Assembly (NCBI RefSeq): GCF_000379185.1
Contig: NZ_KB900703.1
Coordinates: 94,499-158,498, forward strand
From: Capnocytophaga cynodegmi DSM 19736
GTDB lineage: Bacteria > Bacteroidota > Bacteroidia > Flavobacteriales > Flavobacteriaceae
Reading direction: 5' to 3'
Length of the DNA: 64,000 nucleotides
In this document: positions 1-64,000 of the stretch, piece after piece
Layout: every line of letters starts with the position of its first letter
How positions within the stretch are numbered: position 1 is the stretch's first letter
The notes under the pieces: model-generated
Seen by the model: the letters and a program-made list of their open reading frames with translations, nothing else
The model's database searches: none
Told to the model about the DNA's origin: nothing
Made by a program: the position numbers and the translations under genes

Positions 1-56
1 ATAATTATCTTTATTATATTAAACCGCTGATTATTTTTTTATTCTTATTAGTAATT

Positions 57-70
57 GTTCCACGTGGAAC
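57..70. promoter_or_regulatory. parS-like ParB-binding site 1
   Basis: GTTCCACGTGGAAC is a perfect 14-bp palindrome. It matches the core of the parS site bound by chromosomal ParB proteins; the same core occurs in Pseudomonas parS, and the Bacillus form is GTTTCACGTGAAAC. A second identical copy lies 87 bp away. The parAB genes are not in this window. Chromosomal parS sites usually sit near the replication origin, so the left edge may be origin-proximal, which is inference. Confidence 0.75.
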
Positions 71-143
71 TTTTTTATCTATAAAGAAAAATTTTGTAAT
101 TTTAGTTTTGAAGTATTTTTTAGTATTTCTGTTTTTTATAGAT

Positions 144-157
144 GTTCCACGTGGAAC
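144..157. promoter_or_regulatory. parS-like ParB-binding site 2
   Basis: This is a second exact copy of GTTCCACGTGGAAC. It ends 2 bases before the stop codon (minus strand) of the neighbouring small gene. Two identical perfect 14-mers within 101 bases of A+T-rich DNA are very unlikely by chance, which supports a functional protein-binding site. Confidence 0.75.
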
Positions 158-159
158 GC

Positions 160-480
160 TTATCTGAGAAAATTAAATAGTTTTCTTTCTTTTAAGTAAT
201 TCAGATTTGTTTCGTTTTTGTAGGCTTCTCTTTTAAAAATGATGTTTTTGTATGCAATTTCCCATTTTTTGTATTTGAAAAGTTTTACCATAAAATCAAT
301 TGCGTACCAAATATAAAATGGTAGAATTAGTAATTCTTTTTGTTGCTGCAAATGGATTCGCTCGTGATTCAGAAAATAGGGGTTTTTGAGAGTTTTTTTA
401 TCGGTTGCAAAAATAAAAGGAAATAGCGTTATTCCTGAATATCCTTTGGGAACTGAATAATGATTTGTAACAATTATCAT
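160..480 (-). CDS. Small HExxH-containing protein, unknown function
   Basis: This 106-residue protein has no confident assignment. Residues 39-43 read HERIH, the HExxH pattern of zinc metallopeptidases, followed by Gln-rich residues and a hydrophobic stretch (about 51-65) that could insert in or lie on the membrane. The C-terminal third is rich in Lys and Arg. There is no signal peptide. Similar short HERIH proteins exist in other Bacteroidota, as far as I recall, but it is too short for a complete peptidase domain, so catalysis is doubtful. The start is the ATG at 480. The stop lies next to a parS-like site. Confidence 0.6.
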   Translation of the reverse strand: MIIVTNHYSVPKGYSGITLFPFIFATDKKTLKNPYFLNHERIHLQQQKELLILPFYIWYAIDFMVKLFKYKKWEIAYKNIIFKREAYKNETNLNYLKERKLFNFLR

Positions 481-587
481 TTTGTTGATTTTTTAAATTT
501 GTAAATAAAATAATTTTTCTGATATTGATTAAAAAAAAGAATTTAAAAATTAGATTATTTTCTGAATAAAGGTAAGCTTAAATTTAC

Positions 588-595
588 TATTTTTG
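588..595 (+). promoter_or_regulatory. Bacteroidota -7 promoter element
   Basis: TATTTTTG matches TANNTTTG, 31 bases upstream of the ATG of the MscS-type gene. Confidence 0.5.
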
Positions 596-625
596 CACTT
601 CAGTTTTTAAATAATTCTTTATTGT

Positions 626-1144
626 ATGGTTTTATACACTAATTTTTTCGCTACGTACGGAAATCAAATTATTGCAACATTAATTGCTATTGTTGTATTT
701 TTTATTGTTAGATTAGCCACTGATACTATCATTAAAAAATTTTCGAAGAAATCAAATTTCTCGGAAGCTCGTACAATTTTGGTAAAGCGTTATATCGATT
801 ATTTAATTTTTATATTATTTTCTGTAATGCTAATTTCTATTTGGGGAATTAAGCGTGAACAACTATTATTGTTCCTCTCTTCGGTGCTTACTGTAATTGG
901 AGTTGCGTTTTTTGCACAATGGTCTATTTTGAGTAACATAACCGCAGGAATTATTGTGTTCTTTTCATTTCCTTTTCGAATAGGAGATAAAATAAAATTT
1001 GTAGATAAGGAATTTCCTGTTGAGGGAGAAATAATAGGAATAAAAGCTTTTTATACGTTGGTAAGAAATAGTGAAGGTGAAGAAATTTTATTGCCTAATA
1101 ACTTGCTATTACAAAAAGGAATTGTAATACTTAATAGTAATTAA
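626..1144 (+). CDS. Small-conductance mechanosensitive channel (MscS family), short form
   Basis: A 172-residue inner-membrane protein of the MscS family, which opens under membrane tension to release solutes during osmotic downshock. Three hydrophobic segments are visible (about 10-30, 55-75 and 80-115). They are followed by the beta-domain signature GDKIKF around residue 118 and an LPNN motif near residue 154, both typical of MscS. It is much shorter than E. coli MscS (286 residues) and stops soon after the beta domain, lacking the large cytoplasmic alpha/beta vestibule. Such minimal forms are common in Bacteroidota. A terminator separates it from the convergent eptA-type gene. Confidence 0.85.
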   Translation: MVLYTNFFATYGNQIIATLIAIVVFFIVRLATDTIIKKFSKKSNFSEARTILVKRYIDYLIFILFSVMLISIWGIKREQLLLFLSSVLTVIGVAFFAQWSILSNITAGIIVFFSFPFRIGDKIKFVDKEFPVEGEIIGIKAFYTLVRNSEGEEILLPNNLLLQKGIVILNSN

Positions 1145-1183
1145 TTGTAGAGTAGGAGAGAAGTAATTCTTTCAAGTTGATAT

Positions 1184-1219
1184 AAAAAAATCCTTTGCTT
1201 TTTAGCAAAGGATTTTTTT
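1184..1219. terminator. Bidirectional Rho-independent terminator
   Basis: A 9-bp stem (TCCTTTGCT, 1191-1199, with AGCAAAGGA, 1204-1212) has a TTTT loop, an A-run on the left and a T-run on the right. It can serve both convergent flanking genes. Confidence 0.85.
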
Positions 1220-1239
1220 ATTTTAATTTAGTATGATGA

Positions 1240-2769
1240 TTATTTAAAAATATTCATTTCTTCGTTGTAGATAGGGCTATCTATTGATAAAAAATTTAGT
1301 ACACTATGAAATACGTGATTTTGAGACAGGCTTTCGAATGATTTTAATTGTTTGGAATTTTCTGAAATCCAAACAATAAATGGAATTTCATATTGTTCTT
1401 TTGGTGCTAAGCTCATCGGAAGTCCGTGCATATACAGATTTTTTTCACCTAAAGATTCCCCGTGATCAGAAACATAAAGCATCGTGCTTTTGTAATCTTT
1501 TAATTTTTTCAGGTTTTCAATTACTTTATGCAATATGTAGTCTGTATAAACAATTGTGTTATCGTAGGCATTCATAAGTTCTTCCTGAGAACATTTTGCA
1601 AGTTCTACACTATTACATACAGGTTTAAAAACTTCGAATTGAGGCGGATATTTTTTGTTGTATGTAGGTCCGTGACTTGTGCTGGTATGTAAAATAATCA
1701 ATATTTTATTTTTATTGCTTGATGTGATTTGTTCTTTTAGTCCATTAACTAAAATTTCATCATAATCACAACCTTCGCCTTTGCAATTTTCTTTTAAGAA
1801 ACTTCCCGTTTGATATTTTTCAATATGGATTGGTGGCTCTCCTGAATTGGTAGTTCTCCATATTACTTCAATATCGTTTCTGTATAAATAATTTGGAAGA
1901 ATTTCATATAAATCGTTCGTGTTTTGATGTTCTAAAATACATTTTACACCTGCTGTAGTGTACGTGGCACAGGAATTAGCCAGAAAATGATATACGTTTT
2001 TGGTTTTTGAAAGTAATGGATTTGTATTTTTTGAATAGCCATATAACGAGAAGTTTTGACTTCGTGCTGATTCACCAATTACCAAAACTACTACTGATTT
2101 TTCATTATCTCTTATAGTAGCATCAGGTAATAGAATTTCCTTTCGGTTTTCTTGATACTTGTGGATATAAAAAAGAGAAGTATTCACAGTATACGACCAA
2201 GGCATTGCTAATCCTCCTAATTGTTTTGAATTTTTATCAATCCATAACCAACTGCTTCCATTTGCAAACGCCAATATAATCATAAATACTAAACTAAGTG
2301 ACAAAGTAGTAAAAAATTTCTTTACACTTGGTTTAATTATTTTTGCTTTTGTGATATAAATACTCGGAATAATTCCCAAAAAAATGACGTATAATACCAT
2401 CTTAAATGAAAAGAAACTACTTGATTCTTCGTAATTGGTGTTGAGTACATTGCCAATCATACTTTCATCTACAATAATGCTGTACGTATTGATAAAGTAA
2501 ACCGCAATTGCATTAAGAATAAAGAAAACAACTAACAGAAATTTACCTACTCTTCTGGATAAAAAGAATATTAAATAGAAAGTAAAAAAGTTTGCAACCA
2601 GCATCAAAATTACTAAACTTATGATGGTTATAATTCCGCTGAAACTTTTGGAATCAATATTTTCAAATACAAAATTGAAAAATGGATAATGAAAAAAAAC
2701 AAAGTTTAGTAAACTCATTAACGCGGCAAAACGCGCGAGACTTAAGCTATTTTTTAAAATTTTGAACAT
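1240..2769 (-). CDS. eptA: Phosphoethanolamine transferase, EptA type (lipid A modification)
   Basis: A 509-residue inner-membrane enzyme that transfers phosphoethanolamine from phosphatidylethanolamine to lipid A. Four to five N-terminal membrane segments (about 1-175) precede a periplasmic alkaline-phosphatase-fold sulfatase-type domain. Visible signatures are the metal-binding GESARSQNFSLYGY, the TYTTAG segment that carries the nucleophile Thr, and DHGESLG followed by YMHG near the C-terminus. Several paired Cys fit the disulfide-rich EptA/MCR ectodomain. The gene starts inside the end of the upstream PAP2 phosphatase gene (23-base overlap), so the two are probably translationally coupled. 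In C. canimorsus lipid A the 1-phosphate is removed by an LpxE-type enzyme and replaced by phosphoethanolamine by EptA, which fits this pair. The exact lipid A position is inferred. Confidence 0.88.
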   Translation of the reverse strand: MFKILKNSLSLARFAALMSLLNFVFFHYPFFNFVFENIDSKSFSGIITIISLVILMLVANFFTFYLIFFLSRRVGKFLLVVFFILNAIAVYFINTYSIIVDESMIGNVLNTNYEESSSFFSFKMVLYVIFLGIIPSIYITKAKIIKPSVKKFFTTLSLSLVFMIILAFANGSSWLWIDKNSKQLGGLAMPWSYTVNTSLFYIHKYQENRKEILLPDATIRDNEKSVVVLVIGESARSQNFSLYGYSKNTNPLLSKTKNVYHFLANSCATYTTAGVKCILEHQNTNDLYEILPNYLYRNDIEVIWRTTNSGEPPIHIEKYQTGSFLKENCKGEGCDYDEILVNGLKEQITSSNKNKILIILHTSTSHGPTYNKKYPPQFEVFKPVCNSVELAKCSQEELMNAYDNTIVYTDYILHKVIENLKKLKDYKSTMLYVSDHGESLGEKNLYMHGLPMSLAPKEQYEIPFIVWISENSKQLKSFESLSQNHVFHSVLNFLSIDSPIYNEEMNIFK

Positions 2770-3583
2770 ACGATTTTGTTATTATAAATAAAGAAACAAT
2801 CAAACTAAGCAAAGCCAGATAAAAAACAAACAAATTTTTATCAATTATTTTGGTAATTATAACTATCAAGCAACCTAAGAATATCAGAATGAATATCGGA
2901 TAAAACTTTTTGTTAGCTATCCAAGTCCATATTTTATATTTTCTGGTTATGAAAATTCCTAAGAGTCCTGATATAAATCCAAATGTGCTGCCAATAATTA
3001 CATCAAATGGATGATGAGCTCCAACACCTACACGAGTAAAAGCAATAAGCAATCCTAACAGAACCAAACAAACAAACCATAAATATCTGTACGTTCTTTT
3101 TTTCGGAGCAAAAGCAAACATACATACAGTAAGCAGCGTGAAAGTAGTTATTGAGTGCCCTGAAGGTAAGCTGGAATAACCAACCAAAGTTTCACCAATG
3201 ATGTTGAAACTATCATTATCAAAAATTGTTGCGGGTCGGGGAATGTCGAAAATTTCTTTAAATGTTTTTGAAAAAACGAGAGATACCAATGAAGCCGACA
3301 ACAACGCTTCCCACATTTTTGGAGTATAAATAATTAAAATACTCAACAGCGACATTCCAATAAAAGCATCACCAATTTGCGTTAAGTTATCTTCCAAAAT
3401 AGGAAATTGAGATAGTTTTCCATTCAAGAAATAAAAAACATTTTTCTGAATATTTACATATCCCATAACGTTTAACGCGTTTTGTGAGTAGAGTAATCCA
3501 ATAATCGCACCTATGATAAATATGGGTAGAAGTAACAAATAGAATGAAACTTTTTTATAATTATCAGTAATGTAGTCGTTCAT
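2747..3583 (-). CDS. lpxE: PAP2-family lipid A phosphatase, LpxE type
   Basis: A 278-residue integral membrane phosphatase. The PAP2 signature is complete: a Lys followed by RP (KEIFDIPRP), then PSGHS, then Arg-x5-His-x3-Asp (RVGVGAHHPFD). These residues form the phospho-His catalytic site facing the periplasm. About six hydrophobic segments are present, the usual PAP2 topology. It is first in a two-gene minus-strand operon with the EptA-type transferase, which supports dephosphorylation of lipid A before phosphoethanolamine addition. An LpxF-type (4-prime) specificity or undecaprenyl-pyrophosphate phosphatase activity cannot be excluded from sequence alone. Start ATG at 3583. Confidence 0.8.
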   Translation of the reverse strand: MNDYITDNYKKVSFYLLLLPIFIIGAIIGLLYSQNALNVMGYVNIQKNVFYFLNGKLSQFPILEDNLTQIGDAFIGMSLLSILIIYTPKMWEALLSASLVSLVFSKTFKEIFDIPRPATIFDNDSFNIIGETLVGYSSLPSGHSITTFTLLTVCMFAFAPKKRTYRYLWFVCLVLLGLLIAFTRVGVGAHHPFDVIIGSTFGFISGLLGIFITRKYKIWTWIANKKFYPIFILIFLGCLIVIITKIIDKNLFVFYLALLSLIVSLFIITKSYVQNFKK

Positions 3584-3610
3584 TGCGTTTTATTTACAAA
3601 TTTCAAGCCA

Positions 3611-3618
3611 CAAATATA
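3611..3618 (-). promoter_or_regulatory. -7 promoter element of the lpxE-eptA operon
   Basis: On the minus strand this reads TATATTTG (TANNTTTG), 28 bases upstream of the lpxE-type start codon. Confidence 0.5.
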
Positions 3619-3796
3619 CAATTATTGTGCAGTTATCTGTAAATTACATAATTTGATTATTTATTTTTTATTGATAATCATATTGTTATATTTTTATTTG
3701 TACTAAAAGATTTAAAAAATAACTGATTTTTAGTAAGATAGTTACAAAAATATTACTTTAGATTTGGTTATTTCAAATCTGAAAAAGAAAGCATTT

Positions 3797-3826
3797 TTGT
3801 TTTTAGTGTTTTTAGATTTACTTTTG
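3797..3826 (+). promoter_or_regulatory. Bacteroidota-type promoter of the MFS gene
   Basis: A TTG at 3797-3799 (-33 element) and TACTTTTG at 3819-3826 (-7 element) are 19 bases apart, the spacing expected for the Bacteroidota sigma factor. The ATG follows at 3850. Confidence 0.6.
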
Positions 3827-3849
3827 CGTCTTCATTTTTAAAATAAACA

Positions 3850-5040
3850 ATGGAACAAACGCAATCCAAAACAAGTTATTCTATCCTTTTTGCCATAGCC
3901 ATAGCTCATTTATTGAATGACTTGCTTCAAGCAGTAATCACGGCAAGTTACCCGCAGTTGCGGCAAGAGTTTGGACTAACAATGGCACAAGTGGGAATTA
4001 TTACGCTTTGTTATCAGCTTTCTGCTTCTATTTTTCAGCCTTTGGTAGGAAATTTTACTGACAAACGCCCAATGCCTTACTCACAGGTTTTTGGAATGTT
4101 GTTTACTACTTTAGGAATTATAATATTGTCATATTCAACAAGTTATGCTTGGGTACTTACCGCTGTTTTTCTGGTTGGTACAGGCTCTTCTATTTTTCAT
4201 CCTGAATCATCACGTGTTGCTTTTTTGGCTTCGGGTGGAAAGCGAAGTTTGGCTCAGTCTATTTTCCAGTTGGGAGGAAATTCTGGAACAGCAATTGCTC
4301 CACTTCTCATCGCTTGGATTGTCATTCCTAACGGAAAAATATATGTACTTTGGTTTGTAGTTTTTGCTGTTTTGGCAATCGTAATTCTCTCATATATAGG
4401 CAAATGGAGAAGTAATTTCTTGAAGAATTATAACAAATCAGTTAAAAAACAGATAGTTATGCCTGATTTAACACCTCGTCAGGTTACAAATTCGGTGGTA
4501 ATTTTGTTAGTTTTAATTTTCTCTAAATATTTCTATACTGCAGGAATTACTAACTATTTTCAGTTTTATACAATGCATAAATTTGGTTTGTCCGAAGTTC
4601 AGGCACAAGTTTATTTATTTTACTTTTTGGGTGCTGCTGCGTTAGGAACGTTGCTTGGGGGTATCTTTGGTGATAAATTTGGTCGCAAGTTTGTGATTTG
4701 GTTTTCTATTTTAGGTGCTGCTCCTTTTGCGTTGTTACTTCCTTATGTGAATCAGCAATGGACAGCTATTTTGATTGTCATTATCGGACTTGTAATCTCA
4801 TCGGCTTTTCCTGCGATTTTGGTGTATGTGCAAGAATTGCTTCCCAAGAAGATAGGTATGGTCTCTGGACTTTTTTATGGTTTTGCTTTCGGAATGGGCG
4901 GACTTGCTTCGGCTGTTTTAGGAAAAATTATTGATTTGACAGATATCGAGTTTGTATACAAATTATGTTCTTTCCTGCCTTTGCTGGGATTGATTGCCTA
5001 TTTTCTGCCCAATCTAAAGAAGAAAGTAAAGGTTGATTGA
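3850..5040 (+). CDS. MFS efflux transporter, fosmidomycin-resistance (Fsr) type
   Basis: A 396-residue, 12-helix major facilitator transporter. The N-terminal region with AHLLNDLLQAVITASYPQL and the following LTMAQVGIITLCYQLSASIFQP region is typical of the Fsr family, whose E. coli member exports fosmidomycin. A cytoplasmic loop around residues 180-205 separates the two six-helix halves, and GDKFGRK in the second half is the MFS loop motif. It has its own promoter, and no drug-modifying gene lies beside it. The physiological substrate is not known from the sequence. Confidence 0.85.
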   Translation: MEQTQSKTSYSILFAIAIAHLLNDLLQAVITASYPQLRQEFGLTMAQVGIITLCYQLSASIFQPLVGNFTDKRPMPYSQVFGMLFTTLGIIILSYSTSYAWVLTAVFLVGTGSSIFHPESSRVAFLASGGKRSLAQSIFQLGGNSGTAIAPLLIAWIVIPNGKIYVLWFVVFAVLAIVILSYIGKWRSNFLKNYNKSVKKQIVMPDLTPRQVTNSVVILLVLIFSKYFYTAGITNYFQFYTMHKFGLSEVQAQVYLFYFLGAAALGTLLGGIFGDKFGRKFVIWFSILGAAPFALLLPYVNQQWTAILIVIIGLVISSAFPAILVYVQELLPKKIGMVSGLFYGFAFGMGGLASAVLGKIIDLTDIEFVYKLCSFLPLLGLIAYFLPNLKKKVKVD

Positions 5041-5135
5041 ATTCCTTCAACTTATAAGAAGTAATTTGATTTTGTGCTTGGCTTAATTTATTTCCAAAAA
5101 AAATCTATTATTTTTAGCTTTTCAAAATAAGATTG

Positions 5136-5143
5136 TATATTTG
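5136..5143 (+). promoter_or_regulatory. -7 promoter element of the mrp-nfu operon
   Basis: TATATTTG matches TANNTTTG. It is 87 bases upstream of the chosen ATG of the Mrp gene. Confidence 0.45.
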
Positions 5144-5229
5144 CGAGGTAGATAATATATCTTCAAACTGATGTTTAATTTTAATATTTGAAAAATCATC
5201 TGTTCAGAATAAATGATGATGTAAATAAT

Positions 5230-6357
5230 ATGCAAAAGATAGATAAAAAAAGTGTTTTAGAAGCATTACGCAAAATTACGGTTCCAGGTGAAGGAAAAAA
5301 TATGGTTGATAGCGGAGCTGTACAAAATATCGTTGTTTTTGGTGATGAAGTAGTTGTAGATGTGGTAATTAACAATCCGAGTTTACAAGCCAAAAAACGT
5401 ACTGAAGTCGAAATTATGAAAGCAATTCATAGTGAAGTTCACGAAAAAGCAAAAGTTTTTGTAAATGTAAAGGTAATTGCTCCAGAACGTCCTGAAATTA
5501 AAGGGAAACCCATTCCAGGAATTAAAAATATTGTTGCAGTAGCTTCAGGAAAAGGTGGTGTTGGAAAATCAACCGTTACGGCTAATTTGGCAGTTTCATT
5601 GGCAAAAATGGGCTTCCAAGTGGGTTTGTTAGATGCTGATATTTACGGACCTTCAATGCCTATAATGTTCGATGTTGCTGATGAAAAACCAATTTCGGTA
5701 AATGTAGATGGAAAATCAAAAATGAAACCCATCGAAAACTATGGAGTGAAAGTACTTTCAATAGGATTTTTTACAAACCCAAATCAGGCTGTTATTTGGC
5801 GAGGACCGATGGCGGCAAAGGCTTTAAACCAAATGATTTTTGATGCAGATTGGGGCGAATTGGACTTTTTATTGTTGGATTTACCTCCAGGAACGGGCGA
5901 TATTCACTTAAGTATTATGCAAGCGATGCCTGTTACAGGAGCTGTAGTGGTTAGTACGCCACAAAAAATAGCTCTTGCCGATGCACAAAAAGGAGTAGTA
6001 ATGTTTCAGCAGGAAACCATTAATGTTCCTGTTTTGGGAATTGTAGAAAATATGGCTTACTTTACTCCTGAAGAATTGCCAAATAACAAATATTATATCT
6101 TTGGAAAAGAAGGTGCAAAACATCTCTCGGAAGACTTAAACGTACCTTTTTTGGGAGAAATTCCGTTGGTGCAAAGTATTAGAGAATCGGGTGATGTGGG
6201 CAGACCTGCAGCGTTGCAAGAAAATACCCCACAAGCCAAAGCTTTTGTAGAACTTGCCCGAAATGTAGTGCAAAGTGTAGCGGAACGCAACAAAAGTTTG
6301 CCACCTTCCGAAGCAATAAAAATTACAACAATGGCAGGGTGTAGTAGCAAAAAATAG
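5230..6357 (+). CDS. apbC: Mrp/NBP35-family iron-sulfur cluster carrier ATPase
   Basis: A 375-residue cytosolic P-loop ATPase that carries Fe-S clusters to target proteins. The N-terminal 90 residues form a DUF59 (MIP18-like) domain. The deviant Walker A GKGGVGKS is at residues 107-114, followed by DADIYGPS and later DLPPGTGD. The C-terminus has a single Cys in CSSKK. The start at 5230 (ATG) was chosen; an in-frame TTG 14 codons upstream has no family-like sequence after it. The gene directly precedes an Nfu-type scaffold with a 19-base gap, so both probably form one Fe-S cluster trafficking operon. Confidence 0.9.
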   Translation: MQKIDKKSVLEALRKITVPGEGKNMVDSGAVQNIVVFGDEVVVDVVINNPSLQAKKRTEVEIMKAIHSEVHEKAKVFVNVKVIAPERPEIKGKPIPGIKNIVAVASGKGGVGKSTVTANLAVSLAKMGFQVGLLDADIYGPSMPIMFDVADEKPISVNVDGKSKMKPIENYGVKVLSIGFFTNPNQAVIWRGPMAAKALNQMIFDADWGELDFLLLDLPPGTGDIHLSIMQAMPVTGAVVVSTPQKIALADAQKGVVMFQQETINVPVLGIVENMAYFTPEELPNNKYYIFGKEGAKHLSEDLNVPFLGEIPLVQSIRESGDVGRPAALQENTPQAKAFVELARNVVQSVAERNKSLPPSEAIKITTMAGCSSKK

Positions 6358-6376
6358 TATTCAAAAAATAAATAAA

Positions 6377-6616
6377 ATGACATCAGAAAATGTAAGAGAA
6401 AATGTTTTGAAAGCCTTAAATGAAATTCGACCATTTTTACAAAGCGATGGTGGAGATATCACTTTGGTGGAAATTCAGGACGATAAGATTGTAAAAGTTA
6501 AGTTAGAAGGCAATTGCATTGGTTGTAGTGTAAATCAGCTTACACTAAAAAGTGGTGTTGAGATGACTATAAAAAAATATGCTCCTCAAATTGAGCAAGT
6601 TATAAATATTGTGTAA
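6377..6616 (+). CDS. NifU C-terminal-domain Fe-S scaffold (Nfu)
   Basis: A 79-residue stand-alone Nfu domain. Cys47 and Cys50 form the CxxC motif (CIGC) that binds a bridging [4Fe-4S] cluster at a dimer interface. The preceding FLQSDGGDI segment is the typical start of the domain. The length equals a minimal Nfu module without the A-type N-terminal domain. It lies 19 bases after the Mrp gene, suggesting the scaffold hands clusters to that carrier, which is inference from context. Confidence 0.93.
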   Translation: MTSENVRENVLKALNEIRPFLQSDGGDITLVEIQDDKIVKVKLEGNCIGCSVNQLTLKSGVEMTIKKYAPQIEQVINIV

Positions 6617-6624
6617 TTTTTATT

Positions 6625-6679
6625 AATCAAAAGTTAGTTTTCTGAGAGTTTGTATCAGTTTTCTAACTTTTGATTTTTT
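6625..6679 (+). terminator. Rho-independent terminator after the mrp-nfu operon
   Basis: A 13-bp perfect stem (6625-6637 with 6663-6675) carries a 25-base loop containing a small inner CTGA/TCAG stem and is followed by a T-run. Confidence 0.8.
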
Positions 6680-6710
6680 AATATTCAAACGCGTCTAAAA
6701 AATCTTTGAA

Positions 6711-7586
6711 ATGAGTTCGGCAAAGGAAACCAAAAAGGAATATATCAAACGTAAATTACTGAGTAAGTATCGCTTAGTGTTTATGGATGAGGAAACTTTC
6801 GAAGAAAAGGCTTCTATGCGTTTGAGTAGGCTTAATATCTTTGTCGTTGGCTCACTTTTTTCATTATTGGTAATTACTTTAACTACTTTACTTATCATTT
6901 ATACTCCTCTGAAACAATACATTTTGGGCTTTTCAGAAGTGAAAAATAAACAAGAAACCATTAATCTAGTATTCAAATTAGATTCACTTGAAAATGAAAT
7001 GAAGAAGAATGAAATGTATTTGGCTTCAATCAAAAAAGTACTTACAGGCGACATTCACCACGAACAAATTAAGAAGGATTCACTTTACGAGGCTTATAAA
7101 TTTGACCCAAAATCAATTGATTTAAGCCCAAATAAGCAAGATTCATTATTACGCCAAGAAGTCGCTGAGGAAGATCGTTATAATGTTTTTGAGAAAGCTC
7201 TTTATCAGAATAAAGAAATTTTGTTATTTCCGCCTGTTTCAGGAGTGATTTCTAACGAGTATCGCCCACAAGCACATCACTATGGTATTGATATTGTGGC
7301 TCCTGAAGGAACAGCAGTGAAGTCCGTAGCTGACGGAACCGTTATTTTTGCTGAATGGACGATAGCTACAGGAAACGTTATCATTATTGAACATAAAGGA
7401 AATTTGGTATCAGTTTACAAACATAATGCTTCAATGGTAAAAAAACAAGGTGACCAAGTTAGGGCAGGGGAGGTAATTGCCACTGTTGGTAATACAGGTG
7501 AACTAACCACAGGACCGCATTTACATTTTGAACTTTGGAGTAACGGATACCCAATGAATCCGAAAAGTTATATTGAGTTTAAGTAG
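6711..7586 (+). CDS. M23-family metallopeptidase (LytM-like), membrane anchored
   Basis: A 291-residue protein with a cytoplasmic N-terminus, one membrane segment (about 42-65), a short periplasmic helical linker and a C-terminal M23 domain. Zinc ligands are visible: His190 and Asp194 in HYGID, and the HLHFEL motif near residue 271, so the site looks intact. M23 enzymes cleave peptidoglycan cross-bridges or stem peptides, in envelope growth or division. This architecture is common in Bacteroidota. The following GH3-family gene starts 41 bases later and may be co-transcribed. Confidence 0.9.
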   Translation: MSSAKETKKEYIKRKLLSKYRLVFMDEETFEEKASMRLSRLNIFVVGSLFSLLVITLTTLLIIYTPLKQYILGFSEVKNKQETINLVFKLDSLENEMKKNEMYLASIKKVLTGDIHHEQIKKDSLYEAYKFDPKSIDLSPNKQDSLLRQEVAEEDRYNVFEKALYQNKEILLFPPVSGVISNEYRPQAHHYGIDIVAPEGTAVKSVADGTVIFAEWTIATGNVIIIEHKGNLVSVYKHNASMVKKQGDQVRAGEVIATVGNTGELTTGPHLHFELWSNGYPMNPKSYIEFK

Positions 7587-7627
7587 TTCAAAATAGGGAG
7601 ATTAATTGTAAGATAACTGCTTGAAGA

Positions 7628-9118
7628 ATGTCACTAAAATCCTTTTTAGCCAAAATATTTGCCGCTTCGGTAAGGAAGAAAATCGACCAATGGGCAAATC
7701 GTCCTGTCGAGACCCAAGAAAAAGTCTTTCAAGAACTTATCCAAAGTGCCAAAAATACCCAATTTGGGAAAGACCATCATTTTCAAGAGATTATTTCACA
7801 TTCCGATTTTGTGAAAAATGTACCCATTCGCGATTATGAAGCCTTAAAGCCTTACATTGAGCGAGTTGTGGCAGGAGAAGAAAACGTACTTTGGCAAGGA
7901 AAACCCATTTATTTTGCTAAAACTTCAGGGACGACCAGCGGAGCGAAATATATTCCCATTACTAAAGCCTCAATGCCTTATCATATTCAGGCTGCTCGTG
8001 ATGCTATTTTATGCTATGTTCACCAAACCCAAAAAGCTGATTTTGTCAACGGAAAAATGATTTTCTTACAAGGAAGTCCTGTTTTGGAGGAAAAAAATGG
8101 TATCAAATTGGGGCGTTTGTCAGGAATTTCGGCACATTACGTTCCTAAATATTTGCAAAAAAACCGAATGCCTTCGTGGCAAACCAACTGCATTGACGAT
8201 TGGGAAACCAAAGTAGATGCCATTGTTCAAGAAACTCAAAATGAGGATATGACGGTTATTAGTGGCATTCCGTCGTGGGTTCAGATGTATTTTGAGAAAC
8301 TTCGGGGAAAATCGGGAAAAAATGTAGGTGATTTATTCAAGAATTTTCATCTTTTCATTTACGGAGGTGTAAATTACGAGCCTTATCGACAAAAATTTGA
8401 ACATCTTATTGGAAGAAAAGTAGATAGTATTGAACTTTTTCCAGCTTCGGAAGGTTTTTTTGCCTATCAGGATAGCCAAACGGAAAAAGGAATGCTATTA
8501 CTGCTGAATTCGGGTATTTTTTATGAATTTATCAAAGCAGACGACTTCTTTTCTGAAAATGCAAAAAGATTGACTATCAAAGATGTAGAGGTTGGGGTAA
8601 ATTATGTGATGATTATTTCAACCAATGCAGGATTGTGGGCGTATAATATTGGCGATACGGTGCAGTTTACTTCAACCAAGCCGTATCGGGTGGTAGTTTC
8701 GGGTAGAATTAAGCATTTTATTTCTGCTTTTGGCGAACACGTTATCGCTAAGGAAGTTGAGGAAGCGATTCGTAAAGCTACAGCAGGAACAGATGTTCGC
8801 ATTACTGAATTTACCGTTGCTCCACAGGTAAATCCCGACCAAAACGAATTGCCTTACCACGAATGGTTTATCGAATTTGAGAATGAACCTGCTGATTTAA
8901 AGTCGTTTGCATTGAAAATTGATGCTCTGATGCAAGAGCAAAATTCGTATTACTTTGATTTGATTCAAGGCAAGGTGCTTCAACCACTGAAAATCACTAA
9001 AGTAGCAAAAGATGGTTTTTCCGATTATATGAAATCGTTGGGTAAACTCGGCGGACAAAACAAAGTACAACGCCTTGCCAACGACCGAAAAATAGTGGAA
9101 AAATTGAAATTGGTATAG
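7628..9118 (+). CDS. GH3 auxin-responsive-promoter family acyl-adenylate enzyme
   Basis: A 496-residue cytosolic protein of the GH3 family within the adenylate-forming (ANL) superfamily. The phosphate-binding motif FAKTSGTTSGAKYIP near residue 97 is the clear signature. Later segments with ELFPASEGFFAY and the GRIKHFISAFGEHV hinge match the nucleotide-binding and C-terminal subdomains. Plant GH3 enzymes join amino acids to hormones such as jasmonate; the substrate of bacterial homologues is unknown, and a fatty-acyl or other carboxylate substrate is a guess. It follows the M23 gene on the same strand and ends before a terminator. Confidence 0.85.
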   Translation: MSLKSFLAKIFAASVRKKIDQWANRPVETQEKVFQELIQSAKNTQFGKDHHFQEIISHSDFVKNVPIRDYEALKPYIERVVAGEENVLWQGKPIYFAKTSGTTSGAKYIPITKASMPYHIQAARDAILCYVHQTQKADFVNGKMIFLQGSPVLEEKNGIKLGRLSGISAHYVPKYLQKNRMPSWQTNCIDDWETKVDAIVQETQNEDMTVISGIPSWVQMYFEKLRGKSGKNVGDLFKNFHLFIYGGVNYEPYRQKFEHLIGRKVDSIELFPASEGFFAYQDSQTEKGMLLLLNSGIFYEFIKADDFFSENAKRLTIKDVEVGVNYVMIISTNAGLWAYNIGDTVQFTSTKPYRVVVSGRIKHFISAFGEHVIAKEVEEAIRKATAGTDVRITEFTVAPQVNPDQNELPYHEWFIEFENEPADLKSFALKIDALMQEQNSYYFDLIQGKVLQPLKITKVAKDGFSDYMKSLGKLGGQNKVQRLANDRKIVEKLKLV

Positions 9119-9204
9119 AAAGTGAAATATTGGTGATGTATTGAAATTTTCAATCTATCTTACGGAAAAATACCTAACAATATTTTAAACCAAAAAAGAT
9201 AAAT

Positions 9205-9235
9205 AAAAAACCTCAGAAATTTTCTGAGGTTTTTT
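9205..9235. terminator. Bidirectional terminator
   Basis: CCTCAGAAA (9211-9219) pairs with TTTCTGAGG (9221-9229), flanked by an A-run and a T-run. It sits between two convergent genes. Confidence 0.85.
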
Positions 9236-9256
9236 ATTTAGTATTTTCGAAAATTT

Positions 9257-13422
<4,166 letters not shown>

Positions 13423-13428
13423 AAAATC

Positions 13429-14718
13429 CTATTTACTTAATTTAAAACTTATTGGATAAACGAAATTTACTGCAATATTTTTACCTTTGTGTTTTGCTGG
13501 AATAAGTTCAGGTAGCATTTCTATGAGACGTTTTGCTTCTTCTTGAAGTAGCTTATCGCCTCCTTTTAACGATTTTACAACAACCTTTCCTTCAGCGCCT
13601 ATGACAAAAACCACGGTTACCTTACCTTGTAGATTATTTTTTAAAGCAGCCTCTGGATATTTGAAATTACGTGCTATGTGTGCGTCCATTTTTTTTCTGA
13701 AGCAATCTAAATTTTCACTTTCAGAAACATTCTCACACTCCTTAAAGCGAGGTGTTTTATCTACTTTCGTAAAGGGAAGTGTGTCATTCACAACTTGATT
13801 GTTTGTAAGTTGAGGTTCAGCCACTGAAATTTTTGGAAGGTTTTCCGATAGATTGTTTTGCGGAGCATTACCTGCCGAAAGCATCAGCACTGAAACTGCC
13901 AATGCAGGGATTGCCAATAAGTATTTTGACATTCCTTTTGTCGATTTTTGTTTTTGTTGTAACATACTTAGTCTTCGTTTGATAAGTTTGGGAGCAGACC
14001 AATAACTGGTAAGTAAATCAATCTTGGTTCCCAAAGCTTGGTTAATAAGTGTTTGATAATAATAGTTTTGAAACTTAGGGTAGGTTTGTTTATCGGCTTC
14101 AAATTCGTGTGCTTCTACCAATCGTTTCTGATAGAAATACAACAGCGGATTAAACCAAAAAACAATCTTCATCAGTTCCAAAAACAACAAATCAAGCGAG
14201 TGCCACTGCTTTTGATGCACTTTTTCGTGTTCAATAACACAAGTTTCTTCCGCTTGTTCTTTGCCTACATAAATGTTATTCATAAATGTGAAGGCTTGGG
14301 TCAAATCCTCTAATAGGAAAATACGAGTTCCGTTCAGAACCACCCGTTGTGAACGGTTCAATAGGTGGTTCAACCGTATTATTTTTATGATGAAAAGCAA
14401 TCCGAAGCATACTGCCCCGATACCGTAAATCATTTCATACCAATTGATAATGTTTGTTTTGGAAGCTTTTGCTATATTTTCTGAAGTTGTATTGGCATAG
14501 GCGACAAATTCTTCCAAACGGATAGCGGCTGTAATATTATCGTTTGCCAAAGAAATCGGGAAAAAAGGCAATATTAATGAAAGTGCAATTCCCGATAGCA
14601 GAAAAAAGCGATTTATCCTAAAATAAGGCTCGTTTTTGAAAAACGCTTCGTAAAGCAATAAAAACAAAAGCTGTACGAACATCGTTTTAACTGAATATAT
14701 TAAAAAGTTTTCCATCAC
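13429..14718 (-). CDS. BlaR1-like M56 membrane peptidase with TonB C-terminal domain
   Basis: A 429-residue membrane protein. The first ~280 residues hold four hydrophobic segments and the M56 zinc site HEKVH, with a second acidic region AHEFEAD, as in BlaR1/MecR1. In those proteins a sensor signal activates the peptidase, which leads to cleavage of the BlaI repressor. Here the penicillin-binding sensor is replaced by a TonB C-terminal domain (about 345-429, YPEAALKNNLQGKV). The start codon overlaps the stop of the BlaI-type repressor by 4 bases (ATGA), which implies translational coupling. The M56-TonB fusion is widespread in Bacteroidota; its ligand is unknown, so an antibiotic-sensing role should not be assumed. 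Confidence 0.88.
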   Translation of the reverse strand: MMENFLIYSVKTMFVQLLFLLLYEAFFKNEPYFRINRFFLLSGIALSLILPFFPISLANDNITAAIRLEEFVAYANTTSENIAKASKTNIINWYEMIYGIGAVCFGLLFIIKIIRLNHLLNRSQRVVLNGTRIFLLEDLTQAFTFMNNIYVGKEQAEETCVIEHEKVHQKQWHSLDLLFLELMKIVFWFNPLLYFYQKRLVEAHEFEADKQTYPKFQNYYYQTLINQALGTKIDLLTSYWSAPKLIKRRLSMLQQKQKSTKGMSKYLLAIPALAVSVLMLSAGNAPQNNLSENLPKISVAEPQLTNNQVVNDTLPFTKVDKTPRFKECENVSESENLDCFRKKMDAHIARNFKYPEAALKNNLQGKVTVVFVIGAEGKVVVKSLKGGDKLLQEEAKRLIEMLPELIPAKHKGKNIAVNFVYPISFKLSK

Positions 14719-15086
14719 TTTTCCTTTTTAAGTTTTTGCAATAGGTCTTCTACATCTTTTAAGTCGATGTCCTTTTTTTCAACAAAGAAGGAAAGCATCG
14801 ATTTAAAAGAACCTTTAAAATAATTTTCAGCCAAGTCTTTGAGTGATTTGTGACTGTAAATTTCCTTCGATACTATTGGAAAATAGATAAATCCTCTACC
14901 TTGTGGCTCGTGACTGACAAATCCTTTATTTTCCAATATCCGAACCACTGTTGATACCGTGTTGTAGGCAGGTTTGGGGTCATTTAGTTGTGCAATGATA
15001 TCATTGACAGTGCCTTTACCTAGCTGCCACAATACTTGCATAATTTCTTCTTCGGCTTTAGTAAGCGTTTTTATAGATTGAGACAT
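14715..15086 (-). CDS. BlaI/MecI-family transcriptional repressor
   Basis: A 123-residue winged-helix repressor. TKAEEEIMQVLWQLGKG followed by PAYNTVSTVVRILENKGFV is the typical BlaI/MecI DNA-binding domain. The C-terminal third (about 70-123) is the dimerisation and protease-sensitive region. The ATG at 15086 was chosen; an in-frame TTG at 15110 lies inside the predicted promoter. It is the first gene of an operon with the M56-TonB peptidase, its likely inactivator. Short inverted repeats over its promoter suggest autorepression. Confidence 0.9.
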   Translation of the reverse strand: MSQSIKTLTKAEEEIMQVLWQLGKGTVNDIIAQLNDPKPAYNTVSTVVRILENKGFVSHEPQGRGFIYFPIVSKEIYSHKSLKDLAENYFKGSFKSMLSFFVEKKDIDLKDVEDLLQKLKKEK

Positions 15087-15107
15087 TAACTTATTATTTT
15101 TATACGA

Positions 15108-15151
15108 CAAATATACAAACTATTTTTTTAGTTACAACTATTTTTTTAGTT
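15108..15151 (-). promoter_or_regulatory. Promoter and candidate BlaI operator
   Basis: On the minus strand TATATTTG (15115-15108) is the -7 element and TTG (15137-15135) the -33 element, 19 bases apart. The -33 sits inside the inverted repeat TAGTTACAACTA (15129-15140). A 16-mer, AACTATTTTTTTAGTT, occurs twice (15118-15133 and 15136-15151), an offset of 18 bases. A dimeric repressor bound here would block the promoter. Confidence 0.6.
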
Positions 15152-15274
15152 TTATTGTATAAAAAAATTTGGTTCTAAAAAAATAGAATCAAATTTTATG
15201 GTTATTAAAAATTAATTTACAATTACTTATGGTTTATAAAGTAATTAATTTTATTTGTTATAAAAATGTATTGC

Positions 15275-16027
15275 TTAAATTTTTCCTGCAATACTTCTTG
15301 AAATAAAGGCGGGTTTGCTTCCTCCTACTTTTTGTGCGTAAAAATAAGATTCTACATCTTCTGAATTTGGGTCGACTAATTTATGTTCACTTACATAGCC
15401 TTCTATTTCATCATTAAAAAAAGTTTCAGATAAAAAATTAATATCATATTCTTTAATGATGTAGTTTTTATTATTCTCCAACGAAATCATATCCAAAGCC
15501 CATTGGGTGTACTTAACGTTATTTACGTGTGAGTTCACATCTAAATCGCTAACTTTTACTTTGAATTTATTTGATAATGTCATTGATTCAGGCAACGTTA
15601 CACGTTCTGTTCTAAAACCGAGTCCTCCATCGGTTCGAGGCATAAAAATATGCTGAGTTTCGGAAATATCAATTGGCTTTCGCGATTGTATATCAAGTGT
15701 TATCCAAGTACTTGCACATTCTCCTATTTTTCTGTCATTAGAAAAAAGTTCGAATTCACGAAAAGCATACACACCTTGCACAGGTAATGACCACGTTTTG
15801 ATGGTAACTTGTTCATTCCATTTAGGATAATAAAACATTTTTAATTTCTGTTGAATTAAAGCCCAAAAGAAGCCTTTTTTCACTAAATCTTTATATCCGA
15901 AACCTAAATGAGAAGCGTGCTCAGCAGCAATATCTTGTAACATTCCTAAAACACCATACAATCCTAATTGATTGTTTAAATTGATTTGTGTGCTTCGTAC
16001 TTTATAATTTTCCGTAAAAATTTGCAT
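15275..16027 (-). CDS. Acyl-ACP thioesterase (FatA/FatB family)
   Basis: A 250-residue cytosolic double hot-dog thioesterase that releases free fatty acids from acyl carrier protein. The N-terminal hot-dog includes the DIAAEHASHLGFG region, and the second includes DLDVNSHVNNVKYTQWALD, the Asp/Asn/His signature segment of the family. The length fits bacterial members. The ATG at 16027 was chosen because an in-frame TTG at 16048 lies only 11 bases past the -7 element. It is monocistronic. The chain-length preference cannot be read from sequence. Confidence 0.88.
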   Translation of the reverse strand: MQIFTENYKVRSTQINLNNQLGLYGVLGMLQDIAAEHASHLGFGYKDLVKKGFFWALIQQKLKMFYYPKWNEQVTIKTWSLPVQGVYAFREFELFSNDRKIGECASTWITLDIQSRKPIDISETQHIFMPRTDGGLGFRTERVTLPESMTLSNKFKVKVSDLDVNSHVNNVKYTQWALDMISLENNKNYIIKEYDINFLSETFFNDEIEGYVSEHKLVDPNSEDVESYFYAQKVGGSKPAFISRSIAGKI

Positions 16028-16058
16028 TTGTGTAGAACTATTTTTCAAATTTTGGACG

Positions 16059-16066
16059 CAAATTTA
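16059..16066 (-). promoter_or_regulatory. -7 promoter element of the thioesterase gene
   Basis: On the minus strand this reads TAAATTTG (TANNTTTG), 32 bases upstream of the ATG at 16027. Confidence 0.5.
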
Positions 16067-16207
16067 AGATAAAAAAGCGATTCTGTATATCTATTTTTAC
16101 AAAATTGCGTAATTCCTAATTTCTTATTTTGTATTAATCATAACGTTAAGGTAATAAAAGTGAAAGATTTTTCTTCTGAATAAACAGATTGATGATTTTT
16201 CTAATAA

Positions 16208-16235
16208 ATAAACGCTCCACAATCGGAGCGTTTAT
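16208..16235 (-). terminator. Terminator after the DoxX gene
   Basis: ATAAACGCTCC (16208-16218) pairs with GGAGCGTTTAT (16225-16235) around a 6-base loop. Confidence 0.75.
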
Positions 16236-16256
16236 AATTCTGATTTTATTTATTTT

Positions 16257-16667
16257 TTAATCCCACTGATTATTCGTGGATAGAGCGTATTTTCCACCGC
16301 CCGTAAAAGCTAATGACAAGGCTCCGAAGAGGAACAATCCTGCAAGTTCTGCCACCCAACCGCCGTGCTGCGTGAGGGCAAAAAGGTTGTCGTATCCTAA
16401 GAACAGAATCATTAAACCTGTGGCTGCCAATACCAATGCCGAGATACGCGTACGGAAACCAATTACGATGAGTAGCGGTGCAATGATTTCTCCCACAAAA
16501 ACACCATAGCTGATAAACGTTGGTAATCCTTTGGCTTCCAAAAGCGACTGAATGTACCCTAATGCTCCTGAGTTCAGTAATTTATGGATTCCGTGTGGAA
16601 TCATTAGCAGTCCTACGGACAGACGAAGAATTAAAAGTCCTAAATCTTTGTTTTGAAATATGTTCAT
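16257..16667 (-). CDS. DoxX-family membrane protein
   Basis: A 136-residue inner-membrane protein with four hydrophobic helices. The opening LLILRLSVGLLMIPHGIHKL and the central FISYGVFVGEIIAPLLIVIGF match the DoxX family. DoxX-type proteins are linked to thiol and oxidative stress and sometimes to quinone chemistry, without one defined reaction. It begins 15 bases after the stop of a pirin gene on the same strand, so the two are likely co-transcribed and part of the local redox cluster. Confidence 0.88.
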   Translation of the reverse strand: MNIFQNKDLGLLILRLSVGLLMIPHGIHKLLNSGALGYIQSLLEAKGLPTFISYGVFVGEIIAPLLIVIGFRTRISALVLAATGLMILFLGYDNLFALTQHGGWVAELAGLFLFGALSLAFTGGGKYALSTNNQWD

Positions 16668-16682
16668 TTTATTTTAATTTTT

Positions 16683-17492
16683 TTATGGCAATTGCATTGG
16701 CACTTCCATCAACAGAACTTGTGAATCTTCAAGAGCTTGTAAATTAAATTCTGAAGTATCGTAAATTCCGTAACCATCTCTTTGGTCTAATACTTGGTCG
16801 CCTATTTTTGCTTTCCCTTTGATAACGAATACATACACTCCATTACCTTCTTTATTTAGCTTGTACGTTTTTGAGTTTCCGGAGGTAAAGTTCGCCATAT
16901 TGAACCACGCATCTTGGTGAATCCATACGCCTGCGTCATCAGGGTTAGGCGATAAAATTTGTTGGAAATCGTTGATTTTCTTATCTTTTTCGATATTGAT
17001 TTGATCGTAACGAGGTTTAACTCCTCTTTGACGAGGCAAAACCCAAATTTGCAAGAATTTCACAGTCTCACCTTGGTTGCCGTTCATTTCGCTGTGCATA
17101 ATTCCCGTTCCGGCACTCATCACTTGGATTTCTCCTTTACGAATAATCCCTTCATTACCCATACTATCGCCGTGTTTTAGGTCGCCCTCCAAAGGAATAC
17201 TGATGATTTCCATATCGCGGTGTGGGTGTGTTCCGAAGCCCATTCCACCTTTTACGGTATCGTCATTTAATACACGAAGAACACCGAAGTTCATTCTCTG
17301 TGGGTTGTAATATTCTGCAAAGCTAAAAGTGTGGTAACTGTTTAACCATCCGTGGTTTGCGTGTCCTCTGCTGTCTGCTTTATGATAAACTGCTTTCATT
17401 TGTTTGTTGTTTTTATTGTTTGATTTTGTTTTTTGTCCGAAACTGTAACTGCTCAAAAGAGCTACACCTAAAAAGAATAAAATTTTTCGCAT
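16683..17492 (-). CDS. Pirin-family protein with N-terminal signal sequence
   Basis: A 269-residue bicupin of the pirin/YhhW family. The N-terminal cupin holds the metal ligands in THPHRDMEI and the HSEMNGNQGE segment, typical of YhhW-like quercetinases. Unlike usual pirins, which are cytosolic, it begins with a hydrophobic signal-like stretch (residues 2-17, ending SSYSFGQ), then a Lys/Asn-rich linker, and the canonical pirin start MKAVYHKADSRGH lies at residue 32. Either the protein is exported, or that inner Met (17399) is the true start. A TATCTTTG -7 element at 17536-17529, 37 bases upstream of the first ATG, supports transcription of the longer form. DoxX follows. Confidence 0.87.
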   Translation of the reverse strand: MRKILFFLGVALLSSYSFGQKTKSNNKNNKQMKAVYHKADSRGHANHGWLNSYHTFSFAEYYNPQRMNFGVLRVLNDDTVKGGMGFGTHPHRDMEIISIPLEGDLKHGDSMGNEGIIRKGEIQVMSAGTGIMHSEMNGNQGETVKFLQIWVLPRQRGVKPRYDQINIEKDKKINDFQQILSPNPDDAGVWIHQDAWFNMANFTSGNSKTYKLNKEGNGVYVFVIKGKAKIGDQVLDQRDGYGIYDTSEFNLQALEDSQVLLMEVPMQLP

Positions 17493-17528
17493 CGATTTAA
17501 TTTTTTTAATACTTCGTTATTGATGATG

Positions 17529-17536
17529 CAAAGATA
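17529..17536 (-). promoter_or_regulatory. -7 promoter element of the pirin-DoxX operon
   Basis: On the minus strand this reads TATCTTTG (TANNTTTG), 37 bases upstream of the pirin ATG. Confidence 0.55.
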
Positions 17537-17725
17537 CTACGGACATCCACCTCCAAACATTGATATAAATCAAGAAAGAATATCTTCTGAAATAACTTAT
17601 TCCTTCAGTATTTTAATATATTGAAATATAAATAATTACTTATTCACTCTAAAAGAATAAAATCTGTATAAACAAGGCAAATGTAGAAGTTTTATTGATT
17701 ATATGCAAGGGGGTGTTTTAAAAAC

Positions 17726-17755
17726 AAAAAAGTCGGTTTTTGACCGACTTTTAAA
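17726..17755 (-). terminator. Terminator after the OsmC gene
   Basis: AGTCGGT (17731-17737) pairs with ACCGACT (17743-17749), with an A-run on the plus strand that gives a T-run on the minus strand. Confidence 0.75.
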
Positions 17756-17781
17756 TTTATAAACTTTACGAAAACCCAAAC

Positions 17782-18177
17782 TTATACGATTTCGGTTTGT
17801 ATTTCTATCTGATTGGTAAGTAGCTTGTGTATTGGGCAAGATTCTGCTACTTTGTGCAGTCTTTCGATTTGTTTTTCGTCCAGATTGCCTTTGAAATGTA
17901 TTTTTCGGGAAAACACCGCTTGGCATTCGGTGGCGTTGTTTTCTATATCTACATCTATTTCAATGCTTTCCACTTCCCATTCCTTCCGATCCATAAATAT
18001 TTTCAAAGTGGCAGCGGTGCAACTTGCCAATGAACTCGCCAATACTTCCAGCGGGTTAAAACCCTTATTTTGTCCGCCCAAACTTACAGGTTCGTCGGTA
18101 ATTATCTTATTTTCACCTGCTACAATTTCCGTATAGAAATTGGTTTTTCCTAATGTTGCTTTTACACTTGCTTTCAT
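17782..18177 (-). CDS. OsmC/Ohr-family peroxidase
   Basis: A 131-residue cytosolic OsmC-family protein that reduces organic hydroperoxides with a Cys pair. Both Cys are visible: one in LASCTAATL and one in AESCPIHKLL, the pattern of the OsmC/YhfA branch. The ATG at 18177 was chosen over an in-frame TTG 11 codons upstream, which falls in a repeat-like intergenic segment. It is the last gene of a probable three-gene run with the acetyltransferase and the FMN reductase. Confidence 0.88.
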   Translation of the reverse strand: MKASVKATLGKTNFYTEIVAGENKIITDEPVSLGGQNKGFNPLEVLASSLASCTAATLKIFMDRKEWEVESIEIDVDIENNATECQAVFSRKIHFKGNLDEKQIERLHKVAESCPIHKLLTNQIEIQTEIV

Positions 18178-18180
18178 TTT

Positions 18181-18217
18181 TCTAAGCTTTAAGCTATATG
18201 TCGTAAGCAATAAGCTA
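18181..18217. repeat. AAGCTT/TAAGC-rich intergenic repeat segment
   Basis: The 37 bases between the OsmC and acetyltransferase genes contain TAAGCTTTAAGCTA and CAATAAGCTA, several tandem variants of a TAAGCT word. It resembles short dispersed intergenic repeats of flavobacteria. No second copy was noticed in this window. Confidence 0.35.
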
Positions 18218-18249
18218 GTTATTTTAACTATTCTTATTATTTTCCTTGC

Positions 18250-18567
18250 CTACAACTTATCGTAAGCGGGGAATTTCGGACTTACGATGCGTTTCCATTC
18301 GGGATGTTTTTGGATGAATGCAAACACATACGGGCAATACGGCATCAGTTGTTTTCCGCTTTCTTCGATGTAGTGTAGCGTTTTTTCTACCAATGCTGCG
18401 GCCGTTCCCGTTCCTGCCAATTCCGCTGCCGCTTCGGTGTGTGTCAGGGCAATAAAACTATCTCTTTCCTCGAAATCGATAAAGGCAAGATGACCGTTGT
18501 TTTCGAGTTCAAAACGATTTTTTTCATCGTTTTTTACCAATGGTAAATGTTCTAATTCGGGTTTCAC
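18250..18567 (-). CDS. Short GNAT-like N-acetyltransferase (YjdJ type)
   Basis: A 105-residue compact acetyltransferase-fold protein. AELAGTGTAAALVEKTL is a degenerate acetyl-CoA pyrophosphate-binding loop (normally Q/RxxGxG/A), and PYCPYVFAFIQKHPEW is the typical C-terminal signature of the YjdJ/GTLF-type group. The gene starts with GTG at 18567, whose G is also the last base of the upstream TAG stop, so translation is probably coupled to the FMN reductase. The substrate is unknown. Confidence 0.85.
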   Translation of the reverse strand: MKPELEHLPLVKNDEKNRFELENNGHLAFIDFEERDSFIALTHTEAAAELAGTGTAAALVEKTLHYIEESGKQLMPYCPYVFAFIQKHPEWKRIVSPKFPAYDKL

Positions 18568-19100
18568 TATTGTGCGATTTGTTGTTTAAAGTTTTCTATC
18601 GTGTTGATATGCTCTTGTTTCAATTCAGGATTGGTAATTCCTTCATTGGCATCGAAATTCTGTCCGAACTTCGGCAAAGAGAATACCCCTTTGATATTTC
18701 CGCCGTAGTGAGGAAGCGTTTTTTGAGCCACATCTAAAACATTTTTACCGCCGTATCCGCCCGGTGAAGTTGCCATAATTAGCATCGGTTTATCTTGGAA
18801 AACGCTCTTATTGATACGCGAAGCCCAGTCGAAAACATTTTTGAAAGCTGCTGCAAAATTTCCGTTGTGTTCTGCAAACGAACAAACGATGGCATCAGCT
18901 TCTTCTATACACTGCAAAAATTTATGTGCCTGTTCCGGAGTCCCTTTTTTCTCCTCATCGGAAGAGTAAATCGGCATAGAATAGTCGTTTAAATCCAACA
19001 AGTTGATGTCGCTTTCCCCGAAATGCGTTAGGGTGTGTTCTACTAATTTTTTGTTGATGGAAGTAGAAGATGTACTTCCTGCAAAAGCTACTATTTTCAT
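18567..19100 (-). CDS. NADPH-dependent FMN reductase family protein
   Basis: A 177-residue flavodoxin-fold oxidoreductase. The N-terminal AGSTSSTSINKKL is the FMN phosphate-binding loop, and TSPGGYGGKNVLD is the second flavin-contact loop. Family members reduce quinones, chromate, azo dyes or FMN using NAD(P)H. It is the first gene of a run with the short acetyltransferase (1-base overlap) and OsmC. The neighbourhood suggests a role in handling quinones or electrophiles. Confidence 0.88.
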   Translation of the reverse strand: MKIVAFAGSTSSTSINKKLVEHTLTHFGESDINLLDLNDYSMPIYSSDEEKKGTPEQAHKFLQCIEEADAIVCSFAEHNGNFAAAFKNVFDWASRINKSVFQDKPMLIMATSPGGYGGKNVLDVAQKTLPHYGGNIKGVFSLPKFGQNFDANEGITNPELKQEHINTIENFKQQIAQ

Positions 19101-19240
19101 TGTTTTAATATTAAATTTTCAGGGTGTAAAGGTATTTCTTTTCGTTAGATTTTTCATTGATATGGGTCAAGAAAGTTTTTAAATATGGTATTGTTCATTT
19201 TTTTAAATTTTCATTACAAAATTAAGTTGATATTGGATAA

Positions 19241-20125
19241 TTATTTCAAATTATCCCGTTTCATTCCTACTCTTCTCATTGGTTCATCATTTTTTTCTTC
19301 TGATAGTGATATAAAATCATCTAACATCATCCGTGTCCGTCTATACCTTGAATATAAATCCTTTCGAAAATTGGGTAATGAACTCATGCCTTCTTCTATA
19401 AAATATTCCAATGGTTTATGTAAATCTTTGATACACTCAATTAATTCGAAATTTCTTGTTTCATAAGCTACTTGTGTCAATCTTTCAACAGAGTTAATCA
19501 TATCTTCAAAAGCTCTTGGATTGAATTCTCTTTCTCTTTCAAATCTTCTATTAATTGATAACTCTCTAGTTAAAGAAAGGATTTCTTCAATCAAATCTCT
19601 TTCTGTTCTTAGCCCTTTATTCTCTATACTTTTTGCACTTTCTTCTACTTCTTTAATCTGCGACTCCAATTTTGTCCACCACATATCAAAGACGCTATCA
19701 ATGACATCAGGAGATAACGAGTTTTCCCCTAATTCTGAATTAATCATATTAACAACTTTTTTCATTTCTGTTTTTGAAAATTTAGCTGCTTGAAATTGAA
19801 CTAAGGGACCTTGTATATCAGAGGGTTCAACACCAAAAAGTAGCGGTACAACTTTTGATTTTTCAATATTCTTGGATAAAGCTCCTGCTTCAAACATTAT
19901 CCAGCTACTATCTAAGTTATCTTTTGTAAGGCAAATTATGCCAATTTTTGAGGCATCTAGTTCTTTTGATATTTCTGTACTCCAACGAGTTCCTTTAGTT
20001 ATATCGTCAGGAGAATAGTAGGGTTTAACTGCTTGGATAACACCAGGTATCCATTGTCTGAAAATTTCGGCAATATTTTTTGAAAGTTCTCCTGACCAGC
20101 TAATAAATATTTTCATTTTATTCAT
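19241..20125 (-). CDS. TIR-domain protein, putative NADase or defence-related
   Basis: A 294-residue soluble protein. Residues 4-125 form a TIR domain of the bacterial TIR_2 type: it starts KIFISWSG, contains a TRWSTEISKELDASKIGIICLT strand-helix unit, and has Trp75-x3-Glu79 followed by AGALSK. Glu79 lies where the catalytic glutamate of NAD-cleaving TIR domains (for example SARM1) is found. The C-terminal ~170 residues are mostly helical, with a likely coiled-coil region. Hand counts of three 60-base lines in the gene gave 17, 19 and 19 G+C, against 27 and 31 in flanking gene lines, which suggests recent acquisition. A TATCTTTG -7 element precedes it. No recognised defence partner lies beside it. 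NADase activity is inferred. Confidence 0.82.
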   Translation of the reverse strand: MNKMKIFISWSGELSKNIAEIFRQWIPGVIQAVKPYYSPDDITKGTRWSTEISKELDASKIGIICLTKDNLDSSWIMFEAGALSKNIEKSKVVPLLFGVEPSDIQGPLVQFQAAKFSKTEMKKVVNMINSELGENSLSPDVIDSVFDMWWTKLESQIKEVEESAKSIENKGLRTERDLIEEILSLTRELSINRRFEREREFNPRAFEDMINSVERLTQVAYETRNFELIECIKDLHKPLEYFIEEGMSSLPNFRKDLYSRYRRTRMMLDDFISLSEEKNDEPMRRVGMKRDNLK

Positions 20126-20159
20126 AATTTTAATTATACCTTAATTTTTATATCTGTCG

Positions 20160-20167
20160 CAAAGATA
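20160..20167 (-). promoter_or_regulatory. -7 promoter element of the TIR gene
   Basis: On the minus strand this reads TATCTTTG (TANNTTTG), 35 bases upstream of the ATG at 20125. Confidence 0.5.
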
Positions 20168-20220
20168 TAATTTTTTCGTACCAAAAAAACTTCAATATTA
20201 TAAAATGCACCAAAAATTAA

Positions 20221-20245
20221 AAAACCATCCCTTTCAGGACGGCTT
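20221..20245 (-). terminator. Terminator after the second pirin gene
   Basis: CCATCC (20225-20230) pairs with GGACGG (20237-20242) with one G-T wobble. The minus strand then runs into a T-rich tract. Confidence 0.55.
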
Positions 20246-20255
20246 TTAGTTAAAA

Positions 20256-21155
20256 TTATTTACTTTTCAGCGGATAGGTAGGCAGTGGCACGAAATCGTC
20301 TTCATCGTCAATGACTTTTGGGAAGGCTTCGTGGTTTTGTTCTTTCCAGTTTTGTTTAGCTTTTTCTATTTTTTCTTTGTCGGAGCTCACGAAATTCCAA
20401 AACATAAATCGTTCTTCAGGAAAAGGCTCTCCACCGAAAATATACACCACCGAATTTTCACTCATCTCAAACTCGCATAACTTACTGTTTTTAGCCACTA
20501 ACAATTGTTTAGAGCCATAGTCGTTCCCCTCAATGTTCACCGTGCCTTCCAGTACATACATTGCCGCTTCTCCGTAGAGGTCTTCGCCGATGTGGAGTTT
20601 GGTTTTCTCCTTGGCTTTCAGTTCAATGAAAAACAACGGGCTATGCACAGGTACGGGCGATTTTTTCCCAAAAGCCTCTCCAGCAATCAGTTTTACCTGT
20701 ACGCCATTTTCCTCCCAATGCGGAAGCTCCTCCGCTTCGATATGATGAAAACTAGGGTCGCAATCTTCCAAATGTTTCGGTAGAGCCACCCAAATTTGGA
20801 GTCCGTGTAGTTTTTTCTCCGTATTTCTTAGATAATCAGGTGTTCTTTCGGAATGCACCACGCCTTTTCCTGCCGTCATCCAATTGACCGCTCCAGGCTG
20901 AATTTCCATTTGCGAACCGATGCTATCTCTGTGGAAAATAGACCCCTCGAACAAATAAGTGAGCGTAGAAAGCCCAATATGCGGATGCGGTGCCACATCC
21001 AAATTCTGATAATCTTTCAGGTCGGCAGGTCCCATATGGTCGATGAACGCGAAAGGTCCTACCGCTCTTTTTTCGCGAAAAGGAAGTAATCTTCCTACCA
21101 AAAAGTTGCCGATATCTGCTGCTTTTTCTTCTAATATAATTCCGATGTTTGACAT
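20256..21155 (-). CDS. Pirin-family bicupin protein (cytosolic form)
   Basis: A 299-residue pirin. The N-terminal cupin has the conserved PFAFIDHMGPADL and APHPHIGLSTLTY segments, which carry the metal-binding His pair, then HSERTPD as in other pirins. The C-terminal cupin spans about 165-270, and the tail has the pirin-typical RFMFWNFVSSDKEKIEKAK segment. It has no signal peptide, unlike the other pirin in this window. Pirins bind Fe(II), and some degrade quercetin or act as redox sensors. It is monocistronic, with its own TANNTTTG element. Confidence 0.9.
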   Translation of the reverse strand: MSNIGIILEEKAADIGNFLVGRLLPFREKRAVGPFAFIDHMGPADLKDYQNLDVAPHPHIGLSTLTYLFEGSIFHRDSIGSQMEIQPGAVNWMTAGKGVVHSERTPDYLRNTEKKLHGLQIWVALPKHLEDCDPSFHHIEAEELPHWEENGVQVKLIAGEAFGKKSPVPVHSPLFFIELKAKEKTKLHIGEDLYGEAAMYVLEGTVNIEGNDYGSKQLLVAKNSKLCEFEMSENSVVYIFGGEPFPEERFMFWNFVSSDKEKIEKAKQNWKEQNHEAFPKVIDDEDDFVPLPTYPLKSK

Positions 21156-21183
21156 ATTTTTTGATTTTAATTGTTCTATGATG

Positions 21184-21191
21184 CAAAAGTA
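21184..21191 (-). promoter_or_regulatory. -7 promoter element of the second pirin gene
   Basis: On the minus strand this reads TACTTTTG (TANNTTTG), 29 bases upstream of the ATG at 21155. Confidence 0.55.
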
Positions 21192-21248
21192 GCGTATTTT
21201 TTATTCCTAACTATTGACATAGGACAATAACGAAATTATATTTTTAAA

Positions 21249-21288
21249 CCACATAGAAACATAGGTTTTTTCTATATTTCTATGTGAT
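21249..21288 (-). terminator. Terminator after the Crp/Fnr gene
   Basis: A long imperfect stem (CACATAGAAAC-ATAG with CTAT-ATTTCTATGTG) is downstream of the regulator gene, with T-rich flanks. Confidence 0.65.
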
Positions 21289-21308
21289 TTTTATTTCTAC
21301 GAATTTTT

Positions 21309-21881
21309 CTATTTCTTAGCTTGTTTAGCTCTGATACGGCTTAGCGTTTCAGGAGTTACCCCCAAAAAGGAAGCGATAGAATACTGCGGAACGCATTGTA
21401 CCAATTTGGCGTATTTTTCCAAAAATCGTTCGTAGCGTTCTTGTGCGGAGAGTGCCAATACAGAATAAATTCGCTCCTGATAATTTTGCAGATGTCGTTC
21501 TAAAAGTATGCGATAGGCTCGTTCCAATTGAGGAATATCTTTGAGGAGCTGTTGTTTTTTGTTATAAGAAATGGTGTAAACTTCGCTATCTTCCAAAGCC
21601 TCTACAAACATTTTACTCGGGGTACGACGATTGAAACTTTCAAAATCACCAATCCACCAATGCTCTATGGCAAAAGACAAGATAATTTCATTGCCTTGAA
21701 AGTCGATATAATAATTTTTAAGACAGCCCTTTTTTACAAAAAACTCAGATTCACAAACCTCTCCCGAACGCAACGGAAAATCTCCTTTGGAAAAAGATTT
21801 TAATTCAAAACTATTATCTATCAAGTTTTTTTCTTCGATAGAGAGTTCCACCAACTTTGAAAAATATTCACTAACCATCAT
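21309..21881 (-). CDS. Crp/Fnr-family transcriptional regulator
   Basis: A 190-residue regulator with an N-terminal cyclic-nucleotide-binding-fold domain (about 20-115) and a C-terminal helix-turn-helix (IASFLGVTPETLSRIRAKQ). It lacks the FNR Cys cluster and the canonical cAMP phosphate-binding arginine motif, so the ligand is unknown. This short form is frequent in Bacteroidota, often next to stress genes. It sits between a pirin gene and yceI on the same strand and is a plausible local regulator of the redox cluster. Start: the first of two tandem ATG codons at 21881. Confidence 0.88.
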   Translation of the reverse strand: MMVSEYFSKLVELSIEEKNLIDNSFELKSFSKGDFPLRSGEVCESEFFVKKGCLKNYYIDFQGNEIILSFAIEHWWIGDFESFNRRTPSKMFVEALEDSEVYTISYNKKQQLLKDIPQLERAYRILLERHLQNYQERIYSVLALSAQERYERFLEKYAKLVQCVPQYSIASFLGVTPETLSRIRAKQAKK

Positions 21882-21952
21882 TGCCTATCAATTTTGGAGG
21901 TAAAGATAATACAAATTTGGTTAGAAATTTTCTGTTGAAACAAAAAATCAGA

Positions 21953-21975
21953 GCTTTTACAATCATTGTAAAAGC
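21953..21975 (-). terminator. Terminator after the YceI gene
   Basis: GCTTTTACAAT (21953-21963) pairs with ATTGTAAAAGC (21965-21975). On the minus strand a T-rich tract follows. Confidence 0.65.
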
Positions 21976-22010
21976 CCTGAGATTAGTTAGTGATTGAGTT
22001 TTATTTATTT

Positions 22011-22538
22011 TTAGTTTTGTTTTGCAAATTGCAATTCTCCTTCGATTCTTACTTCATCGCTTACCAAAACACCTCCTGTTTCCAAAGCGGCATTCCAGTT
22101 AAGTCCGAAATCTTTTCTGTTGATTTTTCCTTTTACAGAAAAACCTAATTTTTCATTTCCCCAAGGGTCTTTGCTTACCCCTCCGAAATCTACCGCTAAA
22201 GCTACTTCTTTGGTAACATCTTTTATGGTAAGGTTTCCTACCAAAGTGAACTCGTCACTTGATTTTTTGGTAAGAGAAGTTCCTTCAAATTTCATTTCTG
22301 GGAAGTTTTCTACATCGAAGAAATCGGCACTACGCAAGTGGTTGTCTCTGTCTTCGTTGTTAGTAAAAATAGAAGTAGTTTTTACCTGTGCATTTACTTT
22401 TGAAGTAGCGAAATCTTCGCCAAGAATTTCCACTGAAAAATCTTTGAAACTTCCTTTTACATTAGAAATCATAAGGTGTTTTACCTTGAAATTCAATTCA
22501 CTGTGAGCGGTATCTAATGACCATTTTACTGTTGACAT
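22011..22538 (-). CDS. YceI-family lipid-binding protein
   Basis: A 175-residue lipocalin-like protein of the YceI family. The opening WSLDTAHSELNFKVKHLMISNVKGSF and the central DNHLRSADFFDVENFPEMKF are clear family signatures. YceI proteins bind polyisoprenoids or long-chain amides in a barrel. No signal peptide is present, so this copy is probably cytosolic, unlike E. coli YceI. It has its own TANNTTTG element and a terminator. Its place beside pirin, Crp/Fnr and OsmC genes suggests stress-linked expression. Confidence 0.92.
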   Translation of the reverse strand: MSTVKWSLDTAHSELNFKVKHLMISNVKGSFKDFSVEILGEDFATSKVNAQVKTTSIFTNNEDRDNHLRSADFFDVENFPEMKFEGTSLTKKSSDEFTLVGNLTIKDVTKEVALAVDFGGVSKDPWGNEKLGFSVKGKINRKDFGLNWNAALETGGVLVSDEVRIEGELQFAKQN

Positions 22539-22563
22539 ATCTTCTTTAGTTTTAAATTCGGGG

Positions 22564-22571
22564 CAAAGGTA
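22564..22571 (-). promoter_or_regulatory. -7 promoter element of the YceI gene
   Basis: On the minus strand this reads TACCTTTG (TANNTTTG), 26 bases upstream of the ATG at 22538. Confidence 0.55.
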
Positions 22572-22683
22572 AGCGGTTTTTTACTCTCCGTCATTGATGT
22601 AAGTCAAGAAGTGATTTTTAGGCTTAAATTCGAAAAAATAAGTATATATTCTTCGTATTAAAAAGCTAATTGATTTATGTGAA

Positions 22684-22723
22684 TAAAAAATGGAGAACTC
22701 AAAGTTGAGTTCTCCATTTTTTT
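22684..22723. terminator. Terminator-type hairpin
   Basis: TGGAGAACTCAA (22691-22702) pairs with TTGAGTTCTCCA (22705-22716), with an A-run before and a T-run after. It lies downstream of the 757-residue protein gene (minus). Confidence 0.75.
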
Positions 22724-22778
22724 ATTATAATTATTTTTGAATGAGAGTGTTGATAAAATTATCTTCAAACTATGTATC

Positions 22779-25052
22779 TTAAAGACTTCCGCTTTCCATT
22801 TTCTTGAGAGTTTGTTTTATTTCCTCTTTCAATTCTTGTTCGTAGTCTTCTTGGCTGTTTTCAAGTATTTGAAACGCTTTACGTTGTGTTTCAATTGCTT
22901 TTTCTTTGTTGTTTGTGAAATAAAGCAAATGTGCGTATGTGTCTAAATAATGAGGATTTTCGCTCTCCAATTCTAAAGAGGTTTTGGACCACTTCAGAGC
23001 TTTTTCTAAAAGTGTTTTATTATTTCTATATTTTTCAACGATTTGCCAAGCGATGTTGTTACATTCATTAGCAAAGTTATTTTTGTAATATATCCAATCG
23101 TTGAATTGTTGCTTTGTATTTTGAGAATATACTTTGTCAAGAGACAGAATGATATTGGAAGCATCAGCAGAGGTCATCGTTTGATAGTAATCCTCAAAAA
23201 GGGTTATTTGTTCTTCGGGATAAAATTCTTCGAAGAATGGTTTTAGGTTTTCATAATCAAATACCTTTTTTTGTTTACCTTCAATGTAAGTTAGTTTTAC
23301 TTTTTCGCTAAGTTCTGGTGAATCTTCCGCGATTTTGTTTAACACCGAAGTGACGATATCTGTATTAACGTTAATTGTTTCTAAGTTGATGTAATCTTCT
23401 TTTTTGTACAGATTATCGTTGTATGTTTGTATTTGCTCATAAAATTTGATTAAATACTGAGTTGCTTCCAAATCGGTTTTATCGTTTTTTCTCTTTATAT
23501 CAAATAGTTTTTTGTAGTAGTTTTCGTGGTCGTAATATAAGCTGTACGTTTCATAATTCTTGCTCAACAAAGTTGCAAACGGAACATCGAGCTGGGTGTC
23601 TTTTTTATGAGCGTCTATTATTCTTTTCCAATGTTTGTCCGCTTGTTCAGGTGTTGATTTGAACTTGTACAAATTCTTGATGTCTTTAAAATTTTCAAGA
23701 TATAATTCCCAATCTTTTGAATCTTTTTGTTCTTCATCATTGCTTTTCTCTCTGTAAACGTACAGAGGAATACTATTCGATGCCAGAGCTTTTAAGAAAA
23801 CATTTTCTATTTGTGAAATGGTTGCTTTTTTGTTGCTGAAAACGTCATCAATTGCTTTGGCAATAAAAGCTCCTTCCAAAACTGAAATAAAAGAACTTCC
23901 TGCGTAAATATTATTTTTGACATTGCTTACTGTGTTTGGCTCGTGATATAAGATTTCGCCATTGTCGTTCAGACAGATAAACTGATTTTGCGTTTTGATA
24001 TTCTTCTTTTTGAACCACTTTTCGTCTTTTTTGTCAGCAAAATAGAAATCAACGATATCATATTTTGAAAATTCATATTCATTGTAATAACTCAAGTCCG
24101 ATTCATATTGTGAAATTAAATCATTGAACTCTTCTTTTGCTTTTTCGGTATTTTCGGGCTGATAGAAAACCAAAAGTAATTTGCTGTGTTTTTTGGCAGA
24201 TTTTAGAGCGTCAGCCAGATTGTCCTTCACATCAAGTTTTACCTTTGTTTCCACAGATGAATAGATGGAATCCGATGGGAAATTCTCATCTTGTGAGTAT
24301 GTTATATGTTCCCAGTTTTTAACTTCATCGGCAGAAGTCTTGTTTATATTTTTTCCATCGTTACGTTTTGATTTTTTTTCAAAGAGAACGTCATATTCAC
24401 TATAAAAATCAAGTAACTGAATGCTTTGTTGTTGCTTGTTATACTTCCCTGCAATTTTCGGGACAGAAGCGTAAAGTCCCGATAAGGTAAAGAATACATC
24501 AACAGAAGAAATATCTTTTTTAATGGGAAACTTTTCGATGATAACACTTGCTTTTTTTTCCGAACTTGGCATTTGGGTAGCATTGACCAAATACAGGTTT
24601 TCTGTTTTAGGAATTTCAAAAGTTCCTAAGGAATAAATTGTTTCTCGGTTTTCAGTATATGCTTCTTTTGTTGTTTCATTGGCTGAAATTTTATCATACA
24701 GATTTTCGTATTTCACTTCGTTGTTTTCATCTTCATAACCAATGTACAAAAACTTCAGGTCGACGTGTTCATAATTTGAATTTAAGGTAACTTTCAGTGT
24801 GTTTTTGTTCCCTTTTTCTTTTTCCCGAACCACAAATGTAGATACGTTATCGAATGCAAAATCGATAGCGTTGTCTTTCCCCAATTCGTATTTTCCTGAA
24901 AGGATTACGATATCAAAGGTTTTATCCTCATTTATTTTTAATTTCAAGTCTTGGGTAAGTGAATTTGAATAATACGTTCCTTGTACGTTTTCAGTCTGTG
25001 CAATTGCCCCGAAAGACATCAAAATGCAGAATAATGTAAGTATTTTCTTCAT
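22779..25052 (-). CDS. Exported protein with thioredoxin-like and TPR-like regions, unknown function
   Basis: A 757-residue protein with a Sec signal peptide (residues 1-18, ending GAIAQ). Residues ~20-250 look beta-rich. Around 280-390 there is a thioredoxin-like pattern (LKSAKKHSKLLLVFYQPEN, then a WFKKKNIKTQNQFICLNDNGEILY strand), but the CxxC motif is absent, so it is not a disulfide reductase. The rest is helical and ends in a tetratricopeptide-like stretch (NNIAWQIVEKYRN to YLDTYAHLLYFTNNKEKAIETQRKA). It probably resides in the periplasm. A solitary gene flanked by hairpins. I do not recognise a named family. Confidence 0.7.
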   Translation of the reverse strand: MKKILTLFCILMSFGAIAQTENVQGTYYSNSLTQDLKLKINEDKTFDIVILSGKYELGKDNAIDFAFDNVSTFVVREKEKGNKNTLKVTLNSNYEHVDLKFLYIGYEDENNEVKYENLYDKISANETTKEAYTENRETIYSLGTFEIPKTENLYLVNATQMPSSEKKASVIIEKFPIKKDISSVDVFFTLSGLYASVPKIAGKYNKQQQSIQLLDFYSEYDVLFEKKSKRNDGKNINKTSADEVKNWEHITYSQDENFPSDSIYSSVETKVKLDVKDNLADALKSAKKHSKLLLVFYQPENTEKAKEEFNDLISQYESDLSYYNEYEFSKYDIVDFYFADKKDEKWFKKKNIKTQNQFICLNDNGEILYHEPNTVSNVKNNIYAGSSFISVLEGAFIAKAIDDVFSNKKATISQIENVFLKALASNSIPLYVYREKSNDEEQKDSKDWELYLENFKDIKNLYKFKSTPEQADKHWKRIIDAHKKDTQLDVPFATLLSKNYETYSLYYDHENYYKKLFDIKRKNDKTDLEATQYLIKFYEQIQTYNDNLYKKEDYINLETINVNTDIVTSVLNKIAEDSPELSEKVKLTYIEGKQKKVFDYENLKPFFEEFYPEEQITLFEDYYQTMTSADASNIILSLDKVYSQNTKQQFNDWIYYKNNFANECNNIAWQIVEKYRNNKTLLEKALKWSKTSLELESENPHYLDTYAHLLYFTNNKEKAIETQRKAFQILENSQEDYEQELKEEIKQTLKKMESGSL

Positions 25053-25129
25053 AAAATGATTTTATTAGTATGACAAAACTACATAAAAATAAACAAACAG
25101 CAAAAATATCATCAGTAAGTTGATTAATA

Positions 25130-25165
25130 AAAAAGAAGTTATGAAATCTCATAACTTCTAAAATT
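25130..25165 (-). terminator. Terminator after the small lipoprotein genes
   Basis: AGAAGTTATGA (25134-25144) pairs with TCATAACTTCT (25149-25159), with a T-run on the minus strand. Confidence 0.75.
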
Positions 25166-25173
25166 GTTTTACT

Positions 25174-25491
25174 TTATAATTTTTCCATTTTTAAAATTCT
25201 GATTACTCGAAAAGGTTTTCCGCCCCTCCCGCAGAGATAATGAAAATCGGTTTGCAGGTAATACACTTTTACTTTCAAGTTATTTTCTTTGAATTTTTCA
25301 TTAAAGTTATCCATCGCAAAAGTGTTTTCATCTATTTTGATAAGCCAACCACAACCATCTACTGCAGGACTTCCCCAATCAGTGATTTCTCCTTGTGCTA
25401 TAAGTGTATCTTTGGGAAACACTTCCTCTTCTTTCTTACAGCACCCCATTACCACTAATAATAGCAGTATTAAAATTGTTTTTGTTTTCAT
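25174..25491 (-). CDS. Small lipoprotein, possibly surface exposed
   Basis: A 105-residue lipoprotein of unknown function. Residues 1-16 are a lipoprotein signal, and Cys17 is the probable lipid-bearing residue. It is followed by C-K-K-E-E-E, which resembles the Lys-acidic lipoprotein export signal of Capnocytophaga that sends lipoproteins to the cell surface. The mature part has two further Cys (in GCGWL and YLCGRGG), which may form a disulfide. Its first 14 residues are identical to those of the next lipoprotein upstream, while the mature parts are unrelated. Confidence 0.7.
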   Translation of the reverse strand: MKTKTILILLLLVVMGCCKKEEEVFPKDTLIAQGEITDWGSPAVDGCGWLIKIDENTFAMDNFNEKFKENNLKVKVYYLQTDFHYLCGRGGKPFRVIRILKMEKL

Positions 25492-25492
25492 T
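25448..25492. repeat. Duplicated signal-peptide segment, copy 1
   Basis: This 45-base segment covers the 5-prime end of the 25174-25491 gene. It differs at 3 positions from 25905-25949, which covers the 5-prime end of the neighbouring lipoprotein gene. Similarity ends sharply after the lipobox. Confidence 0.85.
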
Positions 25493-25498
25493 ATGTTT

Positions 25499-25948
25499 TT
25501 ATTTTCTTAAAATTATATTCTTTTCACGCTTTGGGGTTTTTACAATATGATATGGCTGATTCATTACAGCTCCATCTTTAATCGTTTTATTGATAAATAC
25601 TTCAATATAATTCTTCAGTTCAACTATTTTTGTTATTGTTATATCCGAAGGACCTGAAGATTTAACTTCATCAAAAATAGCAATGATTTGATATTTTGAA
25701 AAATCAATCTCTTTCTCTGTTAAAGTATCAGATATGTTATTAATTTTACTCATATTAGATATTAAATCATTGAAATCACTTTGTGAAGATATAACAAAAT
25801 TACTTTTGGTAATATATTCCTTTTCGTTGCCATACAAAGTTCCTTTTGCGATGGTCGTAAATGTTATATTTTCAATAGTCTCATTTATTCTTTTCCCACA
25901 CGCTATTACCACCAGTAACAGCAGTATTAAAATTGTTTTTGTTTTCAT
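25499..25948 (-). CDS. Lipoprotein with PrcB-like C-terminal domain
   Basis: A 149-residue lipoprotein. The signal MKTKTILILLLLVV is followed by IAC with Cys17 as the lipid attachment site. The segment after the Cys (GKRINE) lacks the acidic run, so surface export is not predicted. The mature part, with FDEVKSSGPSDITITKIVE and a later NQPYHIVKTPK, resembles the protease-complex-subunit PrcB C-terminal domain, a similarity from memory that needs a profile search. The ATG at 25948 was chosen since the signal begins there; the 10 residues coded upstream do not fit. It ends 7 bases before the next lipoprotein gene, so the two probably form an operon. Confidence 0.7.
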   Translation of the reverse strand: MKTKTILILLLLVVIACGKRINETIENITFTTIAKGTLYGNEKEYITKSNFVISSQSDFNDLISNMSKINNISDTLTEKEIDFSKYQIIAIFDEVKSSGPSDITITKIVELKNYIEVFINKTIKDGAVMNQPYHIVKTPKREKNIILRK

Positions 25949-25949
25949 T
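25905..25949. repeat. Duplicated signal-peptide segment, copy 2
   Basis: Partner of 25448-25492, with 42 of 45 bases identical. Two of the three differences are silent in the signal peptide. Confidence 0.85.
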
Positions 25950-26292
25950 TTTTTTCGAATTAAAATTAATTGACACAAAAATACGAAATTATAAGATTAA
26001 AAAGGAAAATATTTATGTTAATTTTTTATAGTTATTATGCTATGCTTGATGTGTGATTTGTACTAAAGTTATTTTCTATTTTGTGAGTATTTTTGGGGTG
26101 GGGGATTGCAATCTACTTCGGTACGTTATATTGAATATGGCTTTTTTGCAAAATTCTAAAGCTAAAAAGAAGAAATATGTTTAGCAATAGGGTAAGAGTG
26201 ATTGTAATATTAAAGTGTAAAAGTCAATAGCTATTATGAACAAAAAAACCGAATAGAAATTTCTATTCGGTTTTACCTTATGGTTTTCCTTT
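25949..26292. other. Non-coding stretch of 344 bases
   Basis: No open frame with coding character was seen on either strand. It holds the terminator of the susE-type gene at 26242-26274 and, next to 25948, the probable promoter region of the two lipoprotein genes. A G-run (TTTTGGGGTGGGGG near 26090-26103) stands out in A+T-rich surroundings, but no function is apparent. Confidence 0.5.
26242..26274 (-). terminator. Terminator of the susCDE operon
   Basis: A perfect 30-bp palindrome (26245-26274; stem with ACCGAATAGAAA and TTTCTATTCGGT) is followed on the minus strand by a T-run. Confidence 0.85.
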
Positions 26293-27324
26293 TTATGGTT
26301 TTTCTAACTTATATGTTCCTGTTTTGTTTTTTTCGTCAAGCGAAACAGTAACATTGTAAGTCCCTGCACTTGATTTGATGTTTTTTCCACCTAAGACAAG
26401 TTTTCCACTTTGTTCAGTGGCAGGTTCTACAGCAGAGTCTGCTCCGTAATTTTTATCCCATTTGTTATTCAATCGGAATTTGATTTGCCCATCTTTAAGA
26501 GTTACATTTTCAGCTTTCCAACTATTAGTACCTCCATCATAAAAAAGTTGAATATCTGTACCCTTGTCAGCATCCCAGCCATTGGCTCCATCACCAACTA
26601 TTCCCCAAGAGTACTCTTCAATACTATATGTTTTAGCTTCTACATTCAAAAGAATTCTGTATGTACCTGCAGTTACTTTTATGTTATCGCCTCCGTCAGA
26701 AAGACTTCCATTGGCACCTCCTAAATTAACGTCCCATTTGTTATTTTTACGGAATTTAATATCTCCGTCTTTTAGAGTGATATAGGCTACATACTGAGTA
26801 TCATCTCCTTCCAATTTCCAGAATGGAGTATCAGGTCCGTCCCAACCATTAGGTGTAGCACTTCCCACTACGCCCCATTCTGTTGGTGAGATAAGGTCTT
26901 TATAAGCAATTACTTTGAGTTTTTTTTCCGTAAAGCCTACGTGTTGATTCAAACCTAATTTTCTTTTAACGGCTACTGAAATTTCAGTTTCTTCACCTGT
27001 TTTAACATTGATGCCAAGCATTATTTTGTTCAGTTGAGCAACAGTAAACACAACAGGGGATTTTGAAGCTGTTTCCACCGCTGATTTTTTGCCATTAGTA
27101 AACACAATCTCATATATTGGTTTGGCTACATTTACATTTAGAGATGTACTTTCCCACGAAACAGTTAGTGCGGTCTCCTCTTTTTTATCCTTATCTAATG
27201 TAACACTTTCAGCAGAAAGGGTAGTGGTTACCTTTGCGTTGCCATCATAAGTGATTTTCTCATCTTTTTCGCAGCTTACTAACGTTAATGTTAGCAAACT
27301 CATAAGGTATATTATTTTTTTCAT
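26293..27324 (-). CDS. susE: SusE/SusF-type surface glycan-binding lipoprotein
   Basis: A 343-residue lipoprotein that probably sits on the cell surface and binds oligosaccharide for the adjacent SusC/SusD. Cys18 is the lipid site. The next residues E-K-D-E-K match the Lys-(Asp/Glu)2 lipoprotein export signal of Capnocytophaga. A SusE N-terminal domain (about 20-140) precedes two similar starch-binding-type repeats (from WGVVGSATPNGWDG near 148 and WGIVGDGANGWDAD near 235), each with paired aromatic and NNKWD elements. It is the third gene of a minus-strand susC-susD-susE operon. Starch-like specificity is suggested by the family only; no amylase gene lies nearby. Confidence 0.88.
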   Translation of the reverse strand: MKKIIYLMSLLTLTLVSCEKDEKITYDGNAKVTTTLSAESVTLDKDKKEETALTVSWESTSLNVNVAKPIYEIVFTNGKKSAVETASKSPVVFTVAQLNKIMLGINVKTGEETEISVAVKRKLGLNQHVGFTEKKLKVIAYKDLISPTEWGVVGSATPNGWDGPDTPFWKLEGDDTQYVAYITLKDGDIKFRKNNKWDVNLGGANGSLSDGGDNIKVTAGTYRILLNVEAKTYSIEEYSWGIVGDGANGWDADKGTDIQLFYDGGTNSWKAENVTLKDGQIKFRLNNKWDKNYGADSAVEPATEQSGKLVLGGKNIKSSAGTYNVTVSLDEKNKTGTYKLEKP

Positions 27325-27387
27325 TTTTATATACGTTTAAATAAGTTGCCCGAGGAAAGTAATTACTCGGACAACTTTATGATGTTA

Positions 27388-28956
27388 TTAATATCCAGCG
27401 TTTTGTTTTAAAACTCCTTTTGAAGCCAATATAATATTGGTAGGGATAGGGTACAAGTTTCGGTATGCGTCTACTCCCGTTCCGTTGGCTACTCCACCTT
27501 TAAATGGCCACACATAAGTTGATGAAGTGAAATGTCCGTAACGGATAAGGTCAGTACGACGGAAACCTTCCCAATAAAGCTCTCTGGAACGTTCATCAAG
27601 CACGTTTTCAATTGTCAAATTTGAAAGAGCGTTCGCTCCTGAACGTGTACGGAGTGCATTCACGTATTGCAAAGCATTTGCCTGATTTGTCCCTTTACGA
27701 ACCGCAGCTTCAGCATAATTTAGGTAAATTTCACCCAGACGGATAAGTGCTACATCTGTATCTACAAATTGCCCTCCTGGGTCTTTCCCAAATTTACCTG
27801 CTGAGGTTAAGTTTTTGAACTTCATCACAGCATAACCTTCTTTAAAGTCCGAAACATTTGCGATTTCATATTTTTGTCCGTCAGTGAAGAACATTGCTCT
27901 TTTATCCGTCCAAGAAGTAGGTGGATTACCTGCACCTGAAAATTTTTCAACCAATGATTTGGTTGTGCGGATACCTGCCCAAGCACCTCCACTAACGCCA
28001 AAATCAGTTAGTTTCATTTTACCACCAATCGCAGCGTGAACAAGGAAAGTACTTCCAGCCCAAGTTTGTGAGTTGACTCCATCAAAATTAGCTGTAAAGA
28101 TATTTTCATTTTGTGCTCCGTTAGTGTCATTATCAGCCAAGAACAAGTGTGAATAGCTGTTGTGTAACGCATATCCTGAGTTGATAACTTTCTCGCTATA
28201 TGTGATACAATCATCGTAACGCTCTGTACCTGTGTATACTTCAGCATTTAAGTACAAACGTGAAAGCAATGCCCACGCAGCTACGACATCAACACGTCCG
28301 TATTCGTTACCTTTAGCAGGTTTTAGTTCACTTTCAATGGCTTTGAGTTCACTTTCGATGAATTCAAAAACCTCTTTACGAGTATTTTGCCCAGTAAGAT
28401 TGTCTTGTACTTGAGTAAGAACAGGTACATTACCAAACAAATCCATCAAATGGTAATATGCATACGCTCTGATGAAACGTGCCTCAGCTACGCCATACTT
28501 TTTCATCTCTTCATTGGAACTATTTTCATTATTGGCAATGAATGAGTTAGCGAATGAAACGGATTGTGCCAATCGGTAGTACATCGCTTCAATAATTCCG
28601 TTGGAAGAAGACCAGTTCATATTGTGGAAATCAGGAACTCCAGGGTCAGACCACGCAACGATAGCATTGTCTGTTGGTAATTCTTGCATATAGAATAGCA
28701 AACGTGTGAATTGTGATGTACCTTCATCAAGTCCTTGAATGTCAGCTGCTCCGATAGGTCCTTGTTGCCCTGTCAAAACTAATGAGGCATATACCTTTGC
28801 TAAAGTTTGTTTAGCATATTCAGGATTAGTTTGTACTGAACTTGAGTTGATGCTATCGGGGTCGATAGATGGGTCTTGGTCAAGGTCTTTCATACAACCA
28901 CTTAAGGTTAAAGCCAGTGCAAGACCAAAAATTTTATATGTACTAAATTTTTTCAT
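27388..28956 (-). CDS. susD: SusD/RagB-family nutrient-binding lipoprotein
   Basis: A 522-residue outer-membrane lipoprotein that caps its partner SusC channel and captures substrate. The lipobox is LTLSGC with Cys21, followed by MKDLDQDP. The helical TPR-like core shows ARFIRAYAYYHLMDLFGNVP and, near the end, LDERSRELYWEGFRRTDLIRYGHF, both classic SusD signatures. The C-terminal YPIPTNIILAS also fits. It lies 22 bases downstream of susC. The glycan bound cannot be predicted. Confidence 0.95.
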   Translation of the reverse strand: MKKFSTYKIFGLALALTLSGCMKDLDQDPSIDPDSINSSSVQTNPEYAKQTLAKVYASLVLTGQQGPIGAADIQGLDEGTSQFTRLLFYMQELPTDNAIVAWSDPGVPDFHNMNWSSSNGIIEAMYYRLAQSVSFANSFIANNENSSNEEMKKYGVAEARFIRAYAYYHLMDLFGNVPVLTQVQDNLTGQNTRKEVFEFIESELKAIESELKPAKGNEYGRVDVVAAWALLSRLYLNAEVYTGTERYDDCITYSEKVINSGYALHNSYSHLFLADNDTNGAQNENIFTANFDGVNSQTWAGSTFLVHAAIGGKMKLTDFGVSGGAWAGIRTTKSLVEKFSGAGNPPTSWTDKRAMFFTDGQKYEIANVSDFKEGYAVMKFKNLTSAGKFGKDPGGQFVDTDVALIRLGEIYLNYAEAAVRKGTNQANALQYVNALRTRSGANALSNLTIENVLDERSRELYWEGFRRTDLIRYGHFTSSTYVWPFKGGVANGTGVDAYRNLYPIPTNIILASKGVLKQNAGY

Positions 28957-28978
28957 CTTCTAAAAATTAATTTTTTGT

Positions 28979-31900
28979 TTAGAAATTTACATTGATACCC
29001 AATAGATACGTTCTTGGACGTGGATATACGTTGTTGTCAACGCCTCCAAATACTTCTGGGTCTAAACCTTTGTAATTGGTCAGTGTCAGAACGTTTTGTA
29101 CTGTTCCATATATACGAATACCATATTTATCTTTAGGGAAGTTATATCCCAGAGTTACATTGTCAATCTTGAAGAAGGACCCATCGTGTAGGTACATATC
29201 GCTAAGTAGCGTTTCGGTAGTAGTTGCAGATAATAAAGTATCGTAGTACGATGTTGTAGTGTTACGTAAAATATTGTCGCTATACACTCTACTTAAAGCA
29301 GCTCTTGATGAAGATACGTTATCGTACACATAGTTTCCTAAACTAGCACGTGTAGCGATGTTCAAATCCCAGTTTTTGTAGTTCAGATTGGTGGTAAGCC
29401 CCATTGTTACGTCAGCATATGGTGATTTACCCATATAGCGGTCATCTTCAGTGATTTTGCCGTCGTTATTTCTGTCCACATATGCTCCTTCAATAGGGAA
29501 TCCTTTATTGTCATATACCTGTTGATATAGGAAGAAAGTGTAAGGAGCATATCCTTCCTGATGGCGTTGTACGGTGTTTCCAGTACCGCCACTAATTCCT
29601 CCTACGTTTTGCAAGTTGGTAAGGCGTGTGATTTTATTATCGTTGTAGGCAATGTTGTAGCTCAATGTCCAATTAATATCATCAGTGCGAACAGGAACAA
29701 CGTTCAATAAGAATTCAATTCCTTTATTCTCCATATCACCAATGTTGCTCGAAATGCGGCTTCCGTAGTTGGTAAATGGAGCTACGTTGCTTTCAGCGAT
29801 AAGGTCTTTAGTAAGTTTTCGATATACATCAATGCTACCTGATACACGATTTTGCCAGAAGCCATAATCAATACCTGCATTAAGTGTGTTACCTACTTCC
29901 CAACGTAAGTTTTTATTCAAACTCTCAGGACGAGCTGTTGGTACAAACTGATTTCCGAATTGATAGTAAGCCCCTTGATTCACACTTCCTACATAACGAG
30001 TAAGGAATAGATAATCTCCCAATCCGTTTACGTTACCTACTTCTCCGTATCCCAAACGTAATTTCAATTCATTAACATTTTCGCTTTCTTTTAGGAAAGA
30101 TTCATTTTTAGCATTCCAAGCCAAAGCCACTGAAGGGAAGTATCCCCAACGGTCGTCAGGATTTAGCTTTGATGAAGCATCGGCACGAAGTGTTGCAGTA
30201 AGCATATAACGATTGTCAAAGCTATAGTTGGCTCTTCCGAAGAAAGAAATTAGAACATTTCGGCTTTTGTCAATTACAGGAATAATCAAATCATTTTTGC
30301 CTTTAAAATATTGTGTTTGATTTGAATCATTGGTAAACTCAAATTTTTGGTATGAATGCCCAGCCATAAATGAGATTGAATGTTTGTCCAAGTCTTTCAT
30401 ATAGTTGGCATACGCATCAAAAAGCATATTAACGGCTTTGTTTCCGTAGATGGTAGTAACTCCGTTAAAATCAGTTGAAGAGTTTGGCATTTTAGGGTCG
30501 GTAATGTCTTTTCCGTCACTTTTGGTTATATCAACCCCTGCATTGATAGTAGCTGTAATATCCTTAAAGAAAGGTAACGTATAATCCAATTTCAAATTGG
30601 AAATCAATCGTTTTACATCGGCAGTATTGTTTCTTAGGTTTAATAAAGCCATTGGGTTTACTGGGGCCGTGTTGCTCTGTGAGCCACTACTTGCGTCTAA
30701 CCAAGAAAAATATCCATCGTATTTAGTGGAATTGATGCGAACAGGTTGTGTTGGGTCGAATTCTATAGCCGAACCAATAGCACCTCTTTCAGCAAAGCGG
30801 TTTTTTACAAATGAACCTGAAACGTTCAATTCTGTTTTTAATGAATTGTCAAAAAATCGTGGTGTTAGCGAAAGTTTGGCTGTTCCACGTTGGAATTTAT
30901 CTGTTTTCAAAACCCCATCAGCATAGGTGTGTCCTAACGAAAGACGATATGGTATTGAGGCTAAGTTTCCTGAGATGCCCACCGTTGTGTTTGTAGTTGG
31001 AGCTACTTGGTAAATTTCCTTTTGCCAATTAGTTGAAGCATTACCCAAAATAGCTTTTTGGGTTGCATTTCCTGTTTTGTTTACCAATGCACGAAATTCA
31101 TCTGCTGAAAGTAAATTTACGTAGTCAGAAACTTCTGAAATTGAAATGCTTGAATTTACAGAAACTTGTGTCTCTTGATTAGCTCTTCCTTTTTTGGTAG
31201 TAATCATAATAACCCCATTGGCAGCACGAGAACCATAAATAGCTGTTGATGAGGCATCTTTCAAAACGGTCATACTTTCAATATCATCAGGATTGATGTC
31301 ATTTAAAATATTTCTCGCTCCTCCGATAGCTCCGTCGTTCATCGGAACACCATCAACTACCACAAGTGGATTAGAGTTTAACGTCAAAGACCCCGTACCA
31401 CGAACGCGAATGTTTTGCCCATCACCAGGAGCACCACCTCCCGAAGTAATTTGAACACCTGCAACCTTACCTTGCAATAAATCACCAGCAGAAAGGTTTT
31501 GCCCTTTGTTGAAATCTTTGGTTGTTACCAAGTTTACAGAACCAGTAACATCTTTCTTCTTAGCAACTCCATATCCGATAACGACTACATCTTCAAGTTG
31601 TTGTGTGTCTTCTTGTAAATTAACATTAATAGTTTGGTTTTCGCTTTTTACCAAAACTTCTTGATTTTTAAAGCCAATATAGGAGAATACCAATATTTGC
31701 CCCTTTTCAGCTTTAAGTTCATACATACCGTCAAAATCTGTGGCTGTTCCGTGCGTAGTCCCTTTCACAACGATACTTACTCCTGGTAGAGGGTCGCCCG
31801 TAGCAGCGTCTTTGACTGTTCCTTTTACAATTTGTTGGGCATACAACCCTACAGAAACGAAAAGAAACAAAAACAAAGTACATACATTTGATACTTTCAT
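28979..31900 (-). CDS. susC: SusC/RagA-family TonB-linked outer-membrane transporter
   Basis: A 973-residue beta-barrel transporter. Order of parts: signal peptide (ends VGLYAQ), carboxypeptidase D-like regulatory domain (VKGTVKDAATGDPLPGVSIVVKG region, about 23-100), TonB-box region with EDVVVIGYGVAKKKDVTGSV, plug domain (GKVAGVQITSGGG, VDGVPMNDG, ATAIYGSRAANGVIMITTKKG) and a C-terminal barrel ending in phenylalanine. It heads an operon with susD and susE. No regulator such as SusR, hybrid two-component or ECF sigma/anti-sigma pair adjoins it. Confidence 0.95.
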   Translation of the reverse strand: MKVSNVCTLFLFLFVSVGLYAQQIVKGTVKDAATGDPLPGVSIVVKGTTHGTATDFDGMYELKAEKGQILVFSYIGFKNQEVLVKSENQTINVNLQEDTQQLEDVVVIGYGVAKKKDVTGSVNLVTTKDFNKGQNLSAGDLLQGKVAGVQITSGGGAPGDGQNIRVRGTGSLTLNSNPLVVVDGVPMNDGAIGGARNILNDINPDDIESMTVLKDASSTAIYGSRAANGVIMITTKKGRANQETQVSVNSSISISEVSDYVNLLSADEFRALVNKTGNATQKAILGNASTNWQKEIYQVAPTTNTTVGISGNLASIPYRLSLGHTYADGVLKTDKFQRGTAKLSLTPRFFDNSLKTELNVSGSFVKNRFAERGAIGSAIEFDPTQPVRINSTKYDGYFSWLDASSGSQSNTAPVNPMALLNLRNNTADVKRLISNLKLDYTLPFFKDITATINAGVDITKSDGKDITDPKMPNSSTDFNGVTTIYGNKAVNMLFDAYANYMKDLDKHSISFMAGHSYQKFEFTNDSNQTQYFKGKNDLIIPVIDKSRNVLISFFGRANYSFDNRYMLTATLRADASSKLNPDDRWGYFPSVALAWNAKNESFLKESENVNELKLRLGYGEVGNVNGLGDYLFLTRYVGSVNQGAYYQFGNQFVPTARPESLNKNLRWEVGNTLNAGIDYGFWQNRVSGSIDVYRKLTKDLIAESNVAPFTNYGSRISSNIGDMENKGIEFLLNVVPVRTDDINWTLSYNIAYNDNKITRLTNLQNVGGISGGTGNTVQRHQEGYAPYTFFLYQQVYDNKGFPIEGAYVDRNNDGKITEDDRYMGKSPYADVTMGLTTNLNYKNWDLNIATRASLGNYVYDNVSSSRAALSRVYSDNILRNTTTSYYDTLLSATTTETLLSDMYLHDGSFFKIDNVTLGYNFPKDKYGIRIYGTVQNVLTLTNYKGLDPEVFGGVDNNVYPRPRTYLLGINVNF

Positions 31901-32099
31901 AAATAATTCCTTAACAATTAAACAAAATATTATAACAATTCTACTTCTCGGTTGTAAAAGTACAACTTTTTTTATTCCGAAAAATTTCTTCTCGAAACAA
32001 ATCGAAACGAAAACGATTTAGTGTGAATAACTTTTGCTCTTTTTAACGTATTGTACTGATGTTTTTAAATTACTAAACTGAGCTTAAAATATTTCCTTT

Positions 32100-32129
32100 T
32101 TGGACTTACAACAGAAACAGCTATCTTTG
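32100..32129 (+). promoter_or_regulatory. Promoter of the M1 peptidase gene
   Basis: TTG (32100-32102) and TATCTTTG (32122-32129) are 19 bases apart, with the ATG at 32155. Confidence 0.6.
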
Positions 32130-32154
32130 CGATTCTAATCAAAATTAAATTTCA

Positions 32155-34017
32155 ATGAATAAATACATATTTGCAGTATTCCTTTTGGGAGTTTTTACTT
32201 TTTCAAAAGCTCAAAACACTTCATATTGGCAACAACAAGCCAATTATGAAATGGAAATTGATATGGACGTCAAGAATTTTCAATACAAAGGAAAGCAAAA
32301 ACTTACTTACACGAACAACTCTTCTGATACACTTCAGGTGGTTTTTTATCATCTTTATTTGAACGCCTTTCAGCCAGGTAGCGAAATGGACGCTCGTTTG
32401 CAATCCATCACAGACCCTGACCGCCGAATGGTTGTTAACAAAGGAACGAAAGAAAATCCGATATATGAAAGTAGAATAGCTTCACTTAAGCCTAATGAAA
32501 TAGGATATATCCACGTGAAATCACTTACACAAAACGGAGAAAGCGTTTCACACAAAACGGAAGGTACAATACTGAAAGTAAATCTGAAAAATCCTATCTT
32601 GCCTAACTCAAAAGTTATTTTTGATATGGAGTTTGAAGCACAAGTGCCTGTAATGATTCGCCGTACAGGAAGAAATAGCAGAGATGGTGTGGCTCTTTCA
32701 ATGGCACAATGGTATCCAAAAATTGCTGCTTACGACTACAGAGGTTGGCACCCAACAGAGTACATTGTTCGTGAATTTTATGGTGTTTGGGGAAATTTCG
32801 ATGTTAAAATTACCATTGATAAAAATTATATACTTGGAGGTTCGGGAGTGTTACAAAACAATAATGAAATTGGGTTTGGTTACGAAAACGAAGGAGTGAA
32901 AGTTCCGAAAGCCAAAGGAAAAACAAAAACTTGGCATTTTGTAGCTAAAAATGTACACGATTTTACGTGGGCTGCTGATATGGAATTCAAGCACGATAAA
33001 GTTGCTTTGAAAGATGGAAAAGTATTTCATTTTCTTTATAAGAAATACGATGAAAATTGGCGAAAAATGCAACCAGAGTTGGTGAAAGTTTTTGATTTTT
33101 TCAATGAGATTGTAGGAAAGTATCCTTGGGAGCAATATTCATTTATTCAGGGGGGTGATGGTGGAATGGAATATGCAATGTGTACATTGGTCGCTGGTGG
33201 AGAAAAATATGAATCTGTTTTAGGAACTTCTATTCACGAACTTGCTCACGCTTGGTTTCAACATTTATTAGCCACTGATGAAAGCTCATATGCTTGGATG
33301 GATGAGGGTTTCACTTCCTTCATAGAAGATTTGGCTATGCATAGTATAATATCACCCGATAGTAAGGGGAATCCTTTCCAGAATTCCTATACAAGTTATT
33401 ACGAATTAGTCAAATCAGGATTGGAAGAACCCGCTACCACACACGCTGACAGATTTGATAAAAACTTTTCTTATTCAGTTATGGCATATAGTAAAGGTTT
33501 GTTGTTTCTAACTCAATTAGGATACATAATGGGTGAACAGAATGTTATCAAATCACTACAAAAATTTTATAAAGATTTTGCATTTAAAAACCCTACACCG
33601 AATGACTTTATTCGTGTAGCTGAAAAAGTATCAGGAATGCAATTGCAATGGTTCCTAAATGAATTTATCGGAACAACTCACACAGCTGATTATGCTATTG
33701 AAAGTGTAAAACCAAAGGGAGATAAAACTGAAATTACTTTACGAAGAATAGGTAGATTGCCTCTGCCTGTGGATTTGTTTGTGATTGAAAAAAGTAAAAA
33801 AATACACTACTATCACATTCCGCTGCGGATGACCTTTGGAAATAAGGAAAACCCTTATAAATCTTATCAACAACATATACTATCATCTTGGGGTTGGGCA
33901 AATCTGACGTATACCTTTGAAGTTGATTTACCTATGCAAGAACTTGAAAGTATAATTATTGATCCTTTTAATATTTCAGTTGATATTAACAAAGAAAATA
34001 ACGTATTTAATAATTAG
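32155..34017 (+). CDS. M1-family zinc metallopeptidase (aminopeptidase), exported
   Basis: A 620-residue exported peptidase. The signal peptide ends near FSKAQ (residue 19). The zinc site is complete: His361-Glu362-x2-His365 (HELAH) with Glu384 18 residues after it in WMDEGFTSF. The upstream GGMEYAM segment corresponds to the GxMEN exopeptidase motif, with Tyr in place of Asn. It is shorter than PepN (about 870 residues), as is common for Bacteroidota periplasmic M1 enzymes. It likely trims peptides taken up by the cell. The rnpA gene begins 5 bases after its stop. Confidence 0.9.
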   Translation: MNKYIFAVFLLGVFTFSKAQNTSYWQQQANYEMEIDMDVKNFQYKGKQKLTYTNNSSDTLQVVFYHLYLNAFQPGSEMDARLQSITDPDRRMVVNKGTKENPIYESRIASLKPNEIGYIHVKSLTQNGESVSHKTEGTILKVNLKNPILPNSKVIFDMEFEAQVPVMIRRTGRNSRDGVALSMAQWYPKIAAYDYRGWHPTEYIVREFYGVWGNFDVKITIDKNYILGGSGVLQNNNEIGFGYENEGVKVPKAKGKTKTWHFVAKNVHDFTWAADMEFKHDKVALKDGKVFHFLYKKYDENWRKMQPELVKVFDFFNEIVGKYPWEQYSFIQGGDGGMEYAMCTLVAGGEKYESVLGTSIHELAHAWFQHLLATDESSYAWMDEGFTSFIEDLAMHSIISPDSKGNPFQNSYTSYYELVKSGLEEPATTHADRFDKNFSYSVMAYSKGLLFLTQLGYIMGEQNVIKSLQKFYKDFAFKNPTPNDFIRVAEKVSGMQLQWFLNEFIGTTHTADYAIESVKPKGDKTEITLRRIGRLPLPVDLFVIEKSKKIHYYHIPLRMTFGNKENPYKSYQQHILSSWGWANLTYTFEVDLPMQELESIIIDPFNISVDINKENNVFNN

Positions 34018-34022
34018 TATTT

Positions 34023-34412
34023 GTGTCAAAAAGCAACGACTTTTCTTTTCCTAAATCGGAAAAACTATGTAAACTAAAGTACATTCAACAATTATTTTCA
34101 GAGGGAAAAAGTGTGCAAAATTATCCTCTGAAAATGATTTACTTTCCGCTTGAAAATGATTTAGATTCCCAATTTCAGGTACTTATCAGTGTTCCTAAAA
34201 GGCAATTCAAAAAAGCTGTCCATCGAAATCGCATTAAACGGCTTATTCGTGAAAGTTATCGTTTGCAGAAACATTTCTTGAGTGAAGCTACTTCTGAAAA
34301 ATATGTTCTGGCACTAATTTTTACAGGAAAAGAAATGGCAGATTATCAAACCATTTATAAGAGTGTCTCTGCTTGTTTTGAGAAGTTTGGAAAAGCTATT
34401 TTACCAGAATAA
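34023..34412 (+). CDS. rnpA: Ribonuclease P protein component
   Basis: A 129-residue basic protein that assists the RNase P RNA in 5-prime tRNA maturation. The family signature SVPKRQFKKAVHRNRIKRLIRE is complete. No in-frame ATG precedes it, so the GTG at 34023 is the likely start, 5 bases after the stop of the M1 peptidase gene. In many bacteria rnpA follows rpmH near dnaA; here it lies with a peptidase gene. Confidence 0.93.
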   Translation: MSKSNDFSFPKSEKLCKLKYIQQLFSEGKSVQNYPLKMIYFPLENDLDSQFQVLISVPKRQFKKAVHRNRIKRLIRESYRLQKHFLSEATSEKYVLALIFTGKEMADYQTIYKSVSACFEKFGKAILPE

Positions 34413-34417
34413 TAAAT

Positions 34418-34450
34418 AAAAAATCACCCAAAAACAGGGTGATTTTTTAT
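34418..34450. terminator. Bidirectional terminator
   Basis: AAATCACCC (34421-34429) pairs with GGGTGATTT (34437-34445), with flanking A-run and T-run, between convergent rnpA and susD genes. Confidence 0.85.
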
Positions 34451-34479
34451 TGTTAATTTTGAATATAAACTTATGAAAA

Positions 34480-36102
34480 CTAATATCCCTTAGCTTTTTG
34501 AGCTTCCTTTAATTTAGGATTTCTGTCAATAGCAGAAATAGGGAAAGGTAAACGAACGTACTTGTCTTCCCAACGACGTTTTTGAGCCAATTCTCCCTGA
34601 ATGCTATGAATATCTTTCATTACCTGAGAAGAAATTCCCCAACGACGAATATCATTCCAACGATGTCCTTCACAGGCCAATTCAATACGACGTTCATTAC
34701 GGATAACGTCACGCATTGCTTCTTTTGATAGCCCCGCTGTTACATCTGGCATTCCTACTCTATTTCGGATTTTGTTCAAAGCATCATAAACACTACCATC
34801 TGCCCCAACTATTTCGTTTTCAGCTTCGGCATACATTAGTAGAATTTCAGCATAACGAATAAGCGGAAAATCATTTGATTTTCTGTATATAGTTTCATTG
34901 GGGTCAACCATTTTTCTGTAATTATAACCTGTTTTAGAGGTGTTGTTGGCCTTTCCATTGTTTTGCCAAACAAATGTGTTATCACCTAAAACGGAATTCC
35001 AAATAGCTCCTGGATACAGAATAGAGGCATACAGACGTGTATCACGATTTTTGAATTCCTCTAAATATGCAGAATTAAATTTTCCATCATTATAGTTGGC
35101 TTTTCTTTCGCTGTCTGTTGGAGGGGTAAAGCTTGTTCCATCTGCTTTCCAATAAGCATTTACCATATCTACTGTAGGAGTGATAGAACTCCAACCACCA
35201 CCAGCATTACTTGATAGTAAGTACAAACTTATATAATTAAAATTATCTTCTATGAATTCTTGATTTAAAATAACTTCTTCGTTATTCTTGTTTTCGTCCC
35301 AAAACAATTTTTCGTAACTACGAAGCCCATCGTAGAATTTCTGTTTGTGAGTGTTATCAGTAAATGTTATAAAAGTTGAATAATCATCCTTTTCTTCACT
35401 AAGATTTGCTTTTAACTTAAATAAATCATACCCCATATTCATAATGGCTTTGGTAGCCTCCACAACTTCTGCATATTGCTCATAGAACAAGTGTACACGT
35501 GCTTTGATTGTGTAACCAGCAGCTTGTCCCAAACGGCTTTTTACAGAAGGAGCAGTTGGTAAATCAGGAATGCTTTCAGTAAGCTCATTGATTACGAAGT
35601 TAATAACTTCTTTTTCAGAAGTTGGGGCTACTTGTCCTTCTTCAGTTTCAGAAATATAGTTTTTAATTAGGGGAACATCTCCAAATTTGGAAGCTAAATT
35701 AAAATAAAACCACGCTCGAAGTGTACGTACTTCTGCTTTTGTTTGTTTTTTTAGAGCATCAGAAACGGGAGCGTTGTCTATATTTTCCAAAAAATAATTA
35801 AAGCGACGAAGACCTATAAAGCTATATCCAAAATCATCATTATCAGTGATATCTCCAGCAGATGCTATTGTAGCTTTACTTTCCCAAGGATATTGGCAGT
35901 ATGAGTTGTCGGCATAACCATCGTTATAGGCATTATACACACTTGCAGGAATGTATGCATAACACCCCATCAAGGCAAGTTTTACATCATTTTCTGATTT
36001 CCAGAAACTATCTGAAAAGATTTTATCTTGAGGTTCTTTATCTAAATTACAACCTGTGGCGAACAAGGCTATAAATAAAGGTATTATATGTTTTAATTTC
36101 AT
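34480..36102 (-). CDS. SusD/RagB-family nutrient-binding lipoprotein (second operon)
   Basis: A 540-residue outer-membrane lipoprotein. The lipobox is LFATGC with Cys18, followed by NLDKEPQDK, a common SusD start. TLRAWFYFNLASKFGDVPL and the C-terminal IRNERRIELACEGHRWNDIRRWG are typical SusD signatures, and YVRLPFPISAIDRNPKL is the usual ending. It is paired with the susC gene 11 bases upstream. The substrate is unknown. Confidence 0.95.
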   Translation of the reverse strand: MKLKHIIPLFIALFATGCNLDKEPQDKIFSDSFWKSENDVKLALMGCYAYIPASVYNAYNDGYADNSYCQYPWESKATIASAGDITDNDDFGYSFIGLRRFNYFLENIDNAPVSDALKKQTKAEVRTLRAWFYFNLASKFGDVPLIKNYISETEEGQVAPTSEKEVINFVINELTESIPDLPTAPSVKSRLGQAAGYTIKARVHLFYEQYAEVVEATKAIMNMGYDLFKLKANLSEEKDDYSTFITFTDNTHKQKFYDGLRSYEKLFWDENKNNEEVILNQEFIEDNFNYISLYLLSSNAGGGWSSITPTVDMVNAYWKADGTSFTPPTDSERKANYNDGKFNSAYLEEFKNRDTRLYASILYPGAIWNSVLGDNTFVWQNNGKANNTSKTGYNYRKMVDPNETIYRKSNDFPLIRYAEILLMYAEAENEIVGADGSVYDALNKIRNRVGMPDVTAGLSKEAMRDVIRNERRIELACEGHRWNDIRRWGISSQVMKDIHSIQGELAQKRRWEDKYVRLPFPISAIDRNPKLKEAQKAKGY

Positions 36103-36113
36103 AATGATTCTTT

Positions 36114-39100
36114 TTAAAATGATACATTTACTCCGAAGATAATATTCTTCATATTAGGATATGTGCCACGTTGTGAAGGAGCTTCTGGGTCAAAGTCTTT
36201 CAGGCGTTTGTCAGCTCGGAAAGTAATTAGGTTTGTTCCTGATAGATAGAAACGCACCTTTTGGAAACCTATGAGTTGGCTTACTTCTTGTGGCATTGTG
36301 TATCCTAAGATAATACTTTTTATACGGAAATAATCCGCATCATACAACCAAAATGATGAGGTTCTGGTATTATGATTGTTAGCTGAGGTAATAAGTAAAC
36401 GAGGATAATTAGCATTAGGATCAGGATTTTGCGTTGTCCAACGTCCTAAGTGATATTCTTTTGCTCCTGCTCCATTAAAAAATGCTTGTGATGCCTCTTC
36501 TGATAGATATACAAGCACATCTCTTACCCCTTGTCCCTGTACTGAAAAGTCAAATCCTTTATAGGAAACATCAAAACCTAACCCATAAGTAAAATAAGGT
36601 ACATCGTTTCCTAAAATTGTGCGGTCATCGGCATCAAACTTGCCATTTTTGTCAGTATCTGCGTATTTTATATCTCCAGGTTCAGTTGCTGCATCTTGTT
36701 TCACGTGATTTTTGACATCTTCACTATCTCTGAATAGGCCAAGAGCTTTGTAGCCGTAAAAAGAACCAATAGCTTCACCTTCTTTAAGAATAAAATTACC
36801 ATTTACTTGGTTGTCTTGTCCGTTTAAATCAATAATTTTGTTCCATATTTTGGAAATATTTCCAGAAATACCATATTTGAAATCTCCAATACTTCCTCTG
36901 TAAGAAACCAAGGCTTCAATACCTTTGTTAGAAACCTTTCCTGCATTTTTAGCTGCCCTTTCATCTAAATTTCTATTGGTTAACAAGCCTAATTCATAAG
37001 GTTGAGGCATTTTAAGCAAAATGTCAGTAGTTAATTTGTCAAAAACATCTAGCTGAATGTTCAATGAGTTTTTAAAAAATGAAGCATCAAGTCCTAAATT
37101 GGTCATTGTAACAGTTTCCCAAGTTAGATTTTTGTTTACTTGAATGGAAGGCCAAACTCCATCATTTTTCACTCCATCAGTGACGTATGCAGAACCAACT
37201 CCAAGAGCATCATAATAATCGTAATAACCCACATTGTCAACATTTCCTAATTTACCCCACGAAGCTCGTAATTTTAAATCAGAAAGCCATTCAATATTCT
37301 TCATAAAACTTTCTTGTGAAATGCGATATGCTGCTGAAAATGAAGGAAAAACTCCTAATCTATTTTCTTTTGGAAATTGCGAAGATTGGTCAGCACGAAC
37401 GTTGGCTTCAAATAGGTATTTTCCATCGTAATTGTATTTTAATCGACCAAAATACGATAAGAAGGCACGTTCTTGGATTCTTCCGTCATTACCTAAATTT
37501 TCCGCTTTTCCTGAACCTGAATTGATGGAGTTCAAATTGTTATTCGGGAAATCTTTCCGTGATGCTTCAAGCCACTCATAACGGTAGTCTTCGTATTGTG
37601 TACCACCCATCAGTGAAAAATTATGATTGTTCAAAGAGAAATCGTAATTGGCATATACCTGTGAGGTAAGATTTTTTACGTGTTCCCATTTTTTTGTCAT
37701 TTTATTGATGGTCTGACCATCGGTTCCTTTCATAGGCTTTTTAGAGATGAAACCTGTGAGCTGTCCTACTTTATTTTTAAATTCGGTGTCTCTCTTGTCA
37801 AAAGTTCTGTATGAAAGCTGTCCTGTGATATTTAAACCTTTTATGGGCTTCCATATGGCGTTGATTGAGCCGTTAAATCGAGTTGCTATGTAATCCTTAC
37901 GACCGTATTCTGCGGCTTTTCTAAGTGGGTTGTTTTCTGCTAACACTGTACTTTCGTTACCTCCAGTTACGGTTCCCCAGCTTCCATCAGTATGACGAGC
38001 TACGGTTAGTGGCGTCATTCTGTCCAAATCTGTAATGGAGAAATTACCATCTCTGTTAAAGTAATCCTGTACATATGAGATGTTTGTGCCTAAGGTGAAT
38101 TTGTCAGTAAAATCACGTTCTGTATTAGCTCTAAAGCTATATCTGTCCAACAAACGCCCCTTCACTACAGACTCTTGCTCATAGAAAGTTCCACTAACAA
38201 AATAACGTGTTTTCCCACCTCCAGAAATATTGATATTGTGTTCTTGAATAGGAATATGTTTTCTGAAAACTAATGAATACCAATCGTTATTTGGATATAA
38301 ATCAGGTGAATCTTGAGCTACAATTCTGTCAATAGCTTTTTGGTCATAAATTGCGTCTTTACCTGCGTTAATATTAGCTTCATTAAGAAGAGTTGCATAA
38401 TTATATGAATTTAGTTTTTTCGGAAGAATAGTAGGTGATTGGAAACCATAATATCCATTATAAGAAATACTAGCTTTTCCTTCTTTTCCTTTCTTAGTAG
38501 TTACTAGAAAAACCCCGTGAGCTGCTCTTGCTCCGTAAATTGCTGACGCTGCGGCATCTTTCAATACACTGATACTTTCAATATCTCCTGTATAAATTCG
38601 TTGAAAATCTCCTTCACTTACTGGAATACCATCAACTATATACAAAGGTGCTGCAGTTCCTAAGCTACCTCGTCCGCGCACATTGATGTTCCCCATATCA
38701 TTGCCGATGTCACCAGGGCGAGAAATAATAGTTACCCCTGGGGCAACTCCTTGAAGTGCATTGGTAAGCGATGTGGTGGCTTTCCCTTCAATGGTTTCTG
38801 CTTTAACCGTATTTACTGTCCCCGTAAGATTGGCTTTCTTCTGAGTTCCGTAACCTATAACTACAACATCATCAAGCTCTTGTGCATCTTCTTGTAGTAC
38901 AACGTTAATGATTTGTGTTTTTCCTCCCGTCACTTTTTGAGTTTGGGTTTGAAAACCTATGAAACTAAATTCGAGTATATCACCCTGCTTAGCTTCAATT
39001 TCGTAGTTCCCATCAAAATCGGAACTCACTCCTTTCGTAGTCCCTTTTACCGTAACATTGGCTCCCGGTAACGGACTATTCATTCCATCTGTAACTTTTC

Positions 39101-39173
39101 CTGTTACTTTCACTTGTGCTGACATTGGTAGAGCTAAAATCAACACAAGTAATGTGAGTAAATGTCTGAACAT
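36114..39173 (-). CDS. SusC/RagA-family TonB-linked outer-membrane transporter (second operon)
   Basis: A 1019-residue transporter of the same type as the 28979-31900 gene. It has a signal peptide (ends LPMSAQ), a carboxypeptidase D-like domain (about 22-100), a TonB-box region with DDVVVIGYGTQKKANLTGTV, a plug with VDGIPVSEGDF and SAIYGARAAHGVFLVTTKKG, and a C-terminal barrel ending VNVSF. A CAAAGCTA on the plus strand at 39236-39243 gives a TAGCTTTG -7 element upstream. Only susC and susD are present; no enzyme, SusE/F or regulator gene adjoins. Confidence 0.95.
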   Translation of the reverse strand: MFRHLLTLLVLILALPMSAQVKVTGKVTDGMNSPLPGANVTVKGTTKGVSSDFDGNYEIEAKQGDILEFSFIGFQTQTQKVTGGKTQIINVVLQEDAQELDDVVVIGYGTQKKANLTGTVNTVKAETIEGKATTSLTNALQGVAPGVTIISRPGDIGNDMGNINVRGRGSLGTAAPLYIVDGIPVSEGDFQRIYTGDIESISVLKDAAASAIYGARAAHGVFLVTTKKGKEGKASISYNGYYGFQSPTILPKKLNSYNYATLLNEANINAGKDAIYDQKAIDRIVAQDSPDLYPNNDWYSLVFRKHIPIQEHNINISGGGKTRYFVSGTFYEQESVVKGRLLDRYSFRANTERDFTDKFTLGTNISYVQDYFNRDGNFSITDLDRMTPLTVARHTDGSWGTVTGGNESTVLAENNPLRKAAEYGRKDYIATRFNGSINAIWKPIKGLNITGQLSYRTFDKRDTEFKNKVGQLTGFISKKPMKGTDGQTINKMTKKWEHVKNLTSQVYANYDFSLNNHNFSLMGGTQYEDYRYEWLEASRKDFPNNNLNSINSGSGKAENLGNDGRIQERAFLSYFGRLKYNYDGKYLFEANVRADQSSQFPKENRLGVFPSFSAAYRISQESFMKNIEWLSDLKLRASWGKLGNVDNVGYYDYYDALGVGSAYVTDGVKNDGVWPSIQVNKNLTWETVTMTNLGLDASFFKNSLNIQLDVFDKLTTDILLKMPQPYELGLLTNRNLDERAAKNAGKVSNKGIEALVSYRGSIGDFKYGISGNISKIWNKIIDLNGQDNQVNGNFILKEGEAIGSFYGYKALGLFRDSEDVKNHVKQDAATEPGDIKYADTDKNGKFDADDRTILGNDVPYFTYGLGFDVSYKGFDFSVQGQGVRDVLVYLSEEASQAFFNGAGAKEYHLGRWTTQNPDPNANYPRLLITSANNHNTRTSSFWLYDADYFRIKSIILGYTMPQEVSQLIGFQKVRFYLSGTNLITFRADKRLKDFDPEAPSQRGTYPNMKNIIFGVNVSF

Positions 39174-39235
39174 ACCTTGATTGTTTTAATTTGTTGATTA
39201 ATAATATATGTTTTTCGTTTTCAAAATACGACAGA

Positions 39236-39243
39236 CAAAGCTA
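39236..39243 (-). promoter_or_regulatory. -7 promoter element of the second susCD operon
   Basis: On the minus strand this reads TAGCTTTG (TANNTTTG), 63 bases upstream of the susC ATG. Confidence 0.5.
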
Positions 39244-39354
39244 TGAAAAATTTTCTTAAAAAAATTATTTTGGTTTCTATTTTTATGAAAAAAGTAATTG
39301 TTTAGAAACAAAACGAAATTTTAAAGTTTCGATTTAGAAACTTTTCTTCTGTTT

Positions 39355-40215
39355 CTAAGAGAAAATTTCATCAAATTTGTATGTTTCATTGAGTCGTACA
39401 CCAACTTCGGTTCGTTTTACTGTGCAGATTTCGTGATGGGCATCGTGTTCCAAAAATAGATAGTATTCGTTTTCAGCAGCTTCTTTTAGGAAAAGTTCTT
39501 TTTCAGCAATGGTCAATAAGGGGCGTGTGTCATATCCCATAACGTATGGCAATGGAATGTGACCTATTGTTGGTAGTAAATCGGCTACAAAAACTAATTT
39601 TTTTCCTTGATAATCAATGTATGGGAGCATTTGTTTTTCTGTATGACCATCTACAAAAAGGATATCAAAACCTAATTCGCTATTTTGTAAAAAAGTTTTC
39701 TTTTGATTATCAATAAAATGTAGCTGACCACTTTCTTCCATTGGTAAAATATTTTCTTTTAGGAAAGAAGCCTTTTCACGAGCATTGGGTTTAGTTGCCC
39801 ATTGCCAATGTTTTTCATTTGTCCAAAATCGGGCGTTTTTGAAGGCTGGTTCGTAACCTGTTCGGTCTTTATTCCATTGGATTGACCCTCCACAATGGTC
39901 AAAGTGCAAGTGTGTCATAAAAACATCAGTGATATCATCACGATGAAATCCTACTTTCCTCAATGAATCATCTAAATTGGCTTTTCCCCAAAGTGCATAA
40001 TATCCAAAAAATTTATTGGATTGTTTGTTGCCCATTCCTGTGTCAATCAAAATCAGTCGATTACCATCTTCTATAAGCATACATCGAGCAGATAAATCAA
40101 TTTGATTATTAGCGTCTGCTGGGTTTGTTTTTTGCCAAATAGTTTTAGGAACAACACCAAACATTGCTCCTCCGTCTAGCTTAAAATTCACTGTTTCAAT
40201 AGGATATATTTTCAT
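39355..40215 (-). CDS. MBL-fold metallo-hydrolase
   Basis: A 286-residue cytosolic metallo-beta-lactamase-fold enzyme. THLHFDHCGG carries the HxHxDH zinc motif, FVDGHTEKQM the third His and FLEHDAHH a further ligand region. The overall arrangement resembles AttM/AiiB-like lactonases and related hydrolases, with no signal peptide. It lies 28 bases after the purN stop on the same strand and may share its transcript. The substrate is unknown; quorum-signal lactonase activity should not be assumed. Confidence 0.87.
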   Translation of the reverse strand: MKIYPIETVNFKLDGGAMFGVVPKTIWQKTNPADANNQIDLSARCMLIEDGNRLILIDTGMGNKQSNKFFGYYALWGKANLDDSLRKVGFHRDDITDVFMTHLHFDHCGGSIQWNKDRTGYEPAFKNARFWTNEKHWQWATKPNAREKASFLKENILPMEESGQLHFIDNQKKTFLQNSELGFDILFVDGHTEKQMLPYIDYQGKKLVFVADLLPTIGHIPLPYVMGYDTRPLLTIAEKELFLKEAAENEYYLFLEHDAHHEICTVKRTEVGVRLNETYKFDEIFS

Positions 40216-40243
40216 AATGGTGTGTTTAAATTTGAAAAATTTT

Positions 40244-40807
40244 TTATTTCAACAAAGAAGCAATAATTTTAGGAAAATGTTCATATTCAAGCTGATGTAT
40301 TTTTTCTGCCAATGTTTCAGGTGTATCGTTTGCTGACACTTCTGTTTTGGTTTGAAAAATAATTGTGCCTTCATCATAATTTTCATTTACATAATGAATT
40401 GTGATGCCACTTTCTGGTTCTCTGTTTTCGATAACTGACTGATGTACAAAGCCTCCATACATTCCTTTTCCGCCATATTTTGGTAATAATGACGGGTGAA
40501 TATTGATAATTTTATTAGGAAAATTTTTAATGATATTTTCAGGAAATTTCCATAGAAAACCAGCCAAAATAATTAAGTCAGGATTTTGACTTTGGATAAT
40601 GTCAAGTACAATTTCCGAATGGTAAAACGCTTGTCTGTCAAAAACAATCGACGGAATTTGCAAACGTTTAGCCCGTTCCAAAACACCAGCTTTAGGGTTG
40701 TTGGAAAGTATCAAACTTACTTGAATATTTTTATCATCTTTAAAAAAAGTTGCTATTCGCTCCGCATTACTACCTGAACCAGATGCAAAAATGATGATTT
40801 TTTTCAT
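40244..40807 (-). CDS. purN: Phosphoribosylglycinamide formyltransferase
   Basis: A 187-residue enzyme of purine synthesis that transfers a formyl group from 10-formyl-tetrahydrofolate to GAR. The N-terminal FASGSGSNAERI is the GAR phosphate loop. NIHPSLLPKYGGKGMYGG holds the catalytic Asn/His, and ESGITIHYVNENYDEG the catalytic Asp. The length is typical. A TANNTTTG element (minus, 40890-40883) precedes it, and the divergent 40977 gene has its own promoter. Confidence 0.95.
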   Translation of the reverse strand: MKKIIIFASGSGSNAERIATFFKDDKNIQVSLILSNNPKAGVLERAKRLQIPSIVFDRQAFYHSEIVLDIIQSQNPDLIILAGFLWKFPENIIKNFPNKIINIHPSLLPKYGGKGMYGGFVHQSVIENREPESGITIHYVNENYDEGTIIFQTKTEVSANDTPETLAEKIHQLEYEHFPKIIASLLK

Positions 40808-40882
40808 ATGTACTTAATTGAAAATCAATAGTGAAATTATCTGATATTATTTCTCTTTCTGTAAGAGAAACGCATACGAACA

Positions 40883-40890
40883 CAAAGGTA
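40883..40890 (-). promoter_or_regulatory. -7 promoter element of purN
   Basis: On the minus strand this reads TACCTTTG (TANNTTTG), 75 bases upstream of the purN ATG. Confidence 0.5.
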
Positions 40891-40944
40891 TAAAAAGATA
40901 TTAACAAAACATAAATCTGTGTAAAAAATAAGAAGATAATTATA

Positions 40945-40952
40945 TATATTTG
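40945..40952 (+). promoter_or_regulatory. -7 promoter element of the orphan 161-residue gene
   Basis: TATATTTG (TANNTTTG) lies 24 bases upstream of the ATG at 40977. It overlaps an in-frame TTG at 40950, so that upstream start is unlikely. Confidence 0.55.
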
Positions 40953-40976
40953 CAAACCTATAAAGCACCTTATTTT

Positions 40977-41462
40977 ATGCCAAGGATATATTACAGAAGT
41001 AGACAAATACACGGTGAACCTCTTCAAAATAAGAAAATTACAAGAGAAGCTTTTGCTAAAATTATGATAAGCACTTCTTTCATTGAGAAAGATGTATTAC
41101 ATATTTTTGAATTGCCTCAAGAGGTGTCTATATTGTCTTGGAAAAAGAAAGACAAAGGATTCAAATATGCTGTGGTATGGAATCACGATAAAATTCATAA
41201 TACTGCTGAATATGGTGATTTTTATTTGCCCCGAGCTATTGTATTCTTTGATGTGAAAGATGCGTATTTCCCTTCCGAATATTTCTTTGTTGTAAATATT
41301 GACGATAATTTGGAAATCAGCCATTGCCGTGCAGGAGCTGACACTTCGTGGTATCAACAACCTGAGCTACGACGCGAAGTTACCGATAATAAAATCGTTA
41401 GGCGAATGGAAAAATCAGTTGTTGAACTTCAAAAAGTGTTGGGAATACTTCCTAAAAAATAA
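40977..41462 (+). CDS. Conserved-looking hypothetical protein, unknown function
   Basis: A 161-residue soluble protein, mixed alpha/beta, with no signal peptide or membrane segment. It begins MPRIYYRSRQIHGE, has a central segment rich in aromatic residues (FYLPRAIVFFDVKDAYFPSEYFF) and ends in a basic helix. I recognise no family. It is divergent from purN and convergent with the truncated haemoglobin gene, with its own promoter. The clean reading frame and promoter support a real gene. Confidence 0.7.
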   Translation: MPRIYYRSRQIHGEPLQNKKITREAFAKIMISTSFIEKDVLHIFELPQEVSILSWKKKDKGFKYAVVWNHDKIHNTAEYGDFYLPRAIVFFDVKDAYFPSEYFFVVNIDDNLEISHCRAGADTSWYQQPELRREVTDNKIVRRMEKSVVELQKVLGILPKK

Positions 41463-41501
41463 AAAGGAATTAAGTGAGTTCTTAATTCCTATCTTCCGTT
41501 G

Positions 41502-41897
41502 TTAAAAATTTTCAGGTCGGTAACGCCATAACATCGTATATTGCCCTATAGCCATTTGGTTTGACGCTTCTTTTGCTCGTTGGGCAACCACACCTTCAAA
41601 CATTTTATCGATTGTTTCGTGCCAGAGGCTTACCCATTGGTTAAAATGCTCTTGTGTAATGCCATAGTTCAGATTTTTATCCACTTCGATGTGCTTTAAC
41701 GAAGGACTTCCTTTGAATTTTTGAACCCCGAAGAGGATTGTTTCCCAAAAATCGGTGAGTTTTTCCAAATGCGGAGGCCATTGTTCTTCTGCGATGTGGC
41801 TGTTAAAGATGGGACCTAGCAAGTCGTGCTTACGTATCTGAATGTAGAAGGCTTTTACCAATCGGTTTATATCTTCCCTTGTTTCGATTTCCTTCAT
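41502..41897 (-). CDS. Group III truncated haemoglobin
   Basis: A 131-residue haem protein of the 2-on-2 globin group III. The pattern DINRLVKAFYIQIRKHDLLGPIFN, then WPPHLEKLTDFWETILFG, then HFNQWVSLWHETI is typical; the proximal His is probably in the FNQWVSLWHETI-preceding helix region. Members bind O2, NO or sulfide and may detoxify NO. The start is 3 bases after the stop of the upstream cupin gene, so these are co-transcribed with the DUF2809 gene. Confidence 0.92.
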   Translation of the reverse strand: MKEIETREDINRLVKAFYIQIRKHDLLGPIFNSHIAEEQWPPHLEKLTDFWETILFGVQKFKGSPSLKHIEVDKNLNYGITQEHFNQWVSLWHETIDKMFEGVVAQRAKEASNQMAIGQYTMLWRYRPENF

Positions 41898-41900
41898 ACG

Positions 41901-42254
41901 TTAGTTTTTTTCAGATTGTTTAACAACTTCTTCAACCCTCGAAATTTTATCTTGCTTGGAAAGTGTCAGACGCACAATGCTATTCTCCAGAGCTTTTAAA
42001 TCGTGAGGAACATTTCCTTCCAATGCAATGATATCTCCCTTTTTCATTGTATGAACACTTCCGCCAACCCCAAAATTGATAGTTCCTTCCAGAATATGAA
42101 CCACAATAGGGAACTTAGTTTGATGTTCTTTCATTAGTTGTCCTTCAGACATTGTAATACGGATTTCTTTCGAAAACTCAGATTCTAAAACTACTTGTGT
42201 ATGTATCTTTTCTGGTGAAAAAACAAGGTTCTTACTGAATGAACTTAACTTCAT
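41901..42254 (-). CDS. Cupin-domain protein
   Basis: A 117-residue single-domain cupin. The two motifs are present in reduced form: EHQTKFPIVVHILEGTINFGVGG and GDIIALEGNVPHDLKALE, with His in each as possible metal ligands. It is encoded between the DUF2809 and truncated haemoglobin genes with gaps of 8 and 3 bases, a tight operon. The small size and the neighbour suggest a sensor or a small dioxygenase, but the substrate is unknown. Confidence 0.85.
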   Translation of the reverse strand: MKLSSFSKNLVFSPEKIHTQVVLESEFSKEIRITMSEGQLMKEHQTKFPIVVHILEGTINFGVGGSVHTMKKGDIIALEGNVPHDLKALENSIVRLTLSKQDKISRVEEVVKQSEKN

Positions 42255-42262
42255 AATGTAAT

Positions 42263-42631
42263 TTATTTTGAATTAAATATTTTTAATAGAATGCAACCCA
42301 CTGCGTAGCAAATAATATCTTCCCAAGAGAAGTAATTCCCCATTAAGATGTAACCAATACTACCTTTGGAGAAGCCCAGCAACTCGGCGATTTTGAAAAA
42401 TTGCAAGATTTCAATAGCAACTGCAAAAAGAAATATACAGACAAGCAACTTATCTTTATTTTTTACTTTCAGAAATGATAAAACAAATGTATAAATAAGC
42501 ATTACTACTAAAATATCTCCTACATAAGCTCTCAGAAAATAAATTTTTCGGAAAATAGTAGCTATTAAAACTTCTATAAGGAATAAAGATACCGCCTGTA
42601 GGAAATATTTTTTATTAAATTGAAACTTCAT
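42263..42631 (-). CDS. DUF2809 membrane protein
   Basis: A 122-residue inner-membrane protein with four hydrophobic helices. YVGDILVVMLIYTFV, then AVAIEILQFFKIAELLGFSKG and a last WEDIICYAVGCILL helix are the DUF2809 pattern. No biochemical function is known. It is the first of three closely spaced genes with a cupin and a truncated haemoglobin. Confidence 0.85.
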   Translation of the reverse strand: MKFQFNKKYFLQAVSLFLIEVLIATIFRKIYFLRAYVGDILVVMLIYTFVLSFLKVKNKDKLLVCIFLFAVAIEILQFFKIAELLGFSKGSIGYILMGNYFSWEDIICYAVGCILLKIFNSK

Positions 42632-42670
42632 ACATTTTATAAAAGCAATGTTACAACAGAAAATTTAATT

Positions 42671-43339
42671 TTACTCATTAAAAAGTGATTCTCCATTAAG
42701 ATTTGTTGTTAGGGCAGTGGTCATAAACTCAAAAAACGGACGCATAACTTCAAAAGACTTTACAACTTTTTCCGAAAAATCAGGTCGTAATGCTTCAGTT
42801 GTTGTAAAATCACGTTTGAGCAAGAATTGTTTCTTTCGGATATAGGTAATCATTGGGTCATTTTTGTCGAATTCTTTTGGGGCAGTCTTCAGTTCTTCTC
42901 CCCAAAGTTCTCCATTGTAATAATCCCGAATTCCTTTGGATTGCATCACTTGCAGAAAGCCTTGTGCATCGAGCTGAATTTCCTTGCGAATGCGAAAAAG
43001 GTCTTCTTTATTAGGAGCAAAAAAGCCACCACCTACAAAAGTTTCTTCAGGTGACAGATGTACATAATATCCACCGCGATGATGAGGCTGTTTTCGTGGA
43101 AAATAAAGTCCAAAATGAGTTTTATAAGGTGTTTTATCTTTTGAAAAACGTATATCTTTATAAATTCGATACATTTTCATCTCTCCAACAAAATCATTTT
43201 GAGCTATTTCTTCATAAATGGCACGAAAAAAAGCCTCAGCTTCTGCCTTTGCCTCCTCAAAGGTATGTTTATTCTCTGCAAACCATTCACGATTGTTATT
43301 TTGCGATAGTTGTTTTAAGAAAGCAAATATTTTTTCCAT
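42671..43339 (-). CDS. DUF2461 family protein
   Basis: A 222-residue cytosolic protein of the DUF2461 family. NNNREWFAENKHTFEEAK at the start and RFSKDKTPYKTHFGLYF in the middle are the family signatures, followed by GGYYVHLSPEETFVGGGFF. No catalytic role is established. It is solitary, with an A+T-rich intergenic region on each side. Confidence 0.88.
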   Translation of the reverse strand: MEKIFAFLKQLSQNNNREWFAENKHTFEEAKAEAEAFFRAIYEEIAQNDFVGEMKMYRIYKDIRFSKDKTPYKTHFGLYFPRKQPHHRGGYYVHLSPEETFVGGGFFAPNKEDLFRIRKEIQLDAQGFLQVMQSKGIRDYYNGELWGEELKTAPKEFDKNDPMITYIRKKQFLLKRDFTTTEALRPDFSEKVVKSFEVMRPFFEFMTTALTTNLNGESLFNE

Positions 43340-43453
43340 ATATTTTTAATTTTTTTATAATTAGTAAGGCTAAAATTTTCTACAAGCAGAAAACTTTATC
43401 CTTACTTTGCTTTGTAGTAATCATTAAATTCTGTAAGTAAATTAATTATTTGC

Positions 43454-44128
43454 TTACTTTTTTGTTACGATGCCAAGAGCTTCGAGGGTTTGGTCATTCT
43501 GAAATAGAACTTTGCTGTATGCAACTAACTCGCTATATATCGGATAGAGCTTGTCAAAGGCTTCATCACGCATTTCAGTAGCTTTTTGAGCCTGACCAGC
43601 TTCCTTAAGTTGATTTTCTTTCAGCTGAGTAAGCTCGGAAAGGGCAGAGATTTGTGCTTTTAGGTCACTTTCTTGAATGTTAATAGTTTTTACTTTCTCC
43701 AGAAACTCATTGTTTGATAAAATCTGTCCGTAGAAGTTATTTACTTGCTGAAACCAAGAAGCATATGCCTTTTTTCTTCCGCTGTTTATCTCCAAAGTGC
43801 TAATTGCTTGAGTGTTGTTCTTAAACAGAATCTTACAGAAAGCTAAATGACGCTTGTAGATTTCATCAATCTCTGTACGTTTTTTATTGAGCTTTTCTGT
43901 TTCAGCATATTGCTCACCATATTCTTTCTTTTGCAATTGCGATAGTGCTTCTAATTCAGCAACTTTTTCTAAATACTCATTTAGTTTTTCTTCCGTATAA
44001 CCTAAAGTTTGCAATTGTGGCAAAATATTAGGCAATTTTGCATTAGCAAAAGTTATTTTCATTTGCTGAATAAGCTGACCAGTTGAAATATATCTGCTTT
44101 TTGATTTTTGTGATGTGTTATTTTCCAT
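43454..44128 (-). CDS. Two-repeat helical protein, unknown function
   Basis: A 224-residue soluble, strongly helical protein with coiled-coil character. Two segments resemble each other: about 85-120 (RTEIDEIYKRHLAFCKILFKNNTQ) and about 185-220 (RDEAFDKLYPIYSELVAYSKVLFQNDQT). Both continue into a Leu-Glu-Ala/Ile-rich stretch. Charged Gln/Lys/Glu-rich helices join them. I know no family name. A strong hairpin (44190-44229) lies in its upstream region and may belong to its leader. Confidence 0.7.
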   Translation of the reverse strand: MENNTSQKSKSRYISTGQLIQQMKITFANAKLPNILPQLQTLGYTEEKLNEYLEKVAELEALSQLQKKEYGEQYAETEKLNKKRTEIDEIYKRHLAFCKILFKNNTQAISTLEINSGRKKAYASWFQQVNNFYGQILSNNEFLEKVKTINIQESDLKAQISALSELTQLKENQLKEAGQAQKATEMRDEAFDKLYPIYSELVAYSKVLFQNDQTLEALGIVTKK

Positions 44129-44189
44129 AAGATTTAGAGTTTAGTTATTTATTTTTAATTTTATTGATTCCAGAATGATTATTTTAAGT

Positions 44190-44229
44190 TGCAGAAATGA
44201 TTGGACAAACTTGTCAGGCTATTTCTGCA
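44190..44229. repeat. Nested inverted repeat (leader hairpin)
   Basis: TGCAGAAAT (44190-44198) pairs with ATTTCTGCA (44221-44229). Inside it GACAA (44204-44208) pairs with TTGTC (44211-44215) around a 2-base loop. The hairpin is 61 bases upstream of the ATG at 44128. Confidence 0.75.
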
Positions 44230-44566
44230 TATTGCTTAAGCATTTCTGTAGTAAGAAAATTCATTTCTATATAATGATTTTGAATTTCTGAAAACTGAAA
44301 AATAACTTCTGTATTTTGACAGCTAATTTATACAGATACAAAATCAATTTCTACTAATTACTAAGTCTAATATTAATTATGGTGTGTGTTTAATATCAAT
44401 TACTTATTTCTTTATTTAGAAAGAATATGTACAAATGTACGATAATTAATTTAAAAAGCAATTCATTTAGAGAGAAAATTAGAGGTATTACAAAAAGTAT
44501 GATGATAGTTATTCATTTTGAGCTAAGTAAAATCACGAAAATGAGTATTTAAGCTAACTTTTTTCA

Positions 44567-44598
44567 TTGTCAGGCTGAGCGAAGTCGAAGCCTGACAA
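44567..44598. repeat. Hairpin with GAGCGAAGTCGA loop (dispersed flavobacterial repeat type)
   Basis: TTGTCAGGCT (44567-44576) pairs with AGCCTGACAA (44589-44598) around GAGCGAAGTCGA. The CTGAGCGAAGTCGAAG word is common in intergenic repeats of flavobacterial genomes. It lies downstream of the SUMF1-type gene and may terminate it. Confidence 0.65.
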
Positions 44599-44661
44599 AA
44601 TATTTTTGTTTTTCTATTTCTTATTTTTCTATATTCACTCGCAAATGATAATGAAAAATCC

Positions 44662-45519
44662 TTACTGAGGAAAAACCACCCGAAAACCAACGAAGATTTG
44701 CCCCAATGCATTGCGATTATCTCTTCTGGCTATGCGTATATTCATTTTTTGCTGATTGTAATGCCCTCCACGTGTAACTTTATCCTCTGGATACGAGTGG
44801 TTGCTTGGTGTCTTGCTCATTATTGCCATAAAAAACGCACTAAAAACTGAAGGTTTTTCTTTTTTCTCTTCTGTATTCCCGAGTTTATAGTCATACGACG
44901 TGAAATCATCTTCGCACCACTCTGAAACATTGCCATTCATATCATAAATACCGAGTTCATTAGGTTTTTTCTTACCAACTGGCTGAAGATAATCCGTATT
45001 CTGCCGATGCCAAGCTACTTCATCAAGCGTATTACTCCCCGCATAAGTGTACTTTTGAGTTTTACTTCCTCCACGAGCTGCATATTCCCATTGTTCTTCC
45101 GTAGGTAATTTGCCTCCAACCCATTGAGCGTACGCATTTGCTCCGTACCACGATACCAATACCACAGGATGCTGTTCATATCCCTTTTTGGCGATGTACT
45201 TGCCGTTTACTTTTTCAATCTGGCTCCAACCTTCTTTTAGTTCTATGTAAGGAATGTCGCCATTCATCTGATTGCCTTTTGCATTTAGGAATTCGGCATA
45301 TTGTGCATTGGTGATTTCGTATTTGCTTATCTTAAAAGTTTGTAAAAATACCTTATGTTGCGGATGCTCAATGGTTTCTCCTTCCGATTTTGGGCTTCCC
45401 ATCAGAAAAAAACCTCCTTCTACCAAGATTTTATCCTTTTCTGGGTAAGTTCCTTTTGTTTGTGCTTTTGTCATTGTCGCAAATGAAACAAGAAAAATAA
45501 AAAATATTTTGTGATGCAT
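44662..45519 (-). CDS. Exported SUMF1/FGE-fold protein lacking the catalytic cysteines
   Basis: A 285-residue protein with a signal peptide (residues 1-19, ending TKAQ) and a formylglycine-generating-enzyme-like fold. GGFFLMGSPKSEGE, ISKYEITNAQYAEFLN, KLPTEEQWEYAARGG and MNGNVSEWCEDD follow in the family order. The C-terminal GGHYNQQKMNIRIARRDNR segment lacks the two active-site Cys of true FGE, so it probably does not make formylglycine. Related C-type-lectin-like folds in Bacteroidota include the gliding proteins GldJ and GldK, but those are longer. No sulfatase gene is near. Likely an envelope binding or assembly protein. Confidence 0.85.
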   Translation of the reverse strand: MHHKIFFIFLVSFATMTKAQTKGTYPEKDKILVEGGFFLMGSPKSEGETIEHPQHKVFLQTFKISKYEITNAQYAEFLNAKGNQMNGDIPYIELKEGWSQIEKVNGKYIAKKGYEQHPVVLVSWYGANAYAQWVGGKLPTEEQWEYAARGGSKTQKYTYAGSNTLDEVAWHRQNTDYLQPVGKKKPNELGIYDMNGNVSEWCEDDFTSYDYKLGNTEEKKEKPSVFSAFFMAIMSKTPSNHSYPEDKVTRGGHYNQQKMNIRIARRDNRNALGQIFVGFRVVFPQ

Positions 45520-45599
45520 AAATTATTATCGGTTTTTTACAGAAAATAATTACTTCTTTATAAAAAAGTAGAAAGGACAAGTTAGTTCTTGCCCTTTAA

Positions 45600-46115
45600 T
45601 TATTTTTCCAAAATTAGTTCTATTTTTGAAAATAGTTCCCTGACACATTCTTCTATGGTTTTATGCGAAGTATCAATCTGTATTCTATTTTCAGTCCAAT
45701 TTTCGTAATGATATTCTGATATAGCTTCCCAATTGGGTAATTTCAAATTTTCTATTTCAGATATTTGATTAAAAACTCGCCTATGGTGTTCCTCTTTATC
45801 TGAACACACAATTTCAATGTTAATTAGAAAAGAATTTGTGTTATGAGCTATATTTTTCCATTCATCACGAGTTAAGGTGATTGGGTTGCAACAATCAGCA
45901 ACTACATTCATTCCTAATAGTAAATTGTCTTTGGCGATTCGATATGCCATTCGATATCCTTCTCCTTCTACATTAACATTACACAAGTCACGAAGCCCTT
46001 GCTCAATGGTATCTATACGAAGATACACTGCAATAAATTTTGATACTATCCATTTGGAGAGTGTTGATTTTCCAGAAGCAGGAAGTCCTGAAAAGACAAA
46101 TAAAATAGGATGCAT
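45600..46115 (-). CDS. P-loop kinase of the AAA_33 type
   Basis: A 171-residue cytosolic NTPase. Walker A GLPASGKST is at residues 10-18, followed by LRIDTIEQGL, a substrate-binding segment, and a VVADCCNP region typical of zeta-toxin-like or gluconate-kinase-like P-loop enzymes. The C-terminal TSHKTIEECVRELF is the common ending. It could phosphorylate a small molecule, an antibiotic or a nucleic-acid precursor. No antitoxin gene adjoins it, so a toxin role is not supported. It lies 11 bases after the PurF-like gene. Confidence 0.82.
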   Translation of the reverse strand: MHPILFVFSGLPASGKSTLSKWIVSKFIAVYLRIDTIEQGLRDLCNVNVEGEGYRMAYRIAKDNLLLGMNVVADCCNPITLTRDEWKNIAHNTNSFLINIEIVCSDKEEHHRRVFNQISEIENLKLPNWEAISEYHYENWTENRIQIDTSHKTIEECVRELFSKIELILEK

Positions 46116-46126
46116 AACTCACCAAA

Positions 46127-48022
46127 TTAGTACGCTCTATCTTTTTTCCCTTCATAAAAGTTGATAAAGGCTCTGTTTACTACGCGGTTTCCGCCATCAG
46201 TGGGGTAATCGCCTGTGAAATACCAATCGCCCAAGTTCTGCGGACAAGCCTTATGCAAATTTGCAACCGATTGGAAAATAATCTTCACGTTGATTGAATA
46301 ATCTTTCGGTAGTAACAATTCCGTGATTTTGTCGGTGATTTCCTCATCGGTAAAAGGCTCATAAATTTCCTTGACATAGTTTATCACTTTGTCATCGCTC
46401 AAATGCACCTGTGCGATACATTTTTTATACACTTCTTCGATGATGTTATATGTGCCTCTTTCTTTGTGCAGTTGCAAGGTAGCTTCAAAAGCAATCAAGT
46501 CCTCCAATCTTGCCATATCGATTCCGTAACAATCAGGATAGCGGATTTGCGGAGCGGAAGAAACCACTACAATCTTTTTCGGTTTTAGGCGTCCCAAAAT
46601 GTTGAGAATGCTTTTCTTCAAGGTCGTACCTCGAACAATACTATCATCGATGATTACCAGATTGTCGCCCTTTTGCACCGAACCATAGGTGATGTCGTAC
46701 ACGTGAGCCACGAGGTCGTCCCGAGAGCTGTCCTCCGTGATAAAGGTGCGGAGTTTGGCGTCCTTAATGGCTACTTTCTCCTTTCGGATTTTTTGGGATA
46801 AAATCTCGGCAAGTTTTTCCGAAGAAATGTCTTTTTCGGCTAAAATCTGTTGGTGTTTGAGTTTGTTAAGATAGTTGTCGGCTTCTTCCACCAACCCCAA
46901 ATATGAAGTTTCTGCCGTGTTCGGAATGTACGCAAACACGCTGTTTTTTAAATCATTATTGATAGATTGTAACACCTCGGGAAGTAATAATGCTCCCAGT
47001 TTTTTGCGTTCCAAATAGATTTCTTTATCGCTTCCCCGAGAGAAGTAAATTCGCTCAAACGAACACGCCTTTCGTGGCAACTGCGGAATGATTTGCGTAA
47101 CGGACGTACTACCATCTTTCTTGATGATGATACCTGAACCTGGCTCCAATTCGTGGATTTGTTCAAACTCCAAATTGAAAGCCGTTTGAATAACAGGGCG
47201 TTCCGAAGCGATGACCACTACTTCCTCATCTTTGTAATAGTACGCCGGACGGATACCTGCTGGGTCACGCACCACGAAAGCATCTCCGTGACCTAAAATT
47301 CCTGCCATTGCGTATCCGCCGTCCCATCTTCGAGCTGATTTTCGTAATATTTTTGCCACGTCCAGCTCATCGGCAATGCGTTTGGAGGCTTCTACCTTTG
47401 AAAGACCTTCTTCTTTAAATTTCTGATAGAGTTCTTCCACTTCTGTGTCCAGAAAATGCCCAATACGTTCCATAACCGTAACCGTGTCGGTATTTTCTTT
47501 TGGATGCTGACCCAATGCCACCAGTCGCTCGAAGAGTTCTTTAGCATTGGTCATATTGAAATTTCCTGCTACAATTAGGTTGCGTGATTGCCAGTTGTTT
47601 TGTCGCAAGAAAGGATGTACATTTTCGATGCTATTCTGCCCGAAAGTTCCGTAGCGCACGTGTCCTAAGTACACCTCACCAACGTATGGAAGGAGTTTTT
47701 TTTGTGCTTGTATGTCTTCTTTTAAATCGGGATTTTCTTTTAAGAGTTCGCTAATTCGCTGATTTACCTGCGTGAAGATATCTTGTATAGGTTGCGGTTG
47801 ATTGCTTCGTACACGACTGATATAGCGTTCACCAGGTTGCATATCGAGTTTTATAGTTGCCAGTCCAGCACCGTCTTGCCCTCGATTGTGTTGTTTTTCG
47901 AGCATCAAATACATTTTATTGATGCCATAGAAGGTTGTTCCGTATTTTTCTTTGTAAAAACTTAAAGGTTTTAGCAGTCGCACCATCGCGATGCCACATT
48001 CGTGTTTGATGTTGTCGCTCAT
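46127..48022 (-). CDS. PurF-like amidophosphoribosyltransferase, long form
   Basis: A 631-residue enzyme with an N-terminal class II glutamine amidotransferase domain and a C-terminal phosphoribosyltransferase domain. Cys9 in KHECGIAMV is the likely nucleophile after removal of a short leader. QHNRGQDGAGLA and GHVRYGTFG are glutaminase signatures, and VIIDDSIVRGTT is the PRPP loop. At 631 residues it is over 100 longer than ordinary PurF, with inserts in the glutaminase and linker regions, a variant seen in Bacteroidota alongside canonical PurF. The ATG at 48022 was chosen, since a TTG at 48094 falls inside the -7 element. The exact product is uncertain. Confidence 0.85.
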   Translation of the reverse strand: MSDNIKHECGIAMVRLLKPLSFYKEKYGTTFYGINKMYLMLEKQHNRGQDGAGLATIKLDMQPGERYISRVRSNQPQPIQDIFTQVNQRISELLKENPDLKEDIQAQKKLLPYVGEVYLGHVRYGTFGQNSIENVHPFLRQNNWQSRNLIVAGNFNMTNAKELFERLVALGQHPKENTDTVTVMERIGHFLDTEVEELYQKFKEEGLSKVEASKRIADELDVAKILRKSARRWDGGYAMAGILGHGDAFVVRDPAGIRPAYYYKDEEVVVIASERPVIQTAFNLEFEQIHELEPGSGIIIKKDGSTSVTQIIPQLPRKACSFERIYFSRGSDKEIYLERKKLGALLLPEVLQSINNDLKNSVFAYIPNTAETSYLGLVEEADNYLNKLKHQQILAEKDISSEKLAEILSQKIRKEKVAIKDAKLRTFITEDSSRDDLVAHVYDITYGSVQKGDNLVIIDDSIVRGTTLKKSILNILGRLKPKKIVVVSSAPQIRYPDCYGIDMARLEDLIAFEATLQLHKERGTYNIIEEVYKKCIAQVHLSDDKVINYVKEIYEPFTDEEITDKITELLLPKDYSINVKIIFQSVANLHKACPQNLGDWYFTGDYPTDGGNRVVNRAFINFYEGKKDRAY

Positions 48023-48091
48023 TGTTTTTTTAGTTGTTATTAAATAGCAGATTGTCAGTGTTTTTTGTGAGAAATCTACCAAATAGTGTTG

Positions 48092-48099
48092 CAAAAATA
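48092..48099 (-). promoter_or_regulatory. -7 promoter element of the PurF-like gene
   Basis: On the minus strand this reads TATTTTTG (TANNTTTG), 70 bases upstream of the ATG at 48022. Confidence 0.5.
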
Positions 48100-48161
48100 T
48101 AAAATATTATGCAGTCAGTAACTATGATTTAGGAATTTTTTGTGGTGAGTAATAGGTACAA

Positions 48162-48196
48162 AAAAAAATCTGAAAGAACAACTTTCAGATTTTTTT
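48162..48196 (-). terminator. Terminator after the LRR lipoprotein pseudogene
   Basis: A 13-bp stem (AAAAATCTGAAAG at 48164-48176 with CTTTCAGATTTTT at 48182-48194) and a 5-base loop, with a T-run on the minus strand. Confidence 0.8.
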
Positions 48197-48211
48197 GATA
48201 TTTTGTTGCAA

Positions 48212-49013
48212 TTAAGGTTGTGCCATAATTCTATCAGCATATTTTGACCATTTTGGATGTGTTTTGTATATGTCTACACTACTTGCTGGAACATTAATTC
48301 TCTTTGTAAAATCTTGAAATAAATGATCACTTCCCATAGTAGGAGGATTGATGGGTTCCAAATTAATGACATTCAAGCTTCTACATCCGAAGAAAACACT
48401 GCTTCCCAAATATGTGACATTTTTAGGGATACTAATCGTTGGTAGGTTAGGACATACAAAAAAAGCTGAGTCTCCGATAGAAATCAACGAATTTGGCAAA
48501 CTAACGCTCTCTAATTTTCTGCAATTGTTAAAAGCACTTTCCGCAATGTTGGTAACGCCTACCTATCACCAAATTACGTAATGAGGAATAGCCAAAGGCC
48601 TCCTTTCCTATGTTTTTTATACTTCCTGGTATAGTGACAGAAGCCAAATTACTGTTCGAAAAAGCTTTTTCTGCTAAATTTATTACACTATTAGGTATAA
48701 AAACTTCTCTTATTCCTGAAAATACAAAAGCTCTGTTACTAATGGTTGTTACCTTATCAGAAATGATTACTGAATTTATATTTGAATGATGGGCAAAGGC
48801 TTCTACTCCAATAGTTGTAACTTTACGAAGTTTTATATCTTTCTGCATATCTACCGAAGTAGTTTCAGCGTTGAGCCATTTTTCCAACACTTTTCCGTCA
48901 GCGCTTAATTGGTAATCCGAAGAAGGATATAATTCTTTTTCTGAATCCTTTTTGCAACTGTTAGCAACCATCACAATTGATAGTATTGCCACTAAACTAA
49001 ATAATTTTTTCAT
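48212..49013 (-). pseudogene. BspA-type leucine-rich-repeat lipoprotein, frameshifted
   Basis: The 5-prime part (49013-48528) codes a lipoprotein: signal ending VANSC, then KKDSEKEL, then LRR_5 (BspA-type) repeats such as VTTISNRAFVFSGIREVFIPNSV. Near 48560-48575 the frame breaks after NLVIG. The repeats resume in another frame as GVTNIAESAFNNCRKLESVSLPNSL and run to 48212, ending in a non-repeat tail. Joining the two frames gives one ~266-residue protein. The shift equals one extra or two missing bases and is not in a long homopolymer. LRR_5 proteins bind host matrix or other bacteria. It could be a true pseudogene, a sequencing error or an off-state allele. Confidence 0.82.
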
Positions 49014-49046
49014 ATATAATAAATTTATGAGTTACAAGTGTACTTA

Positions 49047-49973
49047 TTAAGTGATTTTCATTTCGAATTGTGTTAATTCCTTGAATTGTAACAATCTTTT
49101 AGAAATTTCATCTTTGGTTACAGAAAGCATTCGTTCTGTTCCGAATTTTTCTACACAGAAAGAAGCCAACGTAGAGCCGTAAATGATGGCATTTTTCATA
49201 TTCTCAAAAGACATATCGCTCGTTTTTGCTAAATACCCCACAAATCCACCAGCAAAGGTATCTCCTGCTCCTGTTGGGTCGAATACTTCTTCCAAAGGTA
49301 AAGCTGGAGCAAAGAAAACTTCATTTTGATAGAATAGCAAAGCTCCGTGTTCTCCTTTTTTGATAACCACATATTTCACCCCCATTTGCATAATTTTTTG
49401 AGCTGCTTTTACCAAGGAATATTCGCCCGTAAGCTGACGTGCTTCTTCATCATTAATCGTGATAACATCTACTTTAGCAATGATTTGCATCAGTAAATCC
49501 CAAGTGTGTTGCATCCAATAATTCATCGTGTCGAGTACTACTAATTTTGGTTTTTGTTGCATTTGCTCCAACACTTCGAGTTGAACTTTTGGGTGTAAAT
49601 TCCCTAACATCAGCACTTCTGCATCTTTGAATTTTTCTGATATTACAGGCTTGAAACTGGACAATACGTTGAGTTGTGTATCCAAAGTATCGCGCGTGTT
49701 CATATCGTTGTGGTATTTTCCACTCCAAAAGAATGATTTTCCTCCTTTTATGGTTTCTATTGCTGAAATATCAACATTTTTTTCTTCTAAAAGATTTAAA
49801 AAAGACTTCGGATAATCTTCCCCTACAATTGATACGATGGCAGAATTTACGCTGAATTGTGATGCAGCTATGGCAATGTAATTGGCTGCTCCTCCCATTG
49901 TTTTTTCTATCTTTCCAAAAGGTGTTTCAATGGTGTCAAAAGCCACTGTACCAACAATTAAGAGCTTACTCAT
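49047..49973 (-). CDS. PfkB-family sugar kinase
   Basis: A 308-residue ribokinase-fold kinase. KTMGGAANYIAIAASQF is the N-terminal substrate-binding segment, and DPTGAGDTFAGGFVGYL is the C-terminal PfkB signature with the catalytic Asp. Substrate candidates are ribose, adenosine or another sugar/nucleoside; the sequence does not decide. It has its own TANNTTTG element (minus, 50005-49998). Together with the nearby PurF-like gene it suggests nucleoside metabolism, an inference only. Confidence 0.9.
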   Translation of the reverse strand: MSKLLIVGTVAFDTIETPFGKIEKTMGGAANYIAIAASQFSVNSAIVSIVGEDYPKSFLNLLEEKNVDISAIETIKGGKSFFWSGKYHNDMNTRDTLDTQLNVLSSFKPVISEKFKDAEVLMLGNLHPKVQLEVLEQMQQKPKLVVLDTMNYWMQHTWDLLMQIIAKVDVITINDEEARQLTGEYSLVKAAQKIMQMGVKYVVIKKGEHGALLFYQNEVFFAPALPLEEVFDPTGAGDTFAGGFVGYLAKTSDMSFENMKNAIIYGSTLASFCVEKFGTERMLSVTKDEISKRLLQFKELTQFEMKIT

Positions 49974-49997
49974 TTTATATGATTCATTTTAAAAAGG

Positions 49998-50005
49998 CAA
50001 AGATA
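49998..50005 (-). promoter_or_regulatory. -7 promoter element of the PfkB gene
   Basis: On the minus strand this reads TATCTTTG (TANNTTTG), 25 bases upstream of the ATG at 49973. Confidence 0.5.
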
Positions 50006-50044
50006 ATTATTAATTGAGAAATTGACATTGATATGAAAAAACTT

Positions 50045-51037
50045 TTATTGATTCCAAGCTAAAAATTTAGGCTGAACTTGTAATAACTTTGGCTTTTGAG
50101 TATTGAGTTTTTCTCCATCAAGTATGCGAATATATTTCTCCATATAGTTTTTTGCCATTTGCTGAGAATTGAAATGTTCCTTTGCATACTGATGACACAC
50201 TTTTGAATCATATTTTTGCCAATGTTGCATAGCTTCTTTTAGCTCTTTTCTGCTGTTGCTTAAAAATCCTACACCTGGAATAATGAGTTCTGGTAAAGAG
50301 CCGTAAGGAGTTCCAAATACTGGATTTCCAAAATATAAACTCTCAATGATAGCTAATCCAAAAGGTTCGTGCCATAATACAGGGAATATGAGTCCTTTGG
50401 AGTGAGGTAAGAATTCTTTTTTTGTGTCGTTGTCTATCAATCCAAAAAAACGGGCTTTCGGCGTGAATGTAAGTCGTATTCCCATATTAAAATTGAAGCG
50501 AACACCACCAAAAACATACAATTTTTCTTTCGGGATTTTTTTGACCAATTCAATGGCTCCTCGCAAATTTTTCACACGCCAAGCTCCATTACCCAAAAAG
50601 TGAAAAAATTTCTTATTAGCACTTAAATCTACACTTCCGTAATCGTTCCAGTCTAATCCATTATGTGCGTACGAATTTGAATTGTACCTATTTGCGTGAT
50701 TTTTAGAAACAAATATGGTATTTTCGTCTAATTCTTCGAAATGATTGATATTACCGTGCATCGTAAAGACTTTTGGAATAGTTACCTTTTCAATTCCTTG
50801 TATGTGAGCGTGCGAGTGAACGATATCTACATCTTTGGGAAGGATTGTTGAAATGTCGGTAATATCCTCAAAATGGAATAACATTAGCAAAATCACATTT
50901 CGAACCTCTCCCAGCTACAAAAGTAACTTTATGTCCCATCTTCACTAGTTCTTTTCCTAAATACCAAATTACTCTTTCCGTTCCACCGTACTTTTAGGTG
51001 CTGGTAAAATTCTATCGTGTACGATTACTATGTTCAT
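50045..51037 (-). pseudogene. GT4-type glycosyltransferase with two compensating frameshifts
   Basis: The gene starts at ATG 51037 (MNIVIVHDRILPAPK). It leaves its frame at an A4 run near 50992-50995, continues in the next frame as YGGTERVIWYLGKELVKMGHKV to about 50870, then returns at a T4 run to the first frame and reads to 50045. The last segment has the GT4 retaining-transferase signature HEPFGLAIIESLYFGNPVFG with the Glu pair. The first segment and YGGTERV match GT4 N-termini. One missing A (A4 for A5) and one extra T (T4 for T3) would restore a ~330-residue enzyme. Both sites are homopolymers, so sequencing error or slippage are alternatives to decay. Confidence 0.82.
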
Positions 51038-51076
51038 AAGTTAAAAATTAGTAGGTATATTTATTGAGAAGAACTT

Positions 51077-51811
51077 TTATGCATTATTCTTATTTTCATT
51101 CCAATAGAAACTATCTGGGTAAATGCGTTCCCCGAAAATAGCAGTGCCTACACGCACAATTGTTGCTCCTTCTTCGATGGCAATTTCTAAGTCATCGCTC
51201 ATTCCCATTGAAAGTTCGTTTACTTCAACATTTGGAAGTTGCAAAGATGCAATTTCCTGTTGAATTTGTTTTAGCAGACGAAAGCATTTTCGAACCTTAT
51301 CAACATCGGAACTGAATAATCCTATTGTCATTAATCCTTTGATTTTAAGTGTATTGATCTGAGATACTTTTTTTACCAAGTCTATTGCATTATCAGGATG
51401 TACACCGAATTTACTTTCTTCTCCAGAAGTATTTACTTGAATAAAAACTTCAATTGTTTTGTTTTCGGAGGATAGACGTTGATGCAACTTTTCAGCCAGT
51501 TCGTATCTGTCGAGAGATTCTACACAACTCACATCACATTTTAGAATATCTTTTATTTTATTGGTTTGCAAATGTCCAATAAAGTGATTTGTATGAGGAG
51601 TGTCTTTCAAATCGTTATATTTTTCTTTAAGTTCCTGCACTCTGTTTTCAGCAATAAGTGTGTAACCTGCATTTAAAGCAATTTTTATTCTTTCGGCGGA
51701 AACTGTTTTTGTTGCAAGTAGTAATTTTACTTCATTGGGCTTTCGATTACTTTTTGCACAAGCTAAGTTTATTCGGTTTTGTATGATTTCAAGATTTTTT
51801 AAAATATCCAT
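51077..51811 (-). CDS. YggS-family PLP homeostasis protein
   Basis: A 244-residue cytosolic PLP-binding TIM-barrel protein (PLPBP/YggS), which helps keep pyridoxal phosphate and amino-acid pools in balance. [13 protein letters not shown] carries the PLP-binding Lys. [26 protein letters not shown] and [28 protein letters not shown] are family signatures. The ATG at 51811 was chosen because an in-frame TTG at 51841 overlaps the -7 element. Confidence 0.94.
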
Positions 51812-51838
51812 AAAATTTCGCTGTTTTTGTTTTCTTGC

Positions 51839-51846
51839 CAAAAATA
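51839..51846 (-). promoter_or_regulatory. -7 promoter element of the YggS gene
   Basis: On the minus strand this reads TATTTTTG (TANNTTTG), 28 bases upstream of the ATG at 51811. Confidence 0.5.
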
Positions 51847-51974
51847 TTAATTTTATTTATCTAACCAAAAAAATCATTTTTTAAAACTAGTACTAAAAAA
51901 AGTTTGTTATGGTATGAAACTATTGATGTGATAAGAAAAGATAATTATTTTATAATAAAAAATTATAATAATCA

Positions 51975-52006
51975 TTGTTTTATGTGGGATTAATTTACTA
52001 ACTTTG
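51975..52006 (+). promoter_or_regulatory. Promoter of trxA
   Basis: TTG (51975-51977) and TAACTTTG (51999-52006) are 21 bases apart. The ATG is at 52037. Confidence 0.6.
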
Positions 52007-52036
52007 CAGTCTAATAAATAGTAAAAATTTTAGAAA

Positions 52037-52357
52037 ATGGCTTTAGAAATAACAGATGCTACATTTGAAGAAGTAGTTTTGAAAAGTGACAAACCAGTTT
52101 TGGTTGATTTTTGGGCAGTTTGGTGTGGTCCTTGCCGTATGTTAGGTCCTGTAGTTGAGGAAATTGCCAAAGAATACGAAGGAAAAGTGGTTGTTGGAAA
52201 AGTAGATGTAGATAACAATCAGGAGTTTGCGAGTAAGTACGGGGTAAGAAATATTCCTACAGTTTTAGTTTTCCAAAACGGAGAAGTTGTTGGTAGACAA
52301 GTAGGTGTAGCTCCTAAAAAGACTTACACAGACGCTATTGATGGTTTGTTGTCATAA
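52037..52357 (+). CDS. trxA: Thioredoxin
   Basis: A 106-residue classical thioredoxin, a cytosolic protein disulfide reductase recharged by thioredoxin reductase. [10 protein letters not shown] places the redox Cys pair at residues 30 and 33. The cis-Pro loop NIPTVLVF and the C-terminal helix are present. The size and motif are canonical. It is monocistronic with a strong promoter and a terminator, separated from the convergent alkyltransferase-like gene. Confidence 0.96.
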
Positions 52358-52378
52358 TTTATTCCTTGACATAAGAAG

Positions 52379-52416
52379 AAATATCGCGTATTGCCTTGAA
52401 GCAGTACGCGATATTT
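52379..52416. terminator. Bidirectional terminator
   Basis: AAATATCGCGTA (52379-52390) pairs with TACGCGATATTT (52405-52416), with a 14-base loop, between trxA and the convergent gene. Confidence 0.8.
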
Positions 52417-52417
52417 T

Positions 52418-52750
52418 TTATTTTGATGATACTGAGTAGTCTTCCTCAGGAATCCATAAAAGTTTTTCAAAATTAACAACCTGATTGTCTTCTACTTCGA
52501 TACCTTCACTTTCCAATAGTTGCTCCATTAGGTTCGTGCCTTCAAAATGAAATTTGCCTGTAAGCATTCCTTTGCGATTTACAACTCTGTGTGCAGGAAT
52601 ATCCTCCTTTCCGTGTGATGCATTCAGAGCCCAACCCACCATTCTTGCCGATTTTTTAGCTCCTAAATAGTTGGCAATTAGCCCGTACGTAGTTACTTTT
52701 CCGTATGGGATTTTTTTTACAACTTCATATACCTGCTCAAAAAAGTCCAT
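52418..52750 (-). CDS. Alkyltransferase-like protein (ATL), MGMT family
   Basis: A 110-residue protein of the O6-alkylguanine-DNA alkyltransferase family, DNA-binding domain only. FFEQVYEVVKKIPYGKVTTYG and SARMVGWALNAS are standard. The active-site PCHR is replaced by PAHR at residues 52-55, so it cannot accept an alkyl group. ATL proteins with such changes bind alkylated guanine and flag it for nucleotide excision repair. The ATG at 52750 starts the family sequence; 16 more codons read upstream are hydrophobic and do not fit. Assignment as ATL rests on the missing Cys. Confidence 0.88.
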   Translation of the reverse strand: MDFFEQVYEVVKKIPYGKVTTYGLIANYLGAKKSARMVGWALNASHGKEDIPAHRVVNRKGMLTGKFHFEGTNLMEQLLESEGIEVEDNQVVNFEKLLWIPEEDYSVSSK

Positions 52751-52855
52751 TTGCTGTATGTTTTTCAAAAACAGAAAAGTGATAGGAGTAAACAACAAAT
52801 TCTCTGTAGAAAAATGTTCCTATCACTTTACATTATTAAAAGTAGTATTCAATGA

Positions 52856-54184
52856 TTACTTAAAAAGCCATTTATAGATATCATTTCCGTTGGCATATAA
52901 TACCAATCCAATCAAAATAAAGAATCCTACCATTTGAGCATATTCCATCACTTTTTCACTTGGTTTTCTACCTGTAATCATTTCGTAAAGTAAGAAAACA
53001 ACGTGTCCACCATCTAAAGCAGGAATAGGTAAAATATTCATGAAAGCTAATATGATGGAAATAAATGCTGTGGTCGACCAAAAAGCTTTCCAATCCCATT
53101 TGCTGGGGAACATATTTCCGATAGCTCCAAAACCACCAAGCTCTGTAGCTCCTTTTTTAGTGAAAATGAATTTGAATTGAGAGATGTAATCACGCAAAAT
53201 CCAATATCCGTATGAAAAACCCTCGCTCAAAGCAGAAGAAAAATCATATTCTTTATGAACAACGTCAATTTTTCCTTCTCGTTGTGATGCTATAAATCCA
53301 ACCTTTCCCTTACCATCGGGAGTGACATTGATTTGCTCTGTTTGCCCGTTGCGTTCTACTTTAAAAGTTAGTGTAGAACCTTGAGGATAAGAAGCCATTA
53401 TAGGAGATACATCTGAATAGTACTCAACAGCTTCGTTGTTAATTGATATTATTTTATCTCCTTTTCGAAAACCTGCTTTGTCGGCCGGAGACCCTACCAG
53501 AACGGAATCCATAATTGGCTTCATTTTAGGACTGAAAGGACTCATTTCTCCTCGAAGATATAACATTTTTCCAATAGAATCAGGAAGTGACAAGAAACGC
53601 GTTTGACCATCTGAACCTTTCACTTTTAGGTTGCTCACATCGCGAAGCATTACATAACGATTGATGTCGAGTACATTTTCCAAGGGTTTTCCGTTTACCT
53701 CAGTAACGATGTCTCCATTTTGAAATCCGTATGACTTCATCGTTTTGCTAACCGCGAAACCTCCTTCAATGCCATTTTCTTTCACTTGATTTTCACCCCA
53801 AACGAACAAAATCATCATATAAATTAAGAAACCTAAAATAAGGTTTACCGTAACTCCGCCAATCATAATAATTAGGCGTTGCCACGTAGGTTTTGAGCGA
53901 AATTCCCAAGGTTGGGGCGGTTGAGCCATTTGCTCTTTGTCCATACTTTCGTCAATCATTCCGGCAATTTTGACGTATCCTCCCAGCGGAAGCCATCCTA
54001 TGCCGTAAACCGTTTCTCCTATTTTCTTTTTGAAAAGAGCAAATTTGACGTCAAAAAATAAAAAGAATTTCTCAACTCGTGTTTTGAAAATTTTTGCAGG
54101 GATAAAATGCCCTAATTCGTGTAAAACGATTAATATTGAAAGACTCAAAATTAATTGAGCCGCTTTAATCAGAAATGTTTCCAT
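52856..54184 (-). CDS. rseP: Site-2 protease RseP-type zinc metalloprotease
   Basis: A 442-residue inner-membrane protease. HELGH at residues 22-26 in the first membrane helix is the zinc site. A C-terminal NILPIPALDGGH motif supplies the third ligand. PDZ-like regions lie between (clearest at VGSPADKAGFRKGDKIISI, about 230-270). RseP cleaves membrane-embedded anti-sigma factors and leftover signal peptides. The ATG at 54184 was chosen; a TTG at 54208 lies in the -7 element CAAAAATA (54206-54213, minus). Confidence 0.93.
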   Translation of the reverse strand: METFLIKAAQLILSLSILIVLHELGHFIPAKIFKTRVEKFFLFFDVKFALFKKKIGETVYGIGWLPLGGYVKIAGMIDESMDKEQMAQPPQPWEFRSKPTWQRLIIMIGGVTVNLILGFLIYMMILFVWGENQVKENGIEGGFAVSKTMKSYGFQNGDIVTEVNGKPLENVLDINRYVMLRDVSNLKVKGSDGQTRFLSLPDSIGKMLYLRGEMSPFSPKMKPIMDSVLVGSPADKAGFRKGDKIISINNEAVEYYSDVSPIMASYPQGSTLTFKVERNGQTEQINVTPDGKGKVGFIASQREGKIDVVHKEYDFSSALSEGFSYGYWILRDYISQFKFIFTKKGATELGGFGAIGNMFPSKWDWKAFWSTTAFISIILAFMNILPIPALDGGHVVFLLYEMITGRKPSEKVMEYAQMVGFFILIGLVLYANGNDIYKWLFK

Positions 54185-54205
54185 TATAAAATATAAAATT
54201 TTCGG

Positions 54206-54213
54206 CAAAAATA
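54206..54213 (-). promoter_or_regulatory. -7 promoter element of the RseP gene
   Basis: On the minus strand this reads TATTTTTG (TANNTTTG), 22 bases upstream of the ATG at 54184. Confidence 0.5.
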
Positions 54214-54269
54214 AAATAATAATTGAGAATATTAAAGTTTTATTTCTGCCGTTATGTAATTAAATCAAT

Positions 54270-55385
54270 TTACTTTTCAATAAAATATCTCGTAAAATTT
54301 CCTGAAGTTTCTTTGGCTTCAATACCTAAGTCGGAAAGGTTGCTGAGCATCAAATCCGAGAATTGGTAATGTAATTGCCAATCAAAGAGTTCAGCGGTAA
54401 TGTTTTGTGTGTTTTTTATATTTATGGGAGTTTCCAAAATATCTGAAAGTTTGTATAGAAAATCATTTACAGAAATATTGTCCGCTGAAAACTGACTTTC
54501 ATCTACCAAGAATTTTGGGTTTTTTGTTCCCCAGTCTATTTGGTCTTTGTTCCAATATGCTGAGGTTGATTCGGGTAAGTGAATTTCGAGGATTTTTCCG
54601 GCTCTAACTTCTGTTTTTAACGTGTAACCCAAATCTTTCAAAATTCTATGTGCAATTTCTTTTTCTTTCCACGAATGATTAAAGTTCTTTTGAATAAGTA
54701 ACTGATATTGTGTAAAGTTATCCTTTAGTGTTACTTGTTTTTCGCTTACTTTTAGCAGATACGCAATAATTTGAGGTAGAGAACCTTTCACGGAAGTAAT
54801 ATCATTAATTCTTTCAATCACAGGAAAAGAATTTGCAGGAATGTTTGCTTCTCGTATTTCAAAGTCTTTATCAAGAGTTGTAGTTATTTCTTCTTCATTT
54901 TCGTAGGATGAATATTTTAAAAAGTCATAAATAGGGGTTGTTTGCTTATTTTTTGATGCAAAACTTCGAATCATTCTTGAAGTAATGTTGGCAGGATTTC
55001 CTTTCCAAAGAATTTCTCCATTGGCGTTGAATAAAATTCCATAGGGTAAGGCTCTTACATTATGTTGTTTGAAATTTTGACCTTCATAGTCAATACTTAC
55101 GGCGAGTTTTGTTGGATGTCGTTCTAAAAATGAACGTACTACATCTGAACGTTCTTGCGTGAGTGAAACGATGTATAAATCTTCGCGAAATTGCTCCTGA
55201 ATAGTGTTCAAATAACTGGAAACGTGAACGCAAGGAACGCACCAAGTAGCCCAAAAATCAACAAAAAACAGGGACTTATCTTTTGGAGTCGCTAATTCAG
55301 AATATTCTACCCGTTCTGAAAAAGTCATTTGAGCTAATCCAGATAAGGAGATAAGTGAAAATATGATTAAAAATATGTTTTTCAT
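54270..55385 (-). CDS. TlpA-like exported thioredoxin protein with extra C-terminal domain
   Basis: A 371-residue exported protein. The signal peptide ends near SGLAQ (residue 19). FWATWCVPC puts the redox Cys pair at residues 49 and 52, and RALPYGILFNANGEILWKG is the cis-Pro and beta-hairpin region of a TlpA-type thioredoxin. Residues ~170-371 form a second domain of mixed alpha/beta character without further Cys, reminiscent of the TIGR03435-type segments found behind some TlpA domains, by general likeness only. It probably reduces or isomerises periplasmic disulfides. Single gene between rseP and mltD-type genes. Confidence 0.82.
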   Translation of the reverse strand: MKNIFLIIFSLISLSGLAQMTFSERVEYSELATPKDKSLFFVDFWATWCVPCVHVSSYLNTIQEQFREDLYIVSLTQERSDVVRSFLERHPTKLAVSIDYEGQNFKQHNVRALPYGILFNANGEILWKGNPANITSRMIRSFASKNKQTTPIYDFLKYSSYENEEEITTTLDKDFEIREANIPANSFPVIERINDITSVKGSLPQIIAYLLKVSEKQVTLKDNFTQYQLLIQKNFNHSWKEKEIAHRILKDLGYTLKTEVRAGKILEIHLPESTSAYWNKDQIDWGTKNPKFLVDESQFSADNISVNDFLYKLSDILETPINIKNTQNITAELFDWQLHYQFSDLMLSNLSDLGIEAKETSGNFTRYFIEK

Positions 55386-55503
55386 AGGAAAATAGTTTAT
55401 GATGTGTTGAGTAATAGCAAAAATGTTGCCAAAATTTTCCTTTTGAAATTTTCTAAATTCAAAAAAAAACGCCAGAAAAAGGACGTCTTTATGAGTATTT
55501 TAC

Positions 55504-56874
55504 TTATTTGTAGATGACTAATTTCTGCCCCACGTGAATATTATTTCCTTTAATCCTATTCCAGCGTTTCAGGTTTGAAACAGTTACACCATTTCGCGAG
55601 GCTATTTTCCCTAAAACATCTCCTTTTTTTACGATATAAACTATTTTTTTACCAGAACTTCCTGCGTAATCTCCTTTCACTAATTCAGGAAGAGCTTTCT
55701 CTCTTTTGGCATTTTCTTCGTTTAGATAGGCGTAAATAACTTCTTCATTCGCCACGAATTTGCCAATTTCTTCAATAGGCAATCGCAATGCATAATTTTT
55801 TCCTTCCACAAAAGGAACAATATCCAATTGATATGATGGGTTGAAAAACTGAATTTCCTTGATATCCATTCCTGTTAATTCAGCAATATTTTTGAAAGGA
55901 ACGGCTTGTTTTACTTGTACAGTGTCAGTTACAAAATAGTGATTTTGACGCCTTTGAGGTTTAAATCCGTGTTCTTTTGCATATTCAAAAATGTAGAGTG
56001 TAGCCAAAAATGCAGGAACATACCCTGCAGTTTCGCGAGGCAGGTACGGACGTAAATTCCAATAATTTTGTTTTCCGTTAGAACGACGCATCGCTTTGGT
56101 AACATTCCCAGGGCCAGAGTTGTAAGCAGCCAGAACCAAATCCCAATCTCCAAAAATTTGATGCAAATAACTCAAGTATTTGGCAGCAGCTTTGGTAGAA
56201 CGGACAGGGTCACTACGTTCATCAACATAATTGCTAACCTCCAATCCGTAACTTTTTCCTGTAGCATACATAAACTGCCACAAACCAGTTGCTCCTACTC
56301 GCGAACGAGCCTTAGGGTTTAAAGCAGATTCTACGATGGCTAAGTACTTCATTTCCAAAGGAATTCTATGGTTGCTCATTTCTTGCTCAAACATAGGGAA
56401 ATAGTAATCACTTAGGCTCATCAATCTTTCCAAAGACGAACGACGATTTTTTAAAAAAGATTTAATAACACGCTCTAAGATAGGATTATATTCAATGTTG
56501 AAAGGTGTTTTTTGATTCAGTTTTTCCAAACGTTGTTTTAGCACTTCGGTAGGGAGTTCTTCGTATGTTACATCAGTAACAGATTCATTTTGAATTTCTT
56601 CACTCATTTGGAAAAACAAATCGGAATTGGAAAGTTCCTTTAGCCATTTTTTGTCATAGCTTTCCGCTTTTGGGTGGTCCTTCAAAATGTAAATTCCTTC
56701 TCTCTTAACACCCGTAGGTGGCGTTTGCTGTGAATTATTAAAAATTTCGTTGGATTGTTGCTCTATTTTTGAAATGGTATCATTAGAAATATTTGGCTGT
56801 ACTTGAGCCATCATACTTTCAGCTGAAAGACAAATAAATATTCCAAGACCACATTTTTTCACAAGTTTATACAT
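55504..56874 (-). CDS. MltD-type lytic transglycosylase with LysM domain
   Basis: A 456-residue exported murein-cleaving enzyme. A signal peptide (residues 1-23, ending SMMAQ) and a linker precede an SLT domain (about 165-310). The catalytic Glu is in YLAIVESALNPKA, and GATGLWQFMYATGKSYGL and AAYNSGPGNV are SLT signatures. A LysM module closes the protein (about 410-456, YIVKKGDVLGKIASRNGV). The arrangement matches MltD, which cuts glycan strands during envelope growth. There is one LysM, fewer than in E. coli MltD. No lipobox is evident, so it is probably soluble in the periplasm. Confidence 0.9.
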   Translation of the reverse strand: MYKLVKKCGLGIFICLSAESMMAQVQPNISNDTISKIEQQSNEIFNNSQQTPPTGVKREGIYILKDHPKAESYDKKWLKELSNSDLFFQMSEEIQNESVTDVTYEELPTEVLKQRLEKLNQKTPFNIEYNPILERVIKSFLKNRRSSLERLMSLSDYYFPMFEQEMSNHRIPLEMKYLAIVESALNPKARSRVGATGLWQFMYATGKSYGLEVSNYVDERSDPVRSTKAAAKYLSYLHQIFGDWDLVLAAYNSGPGNVTKAMRRSNGKQNYWNLRPYLPRETAGYVPAFLATLYIFEYAKEHGFKPQRRQNHYFVTDTVQVKQAVPFKNIAELTGMDIKEIQFFNPSYQLDIVPFVEGKNYALRLPIEEIGKFVANEEVIYAYLNEENAKREKALPELVKGDYAGSSGKKIVYIVKKGDVLGKIASRNGVTVSNLKRWNRIKGNNIHVGQKLVIYK

Positions 56875-57064
56875 AAAGTCACAATTATTTCAAACTACAA
56901 AAATCAAAATTAATATTGATATGGACAAATTTTGGCGTGTTAAAAGATGCCAAAGTAATAGTGATGAGAATACATAACAAATTCAAAATCCTCAAATTGA
57001 CTTTTATTTTATTATCTTTTTAACAAAAATAATGCCGAATTCATTCTTATTTCAGGAAAAAAGC

Positions 57065-57072
57065 TAACTTTG
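57065..57072 (+). promoter_or_regulatory. -7 promoter element of the malic enzyme gene
   Basis: TAACTTTG (TANNTTTG), 59 bases upstream of the ATG at 57132. Confidence 0.5.
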
Positions 57073-57131
57073 CAGGTTCAAATAAAAAGGATATCAGATT
57101 ACTGATTGTTTAAAATTCGATAGAATAACAT

Positions 57132-59414
57132 ATGAAAGATTCACGTAAAAAAAACGAAGCATTAGATTATCACGAGTTTCCCCAGCCAGGGAAAATAGCA
57201 ATTATACCAACTAAAAAACACGCCTCACAACACGATTTATCACTGGCGTATTCGCCTGGTGTTGCAGAACCTTGTTTGGCAATTGCAGCAGATAAAAATA
57301 ACGTATACAAATATACATCAAAAAGTAATTTGGTGGCTGTAATTTCCAATGGAACAGCTGTTTTAGGTTTGGGTGATATTGGTCCAGAGGCATCTAAGCC
57401 TGTAATGGAAGGGAAAGGATTGCTCTTCAAGATATTTGCCGATATTGATGTATTTGATATTGAGGTCGATGCCACTGATGTAGATAAATTTGTTGAAACT
57501 GTAAAGGCAATTGCTCCTACTTTCGGGGGAATTAATTTGGAAGACATAAAAGCTCCTGAAGCCTTTGAGATTGAACGTAGATTAAAGGAAGAATTGGATA
57601 TTCCTGTAATGCACGATGACCAACACGGAACTGCCATTATTTCTGCGGCTGCACTAAAGAATGCTTTGGAAATTGTTAATAAGGACATTAGTAAAGTGAA
57701 AATAGTGGTTAATGGGGCAGGAGCTGCAGCGATTTCTTGCACACATTTGTACATAGCTTTAGGAGCAGACCCTAAAAATATTGTAATGTGTGATAGCAAG
57801 GGAGTTATCCGCAAAGATTCGCCTAATTTGACTCAGCAAAAAGCAGAATTTGCCACTGACCGAGATATTCACACGCTACAGGAAGCAATGCAAGGAGCAG
57901 ACGTATTTATTGGGCTTTCAAAAGGAAATGTAGTCAGCCCTGAGATGCTTCTTTCAATGGCTAAAGATGCAGTAGTTTTTGCAATGGCAAACCCAACACC
58001 TGAAATTGATTACAACTTGGCAATACAAACTCGTCAAGATATTATTATGGCAACAGGGCGTTCCGATTTTCCGAATCAGGTAAATAATGTATTAGGATTT
58101 CCGTTTATTTTCAGAGGAGCTTTGGACGTTCGTGCAACGAAAATTAATGAGGAAATGAAACTTGCCGCAGTTCACGCAATTGCCGACTTAGCCAAAAAAA
58201 CAGTTCCTGAGCAAGTAAACCTCGTTTATGGAGCAGAAAATCTTTCTTTCGGAAGAAATTACATCATTCCAAAACCTTTTGACCCTCGTTTGATTTACGA
58301 AATTCCACCAGCAATTGCTAAAGCTGCAATAGAGTCGGGTGTAGCTCAAAAGCCAATTACCAATTGGGAAGCTTATCGAACTGAGCTAATGGATAGAATT
58401 GGCAACGGAAGTAAAGAAATTAGAATGCTGCAAGATAGAGCTAAGCAAAATCCTAAACGTGTGGTTTTCCCTGAGGCAGACCATATCGAAGTTCTTAAAG
58501 CAGCACAGCGTTTACACGAAGATGGCGTAGCTATTCCTATCCTATTAGGGCGAAAAGACATTATAAAAGAACTAAAAGAGGAAATTGGACTTACTGCCGA
58601 TTTACAGATTATTGACCCTAAGAGTGATGAGGAAAAAGCACGTAGAGAGGAATTTAGCAGAGTTTATTGGGAAAAACATCAACGTAAGGGAGTTATCCGT
58701 TTGACGGCTGAGCGAATGATGCGTGAACGTAGTTACTTCGGGACGATGATGGTTAATATGGGACAAGCCGATGCGATGGTTACTGGACGTACACGTTCTT
58801 ACCCATCGGCAATTCGCCCGATTCTAGAACTAGTTGAAAAGGAAAGAGGTGTTGATAGAATTGCTTCAACCAGCATTATGTTTACCAAACAAGGACCTTT
58901 GTTTTTGTCTGATGCTACTATCAACGTAAATCCAACTGCTGAAGATTTGGCCAACATTGCCTTAATGACAGCAAAAGCAGTGAAGATGTTTGGAATTCAG
59001 CCCTCTGTAGCGATGCTTTCATATTCGAATTTTGGTTCAGCAGATTCTGAAAGTACCCGAAAAGTATGTGATGCAGTAGCATATTTGCATGAAAATCACC
59101 CAGATTTGGTAGTTGATGGAGAAATTCAGGCTGATTTTGCTATCAATCCTGAAAAAATTGCAAGGTCATTCCCTTTCTCAAAATTGAATAATGGAAAAGG
59201 TGCTAATGTTTTGATTTTCCCAAATCTGGAATCGGCGAACATAACTTATAAGATTATGAAAGAAATTGAGAAATTTGAAACGGTAGGTCCTATTACATTA
59301 GGATTGACTAAAGCCATTCACGTTACTACATTGGGGTCAACCGTTGATGAAATGGTAAACTTAGCAACACTTGCAGTAGTTGATGCTCAGGAGAGAGAAT
59401 ATCGAAGTAAGTAG
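57132..59414 (+). CDS. maeB: NADP-dependent malic enzyme, MaeB type with phosphotransacetylase-like domain
   Basis: A 760-residue hybrid enzyme converting malate to pyruvate with NADPH. The malic domain (1-160) has LAYSPGVAEPC and the DDQHGTAIISAAALKNAL segment. The NAD(P)-binding domain (160-400) has VVNGAGAAAISC and MANPTPEI. From about 430 a phosphotransacetylase-like domain follows (NPKRVVFPEADHIEVLKAAQ, MLSYSNFGSADSESTRKV), which in MaeB serves regulation by acetyl-CoA rather than Pta catalysis. The length matches full-size MaeB. It supplies NADPH and links the C4 and C3 pools. Own promoter and terminator. Confidence 0.95.
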   Translation: MKDSRKKNEALDYHEFPQPGKIAIIPTKKHASQHDLSLAYSPGVAEPCLAIAADKNNVYKYTSKSNLVAVISNGTAVLGLGDIGPEASKPVMEGKGLLFKIFADIDVFDIEVDATDVDKFVETVKAIAPTFGGINLEDIKAPEAFEIERRLKEELDIPVMHDDQHGTAIISAAALKNALEIVNKDISKVKIVVNGAGAAAISCTHLYIALGADPKNIVMCDSKGVIRKDSPNLTQQKAEFATDRDIHTLQEAMQGADVFIGLSKGNVVSPEMLLSMAKDAVVFAMANPTPEIDYNLAIQTRQDIIMATGRSDFPNQVNNVLGFPFIFRGALDVRATKINEEMKLAAVHAIADLAKKTVPEQVNLVYGAENLSFGRNYIIPKPFDPRLIYEIPPAIAKAAIESGVAQKPITNWEAYRTELMDRIGNGSKEIRMLQDRAKQNPKRVVFPEADHIEVLKAAQRLHEDGVAIPILLGRKDIIKELKEEIGLTADLQIIDPKSDEEKARREEFSRVYWEKHQRKGVIRLTAERMMRERSYFGTMMVNMGQADAMVTGRTRSYPSAIRPILELVEKERGVDRIASTSIMFTKQGPLFLSDATINVNPTAEDLANIALMTAKAVKMFGIQPSVAMLSYSNFGSADSESTRKVCDAVAYLHENHPDLVVDGEIQADFAINPEKIARSFPFSKLNNGKGANVLIFPNLESANITYKIMKEIEKFETVGPITLGLTKAIHVTTLGSTVDEMVNLATLAVVDAQEREYRSK

Positions 59415-59424
59415 AAAGTAATTG

Positions 59425-59460
59425 AAAAAGGCAAGAAATTAATTTCTTGCCTTTTATTTT
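59425..59460. terminator. Bidirectional terminator
   Basis: A perfect 30-bp palindrome (59426-59455, with GGCAAGAAATT and AATTTCTTGCC) flanked by A and T runs between convergent genes. Confidence 0.88.
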
Positions 59461-59512
59461 TTTAATGAAAATAGATAGTTATACTTTTCTATCAACTTAA
59501 TTGTGCTTAAAA

Positions 59513-60148
59513 TTAGTGTGATTTTAGGTAGTCAGAAACTCCGTCTCTGTTTGCATTCATTGCATCTTTTCCTTCTTCCCAATTCGCAGGGCAAACCTCA
59601 CCATATTTTTGCACGTGAGTGTAAGCATCAACTAAGCGAAGGTATTCTTTCACATTGCGACCTAAAGGCATATCGTTCACACTTTCGTGAAATACTTTTC
59701 CTTCTTCATCAATCAGATATGTAGCACGGTATGTAACATCATCACCTTCTAAAAGATAATTTTCAGCTACTTCATCGTAAATTTCTCGTGAATCCAATAT
59801 TCCTAAAGCACGAGCCAAATTTCGGTTTGAGTCGGCTAAAATAGGATATGTAATTCCTTCGATACCTCCCTGACTTTTAGGAGTATTGAGCCAAGCGAAG
59901 TGTACTTCAGCAGTGTCGCACGAAGCTCCTATGACGATAACATTTCTCTTCTCAAACTCAGCCAAAACTTCTTGAAAAGCGTGTAATTCTGTTGGGCAAA
60001 CGAAAGTGAAATCCTTTGGATACCAGAATAGAAGTACTTTCTTTTTGTTGTTTATTGCTTCTGAATATACATTTATTTTGAATGTATTTCCAGAAGTGTT
60101 CATAGCATTAACATCAAAATTTGGAAATTTTTTACCTACTAAAGACAT
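59513..60148 (-). CDS. 2-Cys peroxiredoxin (AhpC/TSA family)
   Basis: A 211-residue cytosolic thiol peroxidase that reduces H2O2 and organic peroxides. FTFVCPTE holds the peroxidatic Cys51, and GEVCPANW the resolving Cys186, as in typical AhpC-like 2-Cys enzymes. The C-terminal tail ends DGVSDYLKSH. The ATG at 60148 was chosen, as the family start (MSLVGKKFPNF) begins there and ten extra codons upstream are unrelated. The electron donor is probably thioredoxin or AhpF; trxA lies 7 kb away. Confidence 0.94.
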   Translation of the reverse strand: MSLVGKKFPNFDVNAMNTSGNTFKINVYSEAINNKKKVLLFWYPKDFTFVCPTELHAFQEVLAEFEKRNVIVIGASCDTAEVHFAWLNTPKSQGGIEGITYPILADSNRNLARALGILDSREIYDEVAENYLLEGDDVTYRATYLIDEEGKVFHESVNDMPLGRNVKEYLRLVDAYTHVQKYGEVCPANWEEGKDAMNANRDGVSDYLKSH

Positions 60149-60271
60149 AATTTTATTTTTTTGAAAATTCTGGTGCAAGGTACGATTTTTTTCTGAAATA
60201 AATAACTATAACTTTTTTTAGAATATTTATGGTACGATAGATTTTGTTCTTTGTTAGGAGTGGAAGTTTTT

Positions 60272-60304
60272 TTGAAGAACTCTTTTTAATTTTCGTTATC
60301 TTTG
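60272..60304 (+). promoter_or_regulatory. Promoter of the DUF502 gene
   Basis: TTG (60272-60274) and TATCTTTG (60297-60304) are 22 bases apart. The ATG at 60317 leaves a very short leader. An in-frame TTG at 60302 overlaps the -7 element and is not a start. Confidence 0.6.
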
Positions 60305-60316
60305 CCGAAAAAAACT

Positions 60317-60904
60317 ATGAAAATTAATAGCTTTTTTGGTGTGTTTTTGCGATATTTTCTGCAAGGAATTCTAATTGTAGGTCCTTTGAGTACCACAGTT
60401 TGGATTATTTGGTCTATTTTTTCAAGTATTGATAATCTCGTTCCTGATATTTCAAAAAAATACCCTGGTGCAGTGTTTGTTTTACTTTTTTTAGGAACAA
60501 CATTCATTGGCTTTATTGGAAGTAAGTTCTTTTTAGGCAGATTGTTAGTAAGCGGATTGGATTACTTGTTAGAGCGAATTCCAGGTATTAAGTTCATATA
60601 TTCTTCCATTAAAGATGTGCTAACTTCATTTGTGGGAGACAATCGCAAGTTCAATAATCCGGTTTGGGTGAAGGTACAAGATGCTCCTGAAATGTGGCGT
60701 ATAGGTTTCTTAACACAGGGAAATATGGATTTTACCAATATGGAAGGAATGGTAAGTGTTTATTTACCTCATTCTTATGCCGTTTCTGGTTGGGTGATTG
60801 TAGTTAAGACTGAAAATATAAAACCAACGGAAGGATTATCGGCTCATAAAGCAATGGAATTTGCATTGAGTGGCGGTATGGTTGGAGGCATAAAAGGTTC
60901 TTAA
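60317..60904 (+). CDS. DUF502 inner-membrane protein
   Basis: A 195-residue membrane protein of the DUF502 family. Two hydrophobic segments are clear: about 8-32 (FLRYFLQGILIVGPLSTTVW) and about 52-75. The periplasmic or cytoplasmic C-terminal domain has ERIPGIKFIYSSIKDVLTSF and NMEGMVSVYLPHSYAVSGW, the conserved DUF502 signature. No function is known; a plant homologue (COV) affects vascular patterning. It precedes the YbjN-like gene by 57 bases on the same strand, but that gene has its own promoter. Confidence 0.88.
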   Translation: MKINSFFGVFLRYFLQGILIVGPLSTTVWIIWSIFSSIDNLVPDISKKYPGAVFVLLFLGTTFIGFIGSKFFLGRLLVSGLDYLLERIPGIKFIYSSIKDVLTSFVGDNRKFNNPVWVKVQDAPEMWRIGFLTQGNMDFTNMEGMVSVYLPHSYAVSGWVIVVKTENIKPTEGLSAHKAMEFALSGGMVGGIKGS

Positions 60905-60908
60905 ACTT

Positions 60909-60940
60909 TTGTTATATCTGAAAAAAATGTATTACTTTTG
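60909..60940 (+). promoter_or_regulatory. Promoter of the YbjN / protease gene pair
   Basis: TTG (60909-60911) and TACTTTTG (60933-60940) are 21 bases apart. The ATG is at 60962. No further promoter is evident before the protease gene at 62179. Confidence 0.6.
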
Positions 60941-60961
60941 CTCTACAAAAAATAATTTTAT

Positions 60962-62140
60962 ATGAGAAATCACGTACCAAAGTATCAAAAACCGATAAAA
61001 AGTGTGAGTGATCCTATCGTTCAGGTAGAAAGTTGGCACGATGCCATTGATGCATTTGATGAAAAGGACTATGAAAAGTCGTTACGTAGCCTATTTCAGT
61101 ATATGAATCCTGAAGTGGCTAAAAAAATTCCTGCTACAGGCGATTTTTCAATAGAATATCCGCAGGGTTCTTCACGAGTTACTTTCGGATTGAAAAACGG
61201 AATATTCTTCATAGAGTCTCCTTTCGTGAAGATGACCGAAAATACTAATAAAGTGGCAATGCTTCGTCACGCAAATGAATTGAATTTTAGTTTCTTAACA
61301 GTTCCTCAAATTCATCTAATCGACCAAACTCTTTGGTTTAAGTTTGAAACTCCATTACATCTTTGTCAGCCTAATAAAATTTATGATGCCTTGCGTGAAA
61401 TTTGCGTAGCAACCGATGATTTTGATGATGAATTTATCGAGAAATACGAAGCGGAACGCATACAAGAACCTGTTGTTCAGCAACTTTCCGATAGCGAAAA
61501 AACAGAAGCTTGGAATCAAATTCAGGCTATTCTTGCTGAATATCGCCAATATATGGACTATTTCGAGGAGAAACGTTGGGAAGGTAGCCAGTGGGATATC
61601 ATTATGCTGAGCCTTTTCCAATTAGGAAATATGCCTTACATTCAGGGGATTTTACGTACTGATTTACAGGAATATATTCAAAATATAAACAACAATCGTA
61701 TTGATTTTCACTTCCGTATAGACAAAGGTAAAAACTTCTTCAAGCAACTTTGTGAAAAGTCACAGGACGAAATAATGAAAGATGTGTATTACACTTATAA
61801 CCTGATGGGGCTGAAATGGCGTTCTTCTGGAAAATTCCTGCAAGAAGAAGCTTTGGAATATGAGGAGCAAGTGCGTAAATACAAGACTTCCAATGATTAT
61901 TTTAATATTTGTTATCATCTGTACTATCTGTACTTGTACATCTTGTACCACTATAATTTAGACCAAGAATATCGTAGTTTCATCATAGGCACTCTCGAAA
62001 AAGCTTCTGGGCAAACCTATGAACAAGCATCTAAAATATATTTGGAGTCATTTGAACATTTGCTAAAGGAAACTCTTCCAAAAGGATTTAAAATAGAACA
62101 AAAAGTTAAAAAAGGTTTTTTTGCTCGGTTATTCGGATAA
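60962..62140 (+). CDS. YbjN-like domain protein with long helical C-terminal half, unknown function
   Basis: A 392-residue cytosolic protein without signal peptide or membrane segment. Residues ~50-165 follow a YbjN/secretion-chaperone-like fold: an FSIEYPQGSSRVTFGLKNG strand pair, an FVKMTENTNKVAMLRHANELNF helix, then FLTVPQIHLIDQTLWFKFETPL and a DALREICVATDDFDDEF helix. The rest (~190-392) is helical and rich in aromatic residues (YHLYYLYLYILYHYN region), ending in KKGFFARLFG. YbjN domains act as chaperone-like or regulatory modules. The next gene, 38 bases downstream, also ends in a YbjN-like domain fused to a protease and zinc ribbon, so the two products may interact. The assignment is by fold pattern only. 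Confidence 0.72.
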   Translation: MRNHVPKYQKPIKSVSDPIVQVESWHDAIDAFDEKDYEKSLRSLFQYMNPEVAKKIPATGDFSIEYPQGSSRVTFGLKNGIFFIESPFVKMTENTNKVAMLRHANELNFSFLTVPQIHLIDQTLWFKFETPLHLCQPNKIYDALREICVATDDFDDEFIEKYEAERIQEPVVQQLSDSEKTEAWNQIQAILAEYRQYMDYFEEKRWEGSQWDIIMLSLFQLGNMPYIQGILRTDLQEYIQNINNNRIDFHFRIDKGKNFFKQLCEKSQDEIMKDVYYTYNLMGLKWRSSGKFLQEEALEYEEQVRKYKTSNDYFNICYHLYYLYLYILYHYNLDQEYRSFIIGTLEKASGQTYEQASKIYLESFEHLLKETLPKGFKIEQKVKKGFFARLFG

Positions 62141-62178
62141 AAGGTTTCAGTTAGTAATGCAAACAAAAAATAGAAAAG

Positions 62179-63249
62179 ATGGAACAACATAAAAAATATA
62201 TATACAAAGTAATTACTTCGGAAGGAACAGGAAGTGGCTTTGCTGTTAAAGGACATAACTTCTTGATAACGAACTATCACGTTGTTGAAGGTACAAAACA
62301 ATTAGCAATTGAAGACCAAGAACGCAATCGATATTTGGGAGATGTGGTGATGGTAAATCCGCAGTTGGATTTGGCTTTTGTACGCGTTGATGAGCTTCCT
62401 CTTTCCGATTCTTCAATCACAATTGATGATGATTTGGAAATTACAAATACACAAAAAATTTTCATTAACGGATTTCCTTTTGGAATGCCTTTTACCATCA
62501 CTGAGGGGATAATTTCTTCCACAAACCAACCGATGAATAATCGTCACTATATCCAAACAGATGCTGCGGTAAATCCAGGTAATTCGGGCGGACCAATGCT
62601 AAATCAAGCAGGTGTTTTGGTAGGAGTGACGACATCTAAATTCAACAATGCTGATAACGTTGGTTTTGGTATTCGTTTCAATGAAATTATCAAAGAAATT
62701 AATGATTTTAACTTTTCGGATAAGCTTTATCGGGTAAAATGTAACTCGTGTGATCATTTTATTGAAACACCTACCAAATTTTGTCCGCATTGTGGAAATA
62801 AAATAGATATTTCTGTTTTTGAAGAGTTTGAAAAGTCTCCTTTTGAAGAATTTATCGAATCAGCAATTGAAGGAATGGGTGCGAATCCTGTATTGTGCCG
62901 TGCGGGGCGTGATACTTGGGAGTTTCATCAGGGGAGTGCATTAATCCGTATGTTCGTGTATCAACGTAATTATCTGATAGTTACTTCTCCTTTGGTAAAA
63001 CTTCCAAAGCAAAATCTGAAAGTTATTTATGAGTATATGTTGTCACATCCATATGCTCCATATCATTTCGGTGTGTCGGATAGTATTGTTTATATCTCTT
63101 ATCGCGTACATATGTCAGATGTATTTTCAGATGATGCTGAAAGGATTAAAGGTTACGTTCGCGACATACCACAATTGGCTGATGATTTGGATAATATGCT
63201 TGTAGAAAAGTATGGTTGTGAGTTTTCCATTGACGCAAAAGTAAATTAG
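62179..63249 (+). CDS. Cytosolic trypsin-like protease with zinc ribbon and YbjN-like domain
   Basis: A 356-residue protein with no signal peptide. Residues 1-180 are an S1C (HtrA/Deg-like) protease: catalytic triad His34 (TNYHVV), Asp64 (QLDLAFV) and Ser136 (GNSGGP), all intact, but no PDZ domain. A zinc ribbon follows with Cys188, Cys191, Cys202 and Cys205. Residues ~225-356 resemble YbjN domains (IRMFVYQRNYLIVTSPLVKLP, then YEYMLSHPYAPYHFGVSDS, ending ADDLDNMLVEKYG). Intracellular Deg-like proteases are uncommon, as most are periplasmic. It is the second gene of an operon with another YbjN-like protein. A regulatory or quality-control protease acting on or with its partner is a reasonable hypothesis, not shown. 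Confidence 0.78.
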   Translation: MEQHKKYIYKVITSEGTGSGFAVKGHNFLITNYHVVEGTKQLAIEDQERNRYLGDVVMVNPQLDLAFVRVDELPLSDSSITIDDDLEITNTQKIFINGFPFGMPFTITEGIISSTNQPMNNRHYIQTDAAVNPGNSGGPMLNQAGVLVGVTTSKFNNADNVGFGIRFNEIIKEINDFNFSDKLYRVKCNSCDHFIETPTKFCPHCGNKIDISVFEEFEKSPFEEFIESAIEGMGANPVLCRAGRDTWEFHQGSALIRMFVYQRNYLIVTSPLVKLPKQNLKVIYEYMLSHPYAPYHFGVSDSIVYISYRVHMSDVFSDDAERIKGYVRDIPQLADDLDNMLVEKYGCEFSIDAKVN

Positions 63250-63333
63250 ATTTTTAAGTTGATTTTAGTTTGAAATGTAATGCAGAATCCAGAATGTATC
63301 CAACCTCATTTTGGATTCTAATGTATAAATATT

Positions 63334-64000
63334 ATGAATATTATTGACGTTTTAATTGTAGTTCTTTACATTGTTTTAACAGTTGGTGTGGGTGTTTGGA
63401 TTTCAAAACGAGCATCAAAAGGGTTAGATTCTTATTTCTTGGGAGGAAATTCCATCAAATGGTATTACTTAGGGCTAAGTAACGGTTCGGGAATGTTTGA
63501 TGTGGCAGGAACGGCTTGGATGGTCGGGATTTTATTCCTCTACGGGGTAAAGAGTTTTATGTTTATGTGGATTTGGCCTATTTGGAATCAAATCTTTGTG
63601 ATGATTTTCTTGGCGGCTTGGATTCGTCGCTCGAACATAATGACGGGCTCTGAATGGATTTTAACTCGTTTTGGAAATGATAAAGCCGGAAGGGCCTCGC
63701 ACTTAATTATTGCCATTTTTGCCATTATTACTTCTATCGGATTTATTGCTTATTTCTTTGAAGGAGTTGGTAAGTTTATGACAATCATTCTTCCTTGGGA
63801 TATGACTTTGGCTTTTGGCAATGCAACCATACTGACTTCCGAGCAAAGTTACGCACTTATCGTTATTTTACTTACCACGATTTATACCATCAAAGGAGGA
63901 ATGTTTTCGGTGGTAGCAACCGAAGTTCTTCAATATGGAATTATGGTACTTGCAGGAATTTTGATTGCAGGATATGCTTTCTTCACTATTAGCGATGCAG
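63334..64000 (+). CDS. Sodium:solute symporter family transporter (partial, cut by window end)
   Basis: The first 222 residues of a sodium:solute symporter (SSS) protein are present; the gene continues past the window edge. It starts MNIIDVLIVVLYIVL with a first membrane helix, followed by ISKRASKGLDSYFLGGNSI, GLSNGSGMFDVAGTAWM and WPIWNQIFVM, the typical SSS opening with at least five helices. No stop codon occurs to base 64000. The substrate is unknown. It starts 84 bases after the protease gene and may not belong to that operon. Confidence 0.88.
   Translation, partial: MNIIDVLIVVLYIVLTVGVGVWISKRASKGLDSYFLGGNSIKWYYLGLSNGSGMFDVAGTAWMVGILFLYGVKSFMFMWIWPIWNQIFVMIFLAAWIRRSNIMTGSEWILTRFGNDKAGRASHLIIAIFAIITSIGFIAYFFEGVGKFMTIILPWDMTLAFGNATILTSEQSYALIVILLTTIYTIKGGMFSVVATEVLQYGIMVLAGILIAGYAFFTISDA

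Follow-up and report, generated by a model that had tools for sequence, protein, structure and literature searches.

A partnerless TIR-domain gene in a variable slot of a redox gene cluster in Capnocytophaga cynodegmi, a candidate one-gene anti-phage system

Gene content of the locus

The stretch of Capnocytophaga cynodegmi DSM 19736 DNA analysed here (64,000 nucleotides, hereafter the window) contains a redox gene cluster on the minus strand (16257..21881). Its genes encode DoxX, a quercetinase-type pirin, OsmC, a GNAT protein, an FMN reductase, a TIR protein, a pirin and a CRP-like regulator. The TIR gene (19241..20125, minus strand) is a real open reading frame of 294 amino acids, counted from the first ATG. 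As the first-pass annotation had described, it lies between the FMN reductase gene on the left (18567..19100, minus strand; PF03358) and the pirin gene on the right (20256..21155, minus strand; PF02678), with gaps of 140 bp and 130 bp, respectively. The TIR_2 domain occurred once in the genome (2.66 Mb, 99.99% complete). No tRNA was found in the window.

An alternative start at Met4 (base 20116) gives a protein of 291 amino acids, in which the residues discussed below as Trp75 and Glu79 become Trp72 and Glu76. In most relatives the protein begins at the residue corresponding to Met4 (MKIFISWSG), and judging from these sequences the true start of the gene may be at 20116. A terminator-like hairpin (20220..20247, minus strand) is located at the end of the pirin gene, between it and the TIR gene. 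The sequence TATCTTTG (20160..20167, minus strand), 34 bases ahead of the first ATG, matches the TAnnTTTG element, which we take to be the Bacteroidota -7 box. Because the hairpin closes the pirin gene and the TAnnTTTG match precedes the TIR gene, the latter is probably a transcription unit of its own. Both elements are consensus matches only: terminator-like hairpins numbered three in 3 kb versus 1.8 expected in shuffles, and the TAnnTTTG motif was common in the window (146 versus 97 expected), which makes the match upstream of the TIR gene suggestive only.

Domain architecture and conserved residues

The TIR domain comprised residues 4–133 (19727..20116, minus strand), as delimited by Pfam TIR_2, the AF2 fold, structural matches and invariant residues. 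TIR_2 scored 36.5 bits over residues 6–118 (curated cut-off 28) and Pfam TIR 24 bits (cut-off 21.3), which confirms the domain identity proposed in the first-pass annotation. The Trp75-x3-Glu79 motif noted there is in frame, with the codons of Trp75 at 19901-19903 and of Glu79 at 19889-19891 (minus strand). Trp75, Glu79, Gly81, Ala82 and Arg187 were invariant in the family alignment (80/80 sequences). In phmmer alignments, Glu79 paired with the corresponding glutamate of plant TIR domains; it is the predicted catalytic glutamate. The TIR domain is followed by linker helices (residues 134–200; 19526..19726, minus strand) with a family motif around R173-ERDLIEEIL-R187, in which E180, E181 and L183 were nearly invariant among the 80 sequences, next to the fully conserved Arg187.

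An AF2 model of the protein, built with 80 sequences, had a mean pLDDT of 88.8 and a pTM of 0.64. It showed the TIR domain, then two linker helices (residues 139–168 and 175–198), then three C-terminal helices. Foldseek and VIA-align both matched the flavodoxin-like TIR fold in the model. The top Foldseek matches in the PDB were SPARTA TIR-APAZ chains (3.4e-6) and plant TIRs. With VIA-align, the best-matching folds were NAD-cleaving TIRs: SPARTA (Z 14.0), SARM1 (Z 12.8) and SpbK (Z 12.7).

Base composition

The TIR gene has a G+C content of 31.8% (GC3 22%), the sixth lowest among the 52 open reading frames of the window. The first-pass annotation had estimated 28–32% for the gene and 45–52% for its neighbours. 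The former range holds, whereas the latter is too high: the FMN reductase and pirin genes have 40.3% and 43.9%, respectively. It had also described the gene as a low-GC insertion and had named normal codon use as part of what would refute this. Codon use is normal: compared with the rest of the window, the synonymous codon choice of the TIR gene was unremarkable (z = +1.3). The compositional outliers are its redox neighbours, namely the pirin gene (also an outlier in codon use, z = −5.6) and the genes for DoxX (43.8% G+C), the GNAT protein (43.7%) and the FMN reductase. We therefore reject the low G+C content as an argument that the gene is foreign. Compared with the remainder of their own locus, TIR genes of this family were poorer in G+C in 163 of 169 cases, with a mean difference of −9.7 points. 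The AT-rich contrast is thus real, yet by itself no mark of recent arrival, because it is a family trait and the codon use is ordinary.

A variable slot in the redox cluster

The pirin that flanks the TIR gene was found at 99–100% identity in three of 20 genomes of the genus: the window genome and two sisters, G300 (locus L029) and G301 (locus L030). Other pirin matches in the 20 genomes were paralogues of 23–37% identity. The redox cluster is common to all three genomes; the part of the window that is shared is 16206-21933 for G300 and 16205-22619 for G301. The identities of the cluster genes were 95.6–97.6% with G300 (FMN reductase 96.8%, pirin 97.6%) and 92.7–97.9% with G301 (FMN reductase 92.7%, pirin 97.9%). 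Beyond the cluster, the fetched flanks of the sisters were unlike the window, and a 16S rRNA gene is located close to the G300 copy; the cluster is therefore at different addresses in the sisters. The cluster itself is high in G+C and was found, by its pirin, in only these three of the 20 genomes.

Between the FMN reductase and pirin genes, the window segment 19192..20178 (no strand) was unmatched in both sisters, with blastn alignments to L029 and L030 breaking at 19191 and at 20176-20179. The TIR gene was thus present in one of the three genomes having the locus and absent from both sisters, which keep the flanking genes. This agrees with the insertion proposed in the first-pass annotation; the alternative raised there, that every relative would have the gene in this position, was not what we found. 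A TIR relative with 46% identity was encoded on another contig of G301, and none was found in G300. No pair of direct repeats marked the ends of the slot.

In the sisters, window positions 19191-20179 are replaced by approximately 325 bp (G300) and 540 bp (G301). The G301 slot contained an open piece of 86 codons corresponding to positions 400–484 of 489 of the PADLOC AbiP2 model (5.3e-25); AbiP2 is a DRT-type reverse transcriptase and a phage-defence gene. In the G300 slot, the last 33 codons of this piece remained, with 91% identity. By sequence, both sister slots hold a decayed C-terminal AbiP2 remnant. No AbiP2 match was found in the window (best E 0.47). The cluster offers a natural experiment: three closely related genomes have one slot in common, which holds a TIR gene in the window genome and an AbiP2 remnant in both sisters.

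G301 had a further insert between the quercetinase-type pirin and OsmC genes (L030:4495-11124). According to PADLOC matches, it encodes a type II methyltransferase (4.3e-75), a long Argonaute (pAgo_II, 6.6e-268) and the associated Aga protein (1e-125), and it also contains a DUF4420 nuclease-like gene. From the predicted gene content, we conclude that the redox cluster collects defence genes, with the TIR gene as one putative tenant. In G300, a PDDEXK_3 gene (L029:5478-5891, minus strand) lies between the OsmC and GNAT genes; its link to defence is weak (PADLOC Cas4, 2.6e-4).

Distribution and genomic neighbours of the family

Among 84,980 species genomes scanned, 553 relatives of the TIR protein were found, and the best 80 of these were used; IMG/VR gave 132, of which the best 80 were likewise used. 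Further relatives were found in 11 plasmid and four phage records. The family thus occurs in phages, prophages and plasmids, including a 4.7-kb Serratia plasmid. Its distribution is sparse. Only 12 of 299 genomes of the window's taxonomic family had a relative at E 0.001, and only four of these 299, the window genome included, had one below 1e-40. At E 1e-20, the genus of L072 had relatives in 10 of 398 genomes and the family of L051 in 7 of 394. The nearest relatives among the best 80 of 553 belonged to Flavobacterium, Taibaiella (Chitinophagaceae), Balneola and Mucilaginibacter, each beside different genes. Close relatives adjoin unrelated genes: der (by domain match), dnaX and a mutM-like gene (the last two read from sequence). 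Judging from these relatives, the gene moves between orders.

In nine of 169 loci (L033, L036 and seven viral contigs), the TIR gene was antisense and directly beside a lambdoid antiterminator Q gene, and in four of these nine lysis genes were recognised on its other side. Neighbours were surveyed as the nearest open reading frames of at least 120 amino acids on each side within 1 kb, which gave 147 proteins from 80 genomic loci. No recurrent hidden partner was found among these 147 proteins, and no PADLOC family matched more than two of them. Outside phages and the redox-cluster slot, the neighbours suggest a weak association with defence islands at most. The only neighbour to recur more than three times was a GyrB/ParE-type gene (4/147), located upstream in L051, L067, L070 and L071, which we read as a shared insertion address. 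These four loci come from roseobacter-type genomes, and the TIR gene lies directly downstream of the GyrB/ParE-type gene in each. The GyrB/ParE-type genes are 79–85% identical to one another, and PF forms the end of every one of the four TIR proteins. In the other TIR of G301 (L031:3661-4467, minus strand) the C-terminus differs, and its gene is followed by one for a 201-aa multi-TM protein without a Pfam or PADLOC match, which could be a partner of another type. A small TM protein precedes the TIR relative in L003. The neighbours in G301 (L031) and L003 may represent unrecognised partners in some relatives.

Comparison with known TIR systems

The TIR protein matched the PADLOC model TIR-TM at 3.3e-78 over residues 4–277, nearly its full length. 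The TIR of phage AC1 matched the same model (2.7e-118), and the two proteins, members of the same TIR family, shared 45% identity over residues 4–187. In PADLOC, the AC1 system consists of TIR-TM, 2TM-TIR and 1TM-TIR; in DefenseFinder it is presumably the system named Rst_2TM_1TM_TIR. The names TIR-TM and 2TM_1TM_TIR were not found in open-licence literature. In contrast to the AC1 system, which is located at a P2 hotspot, the window gene is chromosomal, lies in a redox cluster, has no 2TM or 1TM partner and encodes a diverged C-terminus. Neither 1TM-TIR nor 2TM-TIR was found among the 51 other open reading frames of the window or, at E 0.1, in the whole genome; both searches were positive in at least one of 14 control genomes. 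AC1-type partners were present in only three of 169 related loci (L032, L131 and L137, which are near-identical) and missing from 166 within the available flanks, which measured 2 kb or more on either side in 126 loci and less than 1 kb upstream in 16. According to passages of PMC9122126, E. coli C is protected against lambda and LF82_P8 by the three genes of AC1. The window gene connects a TIR family known from a single validated three-gene system on a phage with a form that lacks those partners and is far more common.

SpbK, from ICEBs1 of Bacillus subtilis, is also a single protein with a TIR NADase and a second domain; for the window protein, the NADase is predicted. The two TIR folds aligned over 147 residues with an rmsd of 3.8 and 19% identity. 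Passages of PMC12847820 describe that the N-terminal domain of SpbK binds the phage portal YonE, whereupon the TIR domains cluster and cleave NAD+, producing ADPR and N1-cADPR. SpbK is thereby a precedent for a one-gene TIR system triggered by a phage protein. Among the matches listed in a search of open-licence literature for one-gene TIR systems, most concerned plant TIR-only proteins. The domain order differs: in SpbK, as described there, the sensor is N-terminal and the TIR domain C-terminal, whereas in the window protein the TIR domain is N-terminal.

The first-pass annotation had seen no adjacent ThsA, CBASS or Argonaute partner, and indeed none was present among the open reading frames of the window. 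The TIR-APAZ protein of SPARTA, which acts with a short Argonaute, was the best structural match of the TIR domain, but no APAZ or Argonaute match was obtained for the window protein or the 51 other open reading frames. Thoeris ThsB shares the TIR fold and gave a weak profile match (E 0.061), but ThsA was absent from the window. The ThsA-type sensor STALD was not found in the genome, although this is a soft test, with no match over the cut-off in 14 control genomes. Unlike the CBASS effectors TIR-STING and TIR-SAVED, the window protein has no STING or SAVED domain, and no CD-NTase was found among the 51 other open reading frames. PHROG 13899, a viral branch with the same TIR domain and linker, matched residues 4–200 (1.2e-72), but the match ended ahead of the C-terminal region.

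A fast-evolving C-terminal region

The C-terminal helical region (residues 201–294; 19244..19525, minus strand) evolves fast and is a putative sensor. Among the best 80 of 553 relatives, the closest was that of Flavobacterium erciyesense (L037), with 78% overall identity. Amino acid identity was 91% in the TIR domain (residues 1–133, Met4 numbering) but 58% in the C-terminus (residues 191–291, same numbering), with dN values of 0.049 and 0.328, respectively. The dN/dS of the TIR domain in this comparison was approximately 0.04; the ratio is informative only there, dS being high or saturated. A conserved enzyme core with a fast-evolving C-terminus would fit a protein that combines effector and sensor.

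Modelled alone, the C-terminal region folded into four helices (pLDDT 79.9). It had no match in the PDB with Foldseek at E ≤0.001 (best 0.12), and its four matches at this threshold among viral structures did not include a notable phage relative. A profile of 80 family members matched no solved structure at E 0.001, and the C-terminal region alone gave no PADLOC match to a known sensor or any other family.

Proposed function

Our leading hypothesis is that the TIR gene works on its own as an abortive-infection system that depletes NAD in response to phages, a reading to which we assign a probability of roughly two in three. Phage defence, already suspected in the first-pass annotation, is supported by kinship, as the predicted protein and the AC1 TIR match the same PADLOC model, and by the slot, which in the sisters holds the AbiP2 remnant. 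The C-terminal helical region would recognise a phage product, or a change in the cell caused by the phage. Recognition would cluster the protein and bring TIR domains side by side, where together they would make up a complete active site around Glu79. The resulting cleavage of NAD+ would stall the infected cell before phage production. The gene would form a small transcription unit of its own in a slot of an accessory redox cluster that in other strains holds, or once held, other defence genes. We propose a single gene with the C-terminus as sensor because the AC1 partners and the SpbK layout are both lacking. That one gene would suffice is suggested by analogy with SpbK; the AC1 kin was tested as three genes. 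If the TIR protein alone protects, it would be a compact sensor-effector with a swappable C-terminus that could be matched to phage triggers.

Alternatively, the TIR protein could make a cyclic ADP-ribose-type signal, in the manner of ThsB, and an effector encoded elsewhere would kill the cell. The authors of the AC1 study proposed a messenger for this same TIR family, one that activates the membrane proteins (passages of PMC9122126), and TIR domains are capable of both activities, as the two products of SpbK illustrate. We consider this reading unlikely, given that STALD, 1TM-TIR and 2TM-TIR are missing from the whole genome (softly tested for STALD) and that the short gaps on either side of the TIR gene leave no space for a partner. 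A membrane partner of the AC1 type encoded elsewhere was rejected on the genome-wide searches at E 0.1.

Gene decay at the same place in the sister slots, together with the AC1-type partners of a few near-identical relatives, would also fit a left-over, either a gene that has outlasted the rest of a broken multi-gene system or a passenger without a present function. This is improbable: the frame is intact, the TIR domain is conserved at a dN/dS of about 0.04 against its closest relative, and relatives across several phyla likewise have no AC1-type partners. Even less credible is a stress role, in which the gene would be a functional part of the cluster and adjust NAD pools under oxidative stress. 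Its position among the DoxX, pirin, OsmC and FMN reductase genes speaks for such a role, but the same cluster has no TIR gene in either sister, a promoter-like element of its own lies behind the terminator-like hairpin, and close relatives sit beside unrelated genes.

An SSB-like tip in relatives

Seventeen of 171 TIR proteins (169 distinct loci and two repeat copies) ended in an SSB-like tip, [DE]x?[ILMV]PF, for example DDDIPF, DDLPF or DEIPF. The carriers were L005, L035, L044, L048, L051, L052, L060, L065, L066, L067, L070, L072, L084, L092, L108, L120 and L142. The window protein ends in RDNLK, and the tip is thus a feature of its relatives. In SSB, the tip DDDIPF is bound by many replication and repair proteins, as stated in the abstract of PMC5872125. 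Among the matches listed in a search of open-licence literature, nothing relevant linked the SSB tip with TIR proteins or defence.

The pattern was noticed after the fact. It occurred in only five of 1521 other open reading frames of at least 100 amino acids from the same loci (Fisher 9.5e-14, which is not an independent-sample probability, the rows being related). Three of these five were SSB proteins by Pfam. The fourth, L134:3519-4427 (minus strand), is a nucleoside-deoxyribosyltransferase/TIR-like protein that matched a PADLOC CBASS TIR effector model (2.9e-10). The fifth, L063:2490-3479 (plus strand), is a 329-aa protein encoded directly upstream of the TIR gene. When a slightly broader version of the pattern (17 rows) was mapped on a tree of 90 TIR domains, it required eight changes, at least four of them forced by well-supported branches, versus 16 changes in shuffles.

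The window gene would, in a tentative and somewhat doubtful extension of the one-gene reading, belong to a widespread partnerless TIR family of plug-in immune receptors, in which the NADase core is conserved and the C-terminus diversifies for phage cues. In part of the family, the copy of the SSB tip might dock on SSB-binding replication or recombination factors of the host or phage, and the receptor would fire when phage replication takes these over. The tips of the L134 and L063 proteins would make SSB-tip mimicry a docking module shared by several defence proteins. The tip offers a testable idea of what some TIR relatives watch.

The tip was found in only two of 80 viral loci and in two of seven matches in the family of L051; among these seven, L212 (two in-frame TGA codons) and L216 (short) did not yield a readable end. 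Of the ten family matches in Pseudomonas, three carried it.
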